Assembly (NCBI RefSeq): GCF_007747215.1 | Contig: NZ_CP036273.1 | Location: 6,866,322-6,930,321 of the forward strand | Direction: 5' to 3' | Source of the DNA: Urbifossiella limnaea | GTDB taxonomy: Bacteria > Planctomycetota > Planctomycetia > Gemmatales > Gemmataceae | DNA: 64,000 nt | In this document: positions 1 to 64,000 of the stretch, piece after piece | Layout: each line of letters starts with the position of its first letter | Numbering within the stretch: position 1 is the first letter of the stretch | Position numbers and translations under genes: made by a program | The notes under the pieces: generated by a model | Databases searched by the model: none | What the model was told of the DNA's origin: nothing | The model's input: the letters and a program-made list of their open reading frames with translations, nothing else

Positions 1-336
1 GGCACCGTCCGCGAGGTCGTGCCCCTCGCCCAGCAGGCGACCCGGTCGGTCCTCGTCAAGCTGACCCTTCCGCCACCCCCGGCCGGCAAGACGCTCCTCC
101 CCGGGATGTTCGGCCGGGTCGAAATCGGGACCGGGACCGCCGACCGGCTGTGGGTGCCGTCGGCGGCGGTGCGCCGGATCGGGCAACTCGACCTGGTCGA
201 GGTCGCCGGGGCGGACGGCACCCTCGGCCGCCGCTTTGTCCGCGTCGGCCAGGAGCGGAAGCGGGGCGGGGTGGACGCGACCGAAATCCTCTCCGGCCTG
301 ACCGCGGGCGACCGGGTCGCGCTCCCTTCCAAGTAA
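1..336 (+). CDS. RND efflux periplasmic adaptor subunit (C-terminal part)
   Basis: The frame is open from the first base of the window, so this is the 3' end of a gene that starts upstream. The 111 visible residues look like the beta-barrel and membrane-proximal region of an HlyD/MFP adaptor: a segment with LLPGMFGRVEIG, typical of the strand where these proteins specify a maximum-affinity barrel, then VPSAAVRR and a C-terminal ILSGLTAGDRVAL stretch. Such adaptors bridge an inner-membrane RND pump and an outer-membrane channel in the periplasm. It ends 18 bases before the RND permease start, so the two are almost certainly co-transcribed. The substrate cannot be told from the fragment. Confidence 0.85.
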   Translation, partial: GTVREVVPLAQQATRSVLVKLTLPPPPAGKTLLPGMFGRVEIGTGTADRLWVPSAAVRRIGQLDLVEVAGADGTLGRRFVRVGQERKRGGVDATEILSGLTAGDRVALPSK

Positions 337-354
337 CCACCCCCGGAGTCCGCC

Positions 355-3300
355 ATGAGCACCGACCGCACCGACGGCGGGTTCGTCTCCCGGGTGGTCG
401 AGGCGTTCCTCACCGGAAACCTGTCCGTCCTCCTCGTCCTGGTCATGCTGGCCGGCGGCGTCGCCGCCCTCGCGCTGACCCCGCGGGAGGAGGAGCCCCA
501 GATCGTCGTCCCGATGGCGGACGTGTTCGTCCGCATGCCCGGGGCCAGCGCCGAGGAGGTCGAGCAGCTCGTCTCGTCCAAGCTGGAGCGGCTCCTCTAC
601 CAGATCGACGGGGTCGAGTACGTGTACTCGATGTCCCGCCCCGGCGAGGCCGTCGTGACCGTCCGGTTCCACGTCGGGGAGAGCCGCGAGGGGTCGCTGG
701 TCAAGCTGCACAACAAGATCATGATGCACACCGACGTGGTCCCGCCCGGGGTTACGGGGTGGGTGGTCAAGCCGGTCGAGATCGACGACGTGCCGTTCGT
801 CGCCGTCACCCTGTGGGGGAAGACGGCCGACGACTTCGCCCTGCGGCGGGTGGCCGAGCAGGTCGAGGTCGCGCTCCAGGGCGTGCCCGACACCGGCCGG
901 ACCGAGGTGGTCGGCGGCCGCCGGCGGCAGCTGCGGATCACGCTCGACCCGGAGCGGATGGCCTCCCGCCAGGTCACCCCGCTGGACGTGGACCGCGTCC
1001 TCCGCGGGGCGAACGTCGGCCTCCGGGCCGGCGAGCTGCGGGCCGGTAGCCGGGAGGTCGCGGTGGACAGCGGCCCGTACCTCCAGTCGGCCCGCGAGCT
1101 GGAAACGCTCGTCGTCGGGGTGTTCGCCGGGAAGCCGGTCTACCTCAAGGAGGTGGCCGAGGTGGCCGACGGCCCGGAGGAGCCGACCGGGTACACCCGC
1201 ATCGCGTTCGGCCCCGGCGCCGCCCGCGCCCCGCCCGAGGCCGCGACCGGGTCCGACTTCCCGGCGGTCACCGTCGGCGTCGCCCGGCGGAAGGGGAGCA
1301 ACGCCGTCGCCGTCGCCCACGCGATCGAGGCCCGGCTGGCCGAACTGCGGGCGACGGTCATCCCGCACGACGTCGAGGCCCGCGTCACCCGGAACTACGG
1401 CGAGACGGCCGACGAGAAGGTGAGCGAGCTGGTCCGCGAACTCGGGCTGGCGATCGTCATCGTCGCGGCCCTCATCATGTACGCCCTCGGCTGGCGCGAG
1501 GCGGTCATCGTCGTCACCGCGGTGCCGCTCACGTTCGCCCTCACGCTGCTCGTCAACTACCTGGCCGGGTACTCGATCAACCGGGTCACCCTGTTCGCCC
1601 TGATCCTCGCTCTCGGGCTGGTGGTGGACGACCCGATCGTGGACGTGGAGAACATCTTCCGCCACTTCGGGCTCCGGCGGAAGCCGCCGCGCGAGGCCGT
1701 GCTGGAGGCGGTCAACGAGGTCCGCCCGCCGATCATCGTGGCCACCCTGGTGGTGATGGTGTCGTTCCTCCCGATGCTGTTCATCACCGGGATGATGGGG
1801 CCGTACATGCGGCCGATGGCGCTGAACGTCCCGGTCGCCATGCTGATGTCGATGGTGGTGGCGTTCACCGTCACCCCGTGGCTCAGTTACCACGTCCTGA
1901 AGGGCGTGTACGGCAAGGGCGGGCACGAGCCGACCGACCCGCACCGCACGCTCACCTACCGCGCCTACCGCGCCGTGCTCACCCCGTTCCTGAACTCCCG
2001 CGCCGCCGCCTGGGGGCTGATCGGGTTCACTGGACTGCTGCTCGCCGGGTCGGTCGTCCTCCCGGCCCTCGGGCTCGTGCCGCTGAAGATGCTCCCGTTC
2101 GACAACAAGAACGAGTTCCTCGTCCTCATCGACCTGCCGGAGGGGAGCACCGCCGAGCAGACCGACGCCGCCCTCAAGGACCTGGCCGACGACCTGCGGA
2201 CCGCCCCCGAGGTGGCCGAGCTGCTGAGCTACGCCGGCACCGCGTCGCCGATGGACTTCAACGGGATGGTCCGGCACTACTACCTCCGCCGGGAGCCGAA
2301 CCGCGGCGACCTGCGGGTGAACCTGATCCCGAAGGAGGAGCGGGAGGCCCAGAGCCACGCCGTCGTCCTCCGCGTCCGCGACCGGCTCGAAGCCGTGGCC
2401 CGGCGGCACCAGGCGCGGCTGAAGATCGTCGAGGTGCCCCCCGGCCCGCCGGTGCTGAGCACCCTCGTCGCCGAGGTGTACCCGAAGCCGGACCAGACCC
2501 TCGCCCAGCTCCGGGCCGATGCGAAGCACGTCCGCGGGCTGTTCGAGACGGAGGCCGGGGTGGTGGACGTGGACGACACGTTCGAGGCCGAGCGGCCGCG
2601 GTTCGTCTTCCAGGTGGACCGGGAGAAGGCGTCGCTGACCGGGGTGACGGCCGAGCAGATCGCCAACACCCTGCGGATCGCGCTGGCTGGGATGCCGCCC
2701 GGGGAGGGCGACCCGAAAGACTTCCGCGCCGGCACCGGGCACCTGCCGCGGGAGTTGAACCCGCTGGTGATCGTGCTCCGGCTCCCGCAGGCCGACCGCG
2801 CCCGGCTCGGCCAGCTCGAGCGCCTCGGGGTGAAGACCCCGGCGGGGGAGATCGTGCGGCTCGGCGAACTCGGCCGGTTCGAGGAGGCCGCGGCCGAGGC
2901 GACGATCTACCGGAAGAACATGCAGCGGGTGGCGTTCGTGACCGCCGAGACGGCCGGCCGCACCCCCGGCGAGGCGGTGATCGGGCTGATGTTCCAGCTC
3001 CGCGACCACCCCACCCCGAACGGCGCCGAGGTGGCGTGGGCCGGGGAGGGCGAGTGGAAGATCACGCTCGACGTGTTCCGCGACCTCGGGCTCGCGTTCG
3101 CCGGCGCGCTGCTGCTGATCTACATCCTGATGGTCTACCAGACCGGCAGCTACCTCATCCCGCTGGTGCAGATGATCTCGATCCCGCTGACCGTGATCGG
3201 GATCATGCCCGGGTTCTGGCTGCTGAACGTGGTGACCGGCACGACCGTCGGGGGGCACGCGAACCCGGTCTACTTCACCGCCACCGGGATGATCGGGATG

Positions 3301-3693
3301 ATCGCCCTCGCCGGGATCGCCGACCGGAACGCGATCCTGCTGCTCGACTTCGTGCAGCACGTCCGGGACCGCGGGGGGTCGCTGCGGGACGCGCTCGTCG
3401 AGAGCGGAGCGGTCCGGCTCCGGCCGATCCTGCTGACCGCCGGGGCGGCGATGCTCGGGGCGTGGCCGATCACCCTCGACCCGGTGTTCAGCGGGCTGGC
3501 GTGGGCGCTGATCTTCGGCCTCGTCGTCTCGACCGCGTTTACCCTGGTCCTGGTCCCGGTCGTCTACTGGATGCTGTACCGCACGGCCGACGACGCCGGC
3601 CCGCACGGTACCGCTGGCGGTGACACACCTGTGTCATCGCCGCACACCCCACACACCGCTCCGACCCCGGCCGGCGGCATCGGGGCGCCGTGA
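355..3693 (+). CDS. RND efflux transporter permease (first of two)
   Basis: A 1,112-residue AcrB/CzcA-superfamily inner-membrane pump. It has one N-terminal membrane helix (about residues 20-40), a large periplasmic domain, a bundle of helices from about 360, a second periplasmic domain and a C-terminal helix bundle, the usual duplicated RND plan. The proton-relay signature in helix 4 reads VVDDPIVDVENI, with Asp425 and Asp426 present. It is powered by the proton gradient and exports through an adaptor and a TolC channel. The C-terminal 40 residues are a Thr/Pro/His-rich low-complexity tail unlike the rest. ATG at 355 follows the adaptor stop closely. No TolC gene lies beside it, so it may share the one at 12771. 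Confidence 0.93.
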   Translation: MSTDRTDGGFVSRVVEAFLTGNLSVLLVLVMLAGGVAALALTPREEEPQIVVPMADVFVRMPGASAEEVEQLVSSKLERLLYQIDGVEYVYSMSRPGEAVVTVRFHVGESREGSLVKLHNKIMMHTDVVPPGVTGWVVKPVEIDDVPFVAVTLWGKTADDFALRRVAEQVEVALQGVPDTGRTEVVGGRRRQLRITLDPERMASRQVTPLDVDRVLRGANVGLRAGELRAGSREVAVDSGPYLQSARELETLVVGVFAGKPVYLKEVAEVADGPEEPTGYTRIAFGPGAARAPPEAATGSDFPAVTVGVARRKGSNAVAVAHAIEARLAELRATVIPHDVEARVTRNYGETADEKVSELVRELGLAIVIVAALIMYALGWREAVIVVTAVPLTFALTLLVNYLAGYSINRVTLFALILALGLVVDDPIVDVENIFRHFGLRRKPPREAVLEAVNEVRPPIIVATLVVMVSFLPMLFITGMMGPYMRPMALNVPVAMLMSMVVAFTVTPWLSYHVLKGVYGKGGHEPTDPHRTLTYRAYRAVLTPFLNSRAAAWGLIGFTGLLLAGSVVLPALGLVPLKMLPFDNKNEFLVLIDLPEGSTAEQTDAALKDLADDLRTAPEVAELLSYAGTASPMDFNGMVRHYYLRREPNRGDLRVNLIPKEEREAQSHAVVLRVRDRLEAVARRHQARLKIVEVPPGPPVLSTLVAEVYPKPDQTLAQLRADAKHVRGLFETEAGVVDVDDTFEAERPRFVFQVDREKASLTGVTAEQIANTLRIALAGMPPGEGDPKDFRAGTGHLPRELNPLVIVLRLPQADRARLGQLERLGVKTPAGEIVRLGELGRFEEAAAEATIYRKNMQRVAFVTAETAGRTPGEAVIGLMFQLRDHPTPNGAEVAWAGEGEWKITLDVFRDLGLAFAGALLLIYILMVYQTGSYLIPLVQMISIPLTVIGIMPGFWLLNVVTGTTVGGHANPVYFTATGMIGMIALAGIADRNAILLLDFVQHVRDRGGSLRDALVESGAVRLRPILLTAGAAMLGAWPITLDPVFSGLAWALIFGLVVSTAFTLVLVPVVYWMLYRTADDAGPHGTAGGDTPVSSPHTPHTAPTPAGGIGAP

Positions 3694-3856
3694 CCGACCG
3701 GGCGAAGGCCTCGACGTGACAAGAGTGCAAGGCAAAATCGCCCACACGCAGCCGCTCGACGACCTGTGGGAGGTGGCCGCCGGGATCGAGGCCGTCGTCC
3801 CGGTCGACGGGTAAGCACGTCCTTGGATCCCTGCGCCGATAGCTGCGTGGGTCGGG

Positions 3857-3862
3857 TACAAT
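3857..3862 (+). promoter_or_regulatory. possible -10 element (TACAAT) ahead of the histidine kinase
   Basis: The 214-base gap between the RND permease and the histidine kinase has one AT-rich island with TACAAT, close to the sigma-70 -10 consensus, 46 bases before the ATG at 3908. No convincing -35 box sits 16-18 bases upstream; the nearest TTGGAT is 28 bases away. A promoter here would let the two-component pair be expressed apart from the pump. The rest of the gap holds a 64-codon frame (3620-3814) that overlaps the permease end and has no recognisable homology. Confidence 0.25.
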
Positions 3863-3907
3863 AAACCCGATGTCTACGAGACTCGGAGTTCGTCGGGAAA
3901 CCTGCGG

Positions 3908-5401
3908 ATGAGGCAGTTCCTTCTCAGCCGCTACTCCGGGCCGCTCGTCGCCCTCGGCGGGCTGCTCGCGGCCGCGTGCCTGGGCAGCACGATCGCCATC
4001 AACCGCCTTCAGACCGACCTCGCCCGTACAGTCCGGCACGACGCGGCCCGGATGGAGGCGGCCGGCGAACTTCAGGTCTGGCTGCGGCAACTCCGGTTCC
4101 ACGCCGTCATGTTCGCCGCCGACCCGTCTCCCGCCCGCCGGTGGCAGGTGGCCGAGGACCGCCGCCTGGTCGCCGCCGCCCTCGCCGACGCCCGCCACGA
4201 GTGCCACCCCGACGACCTCGAACTGTTGGAGGCGATCGGGCGGGGCTACCGGGAGTACGAGGCCGGGCTCGGGATGGACGACCGCCCCGGGGCGGCCCCG
4301 CGGGCGGGGGACGACTTCATCCGCTGGGCCGACGCCCATCCGGTCCAGGGGTTGCTCGTCCCCTGCCGCGAACTCGCCGACCGGCAACGGGAGCGGATGG
4401 ACCGGAGCGTCGAGCGGAGCGAGGCGCAGGCGACGTGGGCCGGCCGCGTGCTGGTCGGCCTCGGCCTGGCGGGCGCCCTCGGCGGGGTGCTCAGCGGGTT
4501 CGCCACCGCCCGCGGGGTGACCCGCCGGGTCGCCCGGCTGTCGGTGCGGGTGCAGGCGGTCCAGGCGCACCTCGGCCAGGACGTGGGGGAGATGACGGTC
4601 GAGCTCCCCCACCACTTCGGCGACCTGGACGAGCGGCTGGACCGGGTGGTCGGGCGGGTCAAGGAGGTGTGCGGGCGGCTCCAGGACCAGGAGCGGGAGC
4701 TGCTCCGGGCCGAGCAGCTCGCCGCCGTCGGGCAGCTCGCCGCCGGGGTCGCACACGAGGTCCGCAACCCGCTCACCGGGATCAAGTTCCTGGTCGAGGC
4801 GGCCCTCCGCCCCCGGAACCCTACCCCCCTCGACGGGGAAGACCTCCGCCTGATCCGCCAGGAGATCGTCCGCATGGAGCGGACGGTGCAGGACCTGATC
4901 GACTACGCCCGGACGCCGCCCCCGGACCGCCACGCTCACGACCTCCGCGCCCTGGTCGGCGAGGCCGCCGCAGTCGCGGCGAGCCGGGCCGAGCGGAAGC
5001 AGCTCGTCGTCCGGCTCGACCTGCCGGCCGCGCCCGCGCCGGCGGCGGTGGACCGCGACCAGGTGCTATCCGTGCTGACCAACCTGCTGTACAACGCGAT
5101 TGACGCCACCCCGCCGGGCGGCGAGGTCGCCGTCGGGGTGGGCGTCGGGCCGGGCTCCGCCCCGCGGGTGACCGTGACCGACACCGGCCGGGGCATCGAC
5201 CCGGCGGTCGCGGACCGGCTGTTCACCCCGTTCGCCACCACCAAGCCGACCGGCACCGGGCTCGGGTTGACCGTCGCCCGGCGGGTCGCCCGGGACCACG
5301 GGGGAACCCTGACGGGGGTCAACCGGCCCGGCGGCGGGGCGTGCTTCACACTCACCCTGCCGGCCGCGGAGGAGGCTCGTGCCGAAGCTGCTGGTCGTTG
5401 A
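3908..5401 (+). CDS. membrane sensor histidine kinase
   Basis: A 497-residue sensor kinase. A membrane helix near residues 12-32, a roughly 140-residue periplasmic sensor region without a recognised fold, a second helix near 180-200, then a HAMP-like linker and the transmitter. The phospho-acceptor H-box reads GVAHEVRNPLTG. The ATP-binding lobe shows the N box (NLLYNAIDA), G1 (DTGRGID) and G2 (GTGLGL). Its stop lies 23 bases inside the next gene, an NtrC-family regulator, so the pair is translationally coupled and its partner is clear. The signal is unknown. Placement between two RND pumps suggests control of efflux in response to an envelope or metal/toxin signal, which is inference. Confidence 0.93.
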   Translation: MRQFLLSRYSGPLVALGGLLAAACLGSTIAINRLQTDLARTVRHDAARMEAAGELQVWLRQLRFHAVMFAADPSPARRWQVAEDRRLVAAALADARHECHPDDLELLEAIGRGYREYEAGLGMDDRPGAAPRAGDDFIRWADAHPVQGLLVPCRELADRQRERMDRSVERSEAQATWAGRVLVGLGLAGALGGVLSGFATARGVTRRVARLSVRVQAVQAHLGQDVGEMTVELPHHFGDLDERLDRVVGRVKEVCGRLQDQERELLRAEQLAAVGQLAAGVAHEVRNPLTGIKFLVEAALRPRNPTPLDGEDLRLIRQEIVRMERTVQDLIDYARTPPPDRHAHDLRALVGEAAAVAASRAERKQLVVRLDLPAAPAPAAVDRDQVLSVLTNLLYNAIDATPPGGEVAVGVGVGPGSAPRVTVTDTGRGIDPAVADRLFTPFATTKPTGTGLGLTVARRVARDHGGTLTGVNRPGGGACFTLTLPAAEEARAEAAGR

Positions 5402-6809
5402 CGACGAGCCGATCATCTGCCACTCCTTCCGCCGGGTGTTCACCGACCCCGCGGTCGAGGTGGTCACCGCCGGGTCGGTGGCCGAGGGGTGGGCGCGGTT
5501 CGAGCGGGACCGGCCGGACGTGGTCGTGCTCGACCTGCAACTCCCCGACGGGTCCGGGCTCGACCTGTTCGAGCGGGTCCGCGCCGCCGACCCGCGGCGG
5601 CCGGTCGTGTTCATCACCGCCCACGGCACGTCCGACACGGCGATCGAGGCGATGAAGCGGGGGGCGTTCGACTACCTGACCAAGCCGCTCGACCTGGAGC
5701 AGGTGAGCGGGCTGCTCGGCCGGGCGTTCGACGCAGCCCGGCTGATGCACGAGCCGGCGGCCCTCCCGGACGACCCGGCCGCCGACCGGATCGTCGGCCG
5801 CACCCCGGTCGTGCAGGAGATGTGTAAGCTCATCGGCCGGCTCGCCCCGCAGGACGCGAACGTCCTGATCCTCGGCGAGTCCGGGACCGGCAAGGAGCTG
5901 GTCGCCCGCGCGCTCTACCAGCACTCGACGCGGGCCGACCGGCCGTTCCTGGCGATCAACTGCGCGGCCCTCCCCGACGCCCTGGTCGAGAGCGAGCTGT
6001 TCGGCCACGAGCGGGGGGCCTTCACCGGGGCCGACCACCGGCGGGTCGGCCGGTTCGAGCAGTGCGGCGACGGCACGATCCTGCTGGACGAGATCGGGGA
6101 CATGCCGCTCCCGGCGCAGGCGAAGATCCTCCGGCTGCTGCAGGACCAGACGTTCGAGCGGGTCGGCGGGAGCCAGCCCATCCGCACCCGGGTCCGGGTG
6201 CTGGCCGCCACGAACCAGGACCTGGAGCAACTTATCGCCGCCGGCCGGTTCCGGGGCGACCTGTACTACCGGCTCAAGGTGGCCACCGTCCGGGTGCCGC
6301 CGCTGCGCGACCGGCGGGCGGACATCCCGGAGCTGGCCCACCACTTCCTGTTCCGCCACGCCCGGGCGGCGGGCCGCGACGTCCGCGACTTTTCCCCGGA
6401 GGCCCTGGACCTGCTCCAGCGGCACGACTGGCCGGGGAACGTCCGGCAGCTTCAGAACGAGGTCCAGATGGCGGTCTACCAGGCCGCCGGTCAGACCGTA
6501 TTCCCGGCCGACCTGCCCAGCCTCGGTCCGGCCGGCGGGCCGTTCCCGCCGGCACCGGATGTACTTGCCGGGGCGTTGCCCACGTCGCGGGACGCGCCCC
6601 CAGACTTGATCGGCTCGATCGAGACGTACCTTCGGGACGGGGGTAACGACGTGTACGCGCGGGTCATGGCGGTGGTGGAACGGGAGCTCCTCACCCGCGC
6701 GCTCCGCCACACCAACGGGCACCAAGGGCAGGCCAGCGAACTCCTCGGGATCAACCGCTCGACCCTTCGTCTGAAGCTCCGGGACCTCGGGATCTTGCCC
6801 CCCGGGTAA
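5379..6809 (+). CDS. NtrC-family sigma-54-dependent response regulator
   Basis: A 476-residue regulator with three parts. Residues 1-120 are a receiver domain with the acidic pair Asp8/Asp9 and phospho-acceptor Asp52 (VVVLDLQLPD). Residues about 140-370 are an AAA+ domain with Walker A GESGTGKE, the sigma-54 contact loop GAFTGAD and Walker B LLDEIGD. A C-terminal Fis-type helix-turn-helix (NGHQGQASELLGINRSTL) binds upstream activator sites. It starts with GTG at 5379, after a GGAGGAGG ribosome site inside the kinase gene. Phosphorylated by the kinase, it should activate RpoN-dependent promoters. I looked for TGGCAC-N5-TTGC sites in the gaps at 3694-3907, 6810-7048 and 7696-7732 and found none convincing. 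Confidence 0.95.
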   Translation: MPKLLVVDDEPIICHSFRRVFTDPAVEVVTAGSVAEGWARFERDRPDVVVLDLQLPDGSGLDLFERVRAADPRRPVVFITAHGTSDTAIEAMKRGAFDYLTKPLDLEQVSGLLGRAFDAARLMHEPAALPDDPAADRIVGRTPVVQEMCKLIGRLAPQDANVLILGESGTGKELVARALYQHSTRADRPFLAINCAALPDALVESELFGHERGAFTGADHRRVGRFEQCGDGTILLDEIGDMPLPAQAKILRLLQDQTFERVGGSQPIRTRVRVLAATNQDLEQLIAAGRFRGDLYYRLKVATVRVPPLRDRRADIPELAHHFLFRHARAAGRDVRDFSPEALDLLQRHDWPGNVRQLQNEVQMAVYQAAGQTVFPADLPSLGPAGGPFPPAPDVLAGALPTSRDAPPDLIGSIETYLRDGGNDVYARVMAVVERELLTRALRHTNGHQGQASELLGINRSTLRLKLRDLGILPPG

Positions 6810-6852
6810 TGACCAAAAAGCCGTCCATGTCGGTGGTTAAGTACTGCACATG

Positions 6853-6886
6853 CGCCGGCGGATTATCCGCCCGCGCGGCGGCTTTT
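6853..6886 (+). terminator. candidate Rho-independent terminator after the regulator gene
   Basis: Forty-three bases after the response-regulator stop an inner stem GGCGGA/TCCGCC (6857-6862 with 6866-6871, loop TTA) is enclosed by a short CGCCG/CGGCG pairing and followed by GCTTTT. The T run is only four long, so this is a plausible but not strong terminator. It would separate the regulator from the lipoprotein and second pump genes. The rest of 6810-7048 shows nothing else I can name. Confidence 0.35.
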
Positions 6887-7048
6887 CCCCCCTCGGCGGT
6901 GAGTTTTCCGCCAAGCAGGCTTAACCGAGCGCGGGTTGCCCCACTCCGCCAGCGACGTGGGTCGCAGGTTTTCAAGGCCTCTCGCTACTGCAGGACGAAT
7001 CCCCGGCCCCGGCACGGACACTGCTAGGGTCGGCCGGTGAGGTCTCCC

Positions 7049-7495
7049 ATGCGCCGGCTTCCGAGCCTGCTGTTGCTCACCACCGCGGTCGGGGTGGCCG
7101 GATGCGTCTACCCCCCCGGGAGCGCCCCAGGCCCCCGGCCGGAGTACCCGGTCCGCGGCCACGTGTTCGTCAACGGCCGGCCGGCCGCGGGGGCGGTGGT
7201 CGTGTTCCACCCCGCGCACGACCCGTCCGGCAGGGCCGGCCCGCGGCCGCGGGCCGTCGTCCGGGACGACGGGTCGTTCGGGCTGCCGACCGCGGAGCTT
7301 CCCGGCGGTGCGCCGGCCGGGAATTACGTCGTGACGGTGGTGTGGCAGCCGGGTGGGGTCGGGGAGGACCGGCTCGGCGGGCGGTACGCCGACCCGGCTC
7401 ACGCCCGACTCACGACCGCCGTACTCAAGGGGCCGAATGACCTCCCGCCGTTCCACCTGGACGAGCCGGGGCGGCCGGGGGTGACGAGCCCATGA
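7049..7495 (+). CDS. small secreted lipoprotein with carboxypeptidase-regulatory-like fold
   Basis: About 148 residues. It opens with a signal peptide ending in a lipobox-like GVAGC, so the mature protein probably begins with a lipid-modified Cys. The body (YPVRGHVFVNGRPAAGAVVV, then VVRDDGSFGLPT and a VTVVWQP strand) resembles the short beta-sandwich of carboxypeptidase-regulatory-like domains, common in planctomycete lipoproteins that follow the scheme of transthyretin-like proteins. ATG 7049 is preferred over the in-frame GTG at 7037 because GGTGAGG sits 6 bases upstream of it. The stop overlaps the next ATG by four bases (ATGA). Function unknown; its position suggests a link to the envelope pump downstream. 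Confidence 0.75.
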   Translation: MRRLPSLLLLTTAVGVAGCVYPPGSAPGPRPEYPVRGHVFVNGRPAAGAVVVFHPAHDPSGRAGPRPRAVVRDDGSFGLPTAELPGGAPAGNYVVTVVWQPGGVGEDRLGGRYADPAHARLTTAVLKGPNDLPPFHLDEPGRPGVTSP

Positions 7496-7695
7496 GGTCT
7501 CTCGCCAGCGGATACCCTGCTCCACGCCGTCGCCTGCTGCGCTGTGACGCCTGCGGGCGGAGCGACGAGTGCCGGCCGGCGGAGCTCCGCCGGTACACCC
7601 GCGAGGGGTGGCCCCGGTGTCGTGGGCAGGTGATGGCCGTCTTCACCGAACTCCCGCGACCCGACCCGCCGGCCCCGCCCGCGATCACCCCCTGA
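7492..7695 (+). CDS. small zinc-ribbon-like protein
   Basis: A 67-residue protein with CDACG near the N-terminal third, an isolated Cys in DECR, and a Cys in WPRCRGQVM. The pattern CxxCG, a basic helix, then WPxCxGxxM recurs in small planctomycete proteins and may bind one metal ion, although only four cysteines are present and their spacing is irregular. It is coupled to the lipoprotein gene by an ATGA overlap and ends 37 bases before the second RND permease. I do not recognise a function. It could also be a chance frame, but the Cys pattern and overlap argue for a real gene. Confidence 0.55.
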   Translation: MRSLASGYPAPRRRLLRCDACGRSDECRPAELRRYTREGWPRCRGQVMAVFTELPRPDPPAPPAITP

Positions 7696-7732
7696 CCCGA
7701 TCCCGCTCCCGCCCGAACACGAGGACTCCCGG

Positions 7733-10700
7733 ATGGGGTTGGTCAAGCTCGCCCTCGGCAACGTGTACGGGGTCGTCGTCTTCGCCCTGTTCATCATGGT
7801 CCTCGGGGCGGTCGCCCTCGTGTCCATCCCGGTGGACATCCTGCCGGCGTTCAAGGTGCCGGCCGTCCAGGTGCTCACGTACTACAACGGGATGCCCGCC
7901 CGCTCCATCGAGCGGACACTCACCGACCGCATCGAGCGGTGGGTGAACCAGTCGCCGGGGGTGAAGAACGTCGAGTCGCGGTCCGTGTCCGGGGTGAGCG
8001 TCGTCAAGCTCTACTTCCGCGAGGACGTGGACCCGAACACGGCGATCACGATGAGCAGCACGCTCGCCGACGCCGCCCGCCCGTACCTGCCGACCAACAC
8101 CCTCCCCCCCGTCGTCCTCCCGTTCGACCCGACCGGCACCCTGCCGCTCGGCATCCTCACCGTCAGCAACGACAGGATGGCCGAGCAGGAGGTGAAGGAC
8201 CTCGCCCGGGTCGAGGTGCGCAACCGCCTCGGCGCCATCCCCGGGGCCGTCGCCCCGGTGGTCGTCGGCGGCAAGGACCGGCGGGTGATGATCTACCTCG
8301 ACCCGAAAAAGCTCGAACACCGCCGGCTGTCGGCCGTGGACGTGGTGAACGCCCTCGACCGCGGCAACATGATGGTGTCCCCCGGCACGGCGTACTTCGG
8401 TGACAACCAGGTGTCGCTCGACACCAACATGATGGTCCGCACGGTGGACGAGCTGAACGACCTCCCCATCGTGTTCGAGCCGGGGCGGCAGATCTACCTC
8501 CGCGACGTGGGCGAGGCGGTGGACGACGCGGTGATCCAGAAGTCGCGGGTGCGGGTGAACGGCAAGCAGCAGGTGTTCGTGCCGATCTACCGGCAGTCCG
8601 GGTCGAGCAGCCTCGCCGTCGCCGACGGGGTGCGGGCGGCGCTCCCGGGGATGGTCGAGTCCGAGCTCCCCGAGGGGACGAAGCTGGAGTACGTCATCGA
8701 CCAGTCGGCTTACGTCCGCAACGCGATCGAGAGCCTGGTCCACGAGGGGATCATCGGCGCCATCCTCGTCTCGATCATGATCCTCGTCTTCCTCGGCGAC
8801 TGGAAGATGACGCTGATCGCGTCCATGTCGCTGCCGCTCGCGATCCTCGGGGCCATCATCGGGCTCCAGACCAGCGGCCAGACGATCAACGTGATGACCC
8901 TCGGCGGGCTGTTCCTGGCGATCGGCCCGCTGGTGGACAACGCCATCGTGGTGCTGGAGAACACCCACCGCCACCTCGGCATGGGGAAGACCCCCGCCCA
9001 GGCCGCCGACGACGCCTGCAACGAACTCACGCTCCCCGTCGTCGTCGCCACGCTGGCCCTCATCATCGTGCTGGCCCCGGTCGCGCTCACGCCGGGCGTG
9101 AGCGGGTTCCTGTTCAAGCCGCTCACGATGGCCGTGGCGTTCGCCATGCTCGCGTCGTTCGTGCTGTCGTGGACGTTCGTGCCGGCCCTGTGCTCGAAGA
9201 TGCTCCGCGGGCACGGACACGGCCACCACAACCACAACCCCGGCGGCCACTCCCCGCCGGACCGCCCGCCGGGGCTGTTCGCCCGGGCCTACGGCCGAAT
9301 CAACGCCGTCCTCGACGGCACCGCCCGGCTCTACGGCGGGGTTCTCGACGTGGCGCTGCGGCACCGGCTGTTCGTGCTGGTGGGGATCGGGCTGGTGTTC
9401 GCCGGGTCGCTCGGGCTGGCGAAGTTCATCGGCCAGGAGTTCTTCCCGGCCGTGGACGCCGGGCAGATCAGCCTCCAGGTGCGGGGGCCGTCGAACCTCC
9501 GGCTGGACGCCACCGAGCGGCGGATCGCCGAGGTGGAAGCCGCCATCGCCGAGGTCATCCCGCCGCACGAGCTGTCGATGGTGGTGTCCGAGATCGGGCT
9601 GAACAACGACTGGTCGGCCGCGTACTCGCTGAACGCCGGGCAGCAGGACGCGGTGATCCGCCTCCAACTCACGCCCGAGCGGTCGGCCAGCGCCCAGGAG
9701 TACGCCGTCCGCCTCCGCCGGCGGCTCGCCGACGACCCGCTGTTCTCCGACCTGGAGTTCAGCTTCGACACCGGCGGGATGGTGTCCGCCGCCCTGAACT
9801 TCGGGGCGTCGTCCCCGATCGACATCCAGGTGATGGGCGGCAGCCCGGACGAGAAGTTCGGCGTGGCCGCGAAGATCAAGACCCTGGTGAAGGACGTGCC
9901 CGGGGCGGCCGACGTCCGGGTCCTCCAGCGGAACGACTCCCCGTACCTGGTGCTGGAGGTGAACCGCGAGCGGGCCGCGGCCGTCGGGCTCGCGGCGAAG
10001 GACGTGGTGATGCAGGTGGTGACGGCGATGAACAGCAGCATCGCCCTGACCCGCAACTTCTGGATCGACCCGAAGAGCGGCAACCAGTACTTCGTCGCCG
10101 TCCAGTACCCCGACAACCCGTACTTCAAGATCGAGGACCTGCAGAACGTCGTCGCCACCGGGACCAACCAGGGCGGCAAGACGCCGGTCCGGCTGAGCAC
10201 CCTCATCACCATCCGGTCCACCACCCAGCCGGTCGAGTTCAACCACGACGGGCTGAAGCGGGTGGTGGACGTGCAGGTGAACACCGAAAACCGCGACATC
10301 GGCGGCGTCGCGGCCGACATCAGCAAGCGGCTGGAGGGGCTGGAGCTGCCGAAGGGGATGAAGGTGGAGCTGAAGGGCGAGTACGCCCGGATGAGGGAGT
10401 CGTTCGCCAGCCTCGGCGTCGGGCTGGGCCTGGCGTCGCTGCTGGTCTACCTGCTGATGGTGCCGCTGATGCGGTCGTTCGTGATGCCGCTCATCATCAT
10501 GGCGACCGTCCCGCTCGGGCTGATCGGGGTGCTGGTGACGCTGTGGACGACGGGCACCACGCTGAACATCCAGTCCGAGATGGGGGTGATCTTCCTCGTC
10601 GGGATCATCGTCTCCCAGGGCGTGCTCCTGATGGACTTCGCCAACCAACTCCGCAAGCAGGGGCGGACCGTCCGCGAGGCCATCACCCAGTCCGCCGTCA

Positions 10701-10972
10701 TCCGGTTCAAGCCGATCCTGATGACGTTCCTGGCGACGTTCCTCGACCTGCTGCCGATGGCGATCGGGCTCGGCCGGGGGAGCGAGGCGCTGACCCCGCT
10801 GGCCCGGACGGTGGTCGGCGGGCTGGTGTCGGCCACGGCGCTGACGCTGTTCGTGGTGCCGATCCTGTACACTCTGCTGATCCGCGATAAGCACCACCCC
10901 GCGGCTCACCACGACGGCCACCACGCCCCGCCCCACCACGACCATCCCGGCCACGGCCATCACCACGGCTAA
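7733..10972 (+). CDS. RND efflux transporter permease (second, His-rich)
   Basis: A 1,079-residue RND pump with the duplicated helix and periplasmic-domain plan. The helix-4 signature is LVDNAIVVLEN: Asp402 is kept, but the second acidic residue found in AcrB is Asn403, a substitution common in other RND branches. Two regions are notably His-rich: a central cytoplasmic loop (GHGHGHHNHN and following, about residues 490-505) and the last 26 residues, which are mostly His, Pro, Asp and Gly. These suggest metal binding or metal sensing, although the transmembrane signature is not the CzcA/CusA heavy-metal type. It is followed after 19 bases by its adaptor and then a TolC-like channel. Confidence 0.93.
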   Translation: MGLVKLALGNVYGVVVFALFIMVLGAVALVSIPVDILPAFKVPAVQVLTYYNGMPARSIERTLTDRIERWVNQSPGVKNVESRSVSGVSVVKLYFREDVDPNTAITMSSTLADAARPYLPTNTLPPVVLPFDPTGTLPLGILTVSNDRMAEQEVKDLARVEVRNRLGAIPGAVAPVVVGGKDRRVMIYLDPKKLEHRRLSAVDVVNALDRGNMMVSPGTAYFGDNQVSLDTNMMVRTVDELNDLPIVFEPGRQIYLRDVGEAVDDAVIQKSRVRVNGKQQVFVPIYRQSGSSSLAVADGVRAALPGMVESELPEGTKLEYVIDQSAYVRNAIESLVHEGIIGAILVSIMILVFLGDWKMTLIASMSLPLAILGAIIGLQTSGQTINVMTLGGLFLAIGPLVDNAIVVLENTHRHLGMGKTPAQAADDACNELTLPVVVATLALIIVLAPVALTPGVSGFLFKPLTMAVAFAMLASFVLSWTFVPALCSKMLRGHGHGHHNHNPGGHSPPDRPPGLFARAYGRINAVLDGTARLYGGVLDVALRHRLFVLVGIGLVFAGSLGLAKFIGQEFFPAVDAGQISLQVRGPSNLRLDATERRIAEVEAAIAEVIPPHELSMVVSEIGLNNDWSAAYSLNAGQQDAVIRLQLTPERSASAQEYAVRLRRRLADDPLFSDLEFSFDTGGMVSAALNFGASSPIDIQVMGGSPDEKFGVAAKIKTLVKDVPGAADVRVLQRNDSPYLVLEVNRERAAAVGLAAKDVVMQVVTAMNSSIALTRNFWIDPKSGNQYFVAVQYPDNPYFKIEDLQNVVATGTNQGGKTPVRLSTLITIRSTTQPVEFNHDGLKRVVDVQVNTENRDIGGVAADISKRLEGLELPKGMKVELKGEYARMRESFASLGVGLGLASLLVYLLMVPLMRSFVMPLIIMATVPLGLIGVLVTLWTTGTTLNIQSEMGVIFLVGIIVSQGVLLMDFANQLRKQGRTVREAITQSAVIRFKPILMTFLATFLDLLPMAIGLGRGSEALTPLARTVVGGLVSATALTLFVVPILYTLLIRDKHHPAAHHDGHHAPPHHDHPGHGHHHG

Positions 10973-10991
10973 CGCCGCCGGAGACGGAGAC

Positions 10992-12698
10992 ATGACCCCG
11001 ACCGATTCGCCCAACGGGACCGACCGCGTGAGCTTCGACGTGCCGAGTCCGGCGCCGGCCCCAGCCGGCCCTGTCGAGTTGCACAGCCCGCACGGGCACG
11101 GGCACGGGCACGCGCACCCAGCTCAGCATGTGTCCGGCCGCACCCGCCGGCGGCTGGTCACCGCGCTCCTCGTGACCATCGGGCTGGGCGGGGCGCTGGC
11201 CGGCGGGGCGGTCCTCACCGGGTTCCTCCCCAACCCGGTCGTCGCCGGCGACCCGAAGGCCAGCGGGCACGGCGACCGGCCGGCCGCCGGGCCGCGGTCG
11301 GTGAAGGTCGTCCGCCCGAAGCGGGACCCGGGCTTCCGCATCACGACGCAGCAGTTCGCCACGGTCGAGCCGTACTACCTGGCCGGCCTGCGAACCCGGG
11401 TATCCGGTGAGGTCCGGTACGTCGCCAAGAACATCGGCGAGCCGGTCCGGGCGGGCGAGGTGCTGGTCGAGGTGGACGTGCCGGACTTGCGGCAGGCGGT
11501 CGAGCTGAAGGCCGCGGTGATCGACCAGCGGGAGCGCGAGGTGGCCGCCGCCGAGGGGGAGTTGAAGGTCGCACGGTCGGCCGTGGACGCGGCGAAAGTT
11601 TCCGTCCGGCAGAAGCAGGTGGACGTCGCCCGCGCGCATGACCTGCGGGCGGCCCGGAAGACCGACTTCGACCAGGTGGCCGAACTGTTCGCCCGGAACT
11701 CGGTGGTCAAGGCCCGGGTCGATTCCGTCGAGCTCGACTACCACGCCGCCGAGCGGGCGGTCGAGGCCGCCGAGGCGGATGTCGAGAAGGCGAAGGTGGA
11801 CGTGTCGGGGAAGGCCGCGAGTCTCGAGAAGGCGGCGGCGGACGTGGACCTGAAGCGGTCGCTTGTCGATGTCGCCCGGAAGGACCGAGACGCGGCCGCC
11901 ATCCAACTCGGGTACGCGCGCCTCCACGCCCCGTTCGACGGCGTGATCGTGGCCCGCACCGCCGACCCCGGGAAGTACGTCTCCGGCGGGAGCGAGCCGC
12001 TCATGACCGTGGCCCGGACGGACCTGGTGACGGTGGTCATGAAGCTCCCGGACAATTCCGCCCCTTACGTGTCGAACAACACGCAAGCGCTGGTCGAGTT
12101 TACCCAGCTTCCGGGGGTGACGGCCCGCGGGTCCGTCACCCGGTTCAGCCCGTTCATCGACCCGGCCGATAAGACCATGCGCGTCGAAGTTGACGTGTTC
12201 AACGCTTCCCCGGCCGAGGTTCAAACGGCCCGGACCCGGGCGGCGGTCGGCCCCGGTCTCGCCCTGATGGTCCCGTTCGACCGGATGGCCGGGCTCGCCG
12301 CGGCGGGGGGGCAGCCCCGGCGGGTGGGCTGGCAGCCGGGCGACGCCGTCGTGCCGGACTGGGGGCCGGACGGCCGCTACACGCGGCTCGTGCCGGGGAT
12401 GACGGCGACCGTTCGGCTCGACCTCGAGAACTTCGCCGACGCCTTCCTCCTCCCGTCCGGCGCCGTCTACGGGAAGGCCGGGCAATCGTACATCCTGGTC
12501 GTCGAGGACGGGGTGACGAAGGGCGTGCCGGTCGCGGTGCAGGTGAACGACGGCACGCTCGTCAAGGTGGCCGCGGTGACCCCGGCCGGCGGCCGGCAGG
12601 TGACGCGGGAGTTGACGGGCACCGAGGTCATCGTCGTCGCCCGCCAGCTCGAAGTCGGCGAGGGCACCCGGGTCGCCCCGGTGTTCGAGAACTGGTGA
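10992..12698 (+). CDS. RND efflux periplasmic adaptor (HlyD/MFP family)
   Basis: 568 residues, longer than the usual 350-450. A cytoplasmic N-terminal tail with His repeats (HSPHGHGHGHAHPAQH) precedes one membrane helix at about 50-75. The lipoyl half-motifs lie near residues 130-160 (VAKNIGEPVRAGEVLVEVDV) and near 310 (LHAPFDGVIVARTADPG), separated by a long Ala/Glu/Lys/Val coiled-coil hairpin. Beta-barrel and membrane-proximal domains follow. The protein links the permease at 7733 to the outer-membrane channel at 12771. The His-rich tail echoes those of the permease, so two proteins of the same complex carry the same kind of extension. Confidence 0.92.
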   Translation: MTPTDSPNGTDRVSFDVPSPAPAPAGPVELHSPHGHGHGHAHPAQHVSGRTRRRLVTALLVTIGLGGALAGGAVLTGFLPNPVVAGDPKASGHGDRPAAGPRSVKVVRPKRDPGFRITTQQFATVEPYYLAGLRTRVSGEVRYVAKNIGEPVRAGEVLVEVDVPDLRQAVELKAAVIDQREREVAAAEGELKVARSAVDAAKVSVRQKQVDVARAHDLRAARKTDFDQVAELFARNSVVKARVDSVELDYHAAERAVEAAEADVEKAKVDVSGKAASLEKAAADVDLKRSLVDVARKDRDAAAIQLGYARLHAPFDGVIVARTADPGKYVSGGSEPLMTVARTDLVTVVMKLPDNSAPYVSNNTQALVEFTQLPGVTARGSVTRFSPFIDPADKTMRVEVDVFNASPAEVQTARTRAAVGPGLALMVPFDRMAGLAAAGGQPRRVGWQPGDAVVPDWGPDGRYTRLVPGMTATVRLDLENFADAFLLPSGAVYGKAGQSYILVVEDGVTKGVPVAVQVNDGTLVKVAAVTPAGGRQVTRELTGTEVIVVARQLEVGEGTRVAPVFENW

Positions 12699-12710
12699 CG
12701 CGCCCGTGCG

Positions 12711-12735
12711 GGGTCCCGGCAGGAGGCCGGGACCC
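12711..12735 (+). repeat. perfect 10-bp hairpin between adaptor and TolC genes
   Basis: GGGTCCCGGC at 12711-12720 pairs perfectly with GCCGGGACCC at 12726-12735 across a five-base loop. It lies in the 72-base gap between the adaptor stop and the TolC start. There is no T run on either side, so it is more likely an mRNA stability or partial-attenuation element than an intrinsic terminator. It could adjust channel expression relative to the pump. Confidence 0.6.
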
Positions 12736-12770
12736 GCGGGCGAGACGGGGTTCCACGCACGGAGGCGGTG

Positions 12771-14417
12771 ATGACGCGGTTCTGGTCTGGCACCTCGTTG
12801 CTCGTGGCCCTGCTCGTCACCCCGGTCGTCGCGCAGCAGCCGCGGGGTTCCGGGGGGCCGTATCCCGCACCGAGGCCGGGAACCACATCGCCGCCGCGGT
12901 ACTACCCCCCGGCGGTCCGCCAGGCGAGCCAGGCGGAGGCTCCGGCCCAAGCCGCCCAGAACCCGCCCGCCGCGAAAGCGCCGCCTCAACCCGCCGCGCC
13001 GGCCGCCGCCCCCGCGCCCCCCGTCGCGCCGCGGCTGTACCCCCCGGCCCAGCCCGCCTCCTACCCGATCGACCTGGCGACCGCGCTGCGACTGGCGGAC
13101 GCCGACAACCCGACTGCGGCCGTCGCCCGCGCGCGAGTCCAGGAGGCGATCGCCAACTACGACCGCGCGCGGGTGGCGTGGGTGCCGAACCTCGTGTTCG
13201 GGCCGACGTTCTTCTACCACGACGGGATCGACCAGAACCGCCGGGGCGAGACGTTTTCCGTCGCCCGGGGGAACTTCGCGGTCCTCGGCGGGCCGCAACT
13301 GCGGGTGGATGTGGGCGACGCCCTCTACCTCCCACTCGTCGCCCGCCGCGTGGTGCAGGCGACCGAGTCGCGTTCCCGGGCGGTGGCGAACAACGTCCAG
13401 CTGGAGGTCGCCCTGACCTACCTCGACGTACTCGAACTCCACGCCCTCCTGGCGGTCAACGCCGACACCCTGAACAAGACGGAGCAGGCCCTCCAGGCGG
13501 CCGAGGCGTTCGCCAAGGCGGGGACCGGGAAGACGGCGGCGGACGTGAACCGGGCGGCGACCGAGGTGGACCTCCGGCGGCAGGAGCGGATCGTCATCCG
13601 CGGCCGGGCGGCGGCGGCCGCCGCCCGCCTCGCGGGGCTGCTCACCCTCGACCCGGCGGTCAAACTGGTGCCGGCCGAGCTTGCGGTGGTCCCCGTCGTC
13701 CTCGTCCCGGGTGAGTACACCCTGGACCAGCTCATTGCCACCGGGCTCCTGGCCCGGCCCGAGGTGGCCGCCGCCGGCGCGGAGGTGCAAGCGGCCGAGG
13801 CTCTGGTCCGGCAAGCGAAGACGGCGCCGTTCCTACCGCGGGTTCAGGGGGAGTTCATCGGCGGCGGGTTCAAGGGCGGCCGAGATGATGCGTTCGGCCC
13901 GATGCGCGGGCAATACAACGCCGGCGCCGCCCTGGTGTGGGAGCTGGACAACTTCGGGCTCGGGAACGCCGCCACGACCCGGGCGCGGCAGGCGTCCTAC
14001 GCCGCCGCCCTCCAGCGGGTGCGGGAGGTGCAGGCGCGGGTGTCGGCCGAGGTCGGCGAGGCGGCCGAGCTCGCGGCGGCGCGGTTCGAGACGCTGGGCT
14101 CCGCCCAGGAAGCGGTGCGGCAGGCCCAGGAGATGTACCGGAAGTTTCGGGACGTGTCGTTCGGGGTGCCCGGCCCGAAGGGGCAGCTCCAGTTCGACGC
14201 GCTGGAGGTGCTGACGGCGGTCCAGTCGCTCAACCAGGCCCGCGTGCAGTACCTGCAGCAGGTGGTCGAGTTCAACCGGCAGCAGTTCCGGCTGTACACC
14301 GCGATCGGCCAGCCCGCGACGTGCGGGTTGGAGTCCGCCGCCCCGCAGTCCCTCGACGTGCCGGTCGTCCCGAGCGCCCCGGCGGTCGCTCGACCGCCGG
14401 GGGCAGGCCGTCCGTAA
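12771..14417 (+). CDS. TolC-family outer-membrane efflux channel
   Basis: 548 residues. A signal peptide (residues 1-22, ending VVAQQ) is followed by an Ala/Pro-rich linker of about 80 residues, then two repeats of the outer-membrane efflux protein fold. Each has long heptad-rich helices, beginning with a segment of the type LATALRLADADNPTAAVARA. It should form the trimeric outer-membrane duct of the pump encoded just upstream and might also serve the permease at 355, which has no channel of its own in view. ATG 12771 is chosen over the adjacent GTG at 12768 because GGAGG lies five bases before it. Confidence 0.93.
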   Translation: MTRFWSGTSLLVALLVTPVVAQQPRGSGGPYPAPRPGTTSPPRYYPPAVRQASQAEAPAQAAQNPPAAKAPPQPAAPAAAPAPPVAPRLYPPAQPASYPIDLATALRLADADNPTAAVARARVQEAIANYDRARVAWVPNLVFGPTFFYHDGIDQNRRGETFSVARGNFAVLGGPQLRVDVGDALYLPLVARRVVQATESRSRAVANNVQLEVALTYLDVLELHALLAVNADTLNKTEQALQAAEAFAKAGTGKTAADVNRAATEVDLRRQERIVIRGRAAAAAARLAGLLTLDPAVKLVPAELAVVPVVLVPGEYTLDQLIATGLLARPEVAAAGAEVQAAEALVRQAKTAPFLPRVQGEFIGGGFKGGRDDAFGPMRGQYNAGAALVWELDNFGLGNAATTRARQASYAAALQRVREVQARVSAEVGEAAELAAARFETLGSAQEAVRQAQEMYRKFRDVSFGVPGPKGQLQFDALEVLTAVQSLNQARVQYLQQVVEFNRQQFRLYTAIGQPATCGLESAAPQSLDVPVVPSAPAVARPPGAGRP

Positions 14418-14612
14418 CCCTCCTGGTCGCACCCGGGTTGGCTACCGGGGGCGAGCCGGAAGGCGATCCTCGCCGGGTGAAGTTCCTGGGGCGACGCTCG
14501 GGCGACGGCACCTTGAGGCGCCCGGCCTGCGTCGCGGGGGTCGTGCGGAGAGGCTGCCCGACCCATCCCGCGGCGTCATCGACCGCTCGCCTCCCTCCTG
14601 TACTGAGAGTCG

Positions 14613-15512
14613 TCAATCCGGCCGCAACCAGCGCAGCATCGCCTTGTTAACTGCCTCCGGTGCATCGCGGTGGACGAAGTGGCCTGCTTTCGGCACCGTG
14701 ACGAGCGTCAGGTCCTTCTCCACCCACTTCCAGTTGTCGTTGAGCGCGCCGGGCAGCAGGTACTGGTCGTCTAGCCCGTGGATCATCAGCACCGGGCACT
14801 TCACCTTCAGGAACAACCCGTTGTCCCTGTAGGGCTCACGCGGGTAGTTGGCCTTGTAGTAGTTCAGCATCCCCTCCATCGAGGAGCGGTCGAGCGCTTC
14901 GACGTAGCGCTCTCGCGCTTCCGGTTCCTTGACCCACTTGGCGAGGTCGTTCGCCGTTATCCTCTTGTGAGAATCGGGCTCCTGAAAGCCGCGGGCGTAG
15001 GCACTGGCCTTCTGCTGCTCCGGGTTGTTCGCCAGCTCGCGCATCACCCCCTTGGGGTGCGGCATGTTCAGGACGACCAGGCGGTCGGTCAGGTCGGGGC
15101 GGAGCATGGCGAAGGACCAGGCGACGAAGCCGCCCCAGTCGTGGCCGACGATGACGGCCTTGTCGCACTTGAAGTGCTTGACCACCGCCGCGACATCCCC
15201 GACGAGCTTCCCGACACCGTAGCTCTCGACGCCCTTCGGCTGGTCACTCTTGTTGTACCCGCGCTGGTCGATCGCCACGACCTGGTAGTGCTTCGCCAGG
15301 ACCGGCATCTGGTCGCGCCAGGTGTACCAGTAGTCGGGGAAGCCGTGCACCAGTACCACCAGCGGCCCCTTGCCGGTGGTGACGTAGTGGATCTTCACGC
15401 CGTCAGAATCGACGTAGCCGTCCTGCCCCAGTTCCTGTGCCGGAGCCGGAGCCGACCACACACCAGACAACACGGCCACCAACCCACAGACGCCGATCGC
15501 ACGTCGCTTCAC
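14613..15512 (-). CDS. secreted alpha/beta hydrolase (epoxide hydrolase / haloalkane dehalogenase type)
   Basis: A 299-residue enzyme with a signal peptide (ending SAPAPAQ). The oxyanion HGFPDYW motif, the Asp nucleophile in GHDWGG (Asp125), the acid region MIHGLDDQ and the base in AGHFVHRD match the epoxide hydrolase/haloalkane dehalogenase branch of the fold, where an Asp rather than Ser forms the covalent intermediate. Without the cap-domain tyrosines or halide-binding residues settled, the substrate is open; an Asp nucleophile makes a simple esterase less likely. GTG at 15512 is chosen as start: GAGGG precedes it and the signal peptide begins MKRRAIG. Its stop faces the TolC gene across about 195 bases that show no other feature. 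Confidence 0.87.
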
Positions 15513-15772
15513 GGAACTACCCTCTACGCCGGGTTCGGGGACCACACCCCGGTCACTCGCCGCCGCGGCCGATTGCCCCTCAACGAATCTGAAAAATGTC
15601 GAGCCACTTCCGCGGGCGGGAGGTGGGGATCGTTCGGGTGGCGGGCCGAGTATACACCGCCGTGGTGAGCAGAAGACGGCTCGGAGGGGAAAAGCGGGAA
15701 ATCGGTGAGGGGTCCGGCGCGAGCACAGCGAGGTTCTGGACGTTGGAACCTGCCACCCCTGCCGGAGCTGCC

Positions 15773-16711
15773 ATGAACCTCTCGCCCGCCACGGCCCGTC
15801 ACGCCGTGTTGGCCGCGGTCACCCTCCTCGCACTCGCCGACACGGCACCCGCCCAGTCCGCTACCGCCACGAAGCAAGCGCCGACCTACACCCGGACGGA
15901 AGATGTCGTGTACGGGCGCCGGGACGGGCTGGCCCTGACGATGGACGTGTTCGCCCCGACGAAGTCGAACGGGGCCGGCGTCGTCGTCTTCGTGTCCGCC
16001 GAGTACCGCTCCGACCGCCACCTGCTCGCGCTGCTCCACCCGCTGGCCACGACGCCGTTCCTGGACCGGGGGTACACGGTGTTCGCGGTCATGCACGGGA
16101 GCCAGCCCAAGTACACGGTGCCCGAGGTCGTCGAGGACGCCCACCGCGCCGTCCGGTTCGTCCGGCACCACGCGAAGAAGTACGGTGTCGACCCGGAGAA
16201 ACTCGGGGCCACCGGCGGGTCGGCGGGCGGGCACCTGTCACTGATGGTCGGGTGCGCCGGCCGGCCGGGCGACCCGAACGCATTAGACCCTGTCGAACGG
16301 CAGTCGTCGAAGGTGGCGGCGGTCGCGTGCTTCTTCCCGCCGACCGACTTCCTGGCGCTCGAGGGGTCGTGCACGAAGGAGCAGGCCGCCCCGTTTGATT
16401 TCCGCGAGCTGGACGCGGCCACCGGGAAGTTCGTGGCCGTGACGCCCGAGCGCCGGCGTGAGATCGGCCGGGAGGTGTCCGCGCTGACCCACGCCGCCAG
16501 GGGCGCGGCACCGACGCTGATCATTCACGGGGACAAGGACAAGCTGGTGCCCTTGACCCAGTCCGAGGCCATGGTCGCCAGGCTCAAGGACTGCGGCGTG
16601 ACGTGCGAACTGGTTGTGCGGGCCGGCCGGGCGCACTTCGGGCCGTGGGTGGCCGGGGATGTCCCGACCCTCGCCGGCTGGTTCGACGCTCACCTCCTCG
16701 GCAAGCCGTGA
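15773..16711 (+). CDS. secreted alpha/beta hydrolase (acetylesterase/lipase-like)
   Basis: 312 residues with a signal peptide ending ADTAPAQS. The catalytic Ser sits in [13 protein letters not shown], the acid in [11 protein letters not shown] and the base in AGRAHFG. The GGSAGGH nucleophile elbow and the [15 protein letters not shown] opening are typical of the planctomycete esterase/lipase-like hydrolases often annotated BD-FAE or acetylesterase. It probably cleaves acyl esters from polysaccharides or small molecules in the periplasm or outside. ATG 15773 has GGAG six bases upstream and begins the signal peptide; the frame stays open further upstream, but that part shows no coding character. 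Confidence 0.87.
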
Positions 16712-16792
16712 TCCGATCCCCGCCGGCCCGCGACGGGCTGGCAGCCCCGTTCACCCGAGTGGGATCTTCCTACACCCCGACCGGAGGCTGTG

Positions 16793-17434
16793 ATGTCGCC
16801 CCGAAGCTCCCTGTCCGTTCTGACCGCGGCGGTCCTGGCGTGGTGTGCCGCGGTCGGGTTCGCCCAGCCCGTCCCCCTCCCTCAACCCCGGCCGGGCGGG
16901 GGCGAAACGCCGCAGCCTGCCGGCGGGCAGCCGGCGCCGTTCCTCCCCTGGGAGGATAAGGCGTTTACCGCGTTCCCCAACCTCGCGCCGCCGCCCGGTG
17001 ACAAGCGGGCCGGCCCCCGAGGGCATCTCCATCCGGCGATGGAGCGGCTCTGGAAGCTCGCTGTCGCCGAGGTCCCGGCCGACGCCTCGCCGCTGCGCAA
17101 GATCCAGCTCGCTCAAGTGCGGGAAGGCTTCTCGTACCTGACGCGCGTGCGAATGCGGATCGAGCTCGGGATGTTCCGGTCGGAGGAGTACATGCTCTAC
17201 CTGGAGATGCAGCGGAGCGTCTTCCGGCTGGCCGGGGAGTTGGCCGCCACCCCGACCGGGAAGGTGATGTGGTACGAGGACGCCGTCCGGGCCGCGTGGG
17301 AGGTCGAGCGGTTCACGGCGGCCCGCATCGGGAACATCGACCCGCCCCAGCAACTCAACCAGGCCCGGTTCTGGCGGCTCGGCGCGGAGGCCGACCTGGT
17401 CCGCGCCGTGGAGGCCGCCAAGGGCAACCGGTGA
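16793..17434 (+). CDS. secreted hypothetical protein
   Basis: 213 residues. A signal peptide (about residues 1-24, ending GFAQ) and a Pro/Gly-rich linker precede a mostly helical domain of about 130 residues rich in Arg, Glu and Leu (for example LRKIQLAQVREGFSYLTRV). No catalytic motif or cysteine pair is visible, and I do not recognise the family. ATG 16793 has GGAGG five bases upstream, better placed than the adjacent GTG at 16790. It lies 81 bases after the hydrolase, on the same strand, and could be co-transcribed with it. Confidence 0.7.
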   Translation: MSPRSSLSVLTAAVLAWCAAVGFAQPVPLPQPRPGGGETPQPAGGQPAPFLPWEDKAFTAFPNLAPPPGDKRAGPRGHLHPAMERLWKLAVAEVPADASPLRKIQLAQVREGFSYLTRVRMRIELGMFRSEEYMLYLEMQRSVFRLAGELAATPTGKVMWYEDAVRAAWEVERFTAARIGNIDPPQQLNQARFWRLGAEADLVRAVEAAKGNR

Positions 17435-17552
17435 CCGCCACGTCGACCGTTGTCGTGGAAGGAATCGGACGCGCGAAAGAAATCGCGCGGGGTTCCGCTG
17501 ACGGTTCACGAGGATAAGGTGACGCCCCCCGCCCGCCCAACCCGGAGAGCCC

Positions 17553-19499
17553 ATGCGTCGTTCCGTCCCGGCCGTGCTGACCGCCGCCGTCGCCGCGGTC
17601 CTGCTCCGCCCACTCCTCCCGGCAGCTGGGGACGAGCCGGCCGGCGCCGTCGGCCTACCCGTGCGGCCCGTCACAGTCCACCACCCGGACGGCGGGTCGG
17701 CCACGCTGCCGGATCAGTTCAAGGGGGCGAAGGCCGTCGTCGTCGTGTTCCTGTCGTTCGACTGCCCGGTGTCCAACAGCTACACCGCCCCACTCGGCGA
17801 GCTGGCGAAGCGCTACGCCGACAAGGGCGTCGCGGTGGTCGGGGTGTGCCCCGGGGAGGGGCCGGCGGAGGTAAAGCGGCAGGCGGCGGCGTTCGCGGCC
17901 GGGTTCCCGGTCTTCGCCGACCCGGACCAGAAGGCCGTCCGCGCGTTCGCCGCCACCCGCGTCCCGGAGGCGTTCGTCCTCGACGCCGGCGGCGTGGTCC
18001 GCTACCGCGGCCGGGTCGACGACCGCTGGCTGTCCCCCGGCAAGGCGAACCCCCGCCCTGCCCGCCCGGACCTGCAGAGCGCGCTCGACGAGGTGCTCGC
18101 CGGCCGGCCCGTCACCGTGGCGACCACCCGGCCGGTCGGGTGCCCGGTCGGGGTGGAGGCGAAGGCACCGGCGACCGGCGGGCCGGCAAACGTGACGTAC
18201 TACAAGGACGTGCTGCCGGTGCTCCAGGCCCACTGCCAGGAGTGCCACCGGCCGGGTGAGGTCGGGCCGTTCAGCCTGACGACGTACCGGCAGGCCGTGC
18301 GGTGGGCCGACCTGATCAAGGAGTACACGGCCGACGGCCGGATGCCGCCGTGGAAGCCGGTCGGCGGGCCGGGCTACCGGCACGAGCGGAAGCTGCCGCC
18401 CGGCGCGGCCGCGACTCTGGCCGCGTGGGCCGACGGCGGCCGCGCCGAGGGCGACCCGAAGGACGCCCCGCCGCCGCGGCAGTTCACCGGCGCCGGCGGC
18501 TGGCAACTCGGCCCGCCCGACCTGGTGCTCGAGATGCCCGAGGAGTTCCGCCTCGGCCCGACCGGCCCGGACCACTTCCGCGCCGTCGTGATGCCCACCG
18601 GCCTCACCGAGGACAAGATGATCGTCGCCTACGAGGTGAAGCCCGGGAACCCGAAGGTCGTCCACCACACGATCAACTACTTCGACGCCACCGGCACGGC
18701 GCGCGGGCTGGAGGAGAAGGAGCGGAAGCGGAAGAAGGAGCCGACCGAGCCGGACTCGGGGCCGGGGTACACGTCGGCGATGGGGATCGGGTTCACGCCG
18801 CTGAACCCGGCGGCGGTCGGCGGGATCGGCGGGTGGACGCCCGGCCTTCGCGGGTTCACCCTGCCGGCCGGCACCGGCTACTTCCTCCCGAAGGGCGCCG
18901 ACGTGGTGGTGCAGATGCACTACCACCGCACCGGCCGGACGGAGACGGACCGCACCCGGATCGGGTTCTACTTCGCGAAGGACGCCAAGGCGCTCAAGCC
19001 GCTGCGGCTACTGGTAGTGCCCGGGATGGTGGCGCCCGGCGACGGGTTCAAGCGGTTCGAGACGATCCCGGCCGGCCGGCCGGCCCACGTCGTCCGCGGC
19101 CGGGTGGTGACCGAGGAGGACTGCACGATCCACTCGGTCCTGCCGCACATGCATATGCTCGGCAAGTGGGTGAAGGTGACGATGACGCCGCCGGGCGGGG
19201 CCGAGCGGGTGCTCGTGGACATCCGCGACTGGGACTACAACTGGCAGGAGAGCTACTTCTTCCGCGAGCCGATCGCGGCGCCGGCGGGGACGCGGTTCGA
19301 GGTGGCGGCGGCGTTCGACAACTCGGCGGCGAACCCGAACAACCCGTTCAGCCCGCCGCGGGACGTGCGGCGCGGCGACCAGACGACCGACGAGATGCTG
19401 TTCGGGTTCATCCGCGCCACCTCCGACCGGCCGGGGCCGACGATCCGCGTGCGCTTCCTGACCGAGCCGGCCGACTACGCCCCGCCCGCCGGGCGGTGA
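17553..19499 (+). CDS. redoxin / cytochrome c / copper monooxygenase fusion protein
   Basis: 648 residues, secreted (signal peptide about 1-30). Residues about 35-190 are an AhpC/thioredoxin-like redoxin domain; its FDCPVSNSY loop keeps only one Cys. Residues about 210-290 contain a single haem-binding CQECH and a downstream Met in GRMPPWKP, as in the small cytochrome-like modules of planctomycetes. The remainder resembles the copper type II ascorbate-dependent monooxygenase (PHM-like) fold, with likely Cu ligands in VVHHTI, in QMHYH and in the SVLPHMHMLG stretch. Together these suggest electron delivery to a periplasmic copper site. The substrate is unknown. Families with this layout are common and mostly uncharacterised in planctomycetes. 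Confidence 0.85.
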   Translation: MRRSVPAVLTAAVAAVLLRPLLPAAGDEPAGAVGLPVRPVTVHHPDGGSATLPDQFKGAKAVVVVFLSFDCPVSNSYTAPLGELAKRYADKGVAVVGVCPGEGPAEVKRQAAAFAAGFPVFADPDQKAVRAFAATRVPEAFVLDAGGVVRYRGRVDDRWLSPGKANPRPARPDLQSALDEVLAGRPVTVATTRPVGCPVGVEAKAPATGGPANVTYYKDVLPVLQAHCQECHRPGEVGPFSLTTYRQAVRWADLIKEYTADGRMPPWKPVGGPGYRHERKLPPGAAATLAAWADGGRAEGDPKDAPPPRQFTGAGGWQLGPPDLVLEMPEEFRLGPTGPDHFRAVVMPTGLTEDKMIVAYEVKPGNPKVVHHTINYFDATGTARGLEEKERKRKKEPTEPDSGPGYTSAMGIGFTPLNPAAVGGIGGWTPGLRGFTLPAGTGYFLPKGADVVVQMHYHRTGRTETDRTRIGFYFAKDAKALKPLRLLVVPGMVAPGDGFKRFETIPAGRPAHVVRGRVVTEEDCTIHSVLPHMHMLGKWVKVTMTPPGGAERVLVDIRDWDYNWQESYFFREPIAAPAGTRFEVAAAFDNSAANPNNPFSPPRDVRRGDQTTDEMLFGFIRATSDRPGPTIRVRFLTEPADYAPPAGR

Positions 19500-19620
19500 C
19501 GGCGGCCGACCGACACCGTTCCGACCGGCGGGGAGGGTTGTCGTAACCCTCACCCGCCAGGCCCGGGGCGCAAACGTACTCCGCACGACCACCACCCGAC
19601 CCCCGCCCCGGAGCCCGCCC

Positions 19621-20940
19621 ATGGCCGCCGCGCCGGACCGCTACCACGCCCTCGACAGCCTCCGGGCGTTCGCCATGTTCCTCGGCATCGCCCTCCACGC
19701 GGGGCTGTCGTTCCTCGAACAACCGCCGGCGTTCTGGCCGGTCCGCGACGACCGCCCGATCCCGCTGTCCGACGTACTCCTTTACGCCGTCCACGACTTC
19801 CGGATGCAGTTGTTCTTCCTGCTCGCCGGGTTCTTCGGCTGCCTCCTGCGCCAGCGGTACGGCGCCGCCGGAATGGCCCGCCACCGGCTGAAGCGCGTCG
19901 CGCTGCCGTTCGCCCTCGGGGTCGTGTTCATCGCCCCCACGGTCCTCGCGGCGCTGCTGTACGCGGAGGTCGGCAACGTCCACTCGGAGCCGGTCCGCGG
20001 GGAGGCGTCCCCGGCCCGGGCCTTCGCCGCGTCCCTGGTCGCCGACCACCCGGAGGCGTCCGACGCCGGGGTGGTCGGCGACGTTTTCCTCTCCGGGGCG
20101 TTCGTCGCCGGGGTCCGCCCCTTCCACCTGTGGTTCCTGTACTTCCTGCTGTACTTCTATGTCGCTGCGCTGCTCCTCGACCGCCCGCTCCGGTGGTTCG
20201 CAGGCACCCGGGCTGCCGCCGCGTGCGACTCCGCGTTCCGCCTCGTCGTCGGGGGGTGGCTGCGCGTGCCGGTGCTCTCCCTGCTGACCGTCCCGCTGCT
20301 CCTGCCGATGCGGACCTGGTCCGTGGACACGCCGGCCGGGTGGGAGCCGGAGCTTCGACTGCTCGCCTACTACGGCGGGTTCTTCGCCGTCGGCTGGGCG
20401 CTGTACCGCCACCGCGACCTGGTCCCGGCGTTCGGCCGGCGCTGGGCGGCGCACCTCGTCGTCGCGAACGTCGTGGTGATGCCGGTGATGGCGGGGCTGG
20501 TCATCACCGGCGCCGGGGCCGAGCGGTCCGGCGCGGACGTGACCGCCCTCTGGGTCGGGGCGTGCGCCGCGATGGCGGCGTACACCTGGCTCATGGTCTG
20601 CGGCCTGTGGGGCGGATTCCTCCGGTGGTTCGCCCGCGAGACGGCCTGGAGCCGCTACCTGGCCGACGCCTCGTACTGGTGCTACCTGGCGAGCATCACG
20701 CCGATCGTGCTGCTTCAGTTCTGGGTCCGCGACTGGCAGGTCCCCGGCCTCGTCAAGTTCACGCTGCTGACCGCCGTCACGACGGCCGGACTGCTGGCGA
20801 GCTACCAGTGGGGGGTACGGTACACGCTGATCGGGGCGATCCTCAACGGCCGCAAGCACCGCAGTCAACGGGCGCCGGGGGAGAGGCGGCCTGACCGCGC
20901 GTCAGAACTCGTCCGGGATGATTCGCTGGCCGCCGAGTGA
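19621..20940 (+). CDS. membrane acyltransferase (acyltransferase 3 / OpgC type)
   Basis: 439 residues with ten or so membrane helices. The N-terminus RYHALDSLRAFAMFLGIALH is the hallmark of acyltransferase family 3, with Arg in LRAF and His in IALHA expected to form the active site. These integral membrane enzymes O-acylate extracytoplasmic glycans, lipids or glucans. The stop lies 39 bases inside the 3' end of the convergent kinase gene, so the two reading frames share codons at their ends. ATG 19621 follows a GGAG eight bases upstream. Confidence 0.88.
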   Translation: MAAAPDRYHALDSLRAFAMFLGIALHAGLSFLEQPPAFWPVRDDRPIPLSDVLLYAVHDFRMQLFFLLAGFFGCLLRQRYGAAGMARHRLKRVALPFALGVVFIAPTVLAALLYAEVGNVHSEPVRGEASPARAFAASLVADHPEASDAGVVGDVFLSGAFVAGVRPFHLWFLYFLLYFYVAALLLDRPLRWFAGTRAAAACDSAFRLVVGGWLRVPVLSLLTVPLLLPMRTWSVDTPAGWEPELRLLAYYGGFFAVGWALYRHRDLVPAFGRRWAAHLVVANVVVMPVMAGLVITGAGAERSGADVTALWVGACAAMAAYTWLMVCGLWGGFLRWFARETAWSRYLADASYWCYLASITPIVLLQFWVRDWQVPGLVKFTLLTAVTTAGLLASYQWGVRYTLIGAILNGRKHRSQRAPGERRPDRASELVRDDSLAAE

Positions 20941-23694
20941 GACGACGAACCCGTACACGGCGAGGCCGACCAGGACGACGGCGGTGGCGACCGTGGTCCC
21001 CGCGTACCACCCCTGCGGGGTCAGGGTCAGTGGCGCGATGTGGAGCACGGTCGAAGTGAACATCGACGCCAGGGCCGCGAGCCAGCCGAACCGGACGGCG
21101 GCGGCCGTCAACACGGCCGCCCCAGCCGCGATCGCCGCCAACGTCACCGGCGACTCCCTCGGGAGCGTGGCTTGCGGCTCGAGGGTGGCTGGGACGGCGA
21201 GCAGGGCGATGGCGGCGACCGCGGCCCAGTCCCGCCGCAGCAGCACGCCGAACAGGAGCAGCAGGACGAACACCGTCGCCGTCCGGATCAGCGCCACCGA
21301 CAGGACCGACAGGAAGAAGCCCGGGGACACGTCCGGGGGGAGCGGACTGTAGAGGGGGGAGATCAGGTAGTACGTGCCGAGGGCGGCGGCCGCCAACTTC
21401 GGCGGGACGGCCGCGACGGTGCCGACCACCACCCCGAGGAGCACGTCGCGGCCGACCAGCGGGTCGGCCGGGCGGCCGGCCAGGAGCCGGTTCCACGAGG
21501 CCAGCCGCTCCGGCCACCGCCGCCGCATCGCCGGCTCCACCGCCAGGTAACACACGGCCAGCAGCACCGCCCAAAACACCGCGACCCCGAGGGCGGTCAT
21601 CACCGCCACGCGCTCGGCCTGGAGCGACGTCGTGTGCGGGCTGGTAGAAACCCAGCCCACGAGCGTGACGGCGGCGTACCCGCCGCACACCAGGGCCGCC
21701 CCGCGGAGGTCCGCCCGGCCGAGCCGCCAGTTACGCACAGCGAGCGGGACGGCGGCGAGCGTGGCCAGTATTACGACTACCACCGCCAGGCTGGCCACCA
21801 TGTTACGCTTCCCTTGCGCCGCGACGTTCTGCCCCTCCACCCGGTCCTTCGGCGGCCCGCCGCCCGCGGTCGGTTCCCACACCCGGAAGTAGACCGGGCG
21901 TCCGTCGCACACCGCGAAGTCGGCCCGCAGGCCGGCGTCGGACGCCGCCAGCCCCCACGCGTCGTCAGAGTCGCACGGCGGCCGGCGGGACAGCAGGGCC
22001 GGCGCGAAACGGGCACGGTCGAGGCCGGCCTCGGCCAGCAGCTTGCCCTCCCAGTGTTCTCGCGTCGCGGGCGCCAGGTGTGCCGAGGGCTCCCGACCGG
22101 GAACGGCGTGGTACTCGATGAGCCGGCCCTTCGGGTCGAGCAAGACCGAAACCATCCCGGGCGTCGTCAGCGGCGGGTCAGCCGCGTTCACCTGCGCGGC
22201 GGGAACGTGGTGGATCGGGCTCGCCCGGTACCAGAAGTAGACCAGCGGGGAGCGACCATCCTGGTCGCGGTCCCACCCGGCGGGGGCGTGCCGGGCCACG
22301 TCGTGGACCCGCTCGAGATCCCAGTCGAACCCGGAGTCCTCGTCCACCGGCGGGGGCCGTTTGGTCGGGTCGAGATTGCCCGCGATGCCGGCCGCCGTGT
22401 CCCGCAGCGAGGCGCGGCTCTTGGCCGGAGGGAGCCGGCGGTAGGCCATGGTGTGGTCGGCCGCCCAGGCGTGGGCGAGGAGCCCGACCAGCGCCGCGAC
22501 GAACAACCCGACGGCGACTGCCGGGCGAAGTCGGCCGGACCCACCGCGGTCGGCCGTCTTCCGTGGCGACAGCGGCGGCAGCGCGGCCTTCACCTCCGCG
22601 GCCAACGCCGGCCGGCGGTGCGGGTCCGCGGCCAGGCAGCGGACCACCACCGCGTCGAGCGCCGGGTCGAGTCCCGGGGCCAACGTTGACGGCCGCGGCG
22701 GGCCGGCCGCGTACTGGCGGGCCAGGTCGGCCCTGGTGGTGCCGGGGAACGGCCGCTCGCCGGTCGCCAGCTCGAACAGGATCAGTCCCAGTGCGAACAG
22801 GTCGGACCGGGCCGACACCCCAACCGCCGCCAACTGCTCCGGGGCCATGTACGCGACCGTCCCGGCCCCGGCCTCGTCGGCCCCCACGTCGGCCGCGGCC
22901 GCGGCCAGCCCGAAGTCGGCGAGGAGCAGCCGGCCGTCGGCGTCGATCAGCACGTTGGCCGGCTTCAAGTCGCGGTGCAGCAGACCGCGGTCGTGAACCG
23001 CGGCCAGGCCGTCGCACAGTTGGCGGGCGTAGTTCGTCACCTGCTCCGGGTCGAACCGGCGGACCAACCGGCGGAGGTCCGCGAGGCTCCGCCCGTCGAC
23101 GTACTCCATTACCAGGAACGGCTGGCCGGCGGCGTCCCCGAGGTCGTGGACCCGGCAGACGTTCTCGTGGGTCACCCGCCGGGCGACGGCCACCTCCTGC
23201 TTCAGCCGCGCCACCCACTCGGGGTCTGCCGTCCGGGCCGGCGGGAGGAACTTCAGTGCCACCGGCCCGCCGAGCTCCAGGTCGTCGGCCCGGTACACCT
23301 CGCCCATGCCGCCGGCCCCGACCCGGGCGACGATCCGGTACCGGCCGGCGACCACCTCTCCGGCCGCGAACCGACCGGGCGGCCGAGGCGGCTCGGGGGG
23401 CGGCGGCTCGAACGGGGTGGTGGCGGCGAACGCGGCGGCGACGGCACCGACGTACTCGGGGAAACGACCGGCGTAGTCGGCCGGCCTGGAGTCCTCGCCG
23501 CCGCGGCGGCGGTAGTGGACCTCCAGCCGCACCAGATCGGCGAACAGCCCCGCACGGTCGGCCTCGGGTGCGGCGGCGACCGCCTCCGCGAGCGACGGCC
23601 GGTTGCCGGCCAGCCAGGCCTTCTCGAAGCGGTCGCACGCGCGGTCGCGGCGGTGGGCGGCGGCCAGGGAGTCGGCCTCCGGGTCAGTCGCCAT
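20902..23694 (-). CDS. Ser/Thr protein kinase with polytopic membrane C-terminus
   Basis: 930 residues. After about 110 residues of acidic N-terminal tail, a complete Hanks-type kinase domain runs from 117 to 380: P-loop GAGGMGEVY, catalytic HRDLKPANVLI, DFGLA and APEQ. A membrane helix follows at about 400-420, then an extracytoplasmic region of roughly 200 residues with no family I recognise, then about eight helices to the end. The closing part is unusual: most kinases of this group end in WD40, TPR or LRR domains. ATG 23694 overlaps the stop of the upstream sigma-factor gene by 11 bases; a TTG four codons earlier is possible. The tail may be a transporter-like or sensor module. Confidence 0.9.
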   Translation of the reverse strand: MATDPEADSLAAAHRRDRACDRFEKAWLAGNRPSLAEAVAAAPEADRAGLFADLVRLEVHYRRRGGEDSRPADYAGRFPEYVGAVAAAFAATTPFEPPPPEPPRPPGRFAAGEVVAGRYRIVARVGAGGMGEVYRADDLELGGPVALKFLPPARTADPEWVARLKQEVAVARRVTHENVCRVHDLGDAAGQPFLVMEYVDGRSLADLRRLVRRFDPEQVTNYARQLCDGLAAVHDRGLLHRDLKPANVLIDADGRLLLADFGLAAAAADVGADEAGAGTVAYMAPEQLAAVGVSARSDLFALGLILFELATGERPFPGTTRADLARQYAAGPPRPSTLAPGLDPALDAVVVRCLAADPHRRPALAAEVKAALPPLSPRKTADRGGSGRLRPAVAVGLFVAALVGLLAHAWAADHTMAYRRLPPAKSRASLRDTAAGIAGNLDPTKRPPPVDEDSGFDWDLERVHDVARHAPAGWDRDQDGRSPLVYFWYRASPIHHVPAAQVNAADPPLTTPGMVSVLLDPKGRLIEYHAVPGREPSAHLAPATREHWEGKLLAEAGLDRARFAPALLSRRPPCDSDDAWGLAASDAGLRADFAVCDGRPVYFRVWEPTAGGGPPKDRVEGQNVAAQGKRNMVASLAVVVVILATLAAVPLAVRNWRLGRADLRGAALVCGGYAAVTLVGWVSTSPHTTSLQAERVAVMTALGVAVFWAVLLAVCYLAVEPAMRRRWPERLASWNRLLAGRPADPLVGRDVLLGVVVGTVAAVPPKLAAAALGTYYLISPLYSPLPPDVSPGFFLSVLSVALIRTATVFVLLLLFGVLLRRDWAAVAAIALLAVPATLEPQATLPRESPVTLAAIAAGAAVLTAAAVRFGWLAALASMFTSTVLHIAPLTLTPQGWYAGTTVATAVVLVGLAVYGFVVSLGGQRIIPDEF

Positions 23695-24262
23695 CGGCCA
23701 CCCCAACGGACCAGGCTTTGCGGATCAGGGCCAGCTTCCGCTCGACCGTTCCCTCGGACCGGCCGAGGCGGGCGGCGATCTCGGCACTCGTATAGCCCTC
23801 CATCTTCCAGACCGCGACCTGCCGGAGAGTGTCGTCGCCGAGCCGGTCGAGGAGGTGGCGGCACTCGTCGGCAACGAGCGCGGCGAACTCCGGGCTCGGC
23901 CCGTCGGCGGCGACCACGCCGGGGTCCAGTTCCTGTGCCAGTCGGCCGCCGCCTCGCTTGAGCCGCCCCTCGCGGCGGGCGAGGTCGGCGGCCTTGCGCG
24001 CGCAGAGAACCAGGAGGACCTGCCACAGGTCGTCCCGGTCGTCGAGGCGGGGGAACCGCCCCGCCTCGGCCCCGCGGCAGAAGCTGTCGAACGCGGATAG
24101 TGCCACGTCCTCCTCGTCCGCGGCCCGCCGGGGGGCCTCGCGGAGGCGGCCCCGCGCGAGCCCGACGAGGCGTGCGAAATAGGTCGCGAACAGCGGGCCG
24201 GCCGCCTCCGGGTCACCGGCCCGGAGCCGGCCGATCCAGTGGGTCACGTCGTCGGCGGGCAT
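23684..24262 (-). CDS. ECF-type RNA polymerase sigma factor
   Basis: 192 residues. Region 2 spans about 15-90 (ADEEDVALSAFDSFCRG is the helix that contacts the -10 element), and region 4 spans about 130-185 with the helix-turn-helix YTSAEIAARLGRSEGTVERK. It belongs to the planctomycete ECF group whose genes sit directly before Ser/Thr kinases; here its stop overlaps the kinase start, so kinase and sigma factor are made together. In such pairs the kinase is thought to control the sigma factor, replacing an anti-sigma factor. ATG 24262 starts the recognisable homology; the frame runs further upstream but into a different, broken gene. Confidence 0.88.
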   Translation of the reverse strand: MPADDVTHWIGRLRAGDPEAAGPLFATYFARLVGLARGRLREAPRRAADEEDVALSAFDSFCRGAEAGRFPRLDDRDDLWQVLLVLCARKAADLARREGRLKRGGGRLAQELDPGVVAADGPSPEFAALVADECRHLLDRLGDDTLRQVAVWKMEGYTSAEIAARLGRSEGTVERKLALIRKAWSVGVADGD

Positions 24263-24394
24263 GGGCGGCCCCGGCGGGAGGGTGCGGGTCGTCCCGGATG
24301 ATACCAGATTGCGACTTTGATGTGACTTCCGTCGCCGCGCAGCGGGCGGACTTTCCGGGGGTAGTGGTGTGGTTGCAGCGCCGCCGTGGGTCGC

Positions 24395-24559
24395 GGCGCG
24401 CTTTCGCCGGGCGGCGTCGATGAGATTGTGACGCACGGCCTCGGCGGCTGCACCGCCGCCGCCGAAGACGCAGTGCCCGCGGTCGTCCCACCGGGCGTTG
24501 TCGCCCGGCCCGACGAGCCGGAGGTCGGCCTCGTGGACGAGGGCGGTGGCCTGGAGCGT
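24395..24559 (-). pseudogene. remnant of a second ECF sigma factor gene (region 2 fragment)
   Basis: The minus-strand translation here reads ALVHEADLRLVGPGDNARWD followed by DRGHCVFGGGGAAAEAVRHN, which matches region 2 of the sigma-like segment at 36966-37400 (ALVHEAYLRLVGPADAARWD) almost residue for residue. Nothing before or after it looks like the rest of a sigma factor: no N-terminus, no region 4. It lies in the same frame as, and directly upstream of, the intact sigma gene at 23684-24262. It is a decayed fragment. Confidence 0.7.
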
Positions 24560-25029
24560 CCTCCAAACCCCACCAATTCTTCCGCCGGCGGACACTTCGC
24601 GCGCCGCCGGGGTAGTTCTCGGGCAAGGGCAGCCGACGCGGCCGGCACCGCCCGAGGGCTTCACGTGGCCGATCACCTCATTCCCCTCCACCCGTCCGAC
24701 ATGACGCCCGGCGAGCGGGCCGTCGCGATCGCCGCGCTCCTCGCCGCCGGCCTCCTCCGTCACCTCGATCCGGTCGCCTTCCCACCCCCTTGTCAGTGCC
24801 ACGAATTCGCAGAAACAAGTCAGCTGATTCGACGATGCCCGTGACACACGAGCCGTGGACGGCCGTCGCCCGAGAGCTTGTCCCATCGAGCGCCAGGTGC
24901 TGCACGCGGCAAGCGCGAAGCCCCACCCCTCGCGCACTCACCGTTTACTCACTTGCCTTCGGCCCACGTCGGCCGCGACAATCCCATCTCCGATCGTGCG
25001 TGTACGCACGAACCGCGCCGTGTCCGACC
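24560..25029. other. gene-poor stretch, possible short gene remnant
   Basis: No intact gene. A plus-strand 47-codon frame at 24701-24844 begins MTPGERAVAIAALLAAGLLR, which resembles the start of short planctomycete proteins of the MTPxER...A.ILAxGVLR kind, but it degenerates after about 22 residues. The region is otherwise unremarkable in composition. Together with the sigma fragment next to it, this looks like an old site of gene loss. Confidence 0.45.
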
Positions 25030-27525
<2,496 letters not shown>

Positions 27526-27529
<4 letters not shown>

Positions 27530-28083
27530 CCCGGTAGCGTCCGCGACTCGGGCTTGGCGAGCGGGTGCTGGTCCTTGCGGCCGTCGGCGACGACCGCCAC
27601 CCACTCGGCCAGCCGCCGGCCGAGCAGCCGGCAGGACTGCTGCACCTCGGCGTCCCGCGGTTCCTTGGCCGCGACCGCGCCGTAGTGGCAGGTGGTCATC
27701 GTGCCGGCGTAGTCGGTGACGCCGAACACCAGGAAGCCGAAGTTCATCAGGACCATCTGGAGGGACTGGCAGGCGATCTCGGCCCCGCCGCCCCACCCGC
27801 CGCTGGACGAGAAGGCACAGGCGACCTTCCCGTCCACCTTCCCCCAGTGGTCGAACATGGTCTCGTCCCAGAACCGCTTCATCCGCCACGACAGCACGCC
27901 CATGTTCGTCGGGCTGCCGACCGCGAGGCCGTCGCACCAGTACACGTCGTCCGGCGACGCGGCATCCACGTCGCGGACGCGGACCTCGGTCCCGGGGATC
28001 CGCCCGGCCCCCTCTGCGACGAGTCGGGCCATCGCCGCGGTGTTCCCGCCGGCCGAGTGGTACAGCACCAGCACTTTTCCCAT
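27526..28083 (-). CDS. flavodoxin-like NAD(P)H:quinone oxidoreductase (WrbA family)
   Basis: 185 residues. The flavodoxin phosphate-binding loop YHSAGGNTAAMA opens the protein. The GSPTNMGVLSWRMKRFWDE and FSSSGGWGGGAE segments are characteristic of WrbA-type FMN-dependent quinone reductases, which reduce quinones by two electrons and protect against oxidative stress. ATG 28083 is preceded by GGGGGGAG. The gene is convergent with the esterase. Family is clear; natural electron acceptor is not. Confidence 0.88.
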
Positions 28084-28315
28084 CGACTCCCCCCGAACCG
28101 GTCCGGGCGTGATGGCACCCCAGGAGACAAGATAGAGGGGCCCGGTCGTCACCGCCCCGGGGGCGGCCAGGGCGATCGGCTCGACCGTCTTACGCGGGAG
28201 GCCCGCCAGGAGCCCCCGGCAGTACGGGGGGAAATGCTTGGCCGTTCGGCCCTGTTTGAAGCACCCGCGGTAGGTGCGGATTTCGGCCGCACCGCCGGTC
28301 GGTTCGGCGGTGGCC

Positions 28316-29944
28316 TCACCACCCGCCGAGCCCCAGCGCGGCGCGGAACTCGGCCAAGGCCCGGAAGTAGTCCTGCCGGGCGCCGATCTCGATTATTTCG
28401 GCGTCGAACGCCGCCTGCTCCCGCAAGGTGACCCGTAGCACGTCGCTGCGGCCGAGCCGCAGTTGCTCCCGCTCGGCCCGCGCAACCAGTCGCGCCAGCT
28501 CGACCCGCTGCCGGGCCTGGCGGTGGAACTCGTAGGCGCGGTCCAACGCCGACACGGCGTCCTGAACTTCGGCCCGCACCACGTCCTCCGCCTGCCGCAG
28601 TTGGGCCTCGATCTGGGCGAGCTGCGCGCCGGCCTGGATCTCCCGCCCGCGGGCGTCGCGCCGCTGGAGCGGTAGCTGCATCGCCACCCCGGCGTTCAGG
28701 GTCGTCCGGTCGAGTCCGTTCGGGCCGGACAGCGAGCTGGTGCCGTACCCCACGTCCTGTGCCGCGGCGACGACGGCGTTGACGGCCGGGAGCGTCTGGT
28801 TCGATGCCAGGCGCAGGTCCACGGCCGCCCGCTCGCGCTGGAGCCGGAGCCGCTGCGGCTCCGGGCGGTTGGCGAGGGCGGTTCGCAGCGCCTCCTCGAA
28901 CCCGGCCGCGACCGGCTGTACCTCGGGGAACACCGGCAGCCGGTCCCGACCGGCGAGGGTCGGGCTCCCGGCCGGGTCGCGGAGAAACAGGGACAACTCG
29001 ATGGTCGCCTGCTGGAACGCCCGCTGGGCCTGCACCATCAGGCCGTTGCGCAGGGCGATGTTCTGCTGGTTGTCCACCCGCTCGATGTTCGCCGCCGGCC
29101 CGGCCTCGACGCGCACCCGCAACTGCTCGTCGCGCTCGACCGCCAGCCGCACCAGCTCCTCGGCCACCTTGAGCCGGTGGCCGGCCCCGACCCAGGCCCA
29201 GTAGGTGCGGGCCGCGGCCCGCTGGAAGTCGAGCCGCTGGCGGTGGATCACCGGCTCGGCGATCTGGGTGTCGAGCCGGGCCTGCTGGATCGCCGCCCGG
29301 GGGCGGTCGATCTCGCGCCCCTGGAGGAGGGGGATGCTCACCCCGGCCCGGAACTCGCCGCCGTCGGCCGTCTTCTGGCCGAGGTTGTAGGTCGGGAAGG
29401 TGCCGTACCCGTTGCGGTACCCGGCGAACACCCCGAGCCCGGCCACCGGGATCCCCTGGCTGACGCCGAGGCCGCTGCGGAAGTTGTCGTACGTGGTCCC
29501 CTGCCCCTCGGCGGAGGCGGCGAGGTTCAGGTCGAACGCGCCCATCGCGGAGAGGAGCCGCCCGCCGGCCGCCACGCGCTCCTGCTCGACCGCCCGCAAC
29601 AGCGGGTAGTGCTGCTCCACCGCGGTCAACACCTCGTCCAGCCCGAGCGGCCCGCCGGCGCTCGGCGGCGCGCCGGCGATCGGCGTGGCGTCCGTCGGCG
29701 GCGCGGGCGGTGCGGACTTCGGCGCGGGCTCGACCGGGCGCGGCGGCGGGAGGGCTGGCTGGGCGGCGAACTTGTCGGCCGGCTCGGCGTGCGCGGCCGG
29801 AACGACCCCCGGCCGCGCCGGGGCCGCCGTCGTTGCCCGCACCCCGGCCGGGGCCGCGGAGGCCCACGACGGGTCCGACGACACGGTGCGGCAGCCGGCC
29901 CCGGCGAGGACGGCGGCGAGGATTGCGGTCCGGGTCGGGGTCAC
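28316..29944 (-). CDS. TolC-family outer-membrane channel of the ABC exporter
   Basis: 542 residues. A short signal sequence ends in a possible lipid-attachment Cys (LAAVLAGAGC), followed by an Ala/Pro-rich linker and two outer-membrane efflux protein repeats, the first starting with LGLDEVLTAVEQHYPLLRAV. It starts at GTG 29944, overlapping the adaptor stop by four bases (GTGA), the same coupling seen between the other genes of this operon. It provides the outer-membrane duct for the ABC transporter and adaptor. The lipobox is imperfect (Gly at -3), so lipidation is uncertain. Confidence 0.9.
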   Translation of the reverse strand: MTPTRTAILAAVLAGAGCRTVSSDPSWASAAPAGVRATTAAPARPGVVPAAHAEPADKFAAQPALPPPRPVEPAPKSAPPAPPTDATPIAGAPPSAGGPLGLDEVLTAVEQHYPLLRAVEQERVAAGGRLLSAMGAFDLNLAASAEGQGTTYDNFRSGLGVSQGIPVAGLGVFAGYRNGYGTFPTYNLGQKTADGGEFRAGVSIPLLQGREIDRPRAAIQQARLDTQIAEPVIHRQRLDFQRAAARTYWAWVGAGHRLKVAEELVRLAVERDEQLRVRVEAGPAANIERVDNQQNIALRNGLMVQAQRAFQQATIELSLFLRDPAGSPTLAGRDRLPVFPEVQPVAAGFEEALRTALANRPEPQRLRLQRERAAVDLRLASNQTLPAVNAVVAAAQDVGYGTSSLSGPNGLDRTTLNAGVAMQLPLQRRDARGREIQAGAQLAQIEAQLRQAEDVVRAEVQDAVSALDRAYEFHRQARQRVELARLVARAEREQLRLGRSDVLRVTLREQAAFDAEIIEIGARQDYFRALAEFRAALGLGGW

Positions 29945-31317
29945 TTCGTCTTCACCTTGGGCGGCTTGCTTTCGTCCTTGTCCGGCGGCTTGGGGGCGAC
30001 CACCGGCGGGAACCCGTTCAACTGCCGCCACAACTCGTACCCGAGCGTGACGCGGTTCAGGAACACCCACCCGACGGCCTGGTTCCCCTGGCGCAGGTAC
30101 AACCCTTCCGGCCAGCGGTCGCCGGCGAACAGTTCGTCCGGCTCGACGAGGATGCGGAACCGGCCGTTCCCGTCGTCCGTCGCGTCGATCTGGCGGACCC
30201 GGCCGCCGAACGTCCCGATCGCGACCGACGGCCAGCCGGCGAACTGGACGCCGGGCCACCCCTCGAACTGGAGCCGCACGTGCGGCCCCCGCCCGGTCTG
30301 CTCCATGTGCGCGGCGATGAGCGGGGCGTCCACCCCGTCCACCAGCAGCTCGACCACCCGGTCGGTGGCGTCGGGGACGATCACCGCCAGCTCGTCGCCC
30401 TCCTTGACGAACTGCCCGCCGGCCCCGGCGTTCGCGCTGATGCGGAAGATCACCCCGTCGGTCGGGGCCCGCACGAACCGGGCCTTGAACCGCTCGATCC
30501 GGTTCTCGATCTCCTGCAACTCCCGCTCGACCGAGAACCGGTTCTGCTCGGCCCGGTGGAGGTCGCGGTGGGCCAGGGCCACGGCCGACAGCCCCGTCGC
30601 CCCGGCCTGGAGGACGAGCGAGTCGGCCGTCAGTACCGCCGCCTCGGCCCGCTTCAGCTCGGCGTCGGCCCGGGTCACGTCGGTCAGCGCCCGGTCGGCC
30701 TTCGCCTTCGCGTCGTCCCGGCTCAGCTCCGACTCCAGCCCGCCGAACTGCTTGTCCCGGAACAGCCGGTCGAACATCTCGTACCGGCGCTTCTCGAAGG
30801 TCGCCGCAAACTCGTTGTTCTTCCGCGCCTGCCGGGACACGTCCACCAGCAGTGCCGCGGCGTCGCGGTTGGCCTTCGCGGCGGCGACGGCCGCGTCCAT
30901 CGCCTGCTCCTGGGCCTTGACCGACCGCAGTTGCTCGGCCAGCTCGTCCGTCGCGGCGTCCTTGCGACTGAAGAGAAACTTCCGCTGCGCGTCCAGCCGC
31001 TCGGCCAGGCCGGGGTCGTTATCGTCAATATCGACAATCGGGTCGCCGGCCTTCACCTTCGATCCCTCGACGACGTACCACTTCTTCACCTGCCCGCCGA
31101 CCAGGGCGGTGACCACCTGCTTCCGCTCGGTCGGCGCGAAGGCGACGATTTGCCCGCGGCCGCGGACCGTCTGCTGCCACGGCACGAACACCAGAACAAG
31201 CGGGGCGGCCACGAAGGTCAGGAGTAGGAGCCGGCCGACCCACCGGGCCGGCCGCGGGGTACGAGCCGCATCCAGGCTGGCGAACGGGACCGCCGGGGAG
31301 AACGCGGGCGCGGTCAT
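29941..31317 (-). CDS. HlyD-family periplasmic adaptor of the ABC exporter
   Basis: 458 residues. A membrane helix near residues 28-48 is followed by a first lipoyl half (VVEGSKVKAGDPIVDIDDND), a long coiled coil of about 180 residues rich in Ala, Lys, Glu and Asp, a second lipoyl half (FVRAPTDGVIFRISANAG), and a beta-barrel segment, then a Lys/Pro tail. This is the adaptor of an ABC-type, type I-like export system rather than an RND system. ATG 31317 overlaps the ABC gene stop by four bases. The Lys/Pro-rich C-terminus (PKPPDKDESKPPKVKTK) probably extends into the periplasm. Confidence 0.9.
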   Translation of the reverse strand: MTAPAFSPAVPFASLDAARTPRPARWVGRLLLLTFVAAPLVLVFVPWQQTVRGRGQIVAFAPTERKQVVTALVGGQVKKWYVVEGSKVKAGDPIVDIDDNDPGLAERLDAQRKFLFSRKDAATDELAEQLRSVKAQEQAMDAAVAAAKANRDAAALLVDVSRQARKNNEFAATFEKRRYEMFDRLFRDKQFGGLESELSRDDAKAKADRALTDVTRADAELKRAEAAVLTADSLVLQAGATGLSAVALAHRDLHRAEQNRFSVERELQEIENRIERFKARFVRAPTDGVIFRISANAGAGGQFVKEGDELAVIVPDATDRVVELLVDGVDAPLIAAHMEQTGRGPHVRLQFEGWPGVQFAGWPSVAIGTFGGRVRQIDATDDGNGRFRILVEPDELFAGDRWPEGLYLRQGNQAVGWVFLNRVTLGYELWRQLNGFPPVVAPKPPDKDESKPPKVKTK

Positions 31318-33002
31318 ACGTGGGCCTCCGATGTGGCTGCGCCGAGCGGAATCATCCGGTCGCACCGGCCGACCACCGCCGGGTTTGCCGTGGCGACCAG
31401 GAGTGTCCAGGGGGCGGCCCGGTCGAACAGGGCGGGGAGCACATCGGCCGAGTCGAATGCGTCGAGTGTGCCGTCGAGGAGGAGGAGCCGCGGCCGGGCG
31501 GCGATCGCCCGGGCGAGCGTCAGCCGCACCGCCTGGACGCCCGACAGCGGGGCGCCATTCGGGGTGAGGACGGTGTCGAACCCCTGCGGCAGCGCTTGCA
31601 CGGTTTCGAGCAGGCCGACGGCCCGGAGCGCGTCGCGGACCGCGGCGGCCGTCAGGTCGGCCCGGCCGACCCGGAGGTTGTCGTTGATCGTCCCGGCGAA
31701 GAGTTCCGCCCCGCCGACCAACTCCACTTGCTCGCGCAGCCTGTCCGGGTCGAACACCCGCAGGTCGAGCCCGTCGAGCTCGACGACCCCGCGGTCCGGC
31801 TCCCGGAGCCCGGCGACGGTCTCGAACAGGAGCGTCTTGCCCGACCCCGGCGGGCCGAGCACCGCCACCCGCTCGCCGGCCGCGACCGCCCAGTCGGCGG
31901 GGATGGGAAGCCCCCGGCCGGACACCCGGTCCACCCCGCGGAGGTGGACGGCCATCGCCCCGCCGGGCGGCGGCGCCTCCCCGCCCTCCCGCTCCAGCGG
32001 CAGGTCGGTGAGGAGGCCGAGCTTCTCCGCCCCGGCGAGTAGGTCGTAGTACGTCTCGGCGTACTTCCCGAGCTTGGCGACCGAGCCGAGCACGACGGAC
32101 ACGATCAACTCGGCCGCGACGAGCTGGCCGAGGGTGAGCTGTTGGTTGATGACGAGGTAGCCGCCGAGGCCGAGGAGGGCGGTCCCGCCGACCGCCTGGA
32201 GCCCGAAGGCGAACAGGGTCTGCCGCCACACCACCCGGAAGTGGGCCTTGCGGGCCTTCAGGTACTCGGCCGCCAGCCGGTCGCCCTCGGCCGCCGCCAG
32301 CCGGGGGCCGCCGGCCAGCTTGATCGCCCGGTGGCGGTGGAGGAGTTCTTGCAGCCACGCGGCCACGTCGTACTTGGCGTGCGACTCGTGCAGGGCGGTC
32401 TTCACCCCGCCCCACCCGAGGCCGAGCACCAGGAACAGCACCAGCAGGATCAGCACCGCGTCGAACCCGAGCAGGAGCGGGTGGTAGAACGCGACCACCG
32501 TCAGCCCGACCACGGCCGTGACGACCAGGGCGACGCCGTCGAGCAGGAGGGTGGCCAGGGACTTCTGCACGTTCAGAATGTCGAAGAACCGGTTGGCCAG
32601 TTCCGGGCCGTACCGGCGGTCGAAGGCGTCGAGCCGGATGCGGGGGAGGCGGTAGGCATAGTCCGCGGCCACCCGCACGAACAGCCGCCGCTGGAGGCAC
32701 TCGACCACGTACACCTGCATGGCCCGGACGGCGGCCGCCAGCCCGAGGCACCCGAACAGCACGAGCGCCAGCACAACTACCGGCCAGAGGAGTACGCCGA
32801 ACGCCACGGTGTTGACCAGCGACTCGACGGCGATCGGCGTGGCCAGCGACAGCACAGCCACGGCGGCGGCGAACACCACGACGGTAGCCACGTCGCGCCG
32901 CTCGGGGCCGAGGAGGAGGGCCAGCCGGGCGTAGGGGCGGGCCGGGGCGTGGCCGTGCCCCACCTCGTGCGCCGCGGGGGGGTGCGAAGCGTGTTCACCC
33001 AT
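31314..33002 (-). CDS. ABC transporter (membrane + ATPase) with degenerate nucleotide-binding site
   Basis: 562 residues: six predicted helices in the N-terminal half (about 40-320), then the nucleotide-binding domain. Walker A is intact (GPPGSGKT, Lys389). The signature is LSGVQ rather than LSGGQ. Walker B reads LLLLDGTLDAFD: Asp510 is present, but the catalytic Glu position is Gly511. The switch His aligns with Ala in LLVATANP. These are the residues needed for hydrolysis, so a homodimer of this protein may bind ATP but hydrolyse it poorly. The N-terminus has a short His-rich tail (EVGHGHAPARPY). ATG 33002 lies 35 bases after the carbonic anhydrase stop. Confidence 0.87.
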   Translation of the reverse strand: MGEHASHPPAAHEVGHGHAPARPYARLALLLGPERRDVATVVVFAAAVAVLSLATPIAVESLVNTVAFGVLLWPVVVLALVLFGCLGLAAAVRAMQVYVVECLQRRLFVRVAADYAYRLPRIRLDAFDRRYGPELANRFFDILNVQKSLATLLLDGVALVVTAVVGLTVVAFYHPLLLGFDAVLILLVLFLVLGLGWGGVKTALHESHAKYDVAAWLQELLHRHRAIKLAGGPRLAAAEGDRLAAEYLKARKAHFRVVWRQTLFAFGLQAVGGTALLGLGGYLVINQQLTLGQLVAAELIVSVVLGSVAKLGKYAETYYDLLAGAEKLGLLTDLPLEREGGEAPPPGGAMAVHLRGVDRVSGRGLPIPADWAVAAGERVAVLGPPGSGKTLLFETVAGLREPDRGVVELDGLDLRVFDPDRLREQVELVGGAELFAGTINDNLRVGRADLTAAAVRDALRAVGLLETVQALPQGFDTVLTPNGAPLSGVQAVRLTLARAIAARPRLLLLDGTLDAFDSADVLPALFDRAAPWTLLVATANPAVVGRCDRMIPLGAATSEAHV

Positions 33003-33037
33003 GTCTCGGCTCACGTCGGGACAGTGACCGGGGGCGG

Positions 33038-33613
33038 TCACAACTCCACCGGCGACACCCGCCCGGTAGAGATATCGTAGACGCCGCCGGCCACGTCCAG
33101 CCTCCCGCCCCGGACCAACCGGGCGATCACCGGGGACGCCTCGCGGAGCACGTCCATCTGGTTGCGCACGTTCTCCCGGACGGCCGCCTCCACGTCCCCG
33201 CCGGCGGTGCGCACCGCCGGCCGGATGTGGTAGAATAGCGAGCTGATCGACCCAGGCACCGGCTCCGCCCTCACCGCCGCGGTCACCGCCCCGCACGCGG
33301 TGTGGCCGAGGACGAAGAGCACCTTCGCCCCCAACACCTCCGTGGCGAACTCCAGGCTGGCGGTCACCTCCGGGGTCGAGACGTTCCCGGCGATGCGGGT
33401 GACGAACAGGTCGCCGAACCCCTGGTCGAACACGATCTCGACCGGCACCCGGCTGTCCGCACACCCGAGGAAGGCGGCGAACGGCTTCTGGGCCGGTGCC
33501 ACGGCGCGAAGACGACTCAGGTCGCGGTGCGGCGCGGCCGGCCGGCCGGCCGCGAACCGCTCGTTGCCGGCGTACAGCAGGGCCAGCGCTTCGGCCGGGC
33601 TCGGGTGGGTCAT
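33038..33613 (-). CDS. beta-class carbonic anhydrase
   Basis: 191 residues with the full beta-class signature: Cys51, Asp53 and Arg55 in GCADSRVP, and His104 and Cys107 in GHTACG, the zinc ligands plus the Asp-Arg dyad. It interconverts carbon dioxide and bicarbonate. No signal peptide is seen, so it is probably cytoplasmic. It is the first gene of an operon whose other members build a tripartite ABC exporter, an unusual association. Just upstream lies a perfect 21-bp hairpin. The start ATG 33613 has a CCGGAG site seven bases before it. Confidence 0.93.
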   Translation of the reverse strand: MTHPSPAEALALLYAGNERFAAGRPAAPHRDLSRLRAVAPAQKPFAAFLGCADSRVPVEIVFDQGFGDLFVTRIAGNVSTPEVTASLEFATEVLGAKVLFVLGHTACGAVTAAVRAEPVPGSISSLFYHIRPAVRTAGGDVEAAVRENVRNQMDVLREASPVIARLVRGGRLDVAGGVYDISTGRVSPVEL

Positions 33614-33633
33614 CGGTGCTCCGGGAAACGGAA

Positions 33634-33679
33634 ATAGGCCGGAGAAGCGCTACCACCCGGTAGCGCTTCTCCGGCCTAT
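33634..33679 (-). repeat. perfect 21-bp inverted repeat in the carbonic anhydrase leader
   Basis: Bases 33634-33654 are exactly complementary to 33659-33679, leaving a four-base loop (ACCC). Arms start ATAGGCCGGAGAAG and end in CTTCTCCGGCCTAT. The structure ends 20 bases upstream of the carbonic anhydrase ATG on the minus strand, before a TTTCCGTTTCC run and the ribosome site. It could be a terminator of upstream transcription, an mRNA-stabilising leader or a regulatory hairpin. I saw no second copy in this window. Confidence 0.75.
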
Positions 33680-33786
33680 GTCCTGCCCGGCGGGTCACGC
33701 CGGGAAGGCTGTCAGCTGTCGTCGGGCGACCGCGCGCGTGGCCGGCGGCCCGTGCCGCCCTCCCCCGCCCGATCGCGTCGAGATTA

Positions 33787-34188
33787 TTAGCCGCCCGTTC
33801 GACCGCGGTCAAGATCCCGATCGTCGTTTTCGACCGGGTCGCTGGACAGGCTGAAGACGAGGACGGACTCACCGGTCCGGGTGCTAATGTCGGTGTGGAG
33901 GCTCAGCACGCGGACGCCGAGGATGCGTTGGACGGCCTGTTCCAGGAGCTCGCGGCCGTGCTCGATCAGCTCGACCCGGAGTTGCTTGATGAGGTCGCGG
34001 CCGCGGTGTGGGTCTTCGACCTGCGCGAGCCGCTGCTCGGCCGGGGTGAGCACCCCGCGGAGGCGGACCAGGGCCACGTCCTCGACCAGGAACGTCCGCA
34101 CCTCCTGCGGCCCGCGGCCCATGTAGTCGCGCTTGAACCGGATGACCGCGGCACTGATTTCGGCCTCCAGTTCCCCCCGCGTTCGCAC
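33787..34188 (-). CDS. DUF2294 family protein
   Basis: 133 residues. The sequence LEAEISAAVIRFKRDYMGRG near the N-terminus and the VRLRGVLTPAEQRL motif are the recognised DUF2294 signature, a small cytoplasmic family of unknown function. It starts with GTG at 34188 after GGTGGGGG. The C-terminus (about 20 residues) is acidic and Arg-rich. The gene is transcribed toward the carbonic anhydrase operon from 108 bases upstream of its hairpin and could be cotranscribed with it. Confidence 0.75.
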   Translation of the reverse strand: MRTRGELEAEISAAVIRFKRDYMGRGPQEVRTFLVEDVALVRLRGVLTPAEQRLAQVEDPHRGRDLIKQLRVELIEHGRELLEQAVQRILGVRVLSLHTDISTRTGESVLVFSLSSDPVENDDRDLDRGRTGG

Positions 34189-34985
34189 GCCGCCCCCACC
34201 GTCCCGGCCGGCACGCGGTTCGTGCCGGTTATGCTGCTGTTATACGGCGCTGCCTCAAGTCCCGTGGCGAACCGGATCTCGGTCCCGGAGCGGACGGAGG
34301 GCACGAGGTCGCGGGCGAGTTGGCTCCGCGGCACCCGGGAGGATGGTGCAGGCAGCGACGCAGGCCGCTTCGTGGGTGCTAATGGACGTGGGGAGGGCCG
34401 ACAGGTACAGCCCCGCGCCCCTCCGTGCCTGCGCCGCCCGGCCCGCCGTCGTAGTGCCGGCCAACGGGGACGACCCGATGGGCGACGCCCGGCAGGCGGC
34501 GGGGACGGGGCAGCCGCCCGCTTGGCCGCGGCTGGTTTGTCGCCGGCTGTCGCGACCGCAGATTGACACTTTTCGCGCGACCGGGCAAGTACCACGTCCG
34601 GAGGCTCCCGCCAGACAGCCGCCGGCCGGTCCCGCCAAAGGTCGCTGAGGGCCACCGACACCTCGGAGGTGTCCCGTGACCACGGCCGACGCGGGCCGGC
34701 CGACGTACACCCCGTCGGCCGGCACCGCCCCGCCGAACACGTCGAGGTCGGTCGCGGCCGGCTCTCCGCCGCCGGCGAAGTCCTCGCCCGAGGTACAGCC
34801 AGAACCGTGCGGGCACCACCTCCGACCGCGGGAGACGTGACTGACTCGAGCAACTCATCGTGGGCAGCGGTCGCCGTTGCAGGTCGTCCCCGAGAGTGCC
34901 GGGCGCCGTTGGGTGCGAGCCGAGCGGCCGCGGCCGACTCCCTCCGCCGATGGCCGTCGGCCGAGTCCCCACCACAGGGCTTCCG
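34189..34985. other. 797-base gap without a recognisable gene
   Basis: Six frames were read. Several long open frames exist on both strands, as expected at this base composition, but none shows family motifs, a ribosome site or plausible amino-acid composition. No repeats, tRNA-like folds or insertion-sequence ends were noticed. It separates the DUF2294 gene from the end of the long chimeric frame. Confidence 0.4.
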
Positions 34986-37900
34986 TCACATTTTCTCCCG
35001 CGGCGGCGGGGCGGCCGGAGGCGGATACTTCGCCCGCTCGGCCCGCCACCGCGCCGCGTCGTCCGGCTTGTCCGTCGCGGTGTAGAAGTCGATCAGACGG
35101 TCGAGGGCCTCGGGGATTCGGGATTCCTCCCGCGGGTCCAGGAAGTACTCCCGCTGCTTCAGGCCCGCGTAGCCCTTCACCAGCAGCGGCTCGGCCTCGG
35201 CGTACTTCTTCTGACGCAGCAGAGCCTCCCCGAGCAGCGACTGGGTCTCGAAGGTCGGCCACTGGTTGGGCCAGTTCTTCTCCCGAATGGTCCCGCACTC
35301 CCGGAGCGGCGCTTCCGCGTCGGACCATTTCTTCTGCGCGAGGTAGGCGCGGCCGAGTAGGGCGAGCAGGTCGGCCTTGCTGTCGGCGACTTCGTCCTCG
35401 TCCTTCGCCGTCCGGAGGATTTCCAGTTGCTCGCGGCACGTGGTGACGACTTTGGCGTGCTCCCCCGCCACCGCGTAGACGTCGAGCAGTTGCTGCCTCA
35501 CCCCTTCGTCCGTCGCGGCCCCCTCCTCGAGCACCGCGATCGCCTCCTTGTGGCGGCCCGTGTCCTTGTAGGCCAGCCCCAGCATCCCCATCGCGTGCGG
35601 CGCCTCCGGGTCCTGGTTCGCCTTCCGAATCTTCACCACGTCTTCCAGTAGGAGGATGGCTTTCCCGGCCTGGCCCGTCTGGTGGTAGAATCGGCCGAGT
35701 TCGTCCATGACCTGGACCGTGGCGGGGTCCTCGGGCCCGTGCCTGGTCCTGCTGACGGCGAGGAGCTCGACGAGGACCGGAATCGCCTCGTCCCGCTTCC
35801 CGGTCTGCAAGTGCTCCTGGGCCAGGGTTTCCAGAGCCGCGAATCCGTCCGCGTCCGCCTGGTCGAGCACGGCCTTGTGCTCGCCCGGCGGGACGAGTTT
35901 GAGGTAGAACGCGGCCGCGAACTCGTCCCTGGCCAGCCGCGCCGCCAGGTAGCCGGCCCGATACCGCGCCAGGTTCGGTTGCGATTGCAGTCGGCGTTCG
36001 GCGGCGTCCTCCGGGTCCGGCTGCAGCGGGAGCACTTCGGCGCGGCCTTGGAGGTGGCGGACGAAGTAGCGCCCGTCGGGGCTGGTCCGCTCGCAGAGGA
36101 CCGTTCTGGGAACCGCTTCTCCCTTCAGTTCTTGACCCGAGCGCGCGTCCCACACCTTCGAGGCCTGGTCGAACCCCTCGGTGACGATCCGCGTTCCGTC
36201 GGTGGAGAAGGCACAGCGCTGGTGCGGGCCGGTCTGGAATTCGACGAGTTCCGCCCCGGTCCGGGCGTCCCACACCTTCACCGTCGGCTGGTTCCCGCCG
36301 CTGGCGATCCGGGCGCCGTCCGCACTGAACGCCAGGGAGATCTCGCCCCTCTCCCGCTTGCCCCCTTGCAGTTCGTGGAGGGTGCTTCCGGTTCGGGCGT
36401 CTGACAACCGGACCGTCCCGTCCTGACTGGCGGTCGCCACTCGCGTGCCGTCCGGGCTGAACGCCGCGGTCATGATGATGGACGAGCCCCCCGCCAGTTC
36501 GACCCCCGGCGCCCGCGTCGGCGCGTCCCACACCATGACCTCGCTCGGCTTGCCGTCGGTCCTGCGGGCGGAGGTGAGAAGCTGACGGCCGTCCGCGCGG
36601 AACGCGACGCTCGTCACGGCGCCGGTGTGGGACTTGAGTTCGGCGAGCGTCGTCCCGGTCCGCGCGTCCCACACCCGAACCGTGTGGTCCATGCTGCCGG
36701 TGACGACGCGCCTGCCGTCCGGGCTGAACGCGACGCTGGTCACGCCGCCCGTGTGACCTTTCAACTCGACGAGGGCCGCCCCGGTCGCCGCGTCCCGGAC
36801 CGCCGCGGTCTTGTTGTTGTGGGCCGTGGCGATCCGGGTGCCGTCCGGGCTGAACGCCACGCCCAGCACCGAGGAGTTGACCTTGACGGTGACGAGGGCC
36901 TGGCCCGACTTGGCGTCCCAGACCTTCAACTCATCCCCGTGGCTGGTGGTGTGCCTCACGCCCCCGGTGACGACCTGGGCGGCGGTCGCATCCTCCCCCC
37001 CGAGCCGGGTGAGCAGCTCGTCGAGTGACAGGACGAGGCCCGGATCCTCGGCCAGCGAGCCGGCCTGGTCGAGCAGTTCGAGGCGGACCCGGCCGCCGCC
37101 GCCGCGCTTCTGGCGGTTGTTGTCGCTGGCGTGGTTGACCAGCACCCGGCGCATGGCCTCGGCGGCGGCGGCGAAGAAGTGCCCGCGGTCGTCCCACCGG
37201 GCGGCGTCGGCCGGGCCGACGAGCCGCAGGTACGCCTCGTGGACGAGTGCGGTCGGCGGGAGGGTGTGGTCCGGCGGCTCGGCGGCCATGCGGGCGGCCG
37301 CGAGCTTCCGCAACTCGTCGTACACGAGCGGCAGCAGGTCCGCGGCGGCCGCGCGGTCGCCGGCCGCCGCGGCATCGAGCAGGCGGGTCACGTCGGACAT
37401 GCGGCCAGCATACCCGGCCCGACCGAGGACGCAACCTGGCGACGCACGCTCGGGATCGGCTCGGAGGTGGCTGCCGGGATCTCCTTCGCATTCCCGACGC
37501 TCGCGGCTTCGCCAACCGCCACAAGGTAGCGAGTGAGCGTCTCGAGCCGGGCTGCGCGGCGTCAGCTCCCGCGGAGGAGGGGCAACCGGTAGTAGGAAGC
37601 GCTGTCGGTAGGGCGGCCCGAACTGGTCGGGGTCGAGGCGAGCCGCTTCCGCGAACGCCGCCCGCCCGGCCGCGGCGTCGCCCGACTCCGCCAGCGCGAG
37701 CCCGAGAGCGGCGTGGGCGGGGGCGTGTCGGGGGTTCAAGCGGATCACCTCCCGGTACGCCGCGACGGCCCCGCGCACGTCCCCGGACGCCCGTAGCAAC
37801 TCCGCAAGGCAGGCGTGGGCGGGGAGGAGGTCGGGGTTGGTGCGAACGGCCTGTCGGAAGGCCGCGACCGCCCCCGGCCCGTCCCCCGTCGCCGCCAGCG

Positions 37901-40900
37901 CGAGGCCCAGGTTGTAGTTGGCGAGCACGTTCCCCGGCTCGAGGCGGACGGCCGCCTTGTAGGCGCCGAGCGCCCCCGGCAGGTCACCCGCGGCCTTCAG
38001 TGCGATACCGAGGTTGTTGTAAGCCGGGACGTACTTCGGGTCGGTTCGGACCGCATCCCGGTATGCCGTGACGGCCCCTTCCAAATCACCCGAGGCCCGC
38101 AGCGCCAGGCCCAGGCTGTTGTGCGCGCGGGCGTAGTTGGGGTCGGTTCGGATCGCGTCTCGGTACGCGGCAACGGCCCCCGGCTGGTCCCCCGCGGCCT
38201 TCAGCGCCAGCCCCAGGTGGTGGTGAGCGTGCGCCTGGGCGGGGTCGAGGCGGATCGCCTCGCGGCACGCGGCGGTCGCGGCGGGCGTGTCGCCGGCCTC
38301 CCGGAGCGCGTTCCCGAGGTAGGAGTGCGCCGCGGCGAAGCCGGGGTCGATGCGAACGGCCTCGCGGTACGCGGCGACGGCCCCCGGTACGTCCCCCCGG
38401 TCGCGGAGCACGTGCCCCAGGTTGGATCGAACGGGCGCGTACCGCGGGTCGAGCCGGATGGCGACGTTGTAGGCGTCGGTCGCGCCGGGTAGGTCGCCGG
38501 CGGCGCGGCGGGCGTTACCCAGGTGCGAGTGGGCGATGGCATCCGTCGGGTCGAGCCGGACGGCCGCCGCGGCCGCCACGACCCCCGCCCGCGGGTCGCC
38601 CGACTCGCAGAGGGCGCTCGCCAGGTTCGTGTACGCCTCGACGTAGTCGGGCGTGAGCCGGATGGCCTCGCGGAACGCCGCGACGGCGCCGGCCAGGTCG
38701 CCCGCGTCCTGGAGGGCGTTGCCGAGGTTGTTGTGGCCGTGCGCGTAGCCGGGGTCGAGCCGGACGGCCGCCTGTAGCGCCGCGAGCGCCCCGGGCGCGT
38801 CCTTCGCGTCGCGCAGGGTGGTCCCGAGGTTGCAGAACGCGATGGCGAACTTCGGGTCGATGCGGATGGCCTGCTGGTAGGCGGTGATCGCCGCCGGGAA
38901 CTTGCCCAGGTCGTGCAGGACGTTGCCGAGGTTGTTCCACGCGGAGACGCTGCGGGGGCGAACGGCCAGCGCGGCCCGGTACCAGCCCGCCCGGTCGGCC
39001 GTACGATCCGCCCGCCCGCCGGGCCGAGAGGCGGCCAGGTCCATGAGGACGTGGAAGTTGTTCGGCTGGCTCCGGTACACGGCGTCGAGGATCTGGTCTC
39101 GACGGGCCACGGGTACGGCGGGATCGCGCGCGAGCAGGAGGGCGAACCGGGCCGGCTGGCCCAGGGCCTCCGGGGCGCCCGCCAGTTCGACGAGCCGCGC
39201 CGCGTTCCCCTCCCGCCGGGCCGCGCGGACGGCGTTCCGGTACGCGTCCGGGTCGGCGGCCAGTAGCAGCGCCGCCACCCCGGCCGACGGCCGCGTCCAG
39301 AACCAGCTCTCCAGCGCCCGCAGGAGTTGCTCGCGCGTCGTGGCGCCGCGCACCCGGGCCACCGTCTCGTCCGACGGGGGCGACCCGGCGGCGAACCCGA
39401 CCCGGCGGAACACGCCGGACCAGGCGGCGACCAGCCGGTCCGCGTCGGCGGGCTTCCCCGCGACGACCGCCCACTCCAGATCGTGGCCGGCGTCGAGCTC
39501 CCGGAGGAGGGCGAGTTCGGCGCGGAGGCGGGTGATGTTGCCGTTGGCGTCGCCCGCCCCCTGGGCGACCCGCTCCCCGGCCTGGGCGAGAAGTTCCTCC
39601 GCGCGGTCGGCGTCGCCCTGTCGTAACCGGTCCTCGCACCGCGCGAGGACGTCCTCGACCGCCGCGGCGTCGCGGGCCAGGCGCTCGCGCTCGGCCAGCT
39701 GCCGGAGCTCGTCCTGTCGCCGCCGGTCCGCGGCCTGCCGGTCCTGCCACCACGCCCCGAGGCCGACGACGGCGGCGAAGGCCACGACCGCAACCGCCAG
39801 CGCCGCCTGCACGCGCCGCTTCTTCCGCTGCTCGGCCGCGCGAGCGCCGGCGGCGGCGCGCTCGGCCTCGGCCTCGCGCAGCCGCCGCTCGACCCCCGCC
39901 CGGTAGGCGGCGACGGCGTCCGCGACGGCCTCCCCGTCGGCCGGGCGGTCGGCCGCGCGGGGGCTCAACAAGTGTTTGCAAAGCGCGACGAGGTCCGCGT
40001 CCGCGCCGCAGGCGTCGAGGCGGGCGAAGGCGGGCTCGACGTCGCCCCGCGCCGCCCGCACGACCGTGTCCTCCGCGGTGCCGCCCGCGAACGGCGGGTG
40101 CCCGGTGAGGACGTCGCAGAGGATGCCGCCGAGCGCGAACACGTCGATCGACGGGGTGGCGGGCTCCCCGCGGGCCTGCTCCGGGGCCATGTACGCCGGC
40201 GTTCCCAGCGCCACCCCCACCTCCGTCTCAACGGGGTCGTCGCGGTGCCGGTCGCGCCCGGCGCCCGGCCGCGGCTCGTCGTCCGCGCCCCCCACCTCCT
40301 TGGCGAGCCCCCAGTCCATGAGCTGGACCTCGCCGAACGCCCCGACCATGACGTTCGCCGGCTTCAGGTCGCGGTGGACCACCCCCTGCGAGTGGGCGAA
40401 CCCGACCGCCTGCGCGACCTGCTCGAAGACCCGCACGAGCCGCGGCAGGTCGGCGGGGCGGTCGGCGCCCTTCAGCTCGGCGGCGAGGGTGCGGCCGCGG
40501 ACGAACTTCATCGCCAGGAACGGGCCGCCGTCGGGGAGCGTGCCGAGCTCGTAAACGGGCGGGATTGCCGGGTGCGGCAGGCGCGCGGTGATCCGCGACT
40601 CCTGGACGAACCGCCGGGCCGCTTCGCCGGAGCAGTCGCCGGGGAGCAGCACCTTGACGGCCACGTCGCGCCCGAGCTTCGGGTCGCGGGCCGCGAGGAC
40701 CAGCCCCATCCCGCCGCGGGCGATCTCGCGCCCGACTTCGTACCCCGGGATCCAGAGCCGCGCCCCCGCCGCGTCGTCGACCGGGCCGACAGAAGGGTTC
40801 ATCACCCACGTCGGGAGGGCCGGCGGCGGCGTCTCGGGCGGGGGGACGGGGTGCGGGCGGACCGGCACCTCGATCTTGACCGTGCTCTCGGCGGGCATGT

Positions 40901-40931
40901 GGCGTTCCGACGGACCCGGTGCGACGGCCAT
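34986..40931 (-). CDS. 1,981-codon chimeric frame: kinase-TPR / sigma region 2 / WD40-TPR
   Basis: One uninterrupted frame. Residues about 63-330 are a Ser/Thr kinase (ARGGMGLVLAA loop, HRDLKPANVMV, APEQ), a membrane helix lies at 370-395, and about 14 TPR repeats run from 640 to 1145 (for example ALGNVLHDLGKF type units). Then comes a short unstructured link, and from residue 1178 (ATG 37400) an ECF sigma region 2. Near residue 1323 this switches to WD40 repeats (GVAFSPDGTRIATA and similar) to about 1640, and a second TPR block ends the protein. The usual gene order in this group is sigma factor then kinase-WD40. The frame looks like a read-through of a kinase-TPR gene into a deletion-fused sigma/WD40 gene. 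Whether it is made as one, two or no proteins is unknown. Alternative start ATG 40898. Confidence 0.6.
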   Translation of the reverse strand: MAVAPGPSERHMPAESTVKIEVPVRPHPVPPPETPPPALPTWVMNPSVGPVDDAAGARLWIPGYEVGREIARGGMGLVLAARDPKLGRDVAVKVLLPGDCSGEAARRFVQESRITARLPHPAIPPVYELGTLPDGGPFLAMKFVRGRTLAAELKGADRPADLPRLVRVFEQVAQAVGFAHSQGVVHRDLKPANVMVGAFGEVQLMDWGLAKEVGGADDEPRPGAGRDRHRDDPVETEVGVALGTPAYMAPEQARGEPATPSIDVFALGGILCDVLTGHPPFAGGTAEDTVVRAARGDVEPAFARLDACGADADLVALCKHLLSPRAADRPADGEAVADAVAAYRAGVERRLREAEAERAAAGARAAEQRKKRRVQAALAVAVVAFAAVVGLGAWWQDRQAADRRRQDELRQLAERERLARDAAAVEDVLARCEDRLRQGDADRAEELLAQAGERVAQGAGDANGNITRLRAELALLRELDAGHDLEWAVVAGKPADADRLVAAWSGVFRRVGFAAGSPPSDETVARVRGATTREQLLRALESWFWTRPSAGVAALLLAADPDAYRNAVRAARREGNAARLVELAGAPEALGQPARFALLLARDPAVPVARRDQILDAVYRSQPNNFHVLMDLAASRPGGRADRTADRAGWYRAALAVRPRSVSAWNNLGNVLHDLGKFPAAITAYQQAIRIDPKFAIAFCNLGTTLRDAKDAPGALAALQAAVRLDPGYAHGHNNLGNALQDAGDLAGAVAAFREAIRLTPDYVEAYTNLASALCESGDPRAGVVAAAAAVRLDPTDAIAHSHLGNARRAAGDLPGATDAYNVAIRLDPRYAPVRSNLGHVLRDRGDVPGAVAAYREAVRIDPGFAAAHSYLGNALREAGDTPAATAACREAIRLDPAQAHAHHHLGLALKAAGDQPGAVAAYRDAIRTDPNYARAHNSLGLALRASGDLEGAVTAYRDAVRTDPKYVPAYNNLGIALKAAGDLPGALGAYKAAVRLEPGNVLANYNLGLALAATGDGPGAVAAFRQAVRTNPDLLPAHACLAELLRASGDVRGAVAAYREVIRLNPRHAPAHAALGLALAESGDAAAGRAAFAEAARLDPDQFGPPYRQRFLLPVAPPPRELTPRSPARDAHSLPCGGWRSRERRECEGDPGSHLRADPERASPGCVLGRAGYAGRMSDVTRLLDAAAAGDRAAAADLLPLVYDELRKLAAARMAAEPPDHTLPPTALVHEAYLRLVGPADAARWDDRGHFFAAAAEAMRRVLVNHASDNNRQKRGGGGRVRLELLDQAGSLAEDPGLVLSLDELLTRLGGEDATAAQVVTGGVRHTTSHGDELKVWDAKSGQALVTVKVNSSVLGVAFSPDGTRIATAHNNKTAAVRDAATGAALVELKGHTGGVTSVAFSPDGRRVVTGSMDHTVRVWDARTGTTLAELKSHTGAVTSVAFRADGRQLLTSARRTDGKPSEVMVWDAPTRAPGVELAGGSSIIMTAAFSPDGTRVATASQDGTVRLSDARTGSTLHELQGGKRERGEISLAFSADGARIASGGNQPTVKVWDARTGAELVEFQTGPHQRCAFSTDGTRIVTEGFDQASKVWDARSGQELKGEAVPRTVLCERTSPDGRYFVRHLQGRAEVLPLQPDPEDAAERRLQSQPNLARYRAGYLAARLARDEFAAAFYLKLVPPGEHKAVLDQADADGFAALETLAQEHLQTGKRDEAIPVLVELLAVSRTRHGPEDPATVQVMDELGRFYHQTGQAGKAILLLEDVVKIRKANQDPEAPHAMGMLGLAYKDTGRHKEAIAVLEEGAATDEGVRQQLLDVYAVAGEHAKVVTTCREQLEILRTAKDEDEVADSKADLLALLGRAYLAQKKWSDAEAPLRECGTIREKNWPNQWPTFETQSLLGEALLRQKKYAEAEPLLVKGYAGLKQREYFLDPREESRIPEALDRLIDFYTATDKPDDAARWRAERAKYPPPAAPPPREKM
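36966..37400 (-). pseudogene. ECF sigma region 2 joined in frame to WD40 repeats
   Basis: From ATG 37400 (MSDVTRLLDAAAAGDRAAAA) the sequence is a clear ECF sigma N-terminus: YDELRKLAAARMAAE, ALVHEAYLRLVGPADAARWD and LDELLTRLGGEDATAAQVV. A normal member would continue into KLRYFAG and the region 4 helix-turn-helix. Instead the frame continues VTGGVRHTTSHGDELKVWDA, the middle of a WD40 repeat. The junction falls at AQVV/VVTG, coded by GTCGTC, which fits both partners, so a short microhomology deletion is a likely origin. Region 4, and the kinase domain expected ahead of the WD40 repeats, are missing. Confidence 0.75.
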
Positions 40932-41016
40932 CCCCTGGCCACCCGGCAGGAGTGTACGTCACGATCCGCCGGATGCCGTCGCCTGGTCGAAACCCGCGGC
41001 CTGCATGGGAATGGGG

Positions 41017-42027
41017 CTACCGGCCGACCGCCGCGACGCGGCCCTTCGGGCCGGCGGCCCAGCCCCCGCCGGCCGGGCCGAAGCCGACGCTGTTGTAGTT
41101 CTCGCGGTCGAGCCGCTCCCAGGCGTCGCCGTCGCGGGAGGCGTGGGCGCCGGACGTGCCCACCGCCACCCACCGTTCGCCGGCCCAGGCCACGGCCGAG
41201 CAGAACGGCAGCCGCTTGTCGAGCCGGGTCCACGTCCGGCCGCCGTCGCTCGTGGCCGCCACGGTCGCGCCGGTCTCGCCCGGCTTGCGGTAGTCGCCGC
41301 CGACGATCAGGCCGTGGTCCTTGTCCCGGAACGCGATCGAGAACGCGCCCGCGGACTCGACGCCGGCGGCGACCGGGGTGTCGCTCACGTCCCACGTCCG
41401 CCCGCGGTCCCGGCTGTGGAAGACGCGCGCCGTCTTCCCCCCGCCGGTGACGAACCAGGCGTCGGACTCGCCGCGGGCCACGAGGCACGTGTTGCTGGCT
41501 GCGAACGCCGCCTCGCCGGGCAGCGCCGGCGGCAACACCCGCGGCGCAAGCGGCGCCCACGTCGCGCCGCCGTCGCTGGTGGCGATCAGCTGGAAGCGGC
41601 CGTCGATTGGGTCGCCGAGCGCCAGACCCGCTTTCTCGTCCCAGAACGCGATGGCGTCGAAGAACGCGGCCGGGTTCGCCGCCTTGAACTGCATCGCCCA
41701 CGACTTCCCGCCGTCGGTCGTCTTGTACACGCGCGAGGCGTCGCCGGGGCCGGCGCTGAGGAGGTACGCCGTGTCCGCACCGAAGGCCCGGACGGCGCGG
41801 AAGTCGAGCGCGGCAGCGCCGCGCACGGTCCCGACGGCCCAGGTCTTTCCCCCGTCGGTCGTGCGGGCGAAGGTGCCGGCGGTCCCGCTCACCCACGCCA
41901 CGTCCGGGCCGACGACCCACAGCCCGCGGAAGTCCGCCTTCGTGTCCACGGCCTGCGCCCGCCACTGACCGAGGGCGACGGGCGCGGCGAGGCCGCACAT
42001 CATGGCGGCGACAGGGACGTACTTCAT
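41017..42027 (-). CDS. secreted BNR/YCF48-like repeat protein
   Basis: 336 residues with a signal peptide ending APVALGQ. It carries several copies of the Asp-box motif SxDxGxTW (TTDGGKTW, TTDGGKSW, TSDGGATW, SRDRGRTW, TSDGGRTW), as in sialidase-like and photosystem II stability factor-like beta-propellers. Family members in planctomycetes are commonly labelled oxidoreductase or YCF48-like without evidence of enzyme activity. ATG 42027 has GAGGAG seven bases upstream. I see no neighbour that fixes the role. Confidence 0.85.
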   Translation of the reverse strand: MKYVPVAAMMCGLAAPVALGQWRAQAVDTKADFRGLWVVGPDVAWVSGTAGTFARTTDGGKTWAVGTVRGAAALDFRAVRAFGADTAYLLSAGPGDASRVYKTTDGGKSWAMQFKAANPAAFFDAIAFWDEKAGLALGDPIDGRFQLIATSDGGATWAPLAPRVLPPALPGEAAFAASNTCLVARGESDAWFVTGGGKTARVFHSRDRGRTWDVSDTPVAAGVESAGAFSIAFRDKDHGLIVGGDYRKPGETGATVAATSDGGRTWTRLDKRLPFCSAVAWAGERWVAVGTSGAHASRDGDAWERLDRENYNSVGFGPAGGGWAAGPKGRVAAVGR

Positions 42028-42119
42028 GGCGGCTCCTCTGGTGACGAAGTCACTTTATCGTCGACGCCGGCGTGGGCCGCGTCGCATACCACCCCGCCCC
42101 TCGAAGTTGCGACACCCCC

Positions 42120-42480
42120 CTCCGATTCCTCCTCGTCCCGCTGATCGCCGGGTGCCGGGCCGGGGCGGCGCTGGACCAGTGGGTGACGGGCAACTCCTTG
42201 GCGACCGGCGCCAGACACGCCGACTCGACGACCCAAGCTCGCCGGAGGGGCGGGAATCACCTGGGGACGTCCCGGGCGCGGGTCGTCGGCCAGGATCCTC
42301 CTCACCCCGCCGTCTCGGTAGCGACGGCAGACGCGCCAGGTGGTCGTCCGGTCGCACGCCAGGTGGCGGGCGATGTTGCCGACCCGCTCCCCGGCGGCAA
42401 CGGCCAGGACGATCCGTGCGCGCTGGACCTGGAAGCGGGCCGGGCGACGGTCGTGTGCGATGGACTCCGGGAAAGGAGCA
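42120..42480 (-). pseudogene. IS630-like transposase remnant (helix-turn-helix part)
   Basis: Translating the minus strand gives RARIVLAVAAGERVGNIARH, then CDRTTTWRVCRRYRDGGVRR and ILADDPRPGRPQ, the N-terminal helix-turn-helix and linker of IS630-family transposases. A frameshift then moves the homology (CLAPVAKELPVTHWSS) into the next frame, and the catalytic DDE domain is absent. No terminal inverted repeats were recognised. An old, truncated insertion. Confidence 0.65.
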
Positions 42481-42594
42481 TCCGCTTCCGGGACCCGAAC
42501 GGAAGATTTCTCGACACCCGGCGGCGTGTCCGAGATCGTGCCGTAGAATCCCTCCGGTATCGCCGTGTCGCCCCATCACAAAGCGCGCCCCATA

Positions 42595-43470
42595 ATGCAT
42601 ACCCTACCGGCCGCCCCGGCGGCCGCCGTCCGCGTACCACCGGCGTGGTACCGGGTGACCCGCGTCGGGCTGTCACTGGCTCCCCTCATCCTCGTTCACC
42701 TCTCCCTGATCGGGCTGGCGTTCGTCCCGGTGACCCTCACCGCGCTCGTCCTCGTGGTCGTGATGACCCGGGTGAGCGGGCTGGGGATCACGGTCGGGTA
42801 CCACCGCGGGTTAGCCCACCACGCGTACAAGACGTCCCGGTGGTTCCAGTTCCTCCTCGCGGCCGCCGGGTGTACGGCCCTCCAGAAGGGGCCGCTGTGG
42901 TGGGTCGTTCACCACCGCCAGCACCACACGCACTCGGACACCCCCGACGACGTCCACTCGCCGGTCGTCGACGGGTTCTGGTACGGGCACTGCGGGTGGC
43001 TGTTCACACGCGACCTGATGCGGCCCGACCACGCCACGGTCCGGGATTTGACCCGCTACCCCGAGTTGGTGTGGCTGGACCGACTGTGGATGATCCCCGG
43101 GGTGCTCGCCGCCTGCGCGTGCTACCTCGTGGACGGGTGGGCCGGCCTTCTCTGGGGGTACGGCCTGAGCACAGTCCTGATCTTCCAGGTGACGTTCGCG
43201 GTCAACTCGGTCGGGCACCGGTGGGGGCCGCAACGGTTCGCCACCGGGGAGGGGAGCCGGAACAACGCCGTACTCGGGGTGCTGGCGATGGGGGACGGGT
43301 GGCACAACAACCACCACAAGTGCCCCACGTCGGCCCGGCACGGGTTCGCGTGGTACGAGTTCGACATGGCCTACCTGGCGATCCGCGTGCTCCGTCGCTT
43401 CGGTCTGGTGTGGGGCGTCCGCCAACCTCCGGCGGCGGTCATGGCGGCGGCCTGGGGGACGCCGGCGTAG
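42595..43470 (+). CDS. fatty acid desaturase (acyl-CoA delta-9 type)
   Basis: 291 residues with four membrane helices and the three histidine boxes of membrane di-iron desaturases: HRGLAHH, HHRQHH and HNNHHK. The layout and the GYHRG and WHNNHH contexts fit acyl-CoA or acyl-lipid delta-9 desaturases, which introduce a double bond into membrane fatty acids. ATG 42595 is taken as start; a GTG at 42565 in frame adds ten residues. Neither has a good ribosome site, so expression may depend on an unseen feature. The upstream region is the transposase remnant. Confidence 0.9.
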   Translation: MHTLPAAPAAAVRVPPAWYRVTRVGLSLAPLILVHLSLIGLAFVPVTLTALVLVVVMTRVSGLGITVGYHRGLAHHAYKTSRWFQFLLAAAGCTALQKGPLWWVVHHRQHHTHSDTPDDVHSPVVDGFWYGHCGWLFTRDLMRPDHATVRDLTRYPELVWLDRLWMIPGVLAACACYLVDGWAGLLWGYGLSTVLIFQVTFAVNSVGHRWGPQRFATGEGSRNNAVLGVLAMGDGWHNNHHKCPTSARHGFAWYEFDMAYLAIRVLRRFGLVWGVRQPPAAVMAAAWGTPA

Positions 43471-43552
43471 GCCACGGGTCGAGCGCCGGCGTCCGGTCCG
43501 GCTCGACCGTTGCAGCGGCTCGTGCGACGGGTTCTCCTCACCCGGAGGCGGT

Positions 43553-43852
43553 GTGAACTGGATCAGCGTGGAAGACCGGTTGCCCGAACTACCCGCCAAC
43601 CCGGCCGACCGGGCGGTCGGCGTGGTGGTGCTTGTCGCGAGCGCGGACGGCCGGGTGCTCGCGGCCCGGTGGGTCGACCCACCTCAGTTCGGTCGCCACC
43701 CGCGGCCTCCCCGGTGGGAGGAGTACGACGGGTCGCGGCTGTTCCGTCCGGTCGTCACCCACTGGATGCCGCTCCCGCCTCACCCCGTCGGTTCGGCGGA
43801 CCGGGTTGGCGGGAAGGAGTTCGTGCGGCCGAGCTGGACGGGCCGGTGGTAG
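43553..43852 (+). CDS. DUF551-domain protein
   Basis: 99 residues. It starts MNWISVEDRLPELP and has VTHWMPLP near the end, the two conserved ends of the DUF551 family, a small protein of unknown function often seen in phages and mobile regions. GTG 43553 is preceded by GGAGG at 43544-43548, four bases away. Its neighbours (a transposase remnant, small genes) support an accessory region. Confidence 0.75.
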   Translation: MNWISVEDRLPELPANPADRAVGVVVLVASADGRVLAARWVDPPQFGRHPRPPRWEEYDGSRLFRPVVTHWMPLPPHPVGSADRVGGKEFVRPSWTGRW

Positions 43853-43895
43853 GCCGGCCGCTCGTCGGGGGTGCGAACGACGGCGATGTGGGGTC

Positions 43896-44090
43896 TTACT
43901 GGCTCGGCACCACTTTTCGCACGGCCGATTCCGGGAACACTTCCTCCCGCCGCGCGACGACCAGCCAGCCGGCCTCGGCGTCCCGGTAGGACCACGCGCA
44001 CGTGACCGAACCGCGTTCCACGGCCGTCACCTGCATGTCCGGGCCGCCGGCGATCAGCACGACCGAATCGCCGACGTGGACCTGCGGCAT
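43896..44090 (-). CDS. YodC-like DUF2158 protein
   Basis: 64 residues. VHVGDSVVLIAGGPDMQVTA followed by a Cys-Trp (CAWSY) and a closing FPESAVRKV is the DUF2158/YodC pattern, a small beta-barrel protein of unknown function. ATG 44090 has GGGGAGGAG directly upstream. The gene is divergent from the next one. Confidence 0.75.
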   Translation of the reverse strand: MPQVHVGDSVVLIAGGPDMQVTAVERGSVTCAWSYRDAEAGWLVVARREEVFPESAVRKVVPSQ

Positions 44091-44343
44091 TGCTCCTCCC
44101 CAGGACGCAGTTGAGACGTGCACGCCGCCACCGAGTTACGAGACGGGCGCGGGGTCGCGGCGGGACGACCAGTATACGGTGGCGGTTCCATCACCGCCGT
44201 TATTGCGTGGCGCGCAGACACTTCGCCCCATGTGAGCGGTCGAGGAAATCGGAGTGATTCTTGGCGCCGCTGTATCTTTCCCCCTCCCGCCGCCGGATAA
44301 TGATGTTTTGCCCTCCGGAACCACCGGGGGTCAGGGGGATCGA

Positions 44344-44574
44344 ATGCGGAAGCGCGTAGCGAACGAATCGTGGGTCATCTACCAAACGATCAACAAGGGC
44401 GTCGTCACCGGCCCGAACTCGGTCTGCGAGCAGACCGAGTGGGAGGAGTTGGAGCGCTCCCGCCCGGGCTCCCAGTCGCTGGTCCAGCAGGGGATCTCGA
44501 GCGAAGGGGTGGCCGAGCGGCTGGCCCGTGGCACCTCGGGCGACCCGGTCCCGCGCGGCTCCAAGATGCGCTGA
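44344..44574 (+). CDS. small conserved-looking hypothetical protein
   Basis: 76 residues, acidic and hydrophilic, no signal peptide or membrane helix. The segment SVCEQTEWEELERSRPG and the RLARGTSGD ending give it a non-random composition, and an AGGGGGA ribosome site precedes ATG 44344. I recall similar short planctomycete proteins but cannot name a function. The frame opens further upstream (44254) without homology. Confidence 0.55.
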   Translation: MRKRVANESWVIYQTINKGVVTGPNSVCEQTEWEELERSRPGSQSLVQQGISSEGVAERLARGTSGDPVPRGSKMR

Positions 44575-44671
44575 CCGCGGCGAGTCTGCCGGAACCAAGT
44601 GGCTCGACGCCCGCGGGTCGAGACAGGTCACGCCGGCGGTTCATCCGGCCCCCCACACACGATCGGAAGAC

Positions 44672-45799
44672 ATGCACGACGGCCCCGTTCGGTTGGGGGT
44701 GGTCGGTTGTGGCGGGTTCGGGCTCTTCGCGCTCCAGCACTTCACCCAGGTGCCCGGCGTCGTCCTCGTCGGGATGGCCGGCACCCACCGCCCCGCGTCC
44801 CTAGCCGCCGCCGCCCGGTTCGGGGTCGAGAACGTCGACGACTCCGGCGACCTCCTCCGGCGCCCCGACGTGGACGTGGTGTACATCGCCACGCCGCCGT
44901 TCCTTCACTTCGACCAGGCGATGGCCGCGCTGGCGGCCGGGAAGCACGTCATCGTCGAGAAGCCGTTAGCGCTGACCGTTGCGCAGGCCGACGAGCTGGT
45001 CGCCGAGGCCCGCCGCCGGGACCGGTTGCTCGTCGCCAACCTCATGCAGCGCTACAACCCGCTGTTCGGCGCCGTCCACCGTCTGGTCGAGACCCGTGTG
45101 CTGGGCGAGTTCCTGCACGGGTCGTTCGAGAACTACGCCTCGGACGAGAACTTGCCGCATGCCCACTGGTTCTGGGATCGTGCGAAGAGCGGCGGCATCT
45201 TCGTCGAGCACGGGGTGCACTTCTTCGACCTGTTCGCCGGATGGTTCGGGCCGGGGTGTGTCGAAGCGGCACAGGTGGGTGTGCGGCCGGGAACCACGAT
45301 CGAGGAGCACGTCCACGCCACGGTCCGGTACGGCGACGCGGCCCTCGTCAACTTTTACCACGGCTTCCACCAGGCCGGGCGGATGGACCGCCAGGAACTC
45401 CGGCTCGTGTTCGAGCGCGGCGACGTGACGCTCTTCGACTGGGTGCCGACCCGGACGCGGGTTCACGCCCTGGTGGACGAGCGGCAGACGCGGGAACTGT
45501 GCGACCTGTTCCCGGGTGCCCGGCTCGACGTGGCCGCGTCCTACGGCGGCACCGACCGCGCCTGCCGCGGCCGGGGGAAGCCGATCGACGCCTACCAGGT
45601 CATCGACCTGTCGTGCGGCGACGGCACGGCGAAGTCGCCGCTCTACGGCCGACTGCTCCGCGCGATGATGCAGGATCAGGTGAGCTGGATTCGCGACCGG
45701 GATCACCGGCGGGTCGTGACCGAGGTGAACGGTCGCGAGTCGCTGGCGAGGGCGTGTGAGGCCGACGCTCTGGCGCACGTTTTGCGTGTGGCTCCGTAA
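44672..45799 (+). CDS. Gfo/Idh/MocA family oxidoreductase
   Basis: 375 residues. The N-terminal Rossmann fold (LGVVGCGGFGLFALQHF) binds NAD(P); EKPLALTV with its Lys is the conserved dinucleotide-binding signature. The C-terminal domain shows the substrate region with the catalytic HGVHFFD pair. Family members oxidise or reduce sugars, inositols and related polyols. Glycan genes follow within 200 bases, which fits a role in sugar metabolism. ATG 44672 is chosen from homology; the frame is open upstream. Confidence 0.9.
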   Translation: MHDGPVRLGVVGCGGFGLFALQHFTQVPGVVLVGMAGTHRPASLAAAARFGVENVDDSGDLLRRPDVDVVYIATPPFLHFDQAMAALAAGKHVIVEKPLALTVAQADELVAEARRRDRLLVANLMQRYNPLFGAVHRLVETRVLGEFLHGSFENYASDENLPHAHWFWDRAKSGGIFVEHGVHFFDLFAGWFGPGCVEAAQVGVRPGTTIEEHVHATVRYGDAALVNFYHGFHQAGRMDRQELRLVFERGDVTLFDWVPTRTRVHALVDERQTRELCDLFPGARLDVAASYGGTDRACRGRGKPIDAYQVIDLSCGDGTAKSPLYGRLLRAMMQDQVSWIRDRDHRRVVTEVNGRESLARACEADALAHVLRVAP

Positions 45800-45957
45800 T
45801 CACCGAGCCACGCCGGTCATCGAGTACGACTTCCGAAAAGGGTCCGGCTGCGGGCGTCGCAGCCGACGCTCGGAATTCGAGATTCCCCGTCCGCGGCCCC
45901 GCGGTCGGTGGCTTGCAGACCGTCCTTGAACGGCGAAAGCGAGTGGAGGATCGAATC

Positions 45958-46386
45958 ATGGCGACACGGCACGAGACCGAGACGGGTCCGCACCTGCTGG
46001 TGGTCATCGACCACCAGGAAGCCCGGGTCTACCGCACGGAGGTTCGGGGGGCCGTCCCCGAGCGCATCGCCCCCTACGACCCGCACGGGCACGGCCGGCA
46101 CCTGCACTCCGCCAACGAGTGGACCGACGGCAAGCGGCCGGCCGAGCGGCGGAGCTACCACGAGGCCGTCGCCAAGGCGTTACAGGGGGCCGATCAGATC
46201 CTGCTGTTCGGCAGCGGGACCGGGCGGAGCAGCGCGATGGACCAGTTGCTCGCCGACCTGAAGGACCACCACGCCGACGTCGCCGGCAATGTCATCGGCT
46301 CGGTCGTCGTGGACGCCCACCACACGTCCGAGAACGCGCTACTCGCCCGCGCCCGGGAATTCTACGCCGAGTACAACCGCAAGTGA
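45958..46386 (+). CDS. hypothetical protein, possibly eRF1-domain-like
   Basis: 142 residues. HLLVVIDHQEARVYRTEV and the later ILLFGSGTGRSSAMDQLLAD segment resemble the C-terminal domain of the archaeo-eukaryotic release-factor-like proteins seen in bacteria, but I am not certain. No signal peptide. ATG 45958 has GGAGGA seven bases upstream. The stop overlaps the GTG start of the GH130 gene by four bases, so the two are co-translated. Confidence 0.6.
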   Translation: MATRHETETGPHLLVVIDHQEARVYRTEVRGAVPERIAPYDPHGHGRHLHSANEWTDGKRPAERRSYHEAVAKALQGADQILLFGSGTGRSSAMDQLLADLKDHHADVAGNVIGSVVVDAHHTSENALLARAREFYAEYNRK

Positions 46387-47471
46387 CGCGAACCGTGCAG
46401 CGGCTCTTGACGCGGCTGTTGCTCCGGCCCGAAGACGTGCCCGCGTCGAGCGCCGACTTCGAGGTCGTCGGCGCCTTCAACCCCGGCGCCGTCCGGGTGG
46501 ACGATGAAGTCGTGCTGCTGGTGCGCGTGGCCGAGCGGCCGCGGGAACGGCGGCCGGGCTTCACCGGCCTCCCCCGCTGGGATGTCGCGGCCGGGCTGAC
46601 AATCGACTGGGTTCCCGATGACGAGTTGATCGTCGTGGACCCGCGCGTGGTCCGCCGCAAGGCCGACGGGCTGGTGCGGCTCACCTTCACGTCACACCTG
46701 CGCGTCGTCCACTGCGGGGACGGGACGGGAGTGCGGGAGGTCACGGGCGTCACCTTCCGCCCGCAGGGGGAGGCGGAGGAGTTTGGGGTGGAGGACCCGC
46801 GGATCACCCCGCTGAACGGCCGCTTCTACTTCACCTACGTCGCCGTGTCACGGCACGGCCCGGCGACGGCGCTGGCGAGCACGTCCGACTTCCGCACCTT
46901 CGACCGGCACGGCATCGCCTTCTGCCCCGAGAACAAGGACGTGGTGCTGTTCCCGGAAATGATCGGCGGCGGCTACGCCGCGCTGCACCGGCCGGTGTGC
47001 GGCACGCCGTTCACCCGACCGGAGATGTGGGTGGCTCGCTCGCCGGACCTGCTTCACTGGGGCGCCCACGTCCCGCTGTCGCTCGCGGGCGGCGAGTGGC
47101 AGTCCGGCCGGGTCGGGGCGGGCCCGCCGCCGCTCCGCGTCCCCGAGGGGTGGCTGGCAATCTACCACGGAAACCGCCACCCGACACGGCCTGGGGACGT
47201 CGGGGAATATTTTGGCGGCCTGCTCCTGCTCGACGCGACCGACCCGACGCGGGTGCTGCGGCGGACCGCCGAGCCGTTCATGCGGCCCGAGGCAGAGTTC
47301 GAGGTGACCGGCTTCGTGCCGAACGTGGTCTTCCCGACGGGGGTGGTCGAAAACGGGGAGGCGTTGCTCGTGTACTACGGGGCCGCCGACGCGGCCACCG
47401 CAGTCGCGGCGTTCTCGCGGCGGGAATTGGTGGCGGCGATGACGGGTTTATCCATGACGGGGCGCAGTTGA
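46383..47471 (+). CDS. GH130 family glycoside phosphorylase/hydrolase
   Basis: 362 residues. The five-bladed propeller of GH130 shows up as GAFNPGAVRVDDEVVLLVRV, the catalytic-region motif GVEDPRITPL, and Asp-rich blade closures. GH130 enzymes phosphorolyse or hydrolyse beta-mannosides such as mannosylglucose or mannosyl-N-acetylglucosamine. Phosphate-binding residues were not individually checked. GTG 46383 is coupled to the previous stop. A second, larger GH130-type gene lies on the opposite strand beyond the RAYT transposase. Confidence 0.87.
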   Translation: MTRTVQRLLTRLLLRPEDVPASSADFEVVGAFNPGAVRVDDEVVLLVRVAERPRERRPGFTGLPRWDVAAGLTIDWVPDDELIVVDPRVVRRKADGLVRLTFTSHLRVVHCGDGTGVREVTGVTFRPQGEAEEFGVEDPRITPLNGRFYFTYVAVSRHGPATALASTSDFRTFDRHGIAFCPENKDVVLFPEMIGGGYAALHRPVCGTPFTRPEMWVARSPDLLHWGAHVPLSLAGGEWQSGRVGAGPPPLRVPEGWLAIYHGNRHPTRPGDVGEYFGGLLLLDATDPTRVLRRTAEPFMRPEAEFEVTGFVPNVVFPTGVVENGEALLVYYGAADAATAVAAFSRRELVAAMTGLSMTGRS

Positions 47472-47473
47472 AC

Positions 47474-47552
47474 CTGGCGAGCCGGGAGCGTGAGCGACCG
47501 GAGCCTGATGAGATGCGTGCCACTCCGGTCGCTCACGCTCCCGGCTCGCCAG
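47474..47552. repeat. REP palindrome, copy 1 (30-bp arms)
   Basis: The left arm 47474-47503 and right arm 47523-47552 are perfect reverse complements over 30 bases, with a 19-base loop containing GAGATGCGT. It begins two bases after the GH130 stop codon. Both arms carry CTGGCGAGCCGGGAGCGTGA or its complement. Copy 2 at 48192-48277 has the same arms and the same GAGATGCGT in its loop, so they belong to one family. Confidence 0.85.
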
Positions 47553-47559
47553 TTACAAC

Positions 47560-47572
47560 CCCGGCTCGCCAG
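47560..47572. repeat. partial extra REP arm
   Basis: CCCGGCTCGCCAG repeats the last 13 bases of the right arm of copy 1, eight bases after it. It looks like a truncated third half-palindrome. Confidence 0.6.
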
Positions 47573-47626
47573 CTTGATCGCACATCTTCGTGTTGCACGC
47601 GGGTCGCGCAGATTTACACTTTCGCC

Positions 47627-48211
47627 ATGCGCTTCTGGCTCCTCACCAACACCACTTATGGCACCCGGCTCCCGGGCGACGCCCGCGGGTCGGTCACGTC
47701 CGTGCGCGACCTCCGCGCTGACGAAGCACCCTCCGGGGTCCGCCGCGAGCACGACCTGCCCGGCGAGCCCTGTGAAGAAGCGATCCCCGGCCTGTACCGG
47801 AGTGCGCTGGAGCGGATGACCGGGCCGACGATCCTCCTCGACCTCACGCACGCGGAAGTGCTGCTCGCGCAGTTCCAGGAAACTGCCGCGTACCGCCAGT
47901 GGGTACTCCACGCCGTCGCAATCATGGTCAACCACTTCCACGTCGTCGTCCAGGTTCCCGACGACCCCGACCCGCGCAAGATCCTGGCCGACTTCAAGGC
48001 CTACGGAACCCGCGCCCTCAACCGCCGGTACGGCACCCCGCCGTCGGAGACCTGGTGGACGACGAACGGTTCGAAGCGGAAGCTGAGGGACGACGAAGCC
48101 CTCGCCGCCGCCACCCGCTACGTCCTCTTCAAGCAACCCGATCCGCTCGTCGTCTGGTCGCCCGAGTCTGATGTGCCTGGCGAGCCCGGAGCTGGCGAGC
48201 CGGGAGCGTGA
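47627..48211 (+). CDS. REP-associated tyrosine transposase (RAYT, IS200-like)
   Basis: 194 residues of the Y1 transposase superfamily. The metal-binding HUH motif is in MVNHFHVVV (His103 and His105), and the catalytic Tyr is Tyr126 in FKAYGTRALNRR. RAYTs are single-copy, domesticated relatives of IS200 transposases that cut and spread REP palindromes as single-stranded DNA. This one is bracketed by two such palindromes, and the last six codons plus stop are encoded by the arm of copy 2. A TTTACACT stretch eight bases ahead of ATG 47627 might serve as a -10 for leaderless transcription; no ribosome site is visible. Confidence 0.85.
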   Translation: MRFWLLTNTTYGTRLPGDARGSVTSVRDLRADEAPSGVRREHDLPGEPCEEAIPGLYRSALERMTGPTILLDLTHAEVLLAQFQETAAYRQWVLHAVAIMVNHFHVVVQVPDDPDPRKILADFKAYGTRALNRRYGTPPSETWWTTNGSKRKLRDDEALAAATRYVLFKQPDPLVVWSPESDVPGEPGAGEPGA

Positions 48212-48277
48212 GCGACCGGAGTCTAACGCGGGTCGAGATGCGTTGGACTCCGGTCGCTCACGCTCCCGGCTCGCCAG
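48192..48277. repeat. REP palindrome, copy 2 (32-bp arms)
   Basis: Arms 48192-48223 and 48246-48277 are perfect reverse complements over 32 bases; pairing continues about six more bases with a T-G wobble into the loop. The first arm contains the stop codon of the RAYT gene. It shares its first 30 arm bases and a GAGATGCGT loop motif with copy 1. It ends 20 bases before the stop of the second GH130-type gene. Confidence 0.85.
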
Positions 48278-48297
48278 GTGCAACACGCGCCCGCTGC

Positions 48298-49749
48298 TCA
48301 CACCCGCGTCATGGCGTTCAGCACGTCGTCGAGGGGGACGGTGGCGAAGCTGCTGGCGTAGTCCGACATGGCGTAGGGGATGACCAGGTCGCGGCCGTGG
48401 ACCAGGCCGCCGCAGCTGTACACCACGTTCGGCACGTACCCCTCGCGCTCGTTCGCGTCCGGTTCCAGCAGCGGCGCCGCGAGCCGGCCGATCAGGCGGG
48501 ACGGGTCGTCCCGGTCCAGCAGGAACGCCCCCATCGCGTACCGCCGCATCGGCCCGACCCCGTGGGTCAGCACCAGCCACCCCGCCGCCGTCTCGATCGG
48601 CGACCCGCAGTTGCCGAGTTGGATGTACTCCCACGGGTACGTCGGCCGCGCGACCAACTCCTTTGCGTACCAGAAGTGCGGCTGGTCCGAGTACATCAGG
48701 TAGACGTTCTCGTTGTCCTGCCGGCTCAGCATCGCGTACAGCCCGTTCACCATCCGCGGGAACAGGGCGAACCCCTTGTTCTTCACCTCCGGGCCGTTCA
48801 GCGTCCCCACCTTGAAGTGGAGGAAGTCTTCCGTCTCGAGCATCTGGGGCAGCGTCACCCGGCCGTCGTAGGCGGTGTACGTGGCGTAGTAGCAGACGCG
48901 GCCGTCGTCGTGCGTGAACCGCACGAACCGGGCGTCCTCGATCCCGTTCGTCTCGGTCGGCGACGACGGGAAGATGATCCGCTCCGACACGTTCAACGCC
49001 GGGTCGAACCGGATTTCGTAGTTGGCCTTCGCCAGCACGAGCATGGTGTGGGCGATCGGCTCGAACTCGCGCTGTCGGGTGCGGTGGCTCTTCAGCACGG
49101 CCTTCAGCGTGCGGTCCAGGTCGGCGAGGGTGAAGTGGTCGCCGAGCGAGGCGACGGTCTGCTCGGTCAGCGGGCCGTTGATCCCGAGCTCGCTCAGCTT
49201 GCGCTGGAACAGCGCCTTCTCGTACAGGGCGTTCGGCACCACCTCCGGCGCCTGGACGTACCGGGTCGGCTCGTCGATGCGGATGCGGCTCTCGGCGTCG
49301 ATCACGCCCGACCGGAAGGTGATCGACGAGATGTGCCCCTCGCCGGTCGCCCGGAGGCTCACGACGAACCGCCGCGCCCCTTCCGGGAGGCCGGACTGGT
49401 CGGGGTGCCAGACCATCGACGGGTTGAACAGGGCGGCCGACTCGAGCGCGTACTCCGAGGTGAAGTACGAGCCGATGAGCAGCCGGCGGGCCTCGCTCAC
49501 CGGCTGGTCGGTCAGCAGGTGCTTGCGGACCTGCTCGAACCGGCCCAGGAAGAACTCGCGGGTGCGCTGGTGCCGCGCGCGGAAGTCCCGCATCACGGTT
49601 TCGAGTTGCCCCGCGACCTCCGCCTCGGACAGGGACGCGACGCGGGCGATGATCCGCTCGACCCGGGCCTCGTTCGGGATCTCGAACGGCCGGATCACGA
49701 CGCGGGAGTTCGTCGGCTTGAGGACGATCCCCGTACGCTTGACGTCCAT
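48298..49749 (-). CDS. GH130-type glycosidase (long form)
   Basis: 483 residues, with about 110 residues before the GH130 propeller. The catalytic region reads GIEDARFVRF, and NCGSPIETAAGWLVLTHGVG near the C-terminus is characteristic of the larger GH130 subgroups. No signal peptide. It acts on beta-mannosidic linkages by phosphorolysis or hydrolysis; which is unclear. It lies 60 bases downstream of the glycosyltransferase gene on the same strand, which suggests they handle the same glycan, one building and one breaking it. Confidence 0.87.
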   Translation of the reverse strand: MDVKRTGIVLKPTNSRVVIRPFEIPNEARVERIIARVASLSEAEVAGQLETVMRDFRARHQRTREFFLGRFEQVRKHLLTDQPVSEARRLLIGSYFTSEYALESAALFNPSMVWHPDQSGLPEGARRFVVSLRATGEGHISSITFRSGVIDAESRIRIDEPTRYVQAPEVVPNALYEKALFQRKLSELGINGPLTEQTVASLGDHFTLADLDRTLKAVLKSHRTRQREFEPIAHTMLVLAKANYEIRFDPALNVSERIIFPSSPTETNGIEDARFVRFTHDDGRVCYYATYTAYDGRVTLPQMLETEDFLHFKVGTLNGPEVKNKGFALFPRMVNGLYAMLSRQDNENVYLMYSDQPHFWYAKELVARPTYPWEYIQLGNCGSPIETAAGWLVLTHGVGPMRRYAMGAFLLDRDDPSRLIGRLAAPLLEPDANEREGYVPNVVYSCGGLVHGRDLVIPYAMSDYASSFATVPLDDVLNAMTRV

Positions 49750-49809
49750 GTTTGGGCTTCGCCGACCTCGCTGGGGAAGAACCGCCGTCCGTCCGTGGAC
49801 CGCGGCAGA

Positions 49810-52083
49810 CTACCGTGCCTGGCGGAACGCCGCCAGTGAGCTTTCGAGCAGACACATCTCGGCGAGCGACAGGAGGAAGGCGAGGGTCGATTCGGCCCCC
49901 TGGTTCCGGTTCACCCGGTCCTCCTGAAGGCCGTCGAAGCACCCGCCGGTAGTGGGGTCGTACAGCTCCTGGCCGAGGTCGTTACGGCCGAGGAACCACT
50001 CGAACGCCGACCGGGCCTCCTTCACCCACCCGGCGTCCTGGGTCGCGCGGTACGCCTCCAGGCAGGCCGACACCGTCGCGTTCGCCTCGACCGGCTGCTG
50101 GTCGTACCGGGCGCACGGCCCGCCCTTGCGGTAGAACCCGTTGCTGCCGACCGCCCGGAAGTGCTCCTGCGGGGCCGTCTGAACGGTGACCAGCCAGCGG
50201 AGCGACTGGAGCCCGACCTCCAGCGCGCGGGCGTTCCCGCTCTCACGGCCGGCGGTGATGAGCGCCTGCGGCAGGCGGGCGATGTCGTAGCTGAGGATCT
50301 CCTCGTACCACGGCCAGTCGGGGGTGGTGGTCCGGTCGTAGATGTCGATCAGGCGGGCGACCAGGGTGTCGCGGACCTGGGTGATGAGCCGGTCGCCGCC
50401 GAACCGGCGGAGGTACTCCCGGATGCCCAGCAGGGCGAACGCCCAGGCGCGGGGCGAGGTGGTGTCCAGCACGGCCGGCAGGGCCAGCTCGAAGTGCGAC
50501 GCCGCCCACGCGGGGATGTCGCGCCGCCGGGACCGGCCCACACAGGTGCCTAGAGCCCACAGCGCGCGGCCGTGCGAGTCCTCCGACCCGACCTCCTCCA
50601 GCCAGCGGCGGTCGAACCCCAGGAAGTTGCGGAACCGCTTCGCCTCCGGGTTGAACGCGGCCTGGAGGAAGGCGGCGTACCGCGTGGCCAGCCGGTCGAG
50701 CTCCGGCCCGGTCTGGCCCAGTTCGTCGAGGTAGACCGTCAGGAGGAGGGCCCGGGCGTTGTCGTCGGTGCAGTACCCCTCGACGAAGTTCGGGATGGTG
50801 TGGGTGGCGTGCTGGAGCATGCCGGTCGCGTCGGTCATCCGCAGCAGATGGTCGAGCCGCCAGTCGGGCAGGTCGGCCTGCTGTTCGGCGAGGGTGCGGA
50901 CGGCCAGCGGCTTGTGCGGCTGGTCCTGGCGGCCGAGCCGCGCCCGCTGGAACGCCTCCATGTACCGGTCGGCGGAGCGCGGCCAGATCATGTCGCGGCC
51001 CAGCCGGTACGCCTCCGCGCACATCGCCGCCCGCCGCGGCTCGTCGCCGAGCAGCCCGCCGATCTCCCGCGCCAGCGCCGCCGCGTCGGCGAACGGCACG
51101 AGCACGCCGCGGCCGTCGGCCAGCAACTCCTCGGCGTGCCAGTACGGGGTCGAGACGATCGCCTTGCCGCACCCGAACGAGTACGCCAGCGTGCCCGACG
51201 TGATCTGCGCCGGGTTCAGGTACGGGGTGACGTACACGTCCGCCGCCCGGATGAACTCGGTCAACTCCTTCAGTTCCACGAACCGGTTGTAGAAGATGAC
51301 GTGCTTCTCGATGCCGAGCGTCCGGGCCAGCCGCTCCAGGCTCAGCCGGTACCGCTCGCCCTGCTGGCGGACGAGGTCCGGGTGGGTCGCCCCGAGGACG
51401 ATGTAGACGAACGACGGGAACCGCTTCAGGATCTCGGGCACGGCCCGGAGGACGTACTCGATCCCCTTGTTCGGCGACAGGAGCCCGAACGTCAGCCCCA
51501 CCAGCCGGCCCGCCACGTCGTACTGCTCCTTGTACGGGTTCGGGTCCACGAACGGCGTGTCGGGGATGCCGTGGGCGATCACGTCGATCTTGTCGGCGGG
51601 GACGGAGTAGATGTCCTGGAGGAACCTGCGGGCGAGTTCGGTCATCACCACGACCCGGGCGGACAGGGCGGCCAGGTCGGTCAGCACGCGGAGCTGGTCG
51701 TCGTTCGGCTCGCGCAGGACGGTGTGGAAGGTGGTGACGACGGGCATGCGGAGGTCGCGCACCAGCCCGAGGATGTGGCCCCCGGCGGTGCCGCCGTAGA
51801 TGCCGTACTCGTGCTGGAGGCACACCACGTCGGTGTTGGCGAAGTTCAGGAAGTCGGCGGCCCGGCGGTAGCCCTCCAGGTCGGGGGCGTCGATCTCGAA
51901 CCGGACCTCGGGCGGGTAGTCGTACCCGTCGGGGCGGTCGTTGACGGGGACGACGAAGCACTCGGCGTCCGGGAACCGGGCGGCCACCGAGGTACACATG
52001 TCGTGGGTGAAGGTGGCGATCCCGCACTTCCGGGGGAGGTAGTCGCCGACGAACGCGATCTTGCGGATGTCCGAGGGGCGCAT
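49810..52083 (-). CDS. GT4 glycosyltransferase fused to a large C-terminal helical domain
   Basis: 757 residues. Residues about 1-395 form a GT-B glycosyltransferase of the GT4 group: FVGDYLPRKCGIATFTHDM at the start, VCLQHEYGIYGG, a GLLSPNKGIEY nucleotide-binding turn and a PYLNPAQITSGTLAYSFGCG motif equivalent to the EX7E region. Residues about 430-757 resemble the alpha/alpha barrel of glycan-cleaving or epimerising enzymes (FVEGYCTDDNARALLL, GSEDSHGRALWALGT); the pairing with a GH130 gene downstream is one I have seen in planctomycetes. It probably transfers a sugar-nucleotide residue to an internal glycan. ATG 52083 starts the homology. Confidence 0.85.
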   Translation of the reverse strand: MRPSDIRKIAFVGDYLPRKCGIATFTHDMCTSVAARFPDAECFVVPVNDRPDGYDYPPEVRFEIDAPDLEGYRRAADFLNFANTDVVCLQHEYGIYGGTAGGHILGLVRDLRMPVVTTFHTVLREPNDDQLRVLTDLAALSARVVVMTELARRFLQDIYSVPADKIDVIAHGIPDTPFVDPNPYKEQYDVAGRLVGLTFGLLSPNKGIEYVLRAVPEILKRFPSFVYIVLGATHPDLVRQQGERYRLSLERLARTLGIEKHVIFYNRFVELKELTEFIRAADVYVTPYLNPAQITSGTLAYSFGCGKAIVSTPYWHAEELLADGRGVLVPFADAAALAREIGGLLGDEPRRAAMCAEAYRLGRDMIWPRSADRYMEAFQRARLGRQDQPHKPLAVRTLAEQQADLPDWRLDHLLRMTDATGMLQHATHTIPNFVEGYCTDDNARALLLTVYLDELGQTGPELDRLATRYAAFLQAAFNPEAKRFRNFLGFDRRWLEEVGSEDSHGRALWALGTCVGRSRRRDIPAWAASHFELALPAVLDTTSPRAWAFALLGIREYLRRFGGDRLITQVRDTLVARLIDIYDRTTTPDWPWYEEILSYDIARLPQALITAGRESGNARALEVGLQSLRWLVTVQTAPQEHFRAVGSNGFYRKGGPCARYDQQPVEANATVSACLEAYRATQDAGWVKEARSAFEWFLGRNDLGQELYDPTTGGCFDGLQEDRVNRNQGAESTLAFLLSLAEMCLLESSLAAFRQAR

Positions 52084-52516
52084 GGCGGAGAGTTCCGTGT
52101 GGTCCGACCCGGGCGGCCCTGCGCAACGGGCTTGATGACGGATCACGCCACCCCCACGCACCACCCCTTACCATACGCGCCGCCCGCGCGCCCGGCCGAA
52201 CGCGGCACGGAGCAGACGGCCCGGGAGCCGAGCGGGCCGCCGCCGGCACCGCCCGGATCGCAGGCGCCGGTTCGTCCGGGCTCACCCCGGCGCTCACCAG
52301 CACCGGCATCCGCGCCCGCCGCGTGGCCCCTTGCTCCTGCCGGTCGTAATCTCGTCCGACTCGTTGGCTCCGTGTATGCTGGATCGCGACGCCACCGTTG
52401 CCCGGCCCCGCGGCCGCGGCAGCCCGGCGCGTATCCCTCCGGGCGGGCACGGTGATCCCGACTCCGATCCGCGGCGGTACGTCGGCACGCCCACGGACGG
52501 CGACAAGGTTATCCAC
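52084..52516. other. 433-base gap between divergent genes
   Basis: The starts of the glycosyltransferase and sialidase-like genes face away from each other here, so promoters for both should lie in it, but I could not identify a convincing -35/-10 pair. No gene is visible. A perfect TTATCCACA 9-mer (DnaA-box sequence) lies at 52509-52517 against the sialidase start codon; as a single copy it is not evidence of an origin. Confidence 0.4.
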
Positions 52517-53704
52517 ATGAAACGGCGGGAGAGCCTCGGGCCGCTCCTCCTGGGTGGGTTGGCCGCGCTGGCCGCGGGCGGGCCGGGCTGCGCCGGGGGC
52601 GGGCCACGCCCCACGCCGGCCGGGCCGGCGGTGGCCCGCCACGTCAAGGTCTACGCCGAGGCGGGGCGGTTCGGCGGCTGGCCGGCGAACCACGGGCTGT
52701 GGGCCTGGGGCGACGAGATCCTCGTCGGGTTCAGCGCCGGGTACGCCCGCGACAACGGCCCCGGCCGGCACGCCATCGACCACGGCCGGCCCGAGGAGCA
52801 CCTGCTCGCCCGCAGCAAGGACGGCGGCGCGACCTGGGCGGTCGAGAACCCGGCCGCCGGCGGCGCCCTCGTCCCGGCCGGCAAGGCCCTGCACGGCGTC
52901 CCCCCGCCGGGCGTCGAGGAGAGGCCGTGGCGGGACTGCCCCGGCGGGATCGACTTCACCCACCCGGGCTTCGCCCTGACCGCCCGGATGACCAACACCG
53001 GGTCCGGGCCGTCCCGGTTCTACTACTCAACCGACCGCGGCAAGACCTGGGACGGCCCGTTCCGGCTGCCGCTGTTCGGCCGGATGGGAGTGGCCGCCCG
53101 GACCGACTACCTGGTGGCCGGGAAGAGCGAGTGTCTGCTGTTCCTGACGGCGGCGAAGGCGGACGGGCGGGAGGGGCGGGCGTTTTGCGCCCGGACGGCT
53201 GACGGGGGCAGGACATGGGAGTTCGTCGGGTGGATCGGGGCCGAGCCGGCCGGGTACGCGATCATGCCGTCCACCGTCCGGCTCGGACCCGACCGGCTGC
53301 TCACCGCCGTCCGCTGCCGGGAGGGCGAGCGAAACTGGATCGACACCTACCGATCGGAGGACGGGGGCAAGACGTGGGTGCTGGACCAACCGGCAGCCGT
53401 CCCCGACACCGGGGAGGGGAACCCGGCCAGCATGGTCCGGCTGCGGGACGGGCGGGTGTGCCTGACGTATGGCCACCGCGCCGAGCCGTTCGGCGTCCGC
53501 GCCCGGCTGAGCCGGGACGACGGCCGGACGTGGGGCCCGGAGGTCGCACTGCGGTCGGACGGCGGGGGCCGTGACGTCGGCTACCCGCGGAGCGTGCAGC
53601 GGCCGGACGGGAAGGTGGTCACGGTGTACTACTTCCATGACACACCGGCCGGGGACCGGTACATTGCGGCCACGATCTGGGATCCGGGCGACGGCACAAG
53701 GTGA
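52517..53704 (+). CDS. exo-alpha-sialidase-like BNR repeat protein
   Basis: 395 residues. A signal sequence rich in Gly/Ala/Leu ends in GGPGCAGG, which may be a lipoprotein site. The rest is a six-bladed sialidase-type propeller with Asp-box repeats (SKDGGATW, STDRGKTW, TADGGRTW, SEDGGKTW, SRDDGRTW) and conserved arginines between them. Catalytic Tyr/Glu pairs were not confirmed, so it may be a carbohydrate-binding relative rather than a sialidase. ATG 52517 begins the signal sequence. Confidence 0.83.
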   Translation: MKRRESLGPLLLGGLAALAAGGPGCAGGGPRPTPAGPAVARHVKVYAEAGRFGGWPANHGLWAWGDEILVGFSAGYARDNGPGRHAIDHGRPEEHLLARSKDGGATWAVENPAAGGALVPAGKALHGVPPPGVEERPWRDCPGGIDFTHPGFALTARMTNTGSGPSRFYYSTDRGKTWDGPFRLPLFGRMGVAARTDYLVAGKSECLLFLTAAKADGREGRAFCARTADGGRTWEFVGWIGAEPAGYAIMPSTVRLGPDRLLTAVRCREGERNWIDTYRSEDGGKTWVLDQPAAVPDTGEGNPASMVRLRDGRVCLTYGHRAEPFGVRARLSRDDGRTWGPEVALRSDGGGRDVGYPRSVQRPDGKVVTVYYFHDTPAGDRYIAATIWDPGDGTR

Positions 53705-53981
53705 GCATCACTGCCCCCCGGGCCACCGCCCGGTCGCCCGTGGCACCACATCCAGGTTGTGCCGGGCCGGCCCGCGCCACGGTCACCGACGCCCGCCAGG
53801 GGTCAACGGGCGTCCCAGTCCGATTTGCTGATCACACAGCGGAACCTGAGGTGCGACACGCCCCTGTCGAACGGCGTTGCCAATATTGGATGGTCAGACT
53901 TGCGGGTTGTGCAGACCGCTCAAGTGGCGCAATTCACCCAACCGATATTCCTGCTGTGATCCCACTGTTCGGGAGAGGGCC

Positions 53982-54528
53982 ATGACACGGACGTGCCGGC
54001 TCGGGCTCGGCGTTGCGGTGCTCCTCGCGGCCTCTCCCACCGCGGCGAACGCCCAGCCGGGGCGTACCTGTCCGGGGCCGGGGCCACCCACGCCGGCATG
54101 GCCGGCGTCTCGACCGCGACGCCGATCGACGCCATCGGGGCGCTGTACTGGAACCCCGCCGCCATCGGCCGGCTCGGGCGGAACGAGACCTCGATCGGCG
54201 GGGCGTTCATCTACCCGGACATCTCGGTCACGTCGAGCCTCCCGGCCCCGCTCCAAGGCGGGTCCGTGTCCGGCCGCACCCGGAGCGACAACGGGTTCCC
54301 CCTCGTCCCGAGCCTGGGAGTCGTGTCCAAGCTGGACGACGAGAGCCCGCTCACGTTCGGCCTCGGCCTGCTCGCGCTCGGCGGCGGCGGGGTGAACTTC
54401 CCGGGCGACGCGGGGAACCCGGTCCTGGCCCCGACCGGCCCGTTCGGGCAGTTCGTCATCGGGCCGGTCTTCTCGAACATGCAGTTCCTGCAGTTGGCCC
54501 CGACCGTGTCGTACCAGGTGAGTGACGA
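53982..54528 (+). pseudogene. frameshifted, truncated FadL/OmpP1-family porin
   Basis: ATG 53982 (after GGGAGAGGG) begins a signal peptide, MTRTCRLGLGVAVLLAASPT. Near 54060 the coding frame changes by -1/+2 and continues as AYLSGAGATHAGMAGVSTAT, the hallmark N-terminus of FadL-like outer-membrane transport proteins, then GALYWNPAAIG and beta strands. At about 54528 the porin stops mid-strand (TVSYQVSDD) and kinase sequence follows. Both the shift and the truncation make it non-functional. Confidence 0.7.
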
Positions 54529-55710
54529 CCTGGGCGTCGTGTACCGCGCCCGCGACGGGCGCCTCGGTCGTGACGTGGCGCTCAAGCTGATCCACGCCGG
54601 GCGGTACGCCACCCCGGCCGAGCGGGCGCGGTTTCGGGTCGAGGCCGAGGCCGCCGCCCGGCTGTCCCACCCGGGCATCGTCCGCGTGTTCGAGGTCGGC
54701 GAGCACGACGGGCTGCCGTTCCTCGCGGCCGAGTACTGCGCCGGCGGCACCCTCGCCGACCGGCTAGCTACCGGGGCCCTCGCGCCCGCGGAGGCCGCCG
54801 CGGTGGTGGCCGCGCTCGCCGACGCCGTCCAGGCGGCCCACGACGGGCAGGTCCTTCATCGCGACCTGAAGCCGGGGAACGTCCTGTTCGACGCCGGCCG
54901 CCCGCGGGTGACCGACTTCGGCCTCGCCAAACTCCTCGACGGCCGGGCCGACCTGACCCGCAAGGGGGGTGCTCCTCGGGTCGCCGCCGTACATGGCCCC
55001 GGAGCAGGCGGCCGGGCGGCCCGACCTCGTCGGCCCGGCGACCGACGTGTACGCCCTCGGGGCGATCCTGTTCGAGGCGCTCACCGGCCGCCCGCCGTTC
55101 CTCGGCGACACCCCGCTCGATACCCTTCGTCAGGTGACCGACGACCCGTCGCCGCGGCCCCGCACCCTGACCCCGGCTGTCCCCGCCGACCTGGAGACGG
55201 TGTGCCTCCGCTGCCTGGAGAAGGAGCCCGCGCGGCGGTTCGCGGCGGCCCGGGACCTGGCCGCCGAGCTCGGCCGGTTCCTGCGCGGCGAGCCGGTGCG
55301 GTCGCGGCCCGTCGGGCCCGCCGGCCGGGCGTGGCGGTGGTGCCGCCGCTACCCGGCGGTCGCCGCGCTCGGGGGGCTGGTGGTCGCCGTGTCGGCCGTC
55401 GGGGCTGGGGTGTCGGCGCATTTCGCGGCCGAGGCCGGGGGGCGGGCCGAGGCACTCGCCGGGTCCGTCGGGCGGGCCGACGCGGCGGCGGCGGCGGCGG
55501 CGGGCCGGTCGCGCGACGACGCCAACGACCTGCGCGGGAAGGAGGCCGCCGCCCGCGCCGACGCCGAGCGGCGCGCCGGGCAGGAAGCCGCGGCCCGCGC
55601 CGACGCCGAGCGCGAGTCGCGACGCGCCGGGCGGGAGCTCGACCGGGCCGAAGACCTGCTCTATCTCCTGCGGGTGCGGGCCGCGCACGACGCCTGGCTC
55701 GCCGCCGCGA
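54529..55710 (+). pseudogene. Ser/Thr kinase remnant lacking its N-lobe start, frameshifted
   Basis: LGVVYRARDGRLGRDVALKL is the Gly-loop-to-Lys stretch of a kinase, but the preceding glycines of the P-loop are missing because the porin fragment is joined here. Then HRDLKPGNVLF and DFGLAKLL appear in the first frame. At a run of six Gs (54964-54969) one extra G shifts the frame, after which [16 protein letters not shown], the rest of the C-lobe, a membrane helix and a coiled coil continue in the next frame. It ends at about 55710 where it meets the leucine-rich-repeat gene. It cannot encode an active kinase as read. Confidence 0.7.
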
Positions 55711-56389
55711 GGCGCTTGAGGCCGTCACCCTTGAGGTCGAAGCTTCGGACCCGCAACGTTTCCAGCCGCTCCATCCGCGCGAGGTGCTCGAACCCGGCGT
55801 CGGTGTTCTGGGATCCGTCCAGGTCGAGCACGCGGACGTTCGCCAGCCCGGCGAGGGGGCGGAAGTCGGTCGGCGTCTCGTGGTCGAGGTCGAGCGCCAG
55901 GGAGTAGAGTTTCGAGAGCCCGGCGAGGGGCCGAAGCCCGTCGCCGGGCGGCGGGGCGACGCGGAGCGTGCGGAGTTGCTTCAGCGTGCCGAGCTGTTGC
56001 ATCGATCGCGGCGTGAGCCGGTCGCCGACCACGAGCGTGTGAAGGTTATCCTGCTCGGCGAGCCGGCCAAGCACCGCCGCCGTCACGCCGCCCTCGACGC
56101 CGAACACAGCGAACGGCACCGCCGGCCGCGGCAGCGGGGCGTCGCTGGTCGCCAGGCCCGGTCCGAAGAACGCCGGCAGCCCCTTGCGCCGGACCGACCA
56201 CTCCGGGAGGAGCTGGTACGTGAAATCCGACGTTCCCCAGTCCAGGTCCGGGTCGTACCGGCCGTAGCTCCCCTTCCCGCGGAGGAAGTCGGTGACGGCG
56301 ACCGGGTCGATACCGGCCGGGGGCTGCGCGCCGACCGACCCGACCCCGACGAGAAGAACGGCCACCCCGAACCCGATACGTGCGACCAT
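55661..56389 (-). CDS. secreted leucine-rich-repeat-like protein, cut at its 3' end
   Basis: 242 residues. A signal peptide ([12 protein letters not shown]) is followed by a region of about 120 residues and then leucine-rich repeats ([52 protein letters not shown]). After DGLKRLAA the sequence becomes [13 protein letters not shown], which is the reverse complement of the kinase remnant, so the natural C-terminus is missing. The shared joint with that remnant at about 55710 suggests one deletion or inversion made both ends. ATG 56389 is preceded by GGGGA. Confidence 0.65.
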
Positions 56390-56516
56390 GAGGCGTTCCC
56401 CGGTGAAGGGCCGACCGGCCCTCGGGATACCGGACCCGTCCGCCCGCGGATGATGCGCGCATCGTCCGCCGGCGGACGGCACCTATTCTGACAGACGCGA
56501 ACCGGGAGCCCCGCCG

Positions 56517-56993
56517 ATGCGCCCGTACTTCCCCCCGCCTCCGCCGCCGATCTACCGGCCGCCGCCGCCATACCACCCGCCGCCGCCGCCGTTCCGCCCG
56601 CCACCACCGCCGCCGCCACCGCCACCCCCGTTGCCGCCGGACGCCATCGTGGACGACCAGTCGCCAGGCCCGCCCCGGTGCTACTTCTGCGGCCGTAGGT
56701 TCCCCGAGGCGGACGTTCGGAAGACCGGCTACGCGGTCGGGCCGGGGCAGCAAATCCTCGTGCTCATCTGTCCGAGCTGCTACGCCCAGAAGCAGCGGGG
56801 TGAGGGGCGGTTCGCCCGGTCCGGGTGGGAGGGGTTCGCCGCGTGCCTGCCGTTACTCCTCTTCGGCGGCTTCGTGCTCTTCATCCTGTTCGTCGTCGTC
56901 CTCCCAAACATCCGGGAGCACCAGCAGCGGCAGGACGAGATGCGGCGGAGCCACGAGGAGTTCCGCCGGCAGAACGGCTTCGGCCCGCCGTGA
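56517..56993 (+). CDS. proline-rich zinc-ribbon membrane protein
   Basis: 158 residues in three parts: about 45 residues dominated by Pro with Tyr/Phe/His (for example PPPPYHPPPPPFRPPPP), a zinc-ribbon-like CYFCG and CPSCY pair about 33 residues apart, and one membrane helix at about 115-135 followed by a charged tail. The proline-rich part should be extended and disordered and could bind SH3- or WW-like partners or span the periplasm; topology is not certain. It stops four bases before the convergent sigma-factor gene. I do not recognise the family. Confidence 0.7.
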   Translation: MRPYFPPPPPPIYRPPPPYHPPPPPFRPPPPPPPPPPPLPPDAIVDDQSPGPPRCYFCGRRFPEADVRKTGYAVGPGQQILVLICPSCYAQKQRGEGRFARSGWEGFAACLPLLLFGGFVLFILFVVVLPNIREHQQRQDEMRRSHEEFRRQNGFGPP

Positions 56994-56997
56994 CCGC

Positions 56998-57555
56998 TCA
57001 CTCGGGCGGCGGGGCGAGCACGCGGTTCAGCTCGACGAGCGCCCGGTGGAGCAGCCCGCCGACGGCGGCCGGGGTGCGGCCGAGTTCTTCAGCCACTTCC
57101 TTGACGGCGAACCCGCGCAGGTAGCGGAGCTCGACCGCCTCGCGCTGCGCGTCCGGCAGTGCGGCGAGGGCGGCGGCCAGCCCGAGCAGTTGCTCGTTCC
57201 GGTCAGCCCGGTCGTGGGGCGGGGTGCGGGCGTCGACCAGCCACGCCTCCAGCCGGGCCGACGACTCCTCGACCGCGCGGCCGAGCGGCCGCTCGCGACC
57301 CACGTCGCGCTTGTCCCGGTCGAATTCGCGGGCGGCGTTCGACAGCCGGTGGGCGAGGATGCCGCGGAGCCAGCCGGCGACCTCGCCGCTGGTCGTGCCG
57401 CGGAACGCGGCCCGGTCCCGGTGGGCGGCGAGGAGCGTCTGCTGCACCAGGTCGGACGGGTCGAACTTGGCCCGGAGCCGGACCGGGAGCTGGCAGAGGG
57501 CGAGGAGAACCAGGTCGTCGCGGTACCGGTGGAGGTCGTGAAGCGGGTCGCTCAG
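56998..57555 (-). CDS. ECF sigma factor with a CTG at the expected start
   Basis: The homology requires the frame to open with S-D-P-L-H-D-L-H-R-Y, and the codon just before it, where planctomycete relatives have ATG, is CTG (57555-57553). The first ATG/GTG in frame is GTG 57447, which would remove the first part of region 2 (FDPSDLVQQTLLAAHRDR begins at its edge). Region 4 is complete (GFAVKEVAEELGRTPAAVGG). Either CTG is used as a start, the protein is shortened, or the gene has lost its start; no clear ribosome site precedes the CTG. If made in full it is 185 residues. Confidence 0.65.
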   Translation of the reverse strand: MSDPLHDLHRYRDDLVLLALCQLPVRLRAKFDPSDLVQQTLLAAHRDRAAFRGTTSGEVAGWLRGILAHRLSNAAREFDRDKRDVGRERPLGRAVEESSARLEAWLVDARTPPHDRADRNEQLLGLAAALAALPDAQREAVELRYLRGFAVKEVAEELGRTPAAVGGLLHRALVELNRVLAPPPE

Positions 57556-57726
57556 CGGGGCCGACCGAGTCGTGGATCAGGCGTCGCGCGGCAGTAACGC
57601 GAAAGACAGCATACCACGCGCCACGCCAGTAGCCTCATCCCCGAAGTTGGTCACGCCCCGTTGAGCCGGCGACCCTGGGCCGGGCCGGGCACAACCTTGG
57701 TGGGCGGCGGTACCGGGTTCTCGCCC

Positions 57727-57779
57727 GCGGAGCGCCGCCCGCCCGCCCGGCCGCCCGCCCGGCCGCCCGCCCGCCCGGG
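57727..57779. repeat. GC-only tandem repeat after the peptidase gene
   Basis: About three and a half copies of a 12-base unit close to CCGCCCGCCCGG occupy the bases up to the stop codon of the S9 peptidase gene. A low-complexity stretch prone to slippage or quadruplex-type structure on one strand; function, if any, unknown. Confidence 0.6.
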
Positions 57780-60700
57780 CTACTCCTTCGCCGGAGCGAG
57801 TAGCTGCCGGGCGCGCTCCCGCTCGCGGTCGCGGTCCGTGTAGGGCACGCCGGCCGTCATCCACTCCGGCGCGGTCCGGCCGCGCAGGTGGTGCTCGAAG
57901 AACTGGAACATCCGCACCGCGAAGTCGCGGGCGTTCGCCTTCTTCGCCAGGTTGTGCTTCTCGCCGTTGTAGTTCAGCAGGTAGCACTCCTTCCCGAGCC
58001 GGCGGAGCGCCAGGTAGTACTCCACGCCCTGGTACCACGGCACCGCGTCGTCCTGGTCGTTGTGGATCATCAGCAGCGGCGTCTCCACCCGGTCGGCCAT
58101 GAAGACCGGCGAGTTCTCGATGTACCGCATCGGCGCCTTCCACAGCGTCTCGCCGATCCGGCTCTGCCCCTTCTCGTACTGGAACTGCCGCGGCATCCCG
58201 CTCCCCCAGCGGACGCCGTCGTAGGCGCTCACCATGTTCGACACCGGGGCGCCGGCGACCGCGGCGCGGAACCGGTTCGTCTGCGTCACCATGTACGCGA
58301 TCTGGTAGCCGCCCCACGACTGGCCGTTGATGCCGATGGCCTTCTCGTCCACGCACCCCTGGTCCACCACGGCCTGGATCGCCGGGAGCACGCACTTGAC
58401 CGCGCTCTGGCCGGGCGAGCCGACCTTGTAGGCGATGTCCGGCATCAACACGAGGTAGCCGTTGCTGGCGTAAAACGTCGGGTTGATGACCTGCCCGCGC
58501 GTGACGTTCGGCACCCGGAACGCGTGCAGCCCGTCCGACAGCCGCTCGTAGATGTACACCACCATCGGGTACTTCTTCGCCGGGTCGAAGTTCTCCGGCT
58601 TCACGAGCACGCCGCTCAGCGGCACGCCGTCGGAACTCTTGTACCGCACCAGCTCGGCGCGGCCCCAGTTGTAGTCGTGGACGGTCGGGTTGATGTCGGT
58701 CACGCGCTTCAGCTCGGCGAAGTCCGGGCCGGTGGCGTGGTAGTCGGGGAACTCGGTGAAGCTCTGCGCCGTGAGCAGGTACGTGTCGGCGGTCTTCGCC
58801 CGCGTGGGCGGGCCGTACTTGCGGGCGCCCATCAGCAGCTTCCGCGGGCTGCCGCCCGGGTCGAGGCGGTAGAAGCCGGTGTCGCGGGTGTCGAGGTTCT
58901 CGGCGGCCAGGAGCATCGGCCGCGCCAGGTCGATCCCCTTGCGGTCGTCCGGCTCCTCCTCGTCCACCGGCACGTTCAGCCGGCGGAAGCGAATTTGCTG
59001 CGCGCGGCCCGTCTTCGTCAGGTTCTCGGCGCCGCTGCCGTCGGCGGCGACCTTCCACACGTCGTACTTGTCGTGCAGCAGCACGAACCGGCCGTCGGTG
59101 CTCCACCCGGCGACGCCGTAGGGCGGCGGGTCGGCGGGGTGGTCGTCGTCCTCGTTGAAGAACTTCGCCGGCAGCGCGGCGGTGAGGTTGTGCGCCTTCC
59201 CGCCGGCGACGGCGACCGCGGACCAGTCCTTGCCGTGGTAGGTGAGGACGAACTTGCCGTCGGGCGACAGCGCCGCCGACCCGCCGTAGCCGGTGAGCAG
59301 CGGGCGGCGCTCGCCGGTCGTGACGTTCACCAGCGCGTAGTCCTTCGGCACCGGGTCGGCGTAGCCGGTGAGGTGGAGGTACTTGCGGTTGTCCGACCCG
59401 AGCGCCCAGTCGCCGACCGCCGGCGGGCCGACCTGGAGCGTCTCGTCGCCGAGCTGGCGGAACTGCTTGGTGTCGAGGAACACGACCGCGGTGTGCGTGC
59501 GGTTGCGGTCGGCGTCGCCGCGGACCTTCTGCATCGGCTGGATGTAGTTGTCCTTCCAGTGCCACAGGTCGAGCTCGACGCGGTCCGGCGCCGCGCCCGG
59601 CGTGGCGGTCTTCGGCGCCTCGGGCGTCGGCGTGCGCTGCGGGCCGGTGGCGAGGTAGAGGCGCGAGCCGTCGGCGGAGAACGACAGCGTGGTGCCGTTC
59701 ATCACCCAGCCGGCCTTCAGCCCGTCGGGCTTGGGGCCGACCGCCAGCACCGCCGGCGCGGCGACCGCGTCCTTCGCCGGGCGCTCCCAGACGTAGGCGT
59801 GCAGCTGCGGCGGCACGGGCGCCGGCGTCCACCCGACCGGGCGCGGCGGCGGGGCGACCTTCGGGTCGGCGGTCGCGCCGGCGGCGTCGTGGAAGAACGC
59901 AAGCTTCGTCTGCTTCTCGTCCCACACCAGCCGGCTGTACTTCCCGGCGCCGCTCTTGAGGGGCACGCCGGCCGCGGGGGCGCGGGGGTCGAGGGCGTAC
60001 ACGCCGTTCGCCGCGTCCTTCCGCGAGGCGACCGCGTACACGAGCAGCTTCCCGTCCTTGCTGAGGACGTGCGCCGACACCTCGGGGACGACGTGCTCCC
60101 GCCCGGTGGCGAGGTCGCGGACCACGAGGTCGCTGCCGAACTGCGGCGCCTTCACCGCCGGCGCCGCGCCCGTGCCCGGCGTCGGGTTGGTGCCGAACTT
60201 CCCGCCCTTCTTGAAGCCGAACGGGCCGGACGGGATCGCGGGCGGCCCCTCGGCCTTGGCGTCCTCCTTCGCCTCCTTCTTGGCCGGGAGCTGGTAGACG
60301 AGGAACCCGGCGCCGTCGCCGGCGACGGTGAACGCCCCCTCGTAGGGGAGGCGGGCGGCGATCGTCCCGGCGGGGAGGTCCATCACGGCGAGGACCGCCC
60401 GGGGCGCCTCGGCCGCGTTCCCCTTCACCGCCTTCGCCTGCCCCAACTCGGCCTTCGTCGGCGGGAGCGCGAAGACGACGCGCGACGAGTCCGGGGCGAA
60501 CCGCGGGCTGCCGCCGGCGCCGCCCACACCGGCCTTCGCTCCCTTCTGCCCCGGCGGGCCCGGCGGCGGCGCTTCGGGCTCGGCCTCGCCCTCCTTCGTC
60601 TCGGGACGCCCGCCGCGCGCCACCCGGATGTCCTTCGCGGTGGCGATGTGCCGCACGACGATCTCGCCGTCGCCGGTGCCGTCCGCGCCGCCGACGCTGT

Positions 60701-60884
60701 AGGCGACGTACCGCCCGTCGGGCGAGAGGGTGACGCCGGTCGCCGCCTTCCAGGCGTCGTAGTCGGCGTGGGTGAGTACTTTCTTCGCCGCCGGCTGGCC
60801 CGCGACGGGGGCGTTGGCGACGGCGAGTAGGCCGAGCAGGGCGGCGGTCGCCGCGAGCACGCGGCGGGGTCGGGCAGGGGTCAC
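57780..60884 (-). CDS. prolyl oligopeptidase family (S9) serine peptidase
   Basis: 1,034 residues, longer than typical S9 enzymes (about 650-700). A signal peptide (ending ANAPVAGQ) is followed by a long beta-propeller domain with Pro/Ala/Lys-rich insertions, then the alpha/beta-hydrolase domain from about 780. Its catalytic Ser is in GINGQSWGGYQ, the acid in MIHNDQDDAVPW and the base in NGEKHNLAKK. It cleaves short peptides in the periplasm or outside. GTG 60884 has CGGGAG eight bases upstream. Confidence 0.9.
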   Translation of the reverse strand: MTPARPRRVLAATAALLGLLAVANAPVAGQPAAKKVLTHADYDAWKAATGVTLSPDGRYVAYSVGGADGTGDGEIVVRHIATAKDIRVARGGRPETKEGEAEPEAPPPGPPGQKGAKAGVGGAGGSPRFAPDSSRVVFALPPTKAELGQAKAVKGNAAEAPRAVLAVMDLPAGTIAARLPYEGAFTVAGDGAGFLVYQLPAKKEAKEDAKAEGPPAIPSGPFGFKKGGKFGTNPTPGTGAAPAVKAPQFGSDLVVRDLATGREHVVPEVSAHVLSKDGKLLVYAVASRKDAANGVYALDPRAPAAGVPLKSGAGKYSRLVWDEKQTKLAFFHDAAGATADPKVAPPPRPVGWTPAPVPPQLHAYVWERPAKDAVAAPAVLAVGPKPDGLKAGWVMNGTTLSFSADGSRLYLATGPQRTPTPEAPKTATPGAAPDRVELDLWHWKDNYIQPMQKVRGDADRNRTHTAVVFLDTKQFRQLGDETLQVGPPAVGDWALGSDNRKYLHLTGYADPVPKDYALVNVTTGERRPLLTGYGGSAALSPDGKFVLTYHGKDWSAVAVAGGKAHNLTAALPAKFFNEDDDHPADPPPYGVAGWSTDGRFVLLHDKYDVWKVAADGSGAENLTKTGRAQQIRFRRLNVPVDEEEPDDRKGIDLARPMLLAAENLDTRDTGFYRLDPGGSPRKLLMGARKYGPPTRAKTADTYLLTAQSFTEFPDYHATGPDFAELKRVTDINPTVHDYNWGRAELVRYKSSDGVPLSGVLVKPENFDPAKKYPMVVYIYERLSDGLHAFRVPNVTRGQVINPTFYASNGYLVLMPDIAYKVGSPGQSAVKCVLPAIQAVVDQGCVDEKAIGINGQSWGGYQIAYMVTQTNRFRAAVAGAPVSNMVSAYDGVRWGSGMPRQFQYEKGQSRIGETLWKAPMRYIENSPVFMADRVETPLLMIHNDQDDAVPWYQGVEYYLALRRLGKECYLLNYNGEKHNLAKKANARDFAVRMFQFFEHHLRGRTAPEWMTAGVPYTDRDRERERARQLLAPAKE

Positions 60885-61224
60885 GAGTCGGCTCCCGAAG
60901 GTGCGGTGCGCGTGGGAGAGAGGGGGTTATTATTCGTCCCCCGACGCCATGAACCAGTCCGAAGTCGGGAGTCTTGTCGGGCGCGACCGCCGGCTGGATG
61001 GCTCCCCGTAGCGAACAGGTTACGACAGCGGCGAACTCCACCTCGGTAGCTGAATTGCCTCAAGCCGATGTCGCCCCAGAACGCAGTCGATGTCGGGTAC
61101 TCTGTGGTCGTTCCGAGAAGCCCCGATGAAGTCCCCGCGAGGCCGCTTGAACGAGCCGGAATGCGGCGTACTGGAACGGTGAGTTCGCTCGCGAACTGCC
61201 CGTGTCCCGTCGGGGTCGCCGTCG
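60885..61224. other. 340-base gap between divergent genes
   Basis: It separates the start of the S9 peptidase gene (minus) from that of the GMC oxidoreductase (plus) and should hold both promoters. I found no convincing consensus elements, hairpins or small genes; the frames here have no recognisable homology. Confidence 0.4.
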
Positions 61225-62775
61225 ATGGTCGCTGCCAACCGCCCGCCGCGTACGTCGCTCGCCGTCGTGCCGGGGGCGCCACCCGTCTCGCGCGACTGCG
61301 ACGTACTCGTCATCGGGAGCGGGGCCGGAGGGGCCACGTTCGCCTACGCCTGCGCCCGGGCCGGGAAGTCGGTCGTGCTCGTCGAGCGCGGCCGCCCGGC
61401 CCCACCGGCCGACGCGGACGAGAAGGCCACGTTGATCGATAAGGCGCCCTACGACGACCGCACCGTCGAGGTGAACGGGGCGCTCAAGCGGCTGTACATG
61501 GGCGGCGTCCCGGGCGGCGGCACGGCCCTGTTCGGCGGGGCGCTGCTGCGGCCCAGCCGCGACGACTTTCACCCCGGCCGGCACTACGGCCACCGCCTCG
61601 GCCGCGAGGTGTGGGACTGGCCCGTCGGCTACGACGACCTGGCGCCCCACTACGCCGAGGCCGAGCGATTGTTTGGCGTCGCCGGGAGCGGCGACGAGGA
61701 CTACGGCCCCCTGCCCCGACCGGCCGCGTACCCGCACGAGCCGCTGCCGCTCCACCCGGTCAACGAGCGGCTGATGACCGCCGCCCGCCGGCGTGGGCTG
61801 AAACCGTTCCGCCTGCCGCTGGCGATCGACCCGACGAAGTGCCTTCGCTGCGGCGCCTGTGCCGGGTACGTTTGCCCAACGGGCGCGCGCGGGTCGGCAC
61901 TGCACCTGATCGACCGCGCGTCCGCCGACGGGCTGCCACTCCGCGTGCTGACGGGCGTGGAAGTCGAGGCGCTGGATCGCGACGGCGGCGGTCGCGTGAC
62001 CGGTGTGCGGCTGCGCGACCGGGCGACCGGCCGCGAATCGGTGGTCCGCGCGCGTCGCTACGCCGTCGCGGCGGGGGCGATCCACTCGCCGGCGCTGCTG
62101 CTTCGCTCGGGGATGACGGGCGAGCACGTCGGCCGGCACTACATGCCGCACCTGTCGCCGATCACCGTCGGCCTGTTCCGCACGCCCACCGAGGCCGAGG
62201 ACACGTTCGTAAAGCAGGTCGGCTTCACCGACTTCTACTTCGGCACCCGCAAGACGCCGCACAAGATGGGACTCGTGTCGTCGCTGCCGGTCCCCGGGCC
62301 GCACATGACGGCGAAGATGACGCCGCGGTTCCTGCCGCGCAAGCTCGTCCACTTCCTGCGCCGGCGGATGCTGCCGATGGCCGGGATCGTCGAGGACCTG
62401 CCCGACCCGGCCAACCGCGTGACGCTCGGCGCCGACGGCCGGCCGCGGCTGCGGCACCGCTTCGGCGCCTACGACCTGTACCGCGGCAAGCGGCTCGGGC
62501 GCGAGATGGCCCGCATCCTGAAGCAGGCCGGGGCGGTCGTCGCGGTGCGGAAGCTGTTCGCGTCCGACGAGCACGTCGCCCACCAGTGCGGCACGCTGCG
62601 GTTCGGCGCCGACCCGGCCCACGCCGTGCTCGACCGCGACTGCCGCGTGTTCGGCCACCCGAACGTGTTCGTCGTGGACGGCAGCTTCATGCCCACGTCG
62701 CTCGGCGTCGGCCCGGCGCTGACGATCGTCGCCAACGCGCTCCGCGTCGCCGGCGTCGCGGCGGCCGAACTGTGA
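61225..62775 (+). CDS. GMC-family FAD oxidoreductase with ferredoxin-like Cys cluster
   Basis: 516 residues. The FAD-binding fold starts at VLVIGSGAGGATFA, and the C-terminal GMC signature VVDGSFMPTSLGVGPALTI is intact. Between them, CLRCGACAGYVCPTGAR has four cysteines, resembling a 4Fe-4S-type cluster seen in one branch of the GMC family (gluconate dehydrogenase-like/cholesterol oxidase-like). It oxidises an alcohol or sugar derivative using FAD. The stop overlaps the decarboxylase start by four bases. The substrate is unknown. Confidence 0.87.
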   Translation: MVAANRPPRTSLAVVPGAPPVSRDCDVLVIGSGAGGATFAYACARAGKSVVLVERGRPAPPADADEKATLIDKAPYDDRTVEVNGALKRLYMGGVPGGGTALFGGALLRPSRDDFHPGRHYGHRLGREVWDWPVGYDDLAPHYAEAERLFGVAGSGDEDYGPLPRPAAYPHEPLPLHPVNERLMTAARRRGLKPFRLPLAIDPTKCLRCGACAGYVCPTGARGSALHLIDRASADGLPLRVLTGVEVEALDRDGGGRVTGVRLRDRATGRESVVRARRYAVAAGAIHSPALLLRSGMTGEHVGRHYMPHLSPITVGLFRTPTEAEDTFVKQVGFTDFYFGTRKTPHKMGLVSSLPVPGPHMTAKMTPRFLPRKLVHFLRRRMLPMAGIVEDLPDPANRVTLGADGRPRLRHRFGAYDLYRGKRLGREMARILKQAGAVVAVRKLFASDEHVAHQCGTLRFGADPAHAVLDRDCRVFGHPNVFVVDGSFMPTSLGVGPALTIVANALRVAGVAAAEL

Positions 62776-63671
62776 CCCCGGAGGCCGCGTTGAACCCGTC
62801 GCGCCGAGCGATCCGCCGCGAGCAGCGTCGCCAGGCGTGGGCCATCCACGGCGGGCCGGTCGGCTTCGGCGTGGCGCTGCTGGGCGTGGCGCTGGCCCGG
62901 CTGCCGCTGCCGTCGCGCCGGCTCCGCGAGCGGCTGTACCGCACGGCGTTCGGCAAGAAGTACCCGCCGGGGCTGAACGAGGCCGAGATGGACCGGCCGC
63001 TGGCCGAGTACCCGACGCTCAACGCCCTGTTCACCCGCGGCGTCCGCCCCGAGTGCCGCCCGATCCCCGCCGGCACGCCGCAATTCCTGTCCCCGTGCGA
63101 CGGCACCGTGCAGGACGTGGGCCGCGTCGAGAAGGGGCGCATCCTCACGCTCAAGCGGATCGAGTACACGCTGGAGTCGCTCCTGCCCGGCACCGACACC
63201 GCGGCGTTCGAGGGCGGGCACTTCGCGGTCGTGTTCCTGTCGCCGATCGACTGCCACCGCGTGTTCGCCCCGCAGGACGGCGCGCTGCACGAGGCGACGC
63301 ACGTCCCCGGCGCGCGGCTGCTCGTTCACCCGCCGTTCCAGCGGCCCGAGTTCCCGGTCTACACGCTCAACGAGCGCGTGATCTTCCGCTTCACGACGCC
63401 GCTCGGCCCGTGCGTGATGGCCATGGTGGCCGGCTGGGGCGTCGGGAACGTCACGCTCCCCGCGGCGCCCGACTTCCGCCCGCGGGCGCGGCGCGTCACC
63501 GCGACGGCGTGGTCGCCGCCGCTGCCGGTGCGCCGCGGCGAGTGGGTGGCGACGTTCGAACTCGGCTCGACCGTGGTGGTGGTCGTGCCGCCGGCCGACG
63601 GCGTGACGTGTGCGGTGTCCCCGAACGACAAGGTCCGGTATGGCGAGCCTCTGTTTACCTACCCCGGCTGA
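62772..63671 (+). CDS. psd: phosphatidylserine decarboxylase
   Basis: 299 residues. The family motifs are LFTRGVRPECRPI, SPCDGTV and SPIDCHRVFAP (Asp and His of the active triad), and the LGST near the C-terminus where the proenzyme cleaves itself to make the pyruvoyl group. It converts phosphatidylserine to phosphatidylethanolamine in the inner membrane. GTG 62772 overlaps the previous stop (GTGA). A PSD-like enzyme acting on another phospholipid or amino acid is possible in this context. Confidence 0.9.
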   Translation: MTPEAALNPSRRAIRREQRRQAWAIHGGPVGFGVALLGVALARLPLPSRRLRERLYRTAFGKKYPPGLNEAEMDRPLAEYPTLNALFTRGVRPECRPIPAGTPQFLSPCDGTVQDVGRVEKGRILTLKRIEYTLESLLPGTDTAAFEGGHFAVVFLSPIDCHRVFAPQDGALHEATHVPGARLLVHPPFQRPEFPVYTLNERVIFRFTTPLGPCVMAMVAGWGVGNVTLPAAPDFRPRARRVTATAWSPPLPVRRGEWVATFELGSTVVVVVPPADGVTCAVSPNDKVRYGEPLFTYPG

Positions 63672-64000
63672 GGCCGCGGCGGGGCCGGGCGGCGCGGACG
63701 TCGTCGTGCCCGTCACGCCGCGGCCGACCGACGCGCAGCTCGACCGGGCACGCGCGGCGGACTTCGTCGCCGTCGTGAGCAGCTACCGCGCGCACCTGGA
63801 CGACCAGGCCGCGGTCGCGGCCGAGCGGGACGTTCTCGACCGCCTGAAGGGGACGGCGGCGCGGGTGGTCGTGTTCCGCCCGGGCGTCGTACTCGGCTCC
63901 GCGGCGCTCCGACGGTTCGGCGCGTGCTACCCGCTGGTGCCGCGGCGACTGCGGGCCGGGTTCGTCAGCGAGGCCGAACTCTCCGCGGCGATCGAGCGCG
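63640..64000 (+). CDS. probable NAD-dependent epimerase/dehydratase (5' part)
   Basis: Open from ATG 63640 to the window edge (120 codons). The segment VVVFRPGVVLGSAALRRF and the PLVPRRLRAGF that follows look like the substrate-binding half of extended short-chain dehydrogenases/epimerases; the NAD-binding GxxGxxG start is not visible, so the family call is tentative. It overlaps the decarboxylase by 32 bases. A start at a later GTG (about 63700) is possible. It would be cotranscribed with the two genes before it. Confidence 0.55.
   Translation, partial: MASLCLPTPAEAAAGPGGADVVVPVTPRPTDAQLDRARAADFVAVVSSYRAHLDDQAAVAAERDVLDRLKGTAARVVVFRPGVVLGSAALRRFGACYPLVPRRLRAGFVSEAELSAAIER

Follow-up and report, generated by a model that had tools for sequence, protein, structure and literature searches.

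The perfect hairpin that lies just ahead of a beta-carbonic anhydrase gene in Urbifossiella limnaea is probably the terminator-like end of a leader RNA that attenuates the transcription of genes for inorganic-carbon supply. Within the 64,000-nucleotide stretch of DNA analysed here (the window), this leader reads along the minus strand as a promoter-like site at the mpsC (DUF2294) end, a long irregular hairpin (P1), a linker, a second hairpin (P2), the perfect hairpin itself (P3), a T tract and the next gene. The promoter-like site, the covarying P2 and P3, the terminator form and the repeated siting of related RNAs before genes for SbtA, beta-carbonic anhydrase, DabB-DabA and SulP can be read directly from the sequences compared. 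The first-pass annotation of this DNA had described the hairpin and its position; it did not note the promoter-like site or the two stems upstream, nor that the RNA is conserved and linked to inorganic-carbon genes.

The hairpin and the putative leader RNA in the window

The features are listed below from the upstream to the downstream end of the minus strand.

33787-34188, minus strand: mpsC (DUF2294) ORF, usually found on the upstream side of the RNA (PF10057 MpsC, E 4.4e-36)
33783-33812, minus strand: sigma-70-like promoter-like site, TTGACC-18-AATAAT (10 of 12 consensus positions)
33627-33783, minus strand: putative leader RNA, whole covariance-model match of ~157 nt (model R2, 120.2 bits, E 2.8e-23, the window copy being one of the 28 sequences inside the model)
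33719-33783, minus strand: P1, long irregular hairpin (individual folds)
33709-33718, minus strand: linker CAGCTGACAG with conserved GCTGA (sequence, column conservation)
33682-33708, minus strand: P2 hairpin (window fold, covariation)
33634-33679, minus strand: P3, the terminator-like stem and reported hairpin, loop 33655-33658 (fold, terminator-like call, covariation)
33626-33634, minus strand: degenerate T tract TTTCCGTTT, whose first T (33634) doubles as the last stem base (sequence)
33038-33613, minus strand: beta-carbonic anhydrase, first gene behind the leader (PF00484, E 2.3e-36)
31314-33002, minus strand: ABC exporter permease/ATPase, start codon chosen (PF00005, PF00664)
29941-31281, minus strand: HlyD-like adaptor of the exporter, start codon chosen (PF13437, E 6.5e-12)
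28316-29980, minus strand: outer-membrane efflux protein, start codon chosen (PF02321, E 5.8e-32)

The hairpin was confirmed from the sequence as it had been described, with 21 of 21 complementary bases in the arms 33634-33654 and 33659-33679, a loop that reads ACCC on the plus strand and GGGT on the minus strand, and 20 bases (33614-33633) between it and the carbonic anhydrase ATG at 33613 (minus strand); arms extended to 25 bp still match at 96%. It is the sole perfect stem longer than 12 bp (loop 3-12) in the 64-kb window, nine pairs longer than the next one, and the longest stem per sequence was 9-12 bp in 30 random sequences from a first-order Markov model of the window. Folding of 33614-33790 (minus strand) gave -109.3 kcal/mol with a z-score of -6.95, and none of 200 shuffles was equally stable. 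No second copy of the 28-base core pattern or of the 21-base arm was found at up to three mismatches in the 7,795,793-base genome, and the hairpin is therefore not a dispersed repeat, which was the possibility that the earlier reading had set against itself. That the palindrome arose by chance, already judged unlikely before, or as a mobile element is hardly credible: its 21 unbroken pairs do exceed the 11-19 pairs of the homologues (where such stems were found, with G-T allowed), but it is a single genomic copy and a homologous, covarying stem exists in relatives.

P3 has the form of an intrinsic terminator, a stable GC-rich stem-loop and then a U-rich tract, with a weak tail in the window. 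The window tract aligns with the T tract TTTTTTCGTTT of a same-genus relative, and at least five T in a row are present in 14 of the 16 other aligned homologues (L117, with TTTT, is among the exceptions). The tract of the window being degenerate, termination at P3 may therefore be leaky there.

The -10 box of the promoter-like site overlaps the mpsC stop codon and places the true RNA start probably near 33776 (minus strand). This site, recognised by consensus match alone, was the only one found in window 28000-41000, where 0.1 were expected, and 24 of the 28 aligned homologues have TTGAC close to where the RNA begins, as compared to 7% of random windows from the same loci. P1-like hairpins were seen by eye in 12 of 14 individual folds and the hairpin's own halves paired better than swapped halves, weakly (p 0.03); the folding energy of the upstream part was often no better than that of shuffled sequences (z between 0.15 and -3.5 across the 14), and P1 received no covariation backing in these alignments. 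The conservation of the GCTGA linker is strongest in the 13 best rows of alignment A6, which holds 28 sequences, and over all 28 rows the region before P2 shows little of the conservation typical of a metabolite aptamer.

Homologues, covariation and distribution

A DNA search of 59 genomes, including the own one, yielded one clear relative, from the same genus, which matches at 72% over window 33596-33774; its hairpin also lies behind mpsC and is followed by a canonical T tract, GGCCTTTTTTCGTTT, and a different next gene. With this relative as query, nine further clear homologues were obtained from 95 genomes of the family, and additional ones came from mpsC loci fetched by protein alone. The architecture common to 17 aligned sequences comprises a TTGAC-type site near the mpsC end, usually P1, the linker, P2, P3 and a T tract. 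RNAalifold applied to the unfitted alignment of these 17 returned P2 and P3, with 24 pairs, 19 of which were changed on both sides. In this unfitted MAFFT alignment 92.4% of cells were paired and 59 double changes were counted, as compared to 16.4 in shuffled and at most 16 in slid alignments. The model-fitted alignment of 28 sequences (A6), which is biased towards structure and from which one antisense row was left out by threshold, gave 93.8% paired cells and 136 double changes, against 39.5 shuffled and at most 32 slid; both-side changes occurred in 8 of 8 modelled pairs of P2 (96.4% of cells paired) and 12 of 16 of P3 (92.5%). Compensatory change in orthologous stems, which had been proposed as a check on the hairpin, was thus found.

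The covariance model R1, which is blind to genes, was searched against 102 genomes of the order (Gemmatales). Sense matches at E<=1e-4 were present at 28 sites in 23 of the 102 genomes, and any match at E<=0.01 in 27 genomes. Twenty-nine rows passed E<=1e-4, and the dropped one is an antisense reading of the window palindrome. Sixteen of the 28 sense copies were in the model and 12 were not. Another 12 weaker rows in the order were left uncounted; they include seven antisense rows, the apparently false L169 and L170, and G023:C672 at a contig end; two others of these, L171 (carbonic anhydrase) and L172 (exporter), fit the pattern described below. In the class, 25 of 297 genomes had a match at E<=1e-3; those beyond the order (L176-L180) are weak, and mpsC was in the locus in 5 of 5. 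The phylum search with R2 returned only the own genome among 392 and says little, because just 7 candidates were scored per genome.

Across 12 homologue loci, nothing in Rfam 15 reached its gathering score over the RNA, and the matches in the window and L005 were all sub-gathering. Those of the window were mostly to microRNA models and were rejected, as was Scr3202, which scored best in L005 with 36.3 bits against a cut-off of 52.

Genes before and behind the RNA

The gene next to the RNA in the 28 sense copies encodes SbtA or a member of a small protein family in 8 each (the latter including one cut by a contig end and one 35% match), beta-carbonic anhydrase in 7 (L164 falls short of the Pfam cut-off), MpsC in 2, and a SulP transporter, an ABC exporter and a Usp-family protein in 1 each. 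The 12 copies outside the model precede carbonic anhydrase (6), SbtA (1), SulP (1), mpsC (1), small protein (2) and Usp (1) genes, so that an inorganic-carbon gene is next in 8 of 12. The predicted start of the next gene (first ATG/GTG) lies 10-70 nt past the match in 24 of the 28 and beyond 70 nt in L147, L149, L151 and L164; this count looked at same-strand ORFs only, and the tblastn next-gene matches were also on the RNA strand. Other planctomycetes have the RNA between mpsC and dabB-dabA (L082, L085), with DabB behind it also in L177, and ahead of carbonic-anhydrase-like and Usp genes. In Pfam, SbtA (PF05982) is described as a Na+-dependent bicarbonate transporter, PF00484 as carbonic anhydrase and DabA (PF10070) as a probable inorganic carbon transporter subunit. 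The SulP family (PF00916) includes bicarbonate carriers such as BicA, and the SulP protein here is at most a putative bicarbonate carrier. One RNA ahead of several unrelated kinds of CO2/bicarbonate gene suggests that carbon supply is under a common control exerted through RNA. The copies before the small protein family (8/28), Usp (1/28) and the exporter (1/28) count against this link.

In the window, the genes behind carbonic anhydrase (28316-33002) encode an exporter of three parts, the ABC, HlyD and outer-membrane proteins. The first-pass annotation had named the exporter operon as the target of a leader; the leader part fits, and the target has to be widened, since the exporter is next in just 1 of the 28 sense copies and SbtA, carbonic anhydrase or the small protein in 23. 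In L151/L193 the RNA is directly followed by a relative of the exporter, as is a weak partial match in L172; in G070 (L193) this related exporter comes without carbonic anhydrase. The window contains no sbtA, and the genome it belongs to gave no Sbt_1 match at E<=1e-20. A relative of the window carbonic anhydrase follows sbtA in 5 of the 8 RNA-SbtA loci, and in L196 an exporter then follows too.

Members of the small protein family (~130-175 aa) are found at L158 (1668-2129), L159 (1684-2151), L160 (1717-2238), L157, L165 and L156/L190. Four members are without a Pfam match and two without an NCBIfam match; this family, often directly behind the RNA, may be an unrecognised inorganic-carbon component. 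In L095, L096, L167, L176 and L179 the gene immediately after mpsC and the RNA encodes a Usp-family-like protein. Two tandem model matches are present between mpsC and the next gene in L075 (2266-2524), L085 (4593-4947), L082 (4510-4972) and L102 (789-1060), which could be tandem leaders, or a leader and an mpsC terminator. The matches in L080 and L097 precede a chorismate-synthase-like ORF and another ORF; because these do not look like carbon genes, the two matches may be plain terminators.

Upstream of the RNA, mpsC is the constant neighbour. Among the 28 sense copies it was upstream in 22, downstream in 3 and not seen in 3 (one at a contig edge). All eight of the SbtA genes in the order with mpsC upstream have the RNA and none of the six without mpsC, a reverse test which is not independent, as the 8 RNA copies were in model R2. 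For 20 dab loci fetched by DabA, the first 20 of 30 loci listed (DabA was found in 134 of 198 genomes), the RNA was found in 3 of 3 that have mpsC upstream (E<=4.2e-7, no copy being part of a model), and the 17 without mpsC gave one weak match (L238, E 2.4e-4). Taken over the sampled SbtA and Dab operons, the RNA is present in 11/11 with mpsC upstream vs one weak match in 23 without. Of the 61 mpsC loci fetched by protein alone, 24 showed a match at E<=1e-3 starting within 250 nt downstream of mpsC, and one more (L064) showed a match upstream; the best of the matching copies were in the models, and L080 and L097 are counted. Twenty-four of the 25 matching loci are among the 31 titled planctomycetes and the other, L085, is titled 'bacterium', while 0 of 29 mpsC loci titled as other phyla have the RNA at E<=1e-3 with model R2.

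An RNA copy also stands before mpsC in G081 (L184, 6137-6289, minus strand), G084 (L186, 2121-2271) and G023 (L191, 1608-1760; weak, E 2e-5), and mpsC may therefore share the same control. No NCBIfam match was found for MpsC. Its predicted fold (mean pLDDT 90.3), compared with known structures for signs of RNA binding, had a best Foldseek E of 0.023, mostly to ribosomal proteins with TM ~0.3, and structural Z of at most 7.3, with no clear fold match, and no solved relative was detected by sequence (best E 0.35). Elsewhere in the window, 34986-40931 (minus strand) is a 1981-aa ORF that, by eye, has a protein-kinase-like start and many TPR-like repeats.

Proposed attenuation, its alternatives and known systems

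The preferred reading is attenuation. A promoter at the mpsC 3' end would start the ~157-nt RNA, which would fold into P1, P2 and P3; P3 with its T tract would act as an intrinsic terminator 20 nt ahead of the gene, and the downstream gene would be expressed when RNA polymerase reads through past P3. Transcripts would accordingly be expected to end at P3, read-through would be regulated, the signal would be inorganic-carbon status and MpsC would take part. The locus has the form of an attenuator leader, a conserved structured RNA that runs from a promoter-like site, identified by its consensus, to a co-directional gene. In the window, 20 nt from hairpin to ATG is too short for another promoter of the usual kind; with the promoter-like site lying before P3, transcription of the gene must therefore pass P3. 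Such obligatory passage fits attenuation and is awkward for a free small RNA or a plain mpsC terminator. The terminator and the leader, offered by the first-pass annotation as separate readings, both fit and would be one thing, since P3 is the terminator-like stem of a longer leader with its own promoter-like site, for which each reading taken singly was too narrow; a processing site, the third suggestion, found no support in this analysis.

It is unlikely that P3 is simply the mpsC terminator, with constitutive leaky read-through that senses nothing and merely lowers expression of the next gene. The poor T tract of the window would agree with this, as would the antiterminator that was not found and the weak terminator which separates mpsAB from mpsC in Staphylococcus aureus according to the parts of that report consulted (PMC6689103). 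Termination, however, does not need P2 or the GCTGA linker of the core family, and both are conserved; nor does it account for TTGAC just ahead of the RNA in 24 of 28 copies. An independent small RNA gene, comprising a promoter, a structured RNA of ~150 nt and a terminator, whose product acts in trans and which lies near carbon genes through a conserved neighbourhood, is quite unlikely. A promoter-like site and a terminator do bound a compact unit, whose constant neighbour is mpsC and not the downstream gene, but a same-strand gene start follows within 10-70 nt in most copies, the 20 nt of the window leave no room for another promoter, and two genomes carry copies before different genes: G081 before mpsC, SbtA and carbonic anhydrase, and G084 before mpsC, carbonic anhydrase and SulP.

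How an attenuating leader would be switched was approached through its pairing and coding potential. Antiterminator pairing of the P3 5' arm was not supported by own-vs-swapped duplexes (p 0.04-0.88 in 17 sequences, of which only L060 beat all 16 swapped partners; p 0.06-0.996 in the repeat on 28, where the P2 and P3 controls gave 0/20,000). Pairing of P1 with the P3 3' arm gave p 0.026-0.048 on the 28 sequences, which is weak given the many tests. A leader peptide is not conserved, with an ATG-started closed ORF of at least 6 codons in 5 of 28 rows and, when GTG and TTG starts were added, no column common to more than 4 rows. With no antiterminator helix supported and no leader peptide conserved, read-through could equally well depend on a protein factor or on a ligand-bound switch, and MpsC, as the constant neighbour, is the first candidate for such a factor, though mpsC loci of other phyla were without the RNA. 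A bolder proposal, which we offer as speculation with the odds against it, is an RNA sensor class for inorganic carbon, in which the leader and its MpsC partner sense CO2 or bicarbonate (or a sodium or pH proxy) and decide at P3 whether carbonic anhydrase, SbtA, Dab or SulP is made; on this proposal the way the RNA tracks mpsC in SbtA and Dab operons would make MpsC a transcription read-through factor. To our knowledge, no natural riboswitch for CO2 or bicarbonate is known, and none appeared among the literature matches listed, as far as their titles and the beginnings of their abstracts tell. With as many as four unrelated inorganic-carbon systems behind it, the RNA family would mark out a carbon-supply regulon in a phylum that is large and little studied; the association with the RNA would suggest a function for DUF2294/MpsC, and the leader would provide a defined RNA for direct tests of CO2/bicarbonate sensing by RNA.

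Compared with known systems, the leader is similar to intrinsic terminators in attenuator leaders in having a GC-rich hairpin and then a T tract between promoter and gene, and differs from them in its conserved linker and P2, with neither antiterminator nor leader peptide found. In the parts consulted, the orphan riboswitch candidates with terminator platforms (PMC10043782) are likewise conserved structured leaders before functionally related, non-homologous genes, whereas the leader here is weakly conserved before P2 and showed no switching helix; the main text of that review is without the words bicarbonate, carbonic and carbon dioxide. The Rhodopirellula-1 motif (PMC2864571, seen in part) is also a candidate RNA from Planctomycetes, and from Proteobacteria, with no Rfam number. 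The leader RNA apparently represents a new family of terminator-bearing leaders, though it may be the same RNA as Rhodopirellula-1; no description of this RNA was seen in the titles and abstract beginnings of the open-licence literature matches listed. In S. aureus, according to the sections of the report consulted (PMC6689103), MpsAB is needed for growth at air CO2 and replaces carbonic anhydrase, and deletion of mpsC caused no growth defect. The gene order there is other than in the planctomycete loci, but both have mpsC beside a bicarbonate supply system and a terminator, in the planctomycetes a putative one, in the operon.

Follow-up and report, generated by a model that had tools for sequence, protein, structure and literature searches.

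A probable REPtron in Urbifossiella limnaea: a class-3-like Y1 transposase gene whose stop codon lies in the loop of a flanking REP unit

The window analysed here, a stretch of 64,000 nucleotides from Urbifossiella limnaea (contig NZ_CP036273.1), contains a compact 804-bp unit with matching ends (47474..48277). This unit is very probably a REPtron, i.e. a single-copy HUH-Y1 transposase of TnpA_Y1 class 3 that is bracketed by two REPINs of a cognate REP family. Class-3 RAYTs flanked by non-GTAG hairpins are already known, and the window element belongs to that kind. What is new here is that the gene end falls in the REP loop, in phase, recurrently across members of the family Gemmataceae.

The transposase gene (47627..48211, plus strand) extends from an ATG at 47627 to a TGA at 48209-48211, and encodes a protein of 194 residues. 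This protein matches the Pfam family Y1_Tnp with 25.9 bits and the NCBIfam family REP_Tyr_transpos with 46 bits, the latter under the cut-off of 80. The top PDB fold match of its AlphaFold model (pLDDT 89) is 4er8, the E. coli TnpA_REP in complex with a REP hairpin (E 1.2e-5), followed by the transposases of ISDra2 and IS608. The REP_Tyr_transpos and 4er8 matches bear out the first-pass annotation, made from the DNA letters, which had called the gene a RAYT with its REPs. The HFH motif given there is the HUH motif H103-F104-H105 (47933..47941, plus strand), with H105 invariant and H103 present in at least 90% of an alignment of 51 sequences. The catalytic tyrosine is Y165 of RYVLFKQ and not the tyrosine of FKAYG. 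It forms part of a Y165----Q170 motif (YVLFKQ; 48119..48136, plus strand), which is the signature of class 3 (Quentin et al. 2018, PMC6006769). Both residues of this motif are invariant in the 51 sequences, as are W4, Y11 and K124. The profile of the homologue family covers 170 positions, with conservation starting at residue 3 (WLLTWTTYGTWLPGD), and thus includes an extended conserved N-terminal region as in class 3 (profile of about 155 residues). The assignment to class 3 is based on the motif, the host phylum and the flanks.

Hairpin 1 lies 5' of the gene (47474..47552) and has perfect 30-bp arms (47474-47503 and 47523-47552) with a loop of 19 nt, while hairpin 2 (48192..48277) overlaps the 3' end of the gene and has perfect 32-bp arms (48192-48223 and 48246-48277), which lengthen to 38 bp (97%) if one mismatch is allowed. 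Folded as DNA, the first gave -45 kcal/mol (z -13.4) and the second -55.6 kcal/mol (z -14.2). Both palindromes had been noted in the first-pass annotation and are confirmed by these arm coordinates and z-scores, and the sequence that their loops were said to share was found in both (GAGATGCGT, at 47510 and 48235). Each of the two consists of a pair of REP units facing in opposite directions, which makes it REPIN-like. The arm 20-mer CTGGCGAGCCGGGAGCGTGA occurs four times in the window at up to three mismatches, against 0.04 expected. In addition, window sequence comparison identified the partial third arm previously reported next to hairpin 1 (CCCGGCTCGCCAGCT; 47560..47574, minus strand), as well as another in the coding sequence (48177-48189), which belongs to a partial duplicate of the arm of 15 nt (CTGGCGAGCCCGGAG; 48177..48191, plus strand) that is in frame within the tail of the gene. 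Folding and covariation define the REP unit of the left arm of hairpin 2 (48194..48219, plus strand) as a small hairpin, CCGG-GA-GC-(GTGA)-GC-GA-CCGG, with stem CCGGGAGC/GCGACCGG and tandem G.A mismatches, preceded by the single-stranded foot GGCGAG; the single-stranded form of the cognate REP top strand reads GGCGAGCCGGGAGCGTGAGCGACCGGAGT. The TGA stop codon (48209..48211, plus strand) falls in the GTGA loop of this unit. The stop is therefore inside a palindrome arm, as had been described, but the coding sequence that lies there with it amounts to five complete codons and a fraction of another one rather than the last six codons.

Homologues of the RAYT were found in 59 of 95 Gemmataceae genomes, and the REP core is present in 55 of the 95, with up to 360 copies. 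REP-like palindromes occur on both sides of many homologues, with sequences that differ between genomes. The REP of the window element itself also flanks orthologous RAYTs in other genomes, and in two of the genomes (G091 and G033) it is found at the resident class-3 RAYT. Whether orthologous genes have conserved REP arms at their 3' ends had been proposed as a test of the annotation, and such arms, rather than unrelated flanks, are present in many of them. A set of 60 different flanking REPs was selected by the foot GGYGAR (giving GCGA or GTGA) and the loop GTNA alone; on average 6.4 of their 8 stem positions are paired, compared to 2.1 at GTNA sites located within coding sequence, and the stem covariation lies above that of all 1000 column shuffles. 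Hence foot and loop are constant, partly through the choice of sites, and the stem varies with compensation, which is new here. Some other homologues have CCGA or CGGA as foot. CGTC-tagged REPs were also considered, and were rejected because of a foot mismatch. At four loci (L044, L064, L066 and L092) head-to-tail tandem REP units adjoin RAYT genes, in some cases joined in frame to the tail.

In 13 homologues of the family the stop codon is the TAA or TGA of a REP loop, although the hairpin at one of these loci (L057) could be due to chance. The first forward REP was located with a hairpin detector for symmetric GTNA stems only. In 22 cases the reading frame extends as far as this REP, and in 19 of them its loop is in phase (binomial p 4e-7), or in 15 of 18 after close relatives are collapsed, the sole correction for kinship. 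Among genes that stop before the REP, only 4 of 14 have the loop in phase. The distance from the conserved domain to the loop varies from 20 to 68 nt among the cases where the frame reaches the REP. Only this phase bias stands, because stop codons as such are not enriched in palindromes: 16 of 93 positions are palindromic at the stop, and 18 of 93 at 25 nt downstream. That REPs can supply the stops of RAYT genes and overlap their 3' ends has been published before (PMC3733652), and the simplest reading of the bias is coding constraint on a stop supplied by the REP.

Alternatively, selection could favour the 3' REP because of a role in the RAYT mRNA or in autoregulation, such that the stop in the loop couples the end of translation to a bindable hairpin and is not merely tolerated. 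The recurrence of the loop stop in many lineages, with differing tail lengths and REP sequences and with the phase kept, speaks for such selection, as does the fact that both class-3 RAYTs of the host genome end in their own REP. However, purifying selection against readthrough would yield the same phase bias, 14 homologues stop before the REP and 75 have no forward GTNA hairpin, and the palindromic fraction at the stop equals that downstream; we therefore regard this explanation as rather unlikely. An equally doubtful extension to class-3 REPtrons in general would be that the loop of the cognate REP is selected as the stop of the gene, making gene end and DNA substrate one sequence, with the phase kept by this coupling beyond what coding constraint alone would achieve. 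The link that the first-pass annotation suggested between the 3' end of the gene and its target thus holds as a matter of anatomy, but coding constraint suffices to explain it, with no special function required.

In the host genome the 30-mer arm has six exact copies, and the 20-mer REP core has 23 copies at no more than one mismatch (reversed control 0). The family is therefore genome-wide, as anticipated, and the possibility that no other copies exist can be dismissed. These core copies are spread over about a dozen sites and, with few exceptions, form inverted doublets. The arm offset in 11 paired copies is 55-56 nt in seven and 49 nt in two. The letters of the inner stem vary between copies, and self-complementarity is largely kept within most of them. 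Most doublets are situated in narrow intergenic gaps, several of them 0-25 nt from a gene; they occur clean, without transposase remnants, and outnumber the transposase. Such inverted doublets with constrained spacing and mostly extragenic location are REPINs. One REPIN copy (L022, G000:C1:7686566-7686634) is located inside an open frame of 736 residues with typical coding composition, and is apparently read through.

The first-pass annotation had further suggested that the window element may be the source copy of this family. This is not supported: no order of the copies is apparent, and the REP is also abundant in genomes where no examined Y1 gene carries it, namely G045 (360 copies of the REP core) and G015 (318 copies). 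None of 50 further Y1 loci in ten REP-rich genomes, within the stretches examined, had the window REP. For the same reason a rule of one RAYT to one REP fails as a snapshot. The REPs of G045 and G015 could be orphan or foreign-driven populations, and REPs that outlive their RAYT, to which these genomes are comparable, have been reported (PMC3686654).

The host genome harbours a second class-3-like RAYT outside the window (L003, G000:C1:984977-988210), which is 32% identical to the window RAYT over part of the protein. It is flanked by perfect doublets of a different palindrome (TTAGGCCGGGGCGCAAGCCCCG...), and its stop, a TAG, also lies within the palindrome. This REP has 111 genome copies at up to three mismatches (reversed control 0), and its family is about five times more numerous than that of the window REP. 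A second class-3 RAYT with its own 111-copy REP, and with its stop likewise taken from that REP, is new here.

The window element is flanked by two convergent, distantly related genes (46119-47471 and 48298-49749), which presumably encode GH130-type glycosidases/phosphorylases. The congener G092 has the orthologous convergent GH130-like pair without RAYT or REP, and with only a few bases between the stops. Its upstream GH130-like orthologue (L145, G092:C602) is split by an unrelated coding stretch, and part of its 3' end is present twice. Because this neighbouring gene is itself disrupted, insertion and loss are indistinguishable in G092. At the REPIN sites 297920 and 6007913 of the host genome, the palindrome is absent in G089 and in G090/G092. 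These element-free orthologous sites in congeners, which are new here, represent a presence/absence difference that does not give the direction of the events.

The 804-bp unit with its matching ends, together with the orthologous site of G092 without the element, could also be read as an ordinary IS200/IS605-type element that moves as a unit, in which the palindromes are subterminal hairpins and the "REPs" decayed or internally deleted ends; moreover, the Y----Q motif is reported to be related to the class 1 motif (PMC6006769). This is improbable, as such elements are characterized by multiple near-identical transposase copies per genome and only one copy was found, the sole other homologue found (L003) having different ends. 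In addition, the hairpins occur as clean doublets in excess of the transposase, the element ends are paired REPs, and the best fold match is TnpA_REP. A single-copy Y1 gene flanked by a genome-repeated REP is instead the arrangement of a RAYT in a REPtron. That the palindromes are strong convergent terminators between GH130-like genes, flanking the transposase by chance, is hardly credible. Several copies are indeed located just downstream of genes and the window locus lies between convergent genes, but the same conserved REP units with their conserved foot occur on both strands, the same REP flanks orthologous RAYTs elsewhere, and neither window copy is followed by a T-run.

For the REPtron we propose, by analogy to TnpA_REP, that REP units folded into single-stranded hairpins are bound by the enzyme via their foot GGCGAG and the stem with its GTNA loop, and that Y165 cuts and rejoins these units, which would result in REPIN doublets being copied into intergenic gaps. 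The predicted transposase is probably active or was so until recently. Owing to the tight packing of its gene against the right-hand REPIN, the REP loop GTGA provides the stop codon; once the REP supplies the stop, coding constraint would keep the loop in frame while the length of the tail changes.

Comparison with the E. coli complex of TnpA_REP and REP (4er8; PMC8266576) reveals a common HUH-Y1 fold and, in the DNA, a single-stranded foot next to a stem that is interrupted by a mismatch, whereas the sequence identity of the proteins is about 11%, the foot is GGCGAG instead of GTAG, and the mismatch is a tandem GA instead of AA/GC. RAYTs of class 2, associated with GTAG REPs, have a GTAG (GTRG) foot and a Y---NP motif, as opposed to GGYGAR and Y----Q here. 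In the REPtrons described by Di Nocera et al. (2013, PMC3733652), as in the window, REPs or long inverted repeats lie on either side of the RAYT gene, and in some cases they overlap its 3' end ("3'ov"). The ends of GTAG REPs often give TAG stops to flanking ORFs (PMC3733652), but the stop here (TGA or TAA) belongs to the loop of the hairpin instead of being a TAG in the foot, and the GTAG tag is absent. The doublets resemble the REPINs of Bertels and Rainey (2011, PMC3116915) in being inverted REP pairs with near-constant spacing that form one long hairpin and are mostly extragenic. They differ from those of P. fluorescens SBW25 in their number, about a dozen copies versus hundreds, and in that the inner stem differs between copies yet is self-complementary.

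The closest resemblance is with TnpA_Y1 class 3, which Quentin et al. (2018, PMC6006769) describe as mainly found in Planctomycetes, as having atypical flanking hairpins with further copies elsewhere in the host genome, and as closer to a REPtron than to an IS. The window element shares the planctomycete host, the Y----Q motif and the non-GTAG flanking hairpins that are genomic repeats. In contrast to the CnGA foot stated there, the foot here is GCGA/GTGA within GGYGAR, REPIN doublets dominate, and the portions of that paper drawn on here mention no recurrent stop codon within the REP loop. The poorly studied class-3 RAYTs hereby gain a concrete definition of their REP, with a GGYGAR foot, a covarying stem and a GTNA loop, and the recurrent loop stop illustrates a way for a domesticated transposase gene to remain physically locked to its target repeat. 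Two RAYT/REP pairs in one closed genome, together with element-free orthologous sites, make REP recognition and spread testable outside the Proteobacteria.
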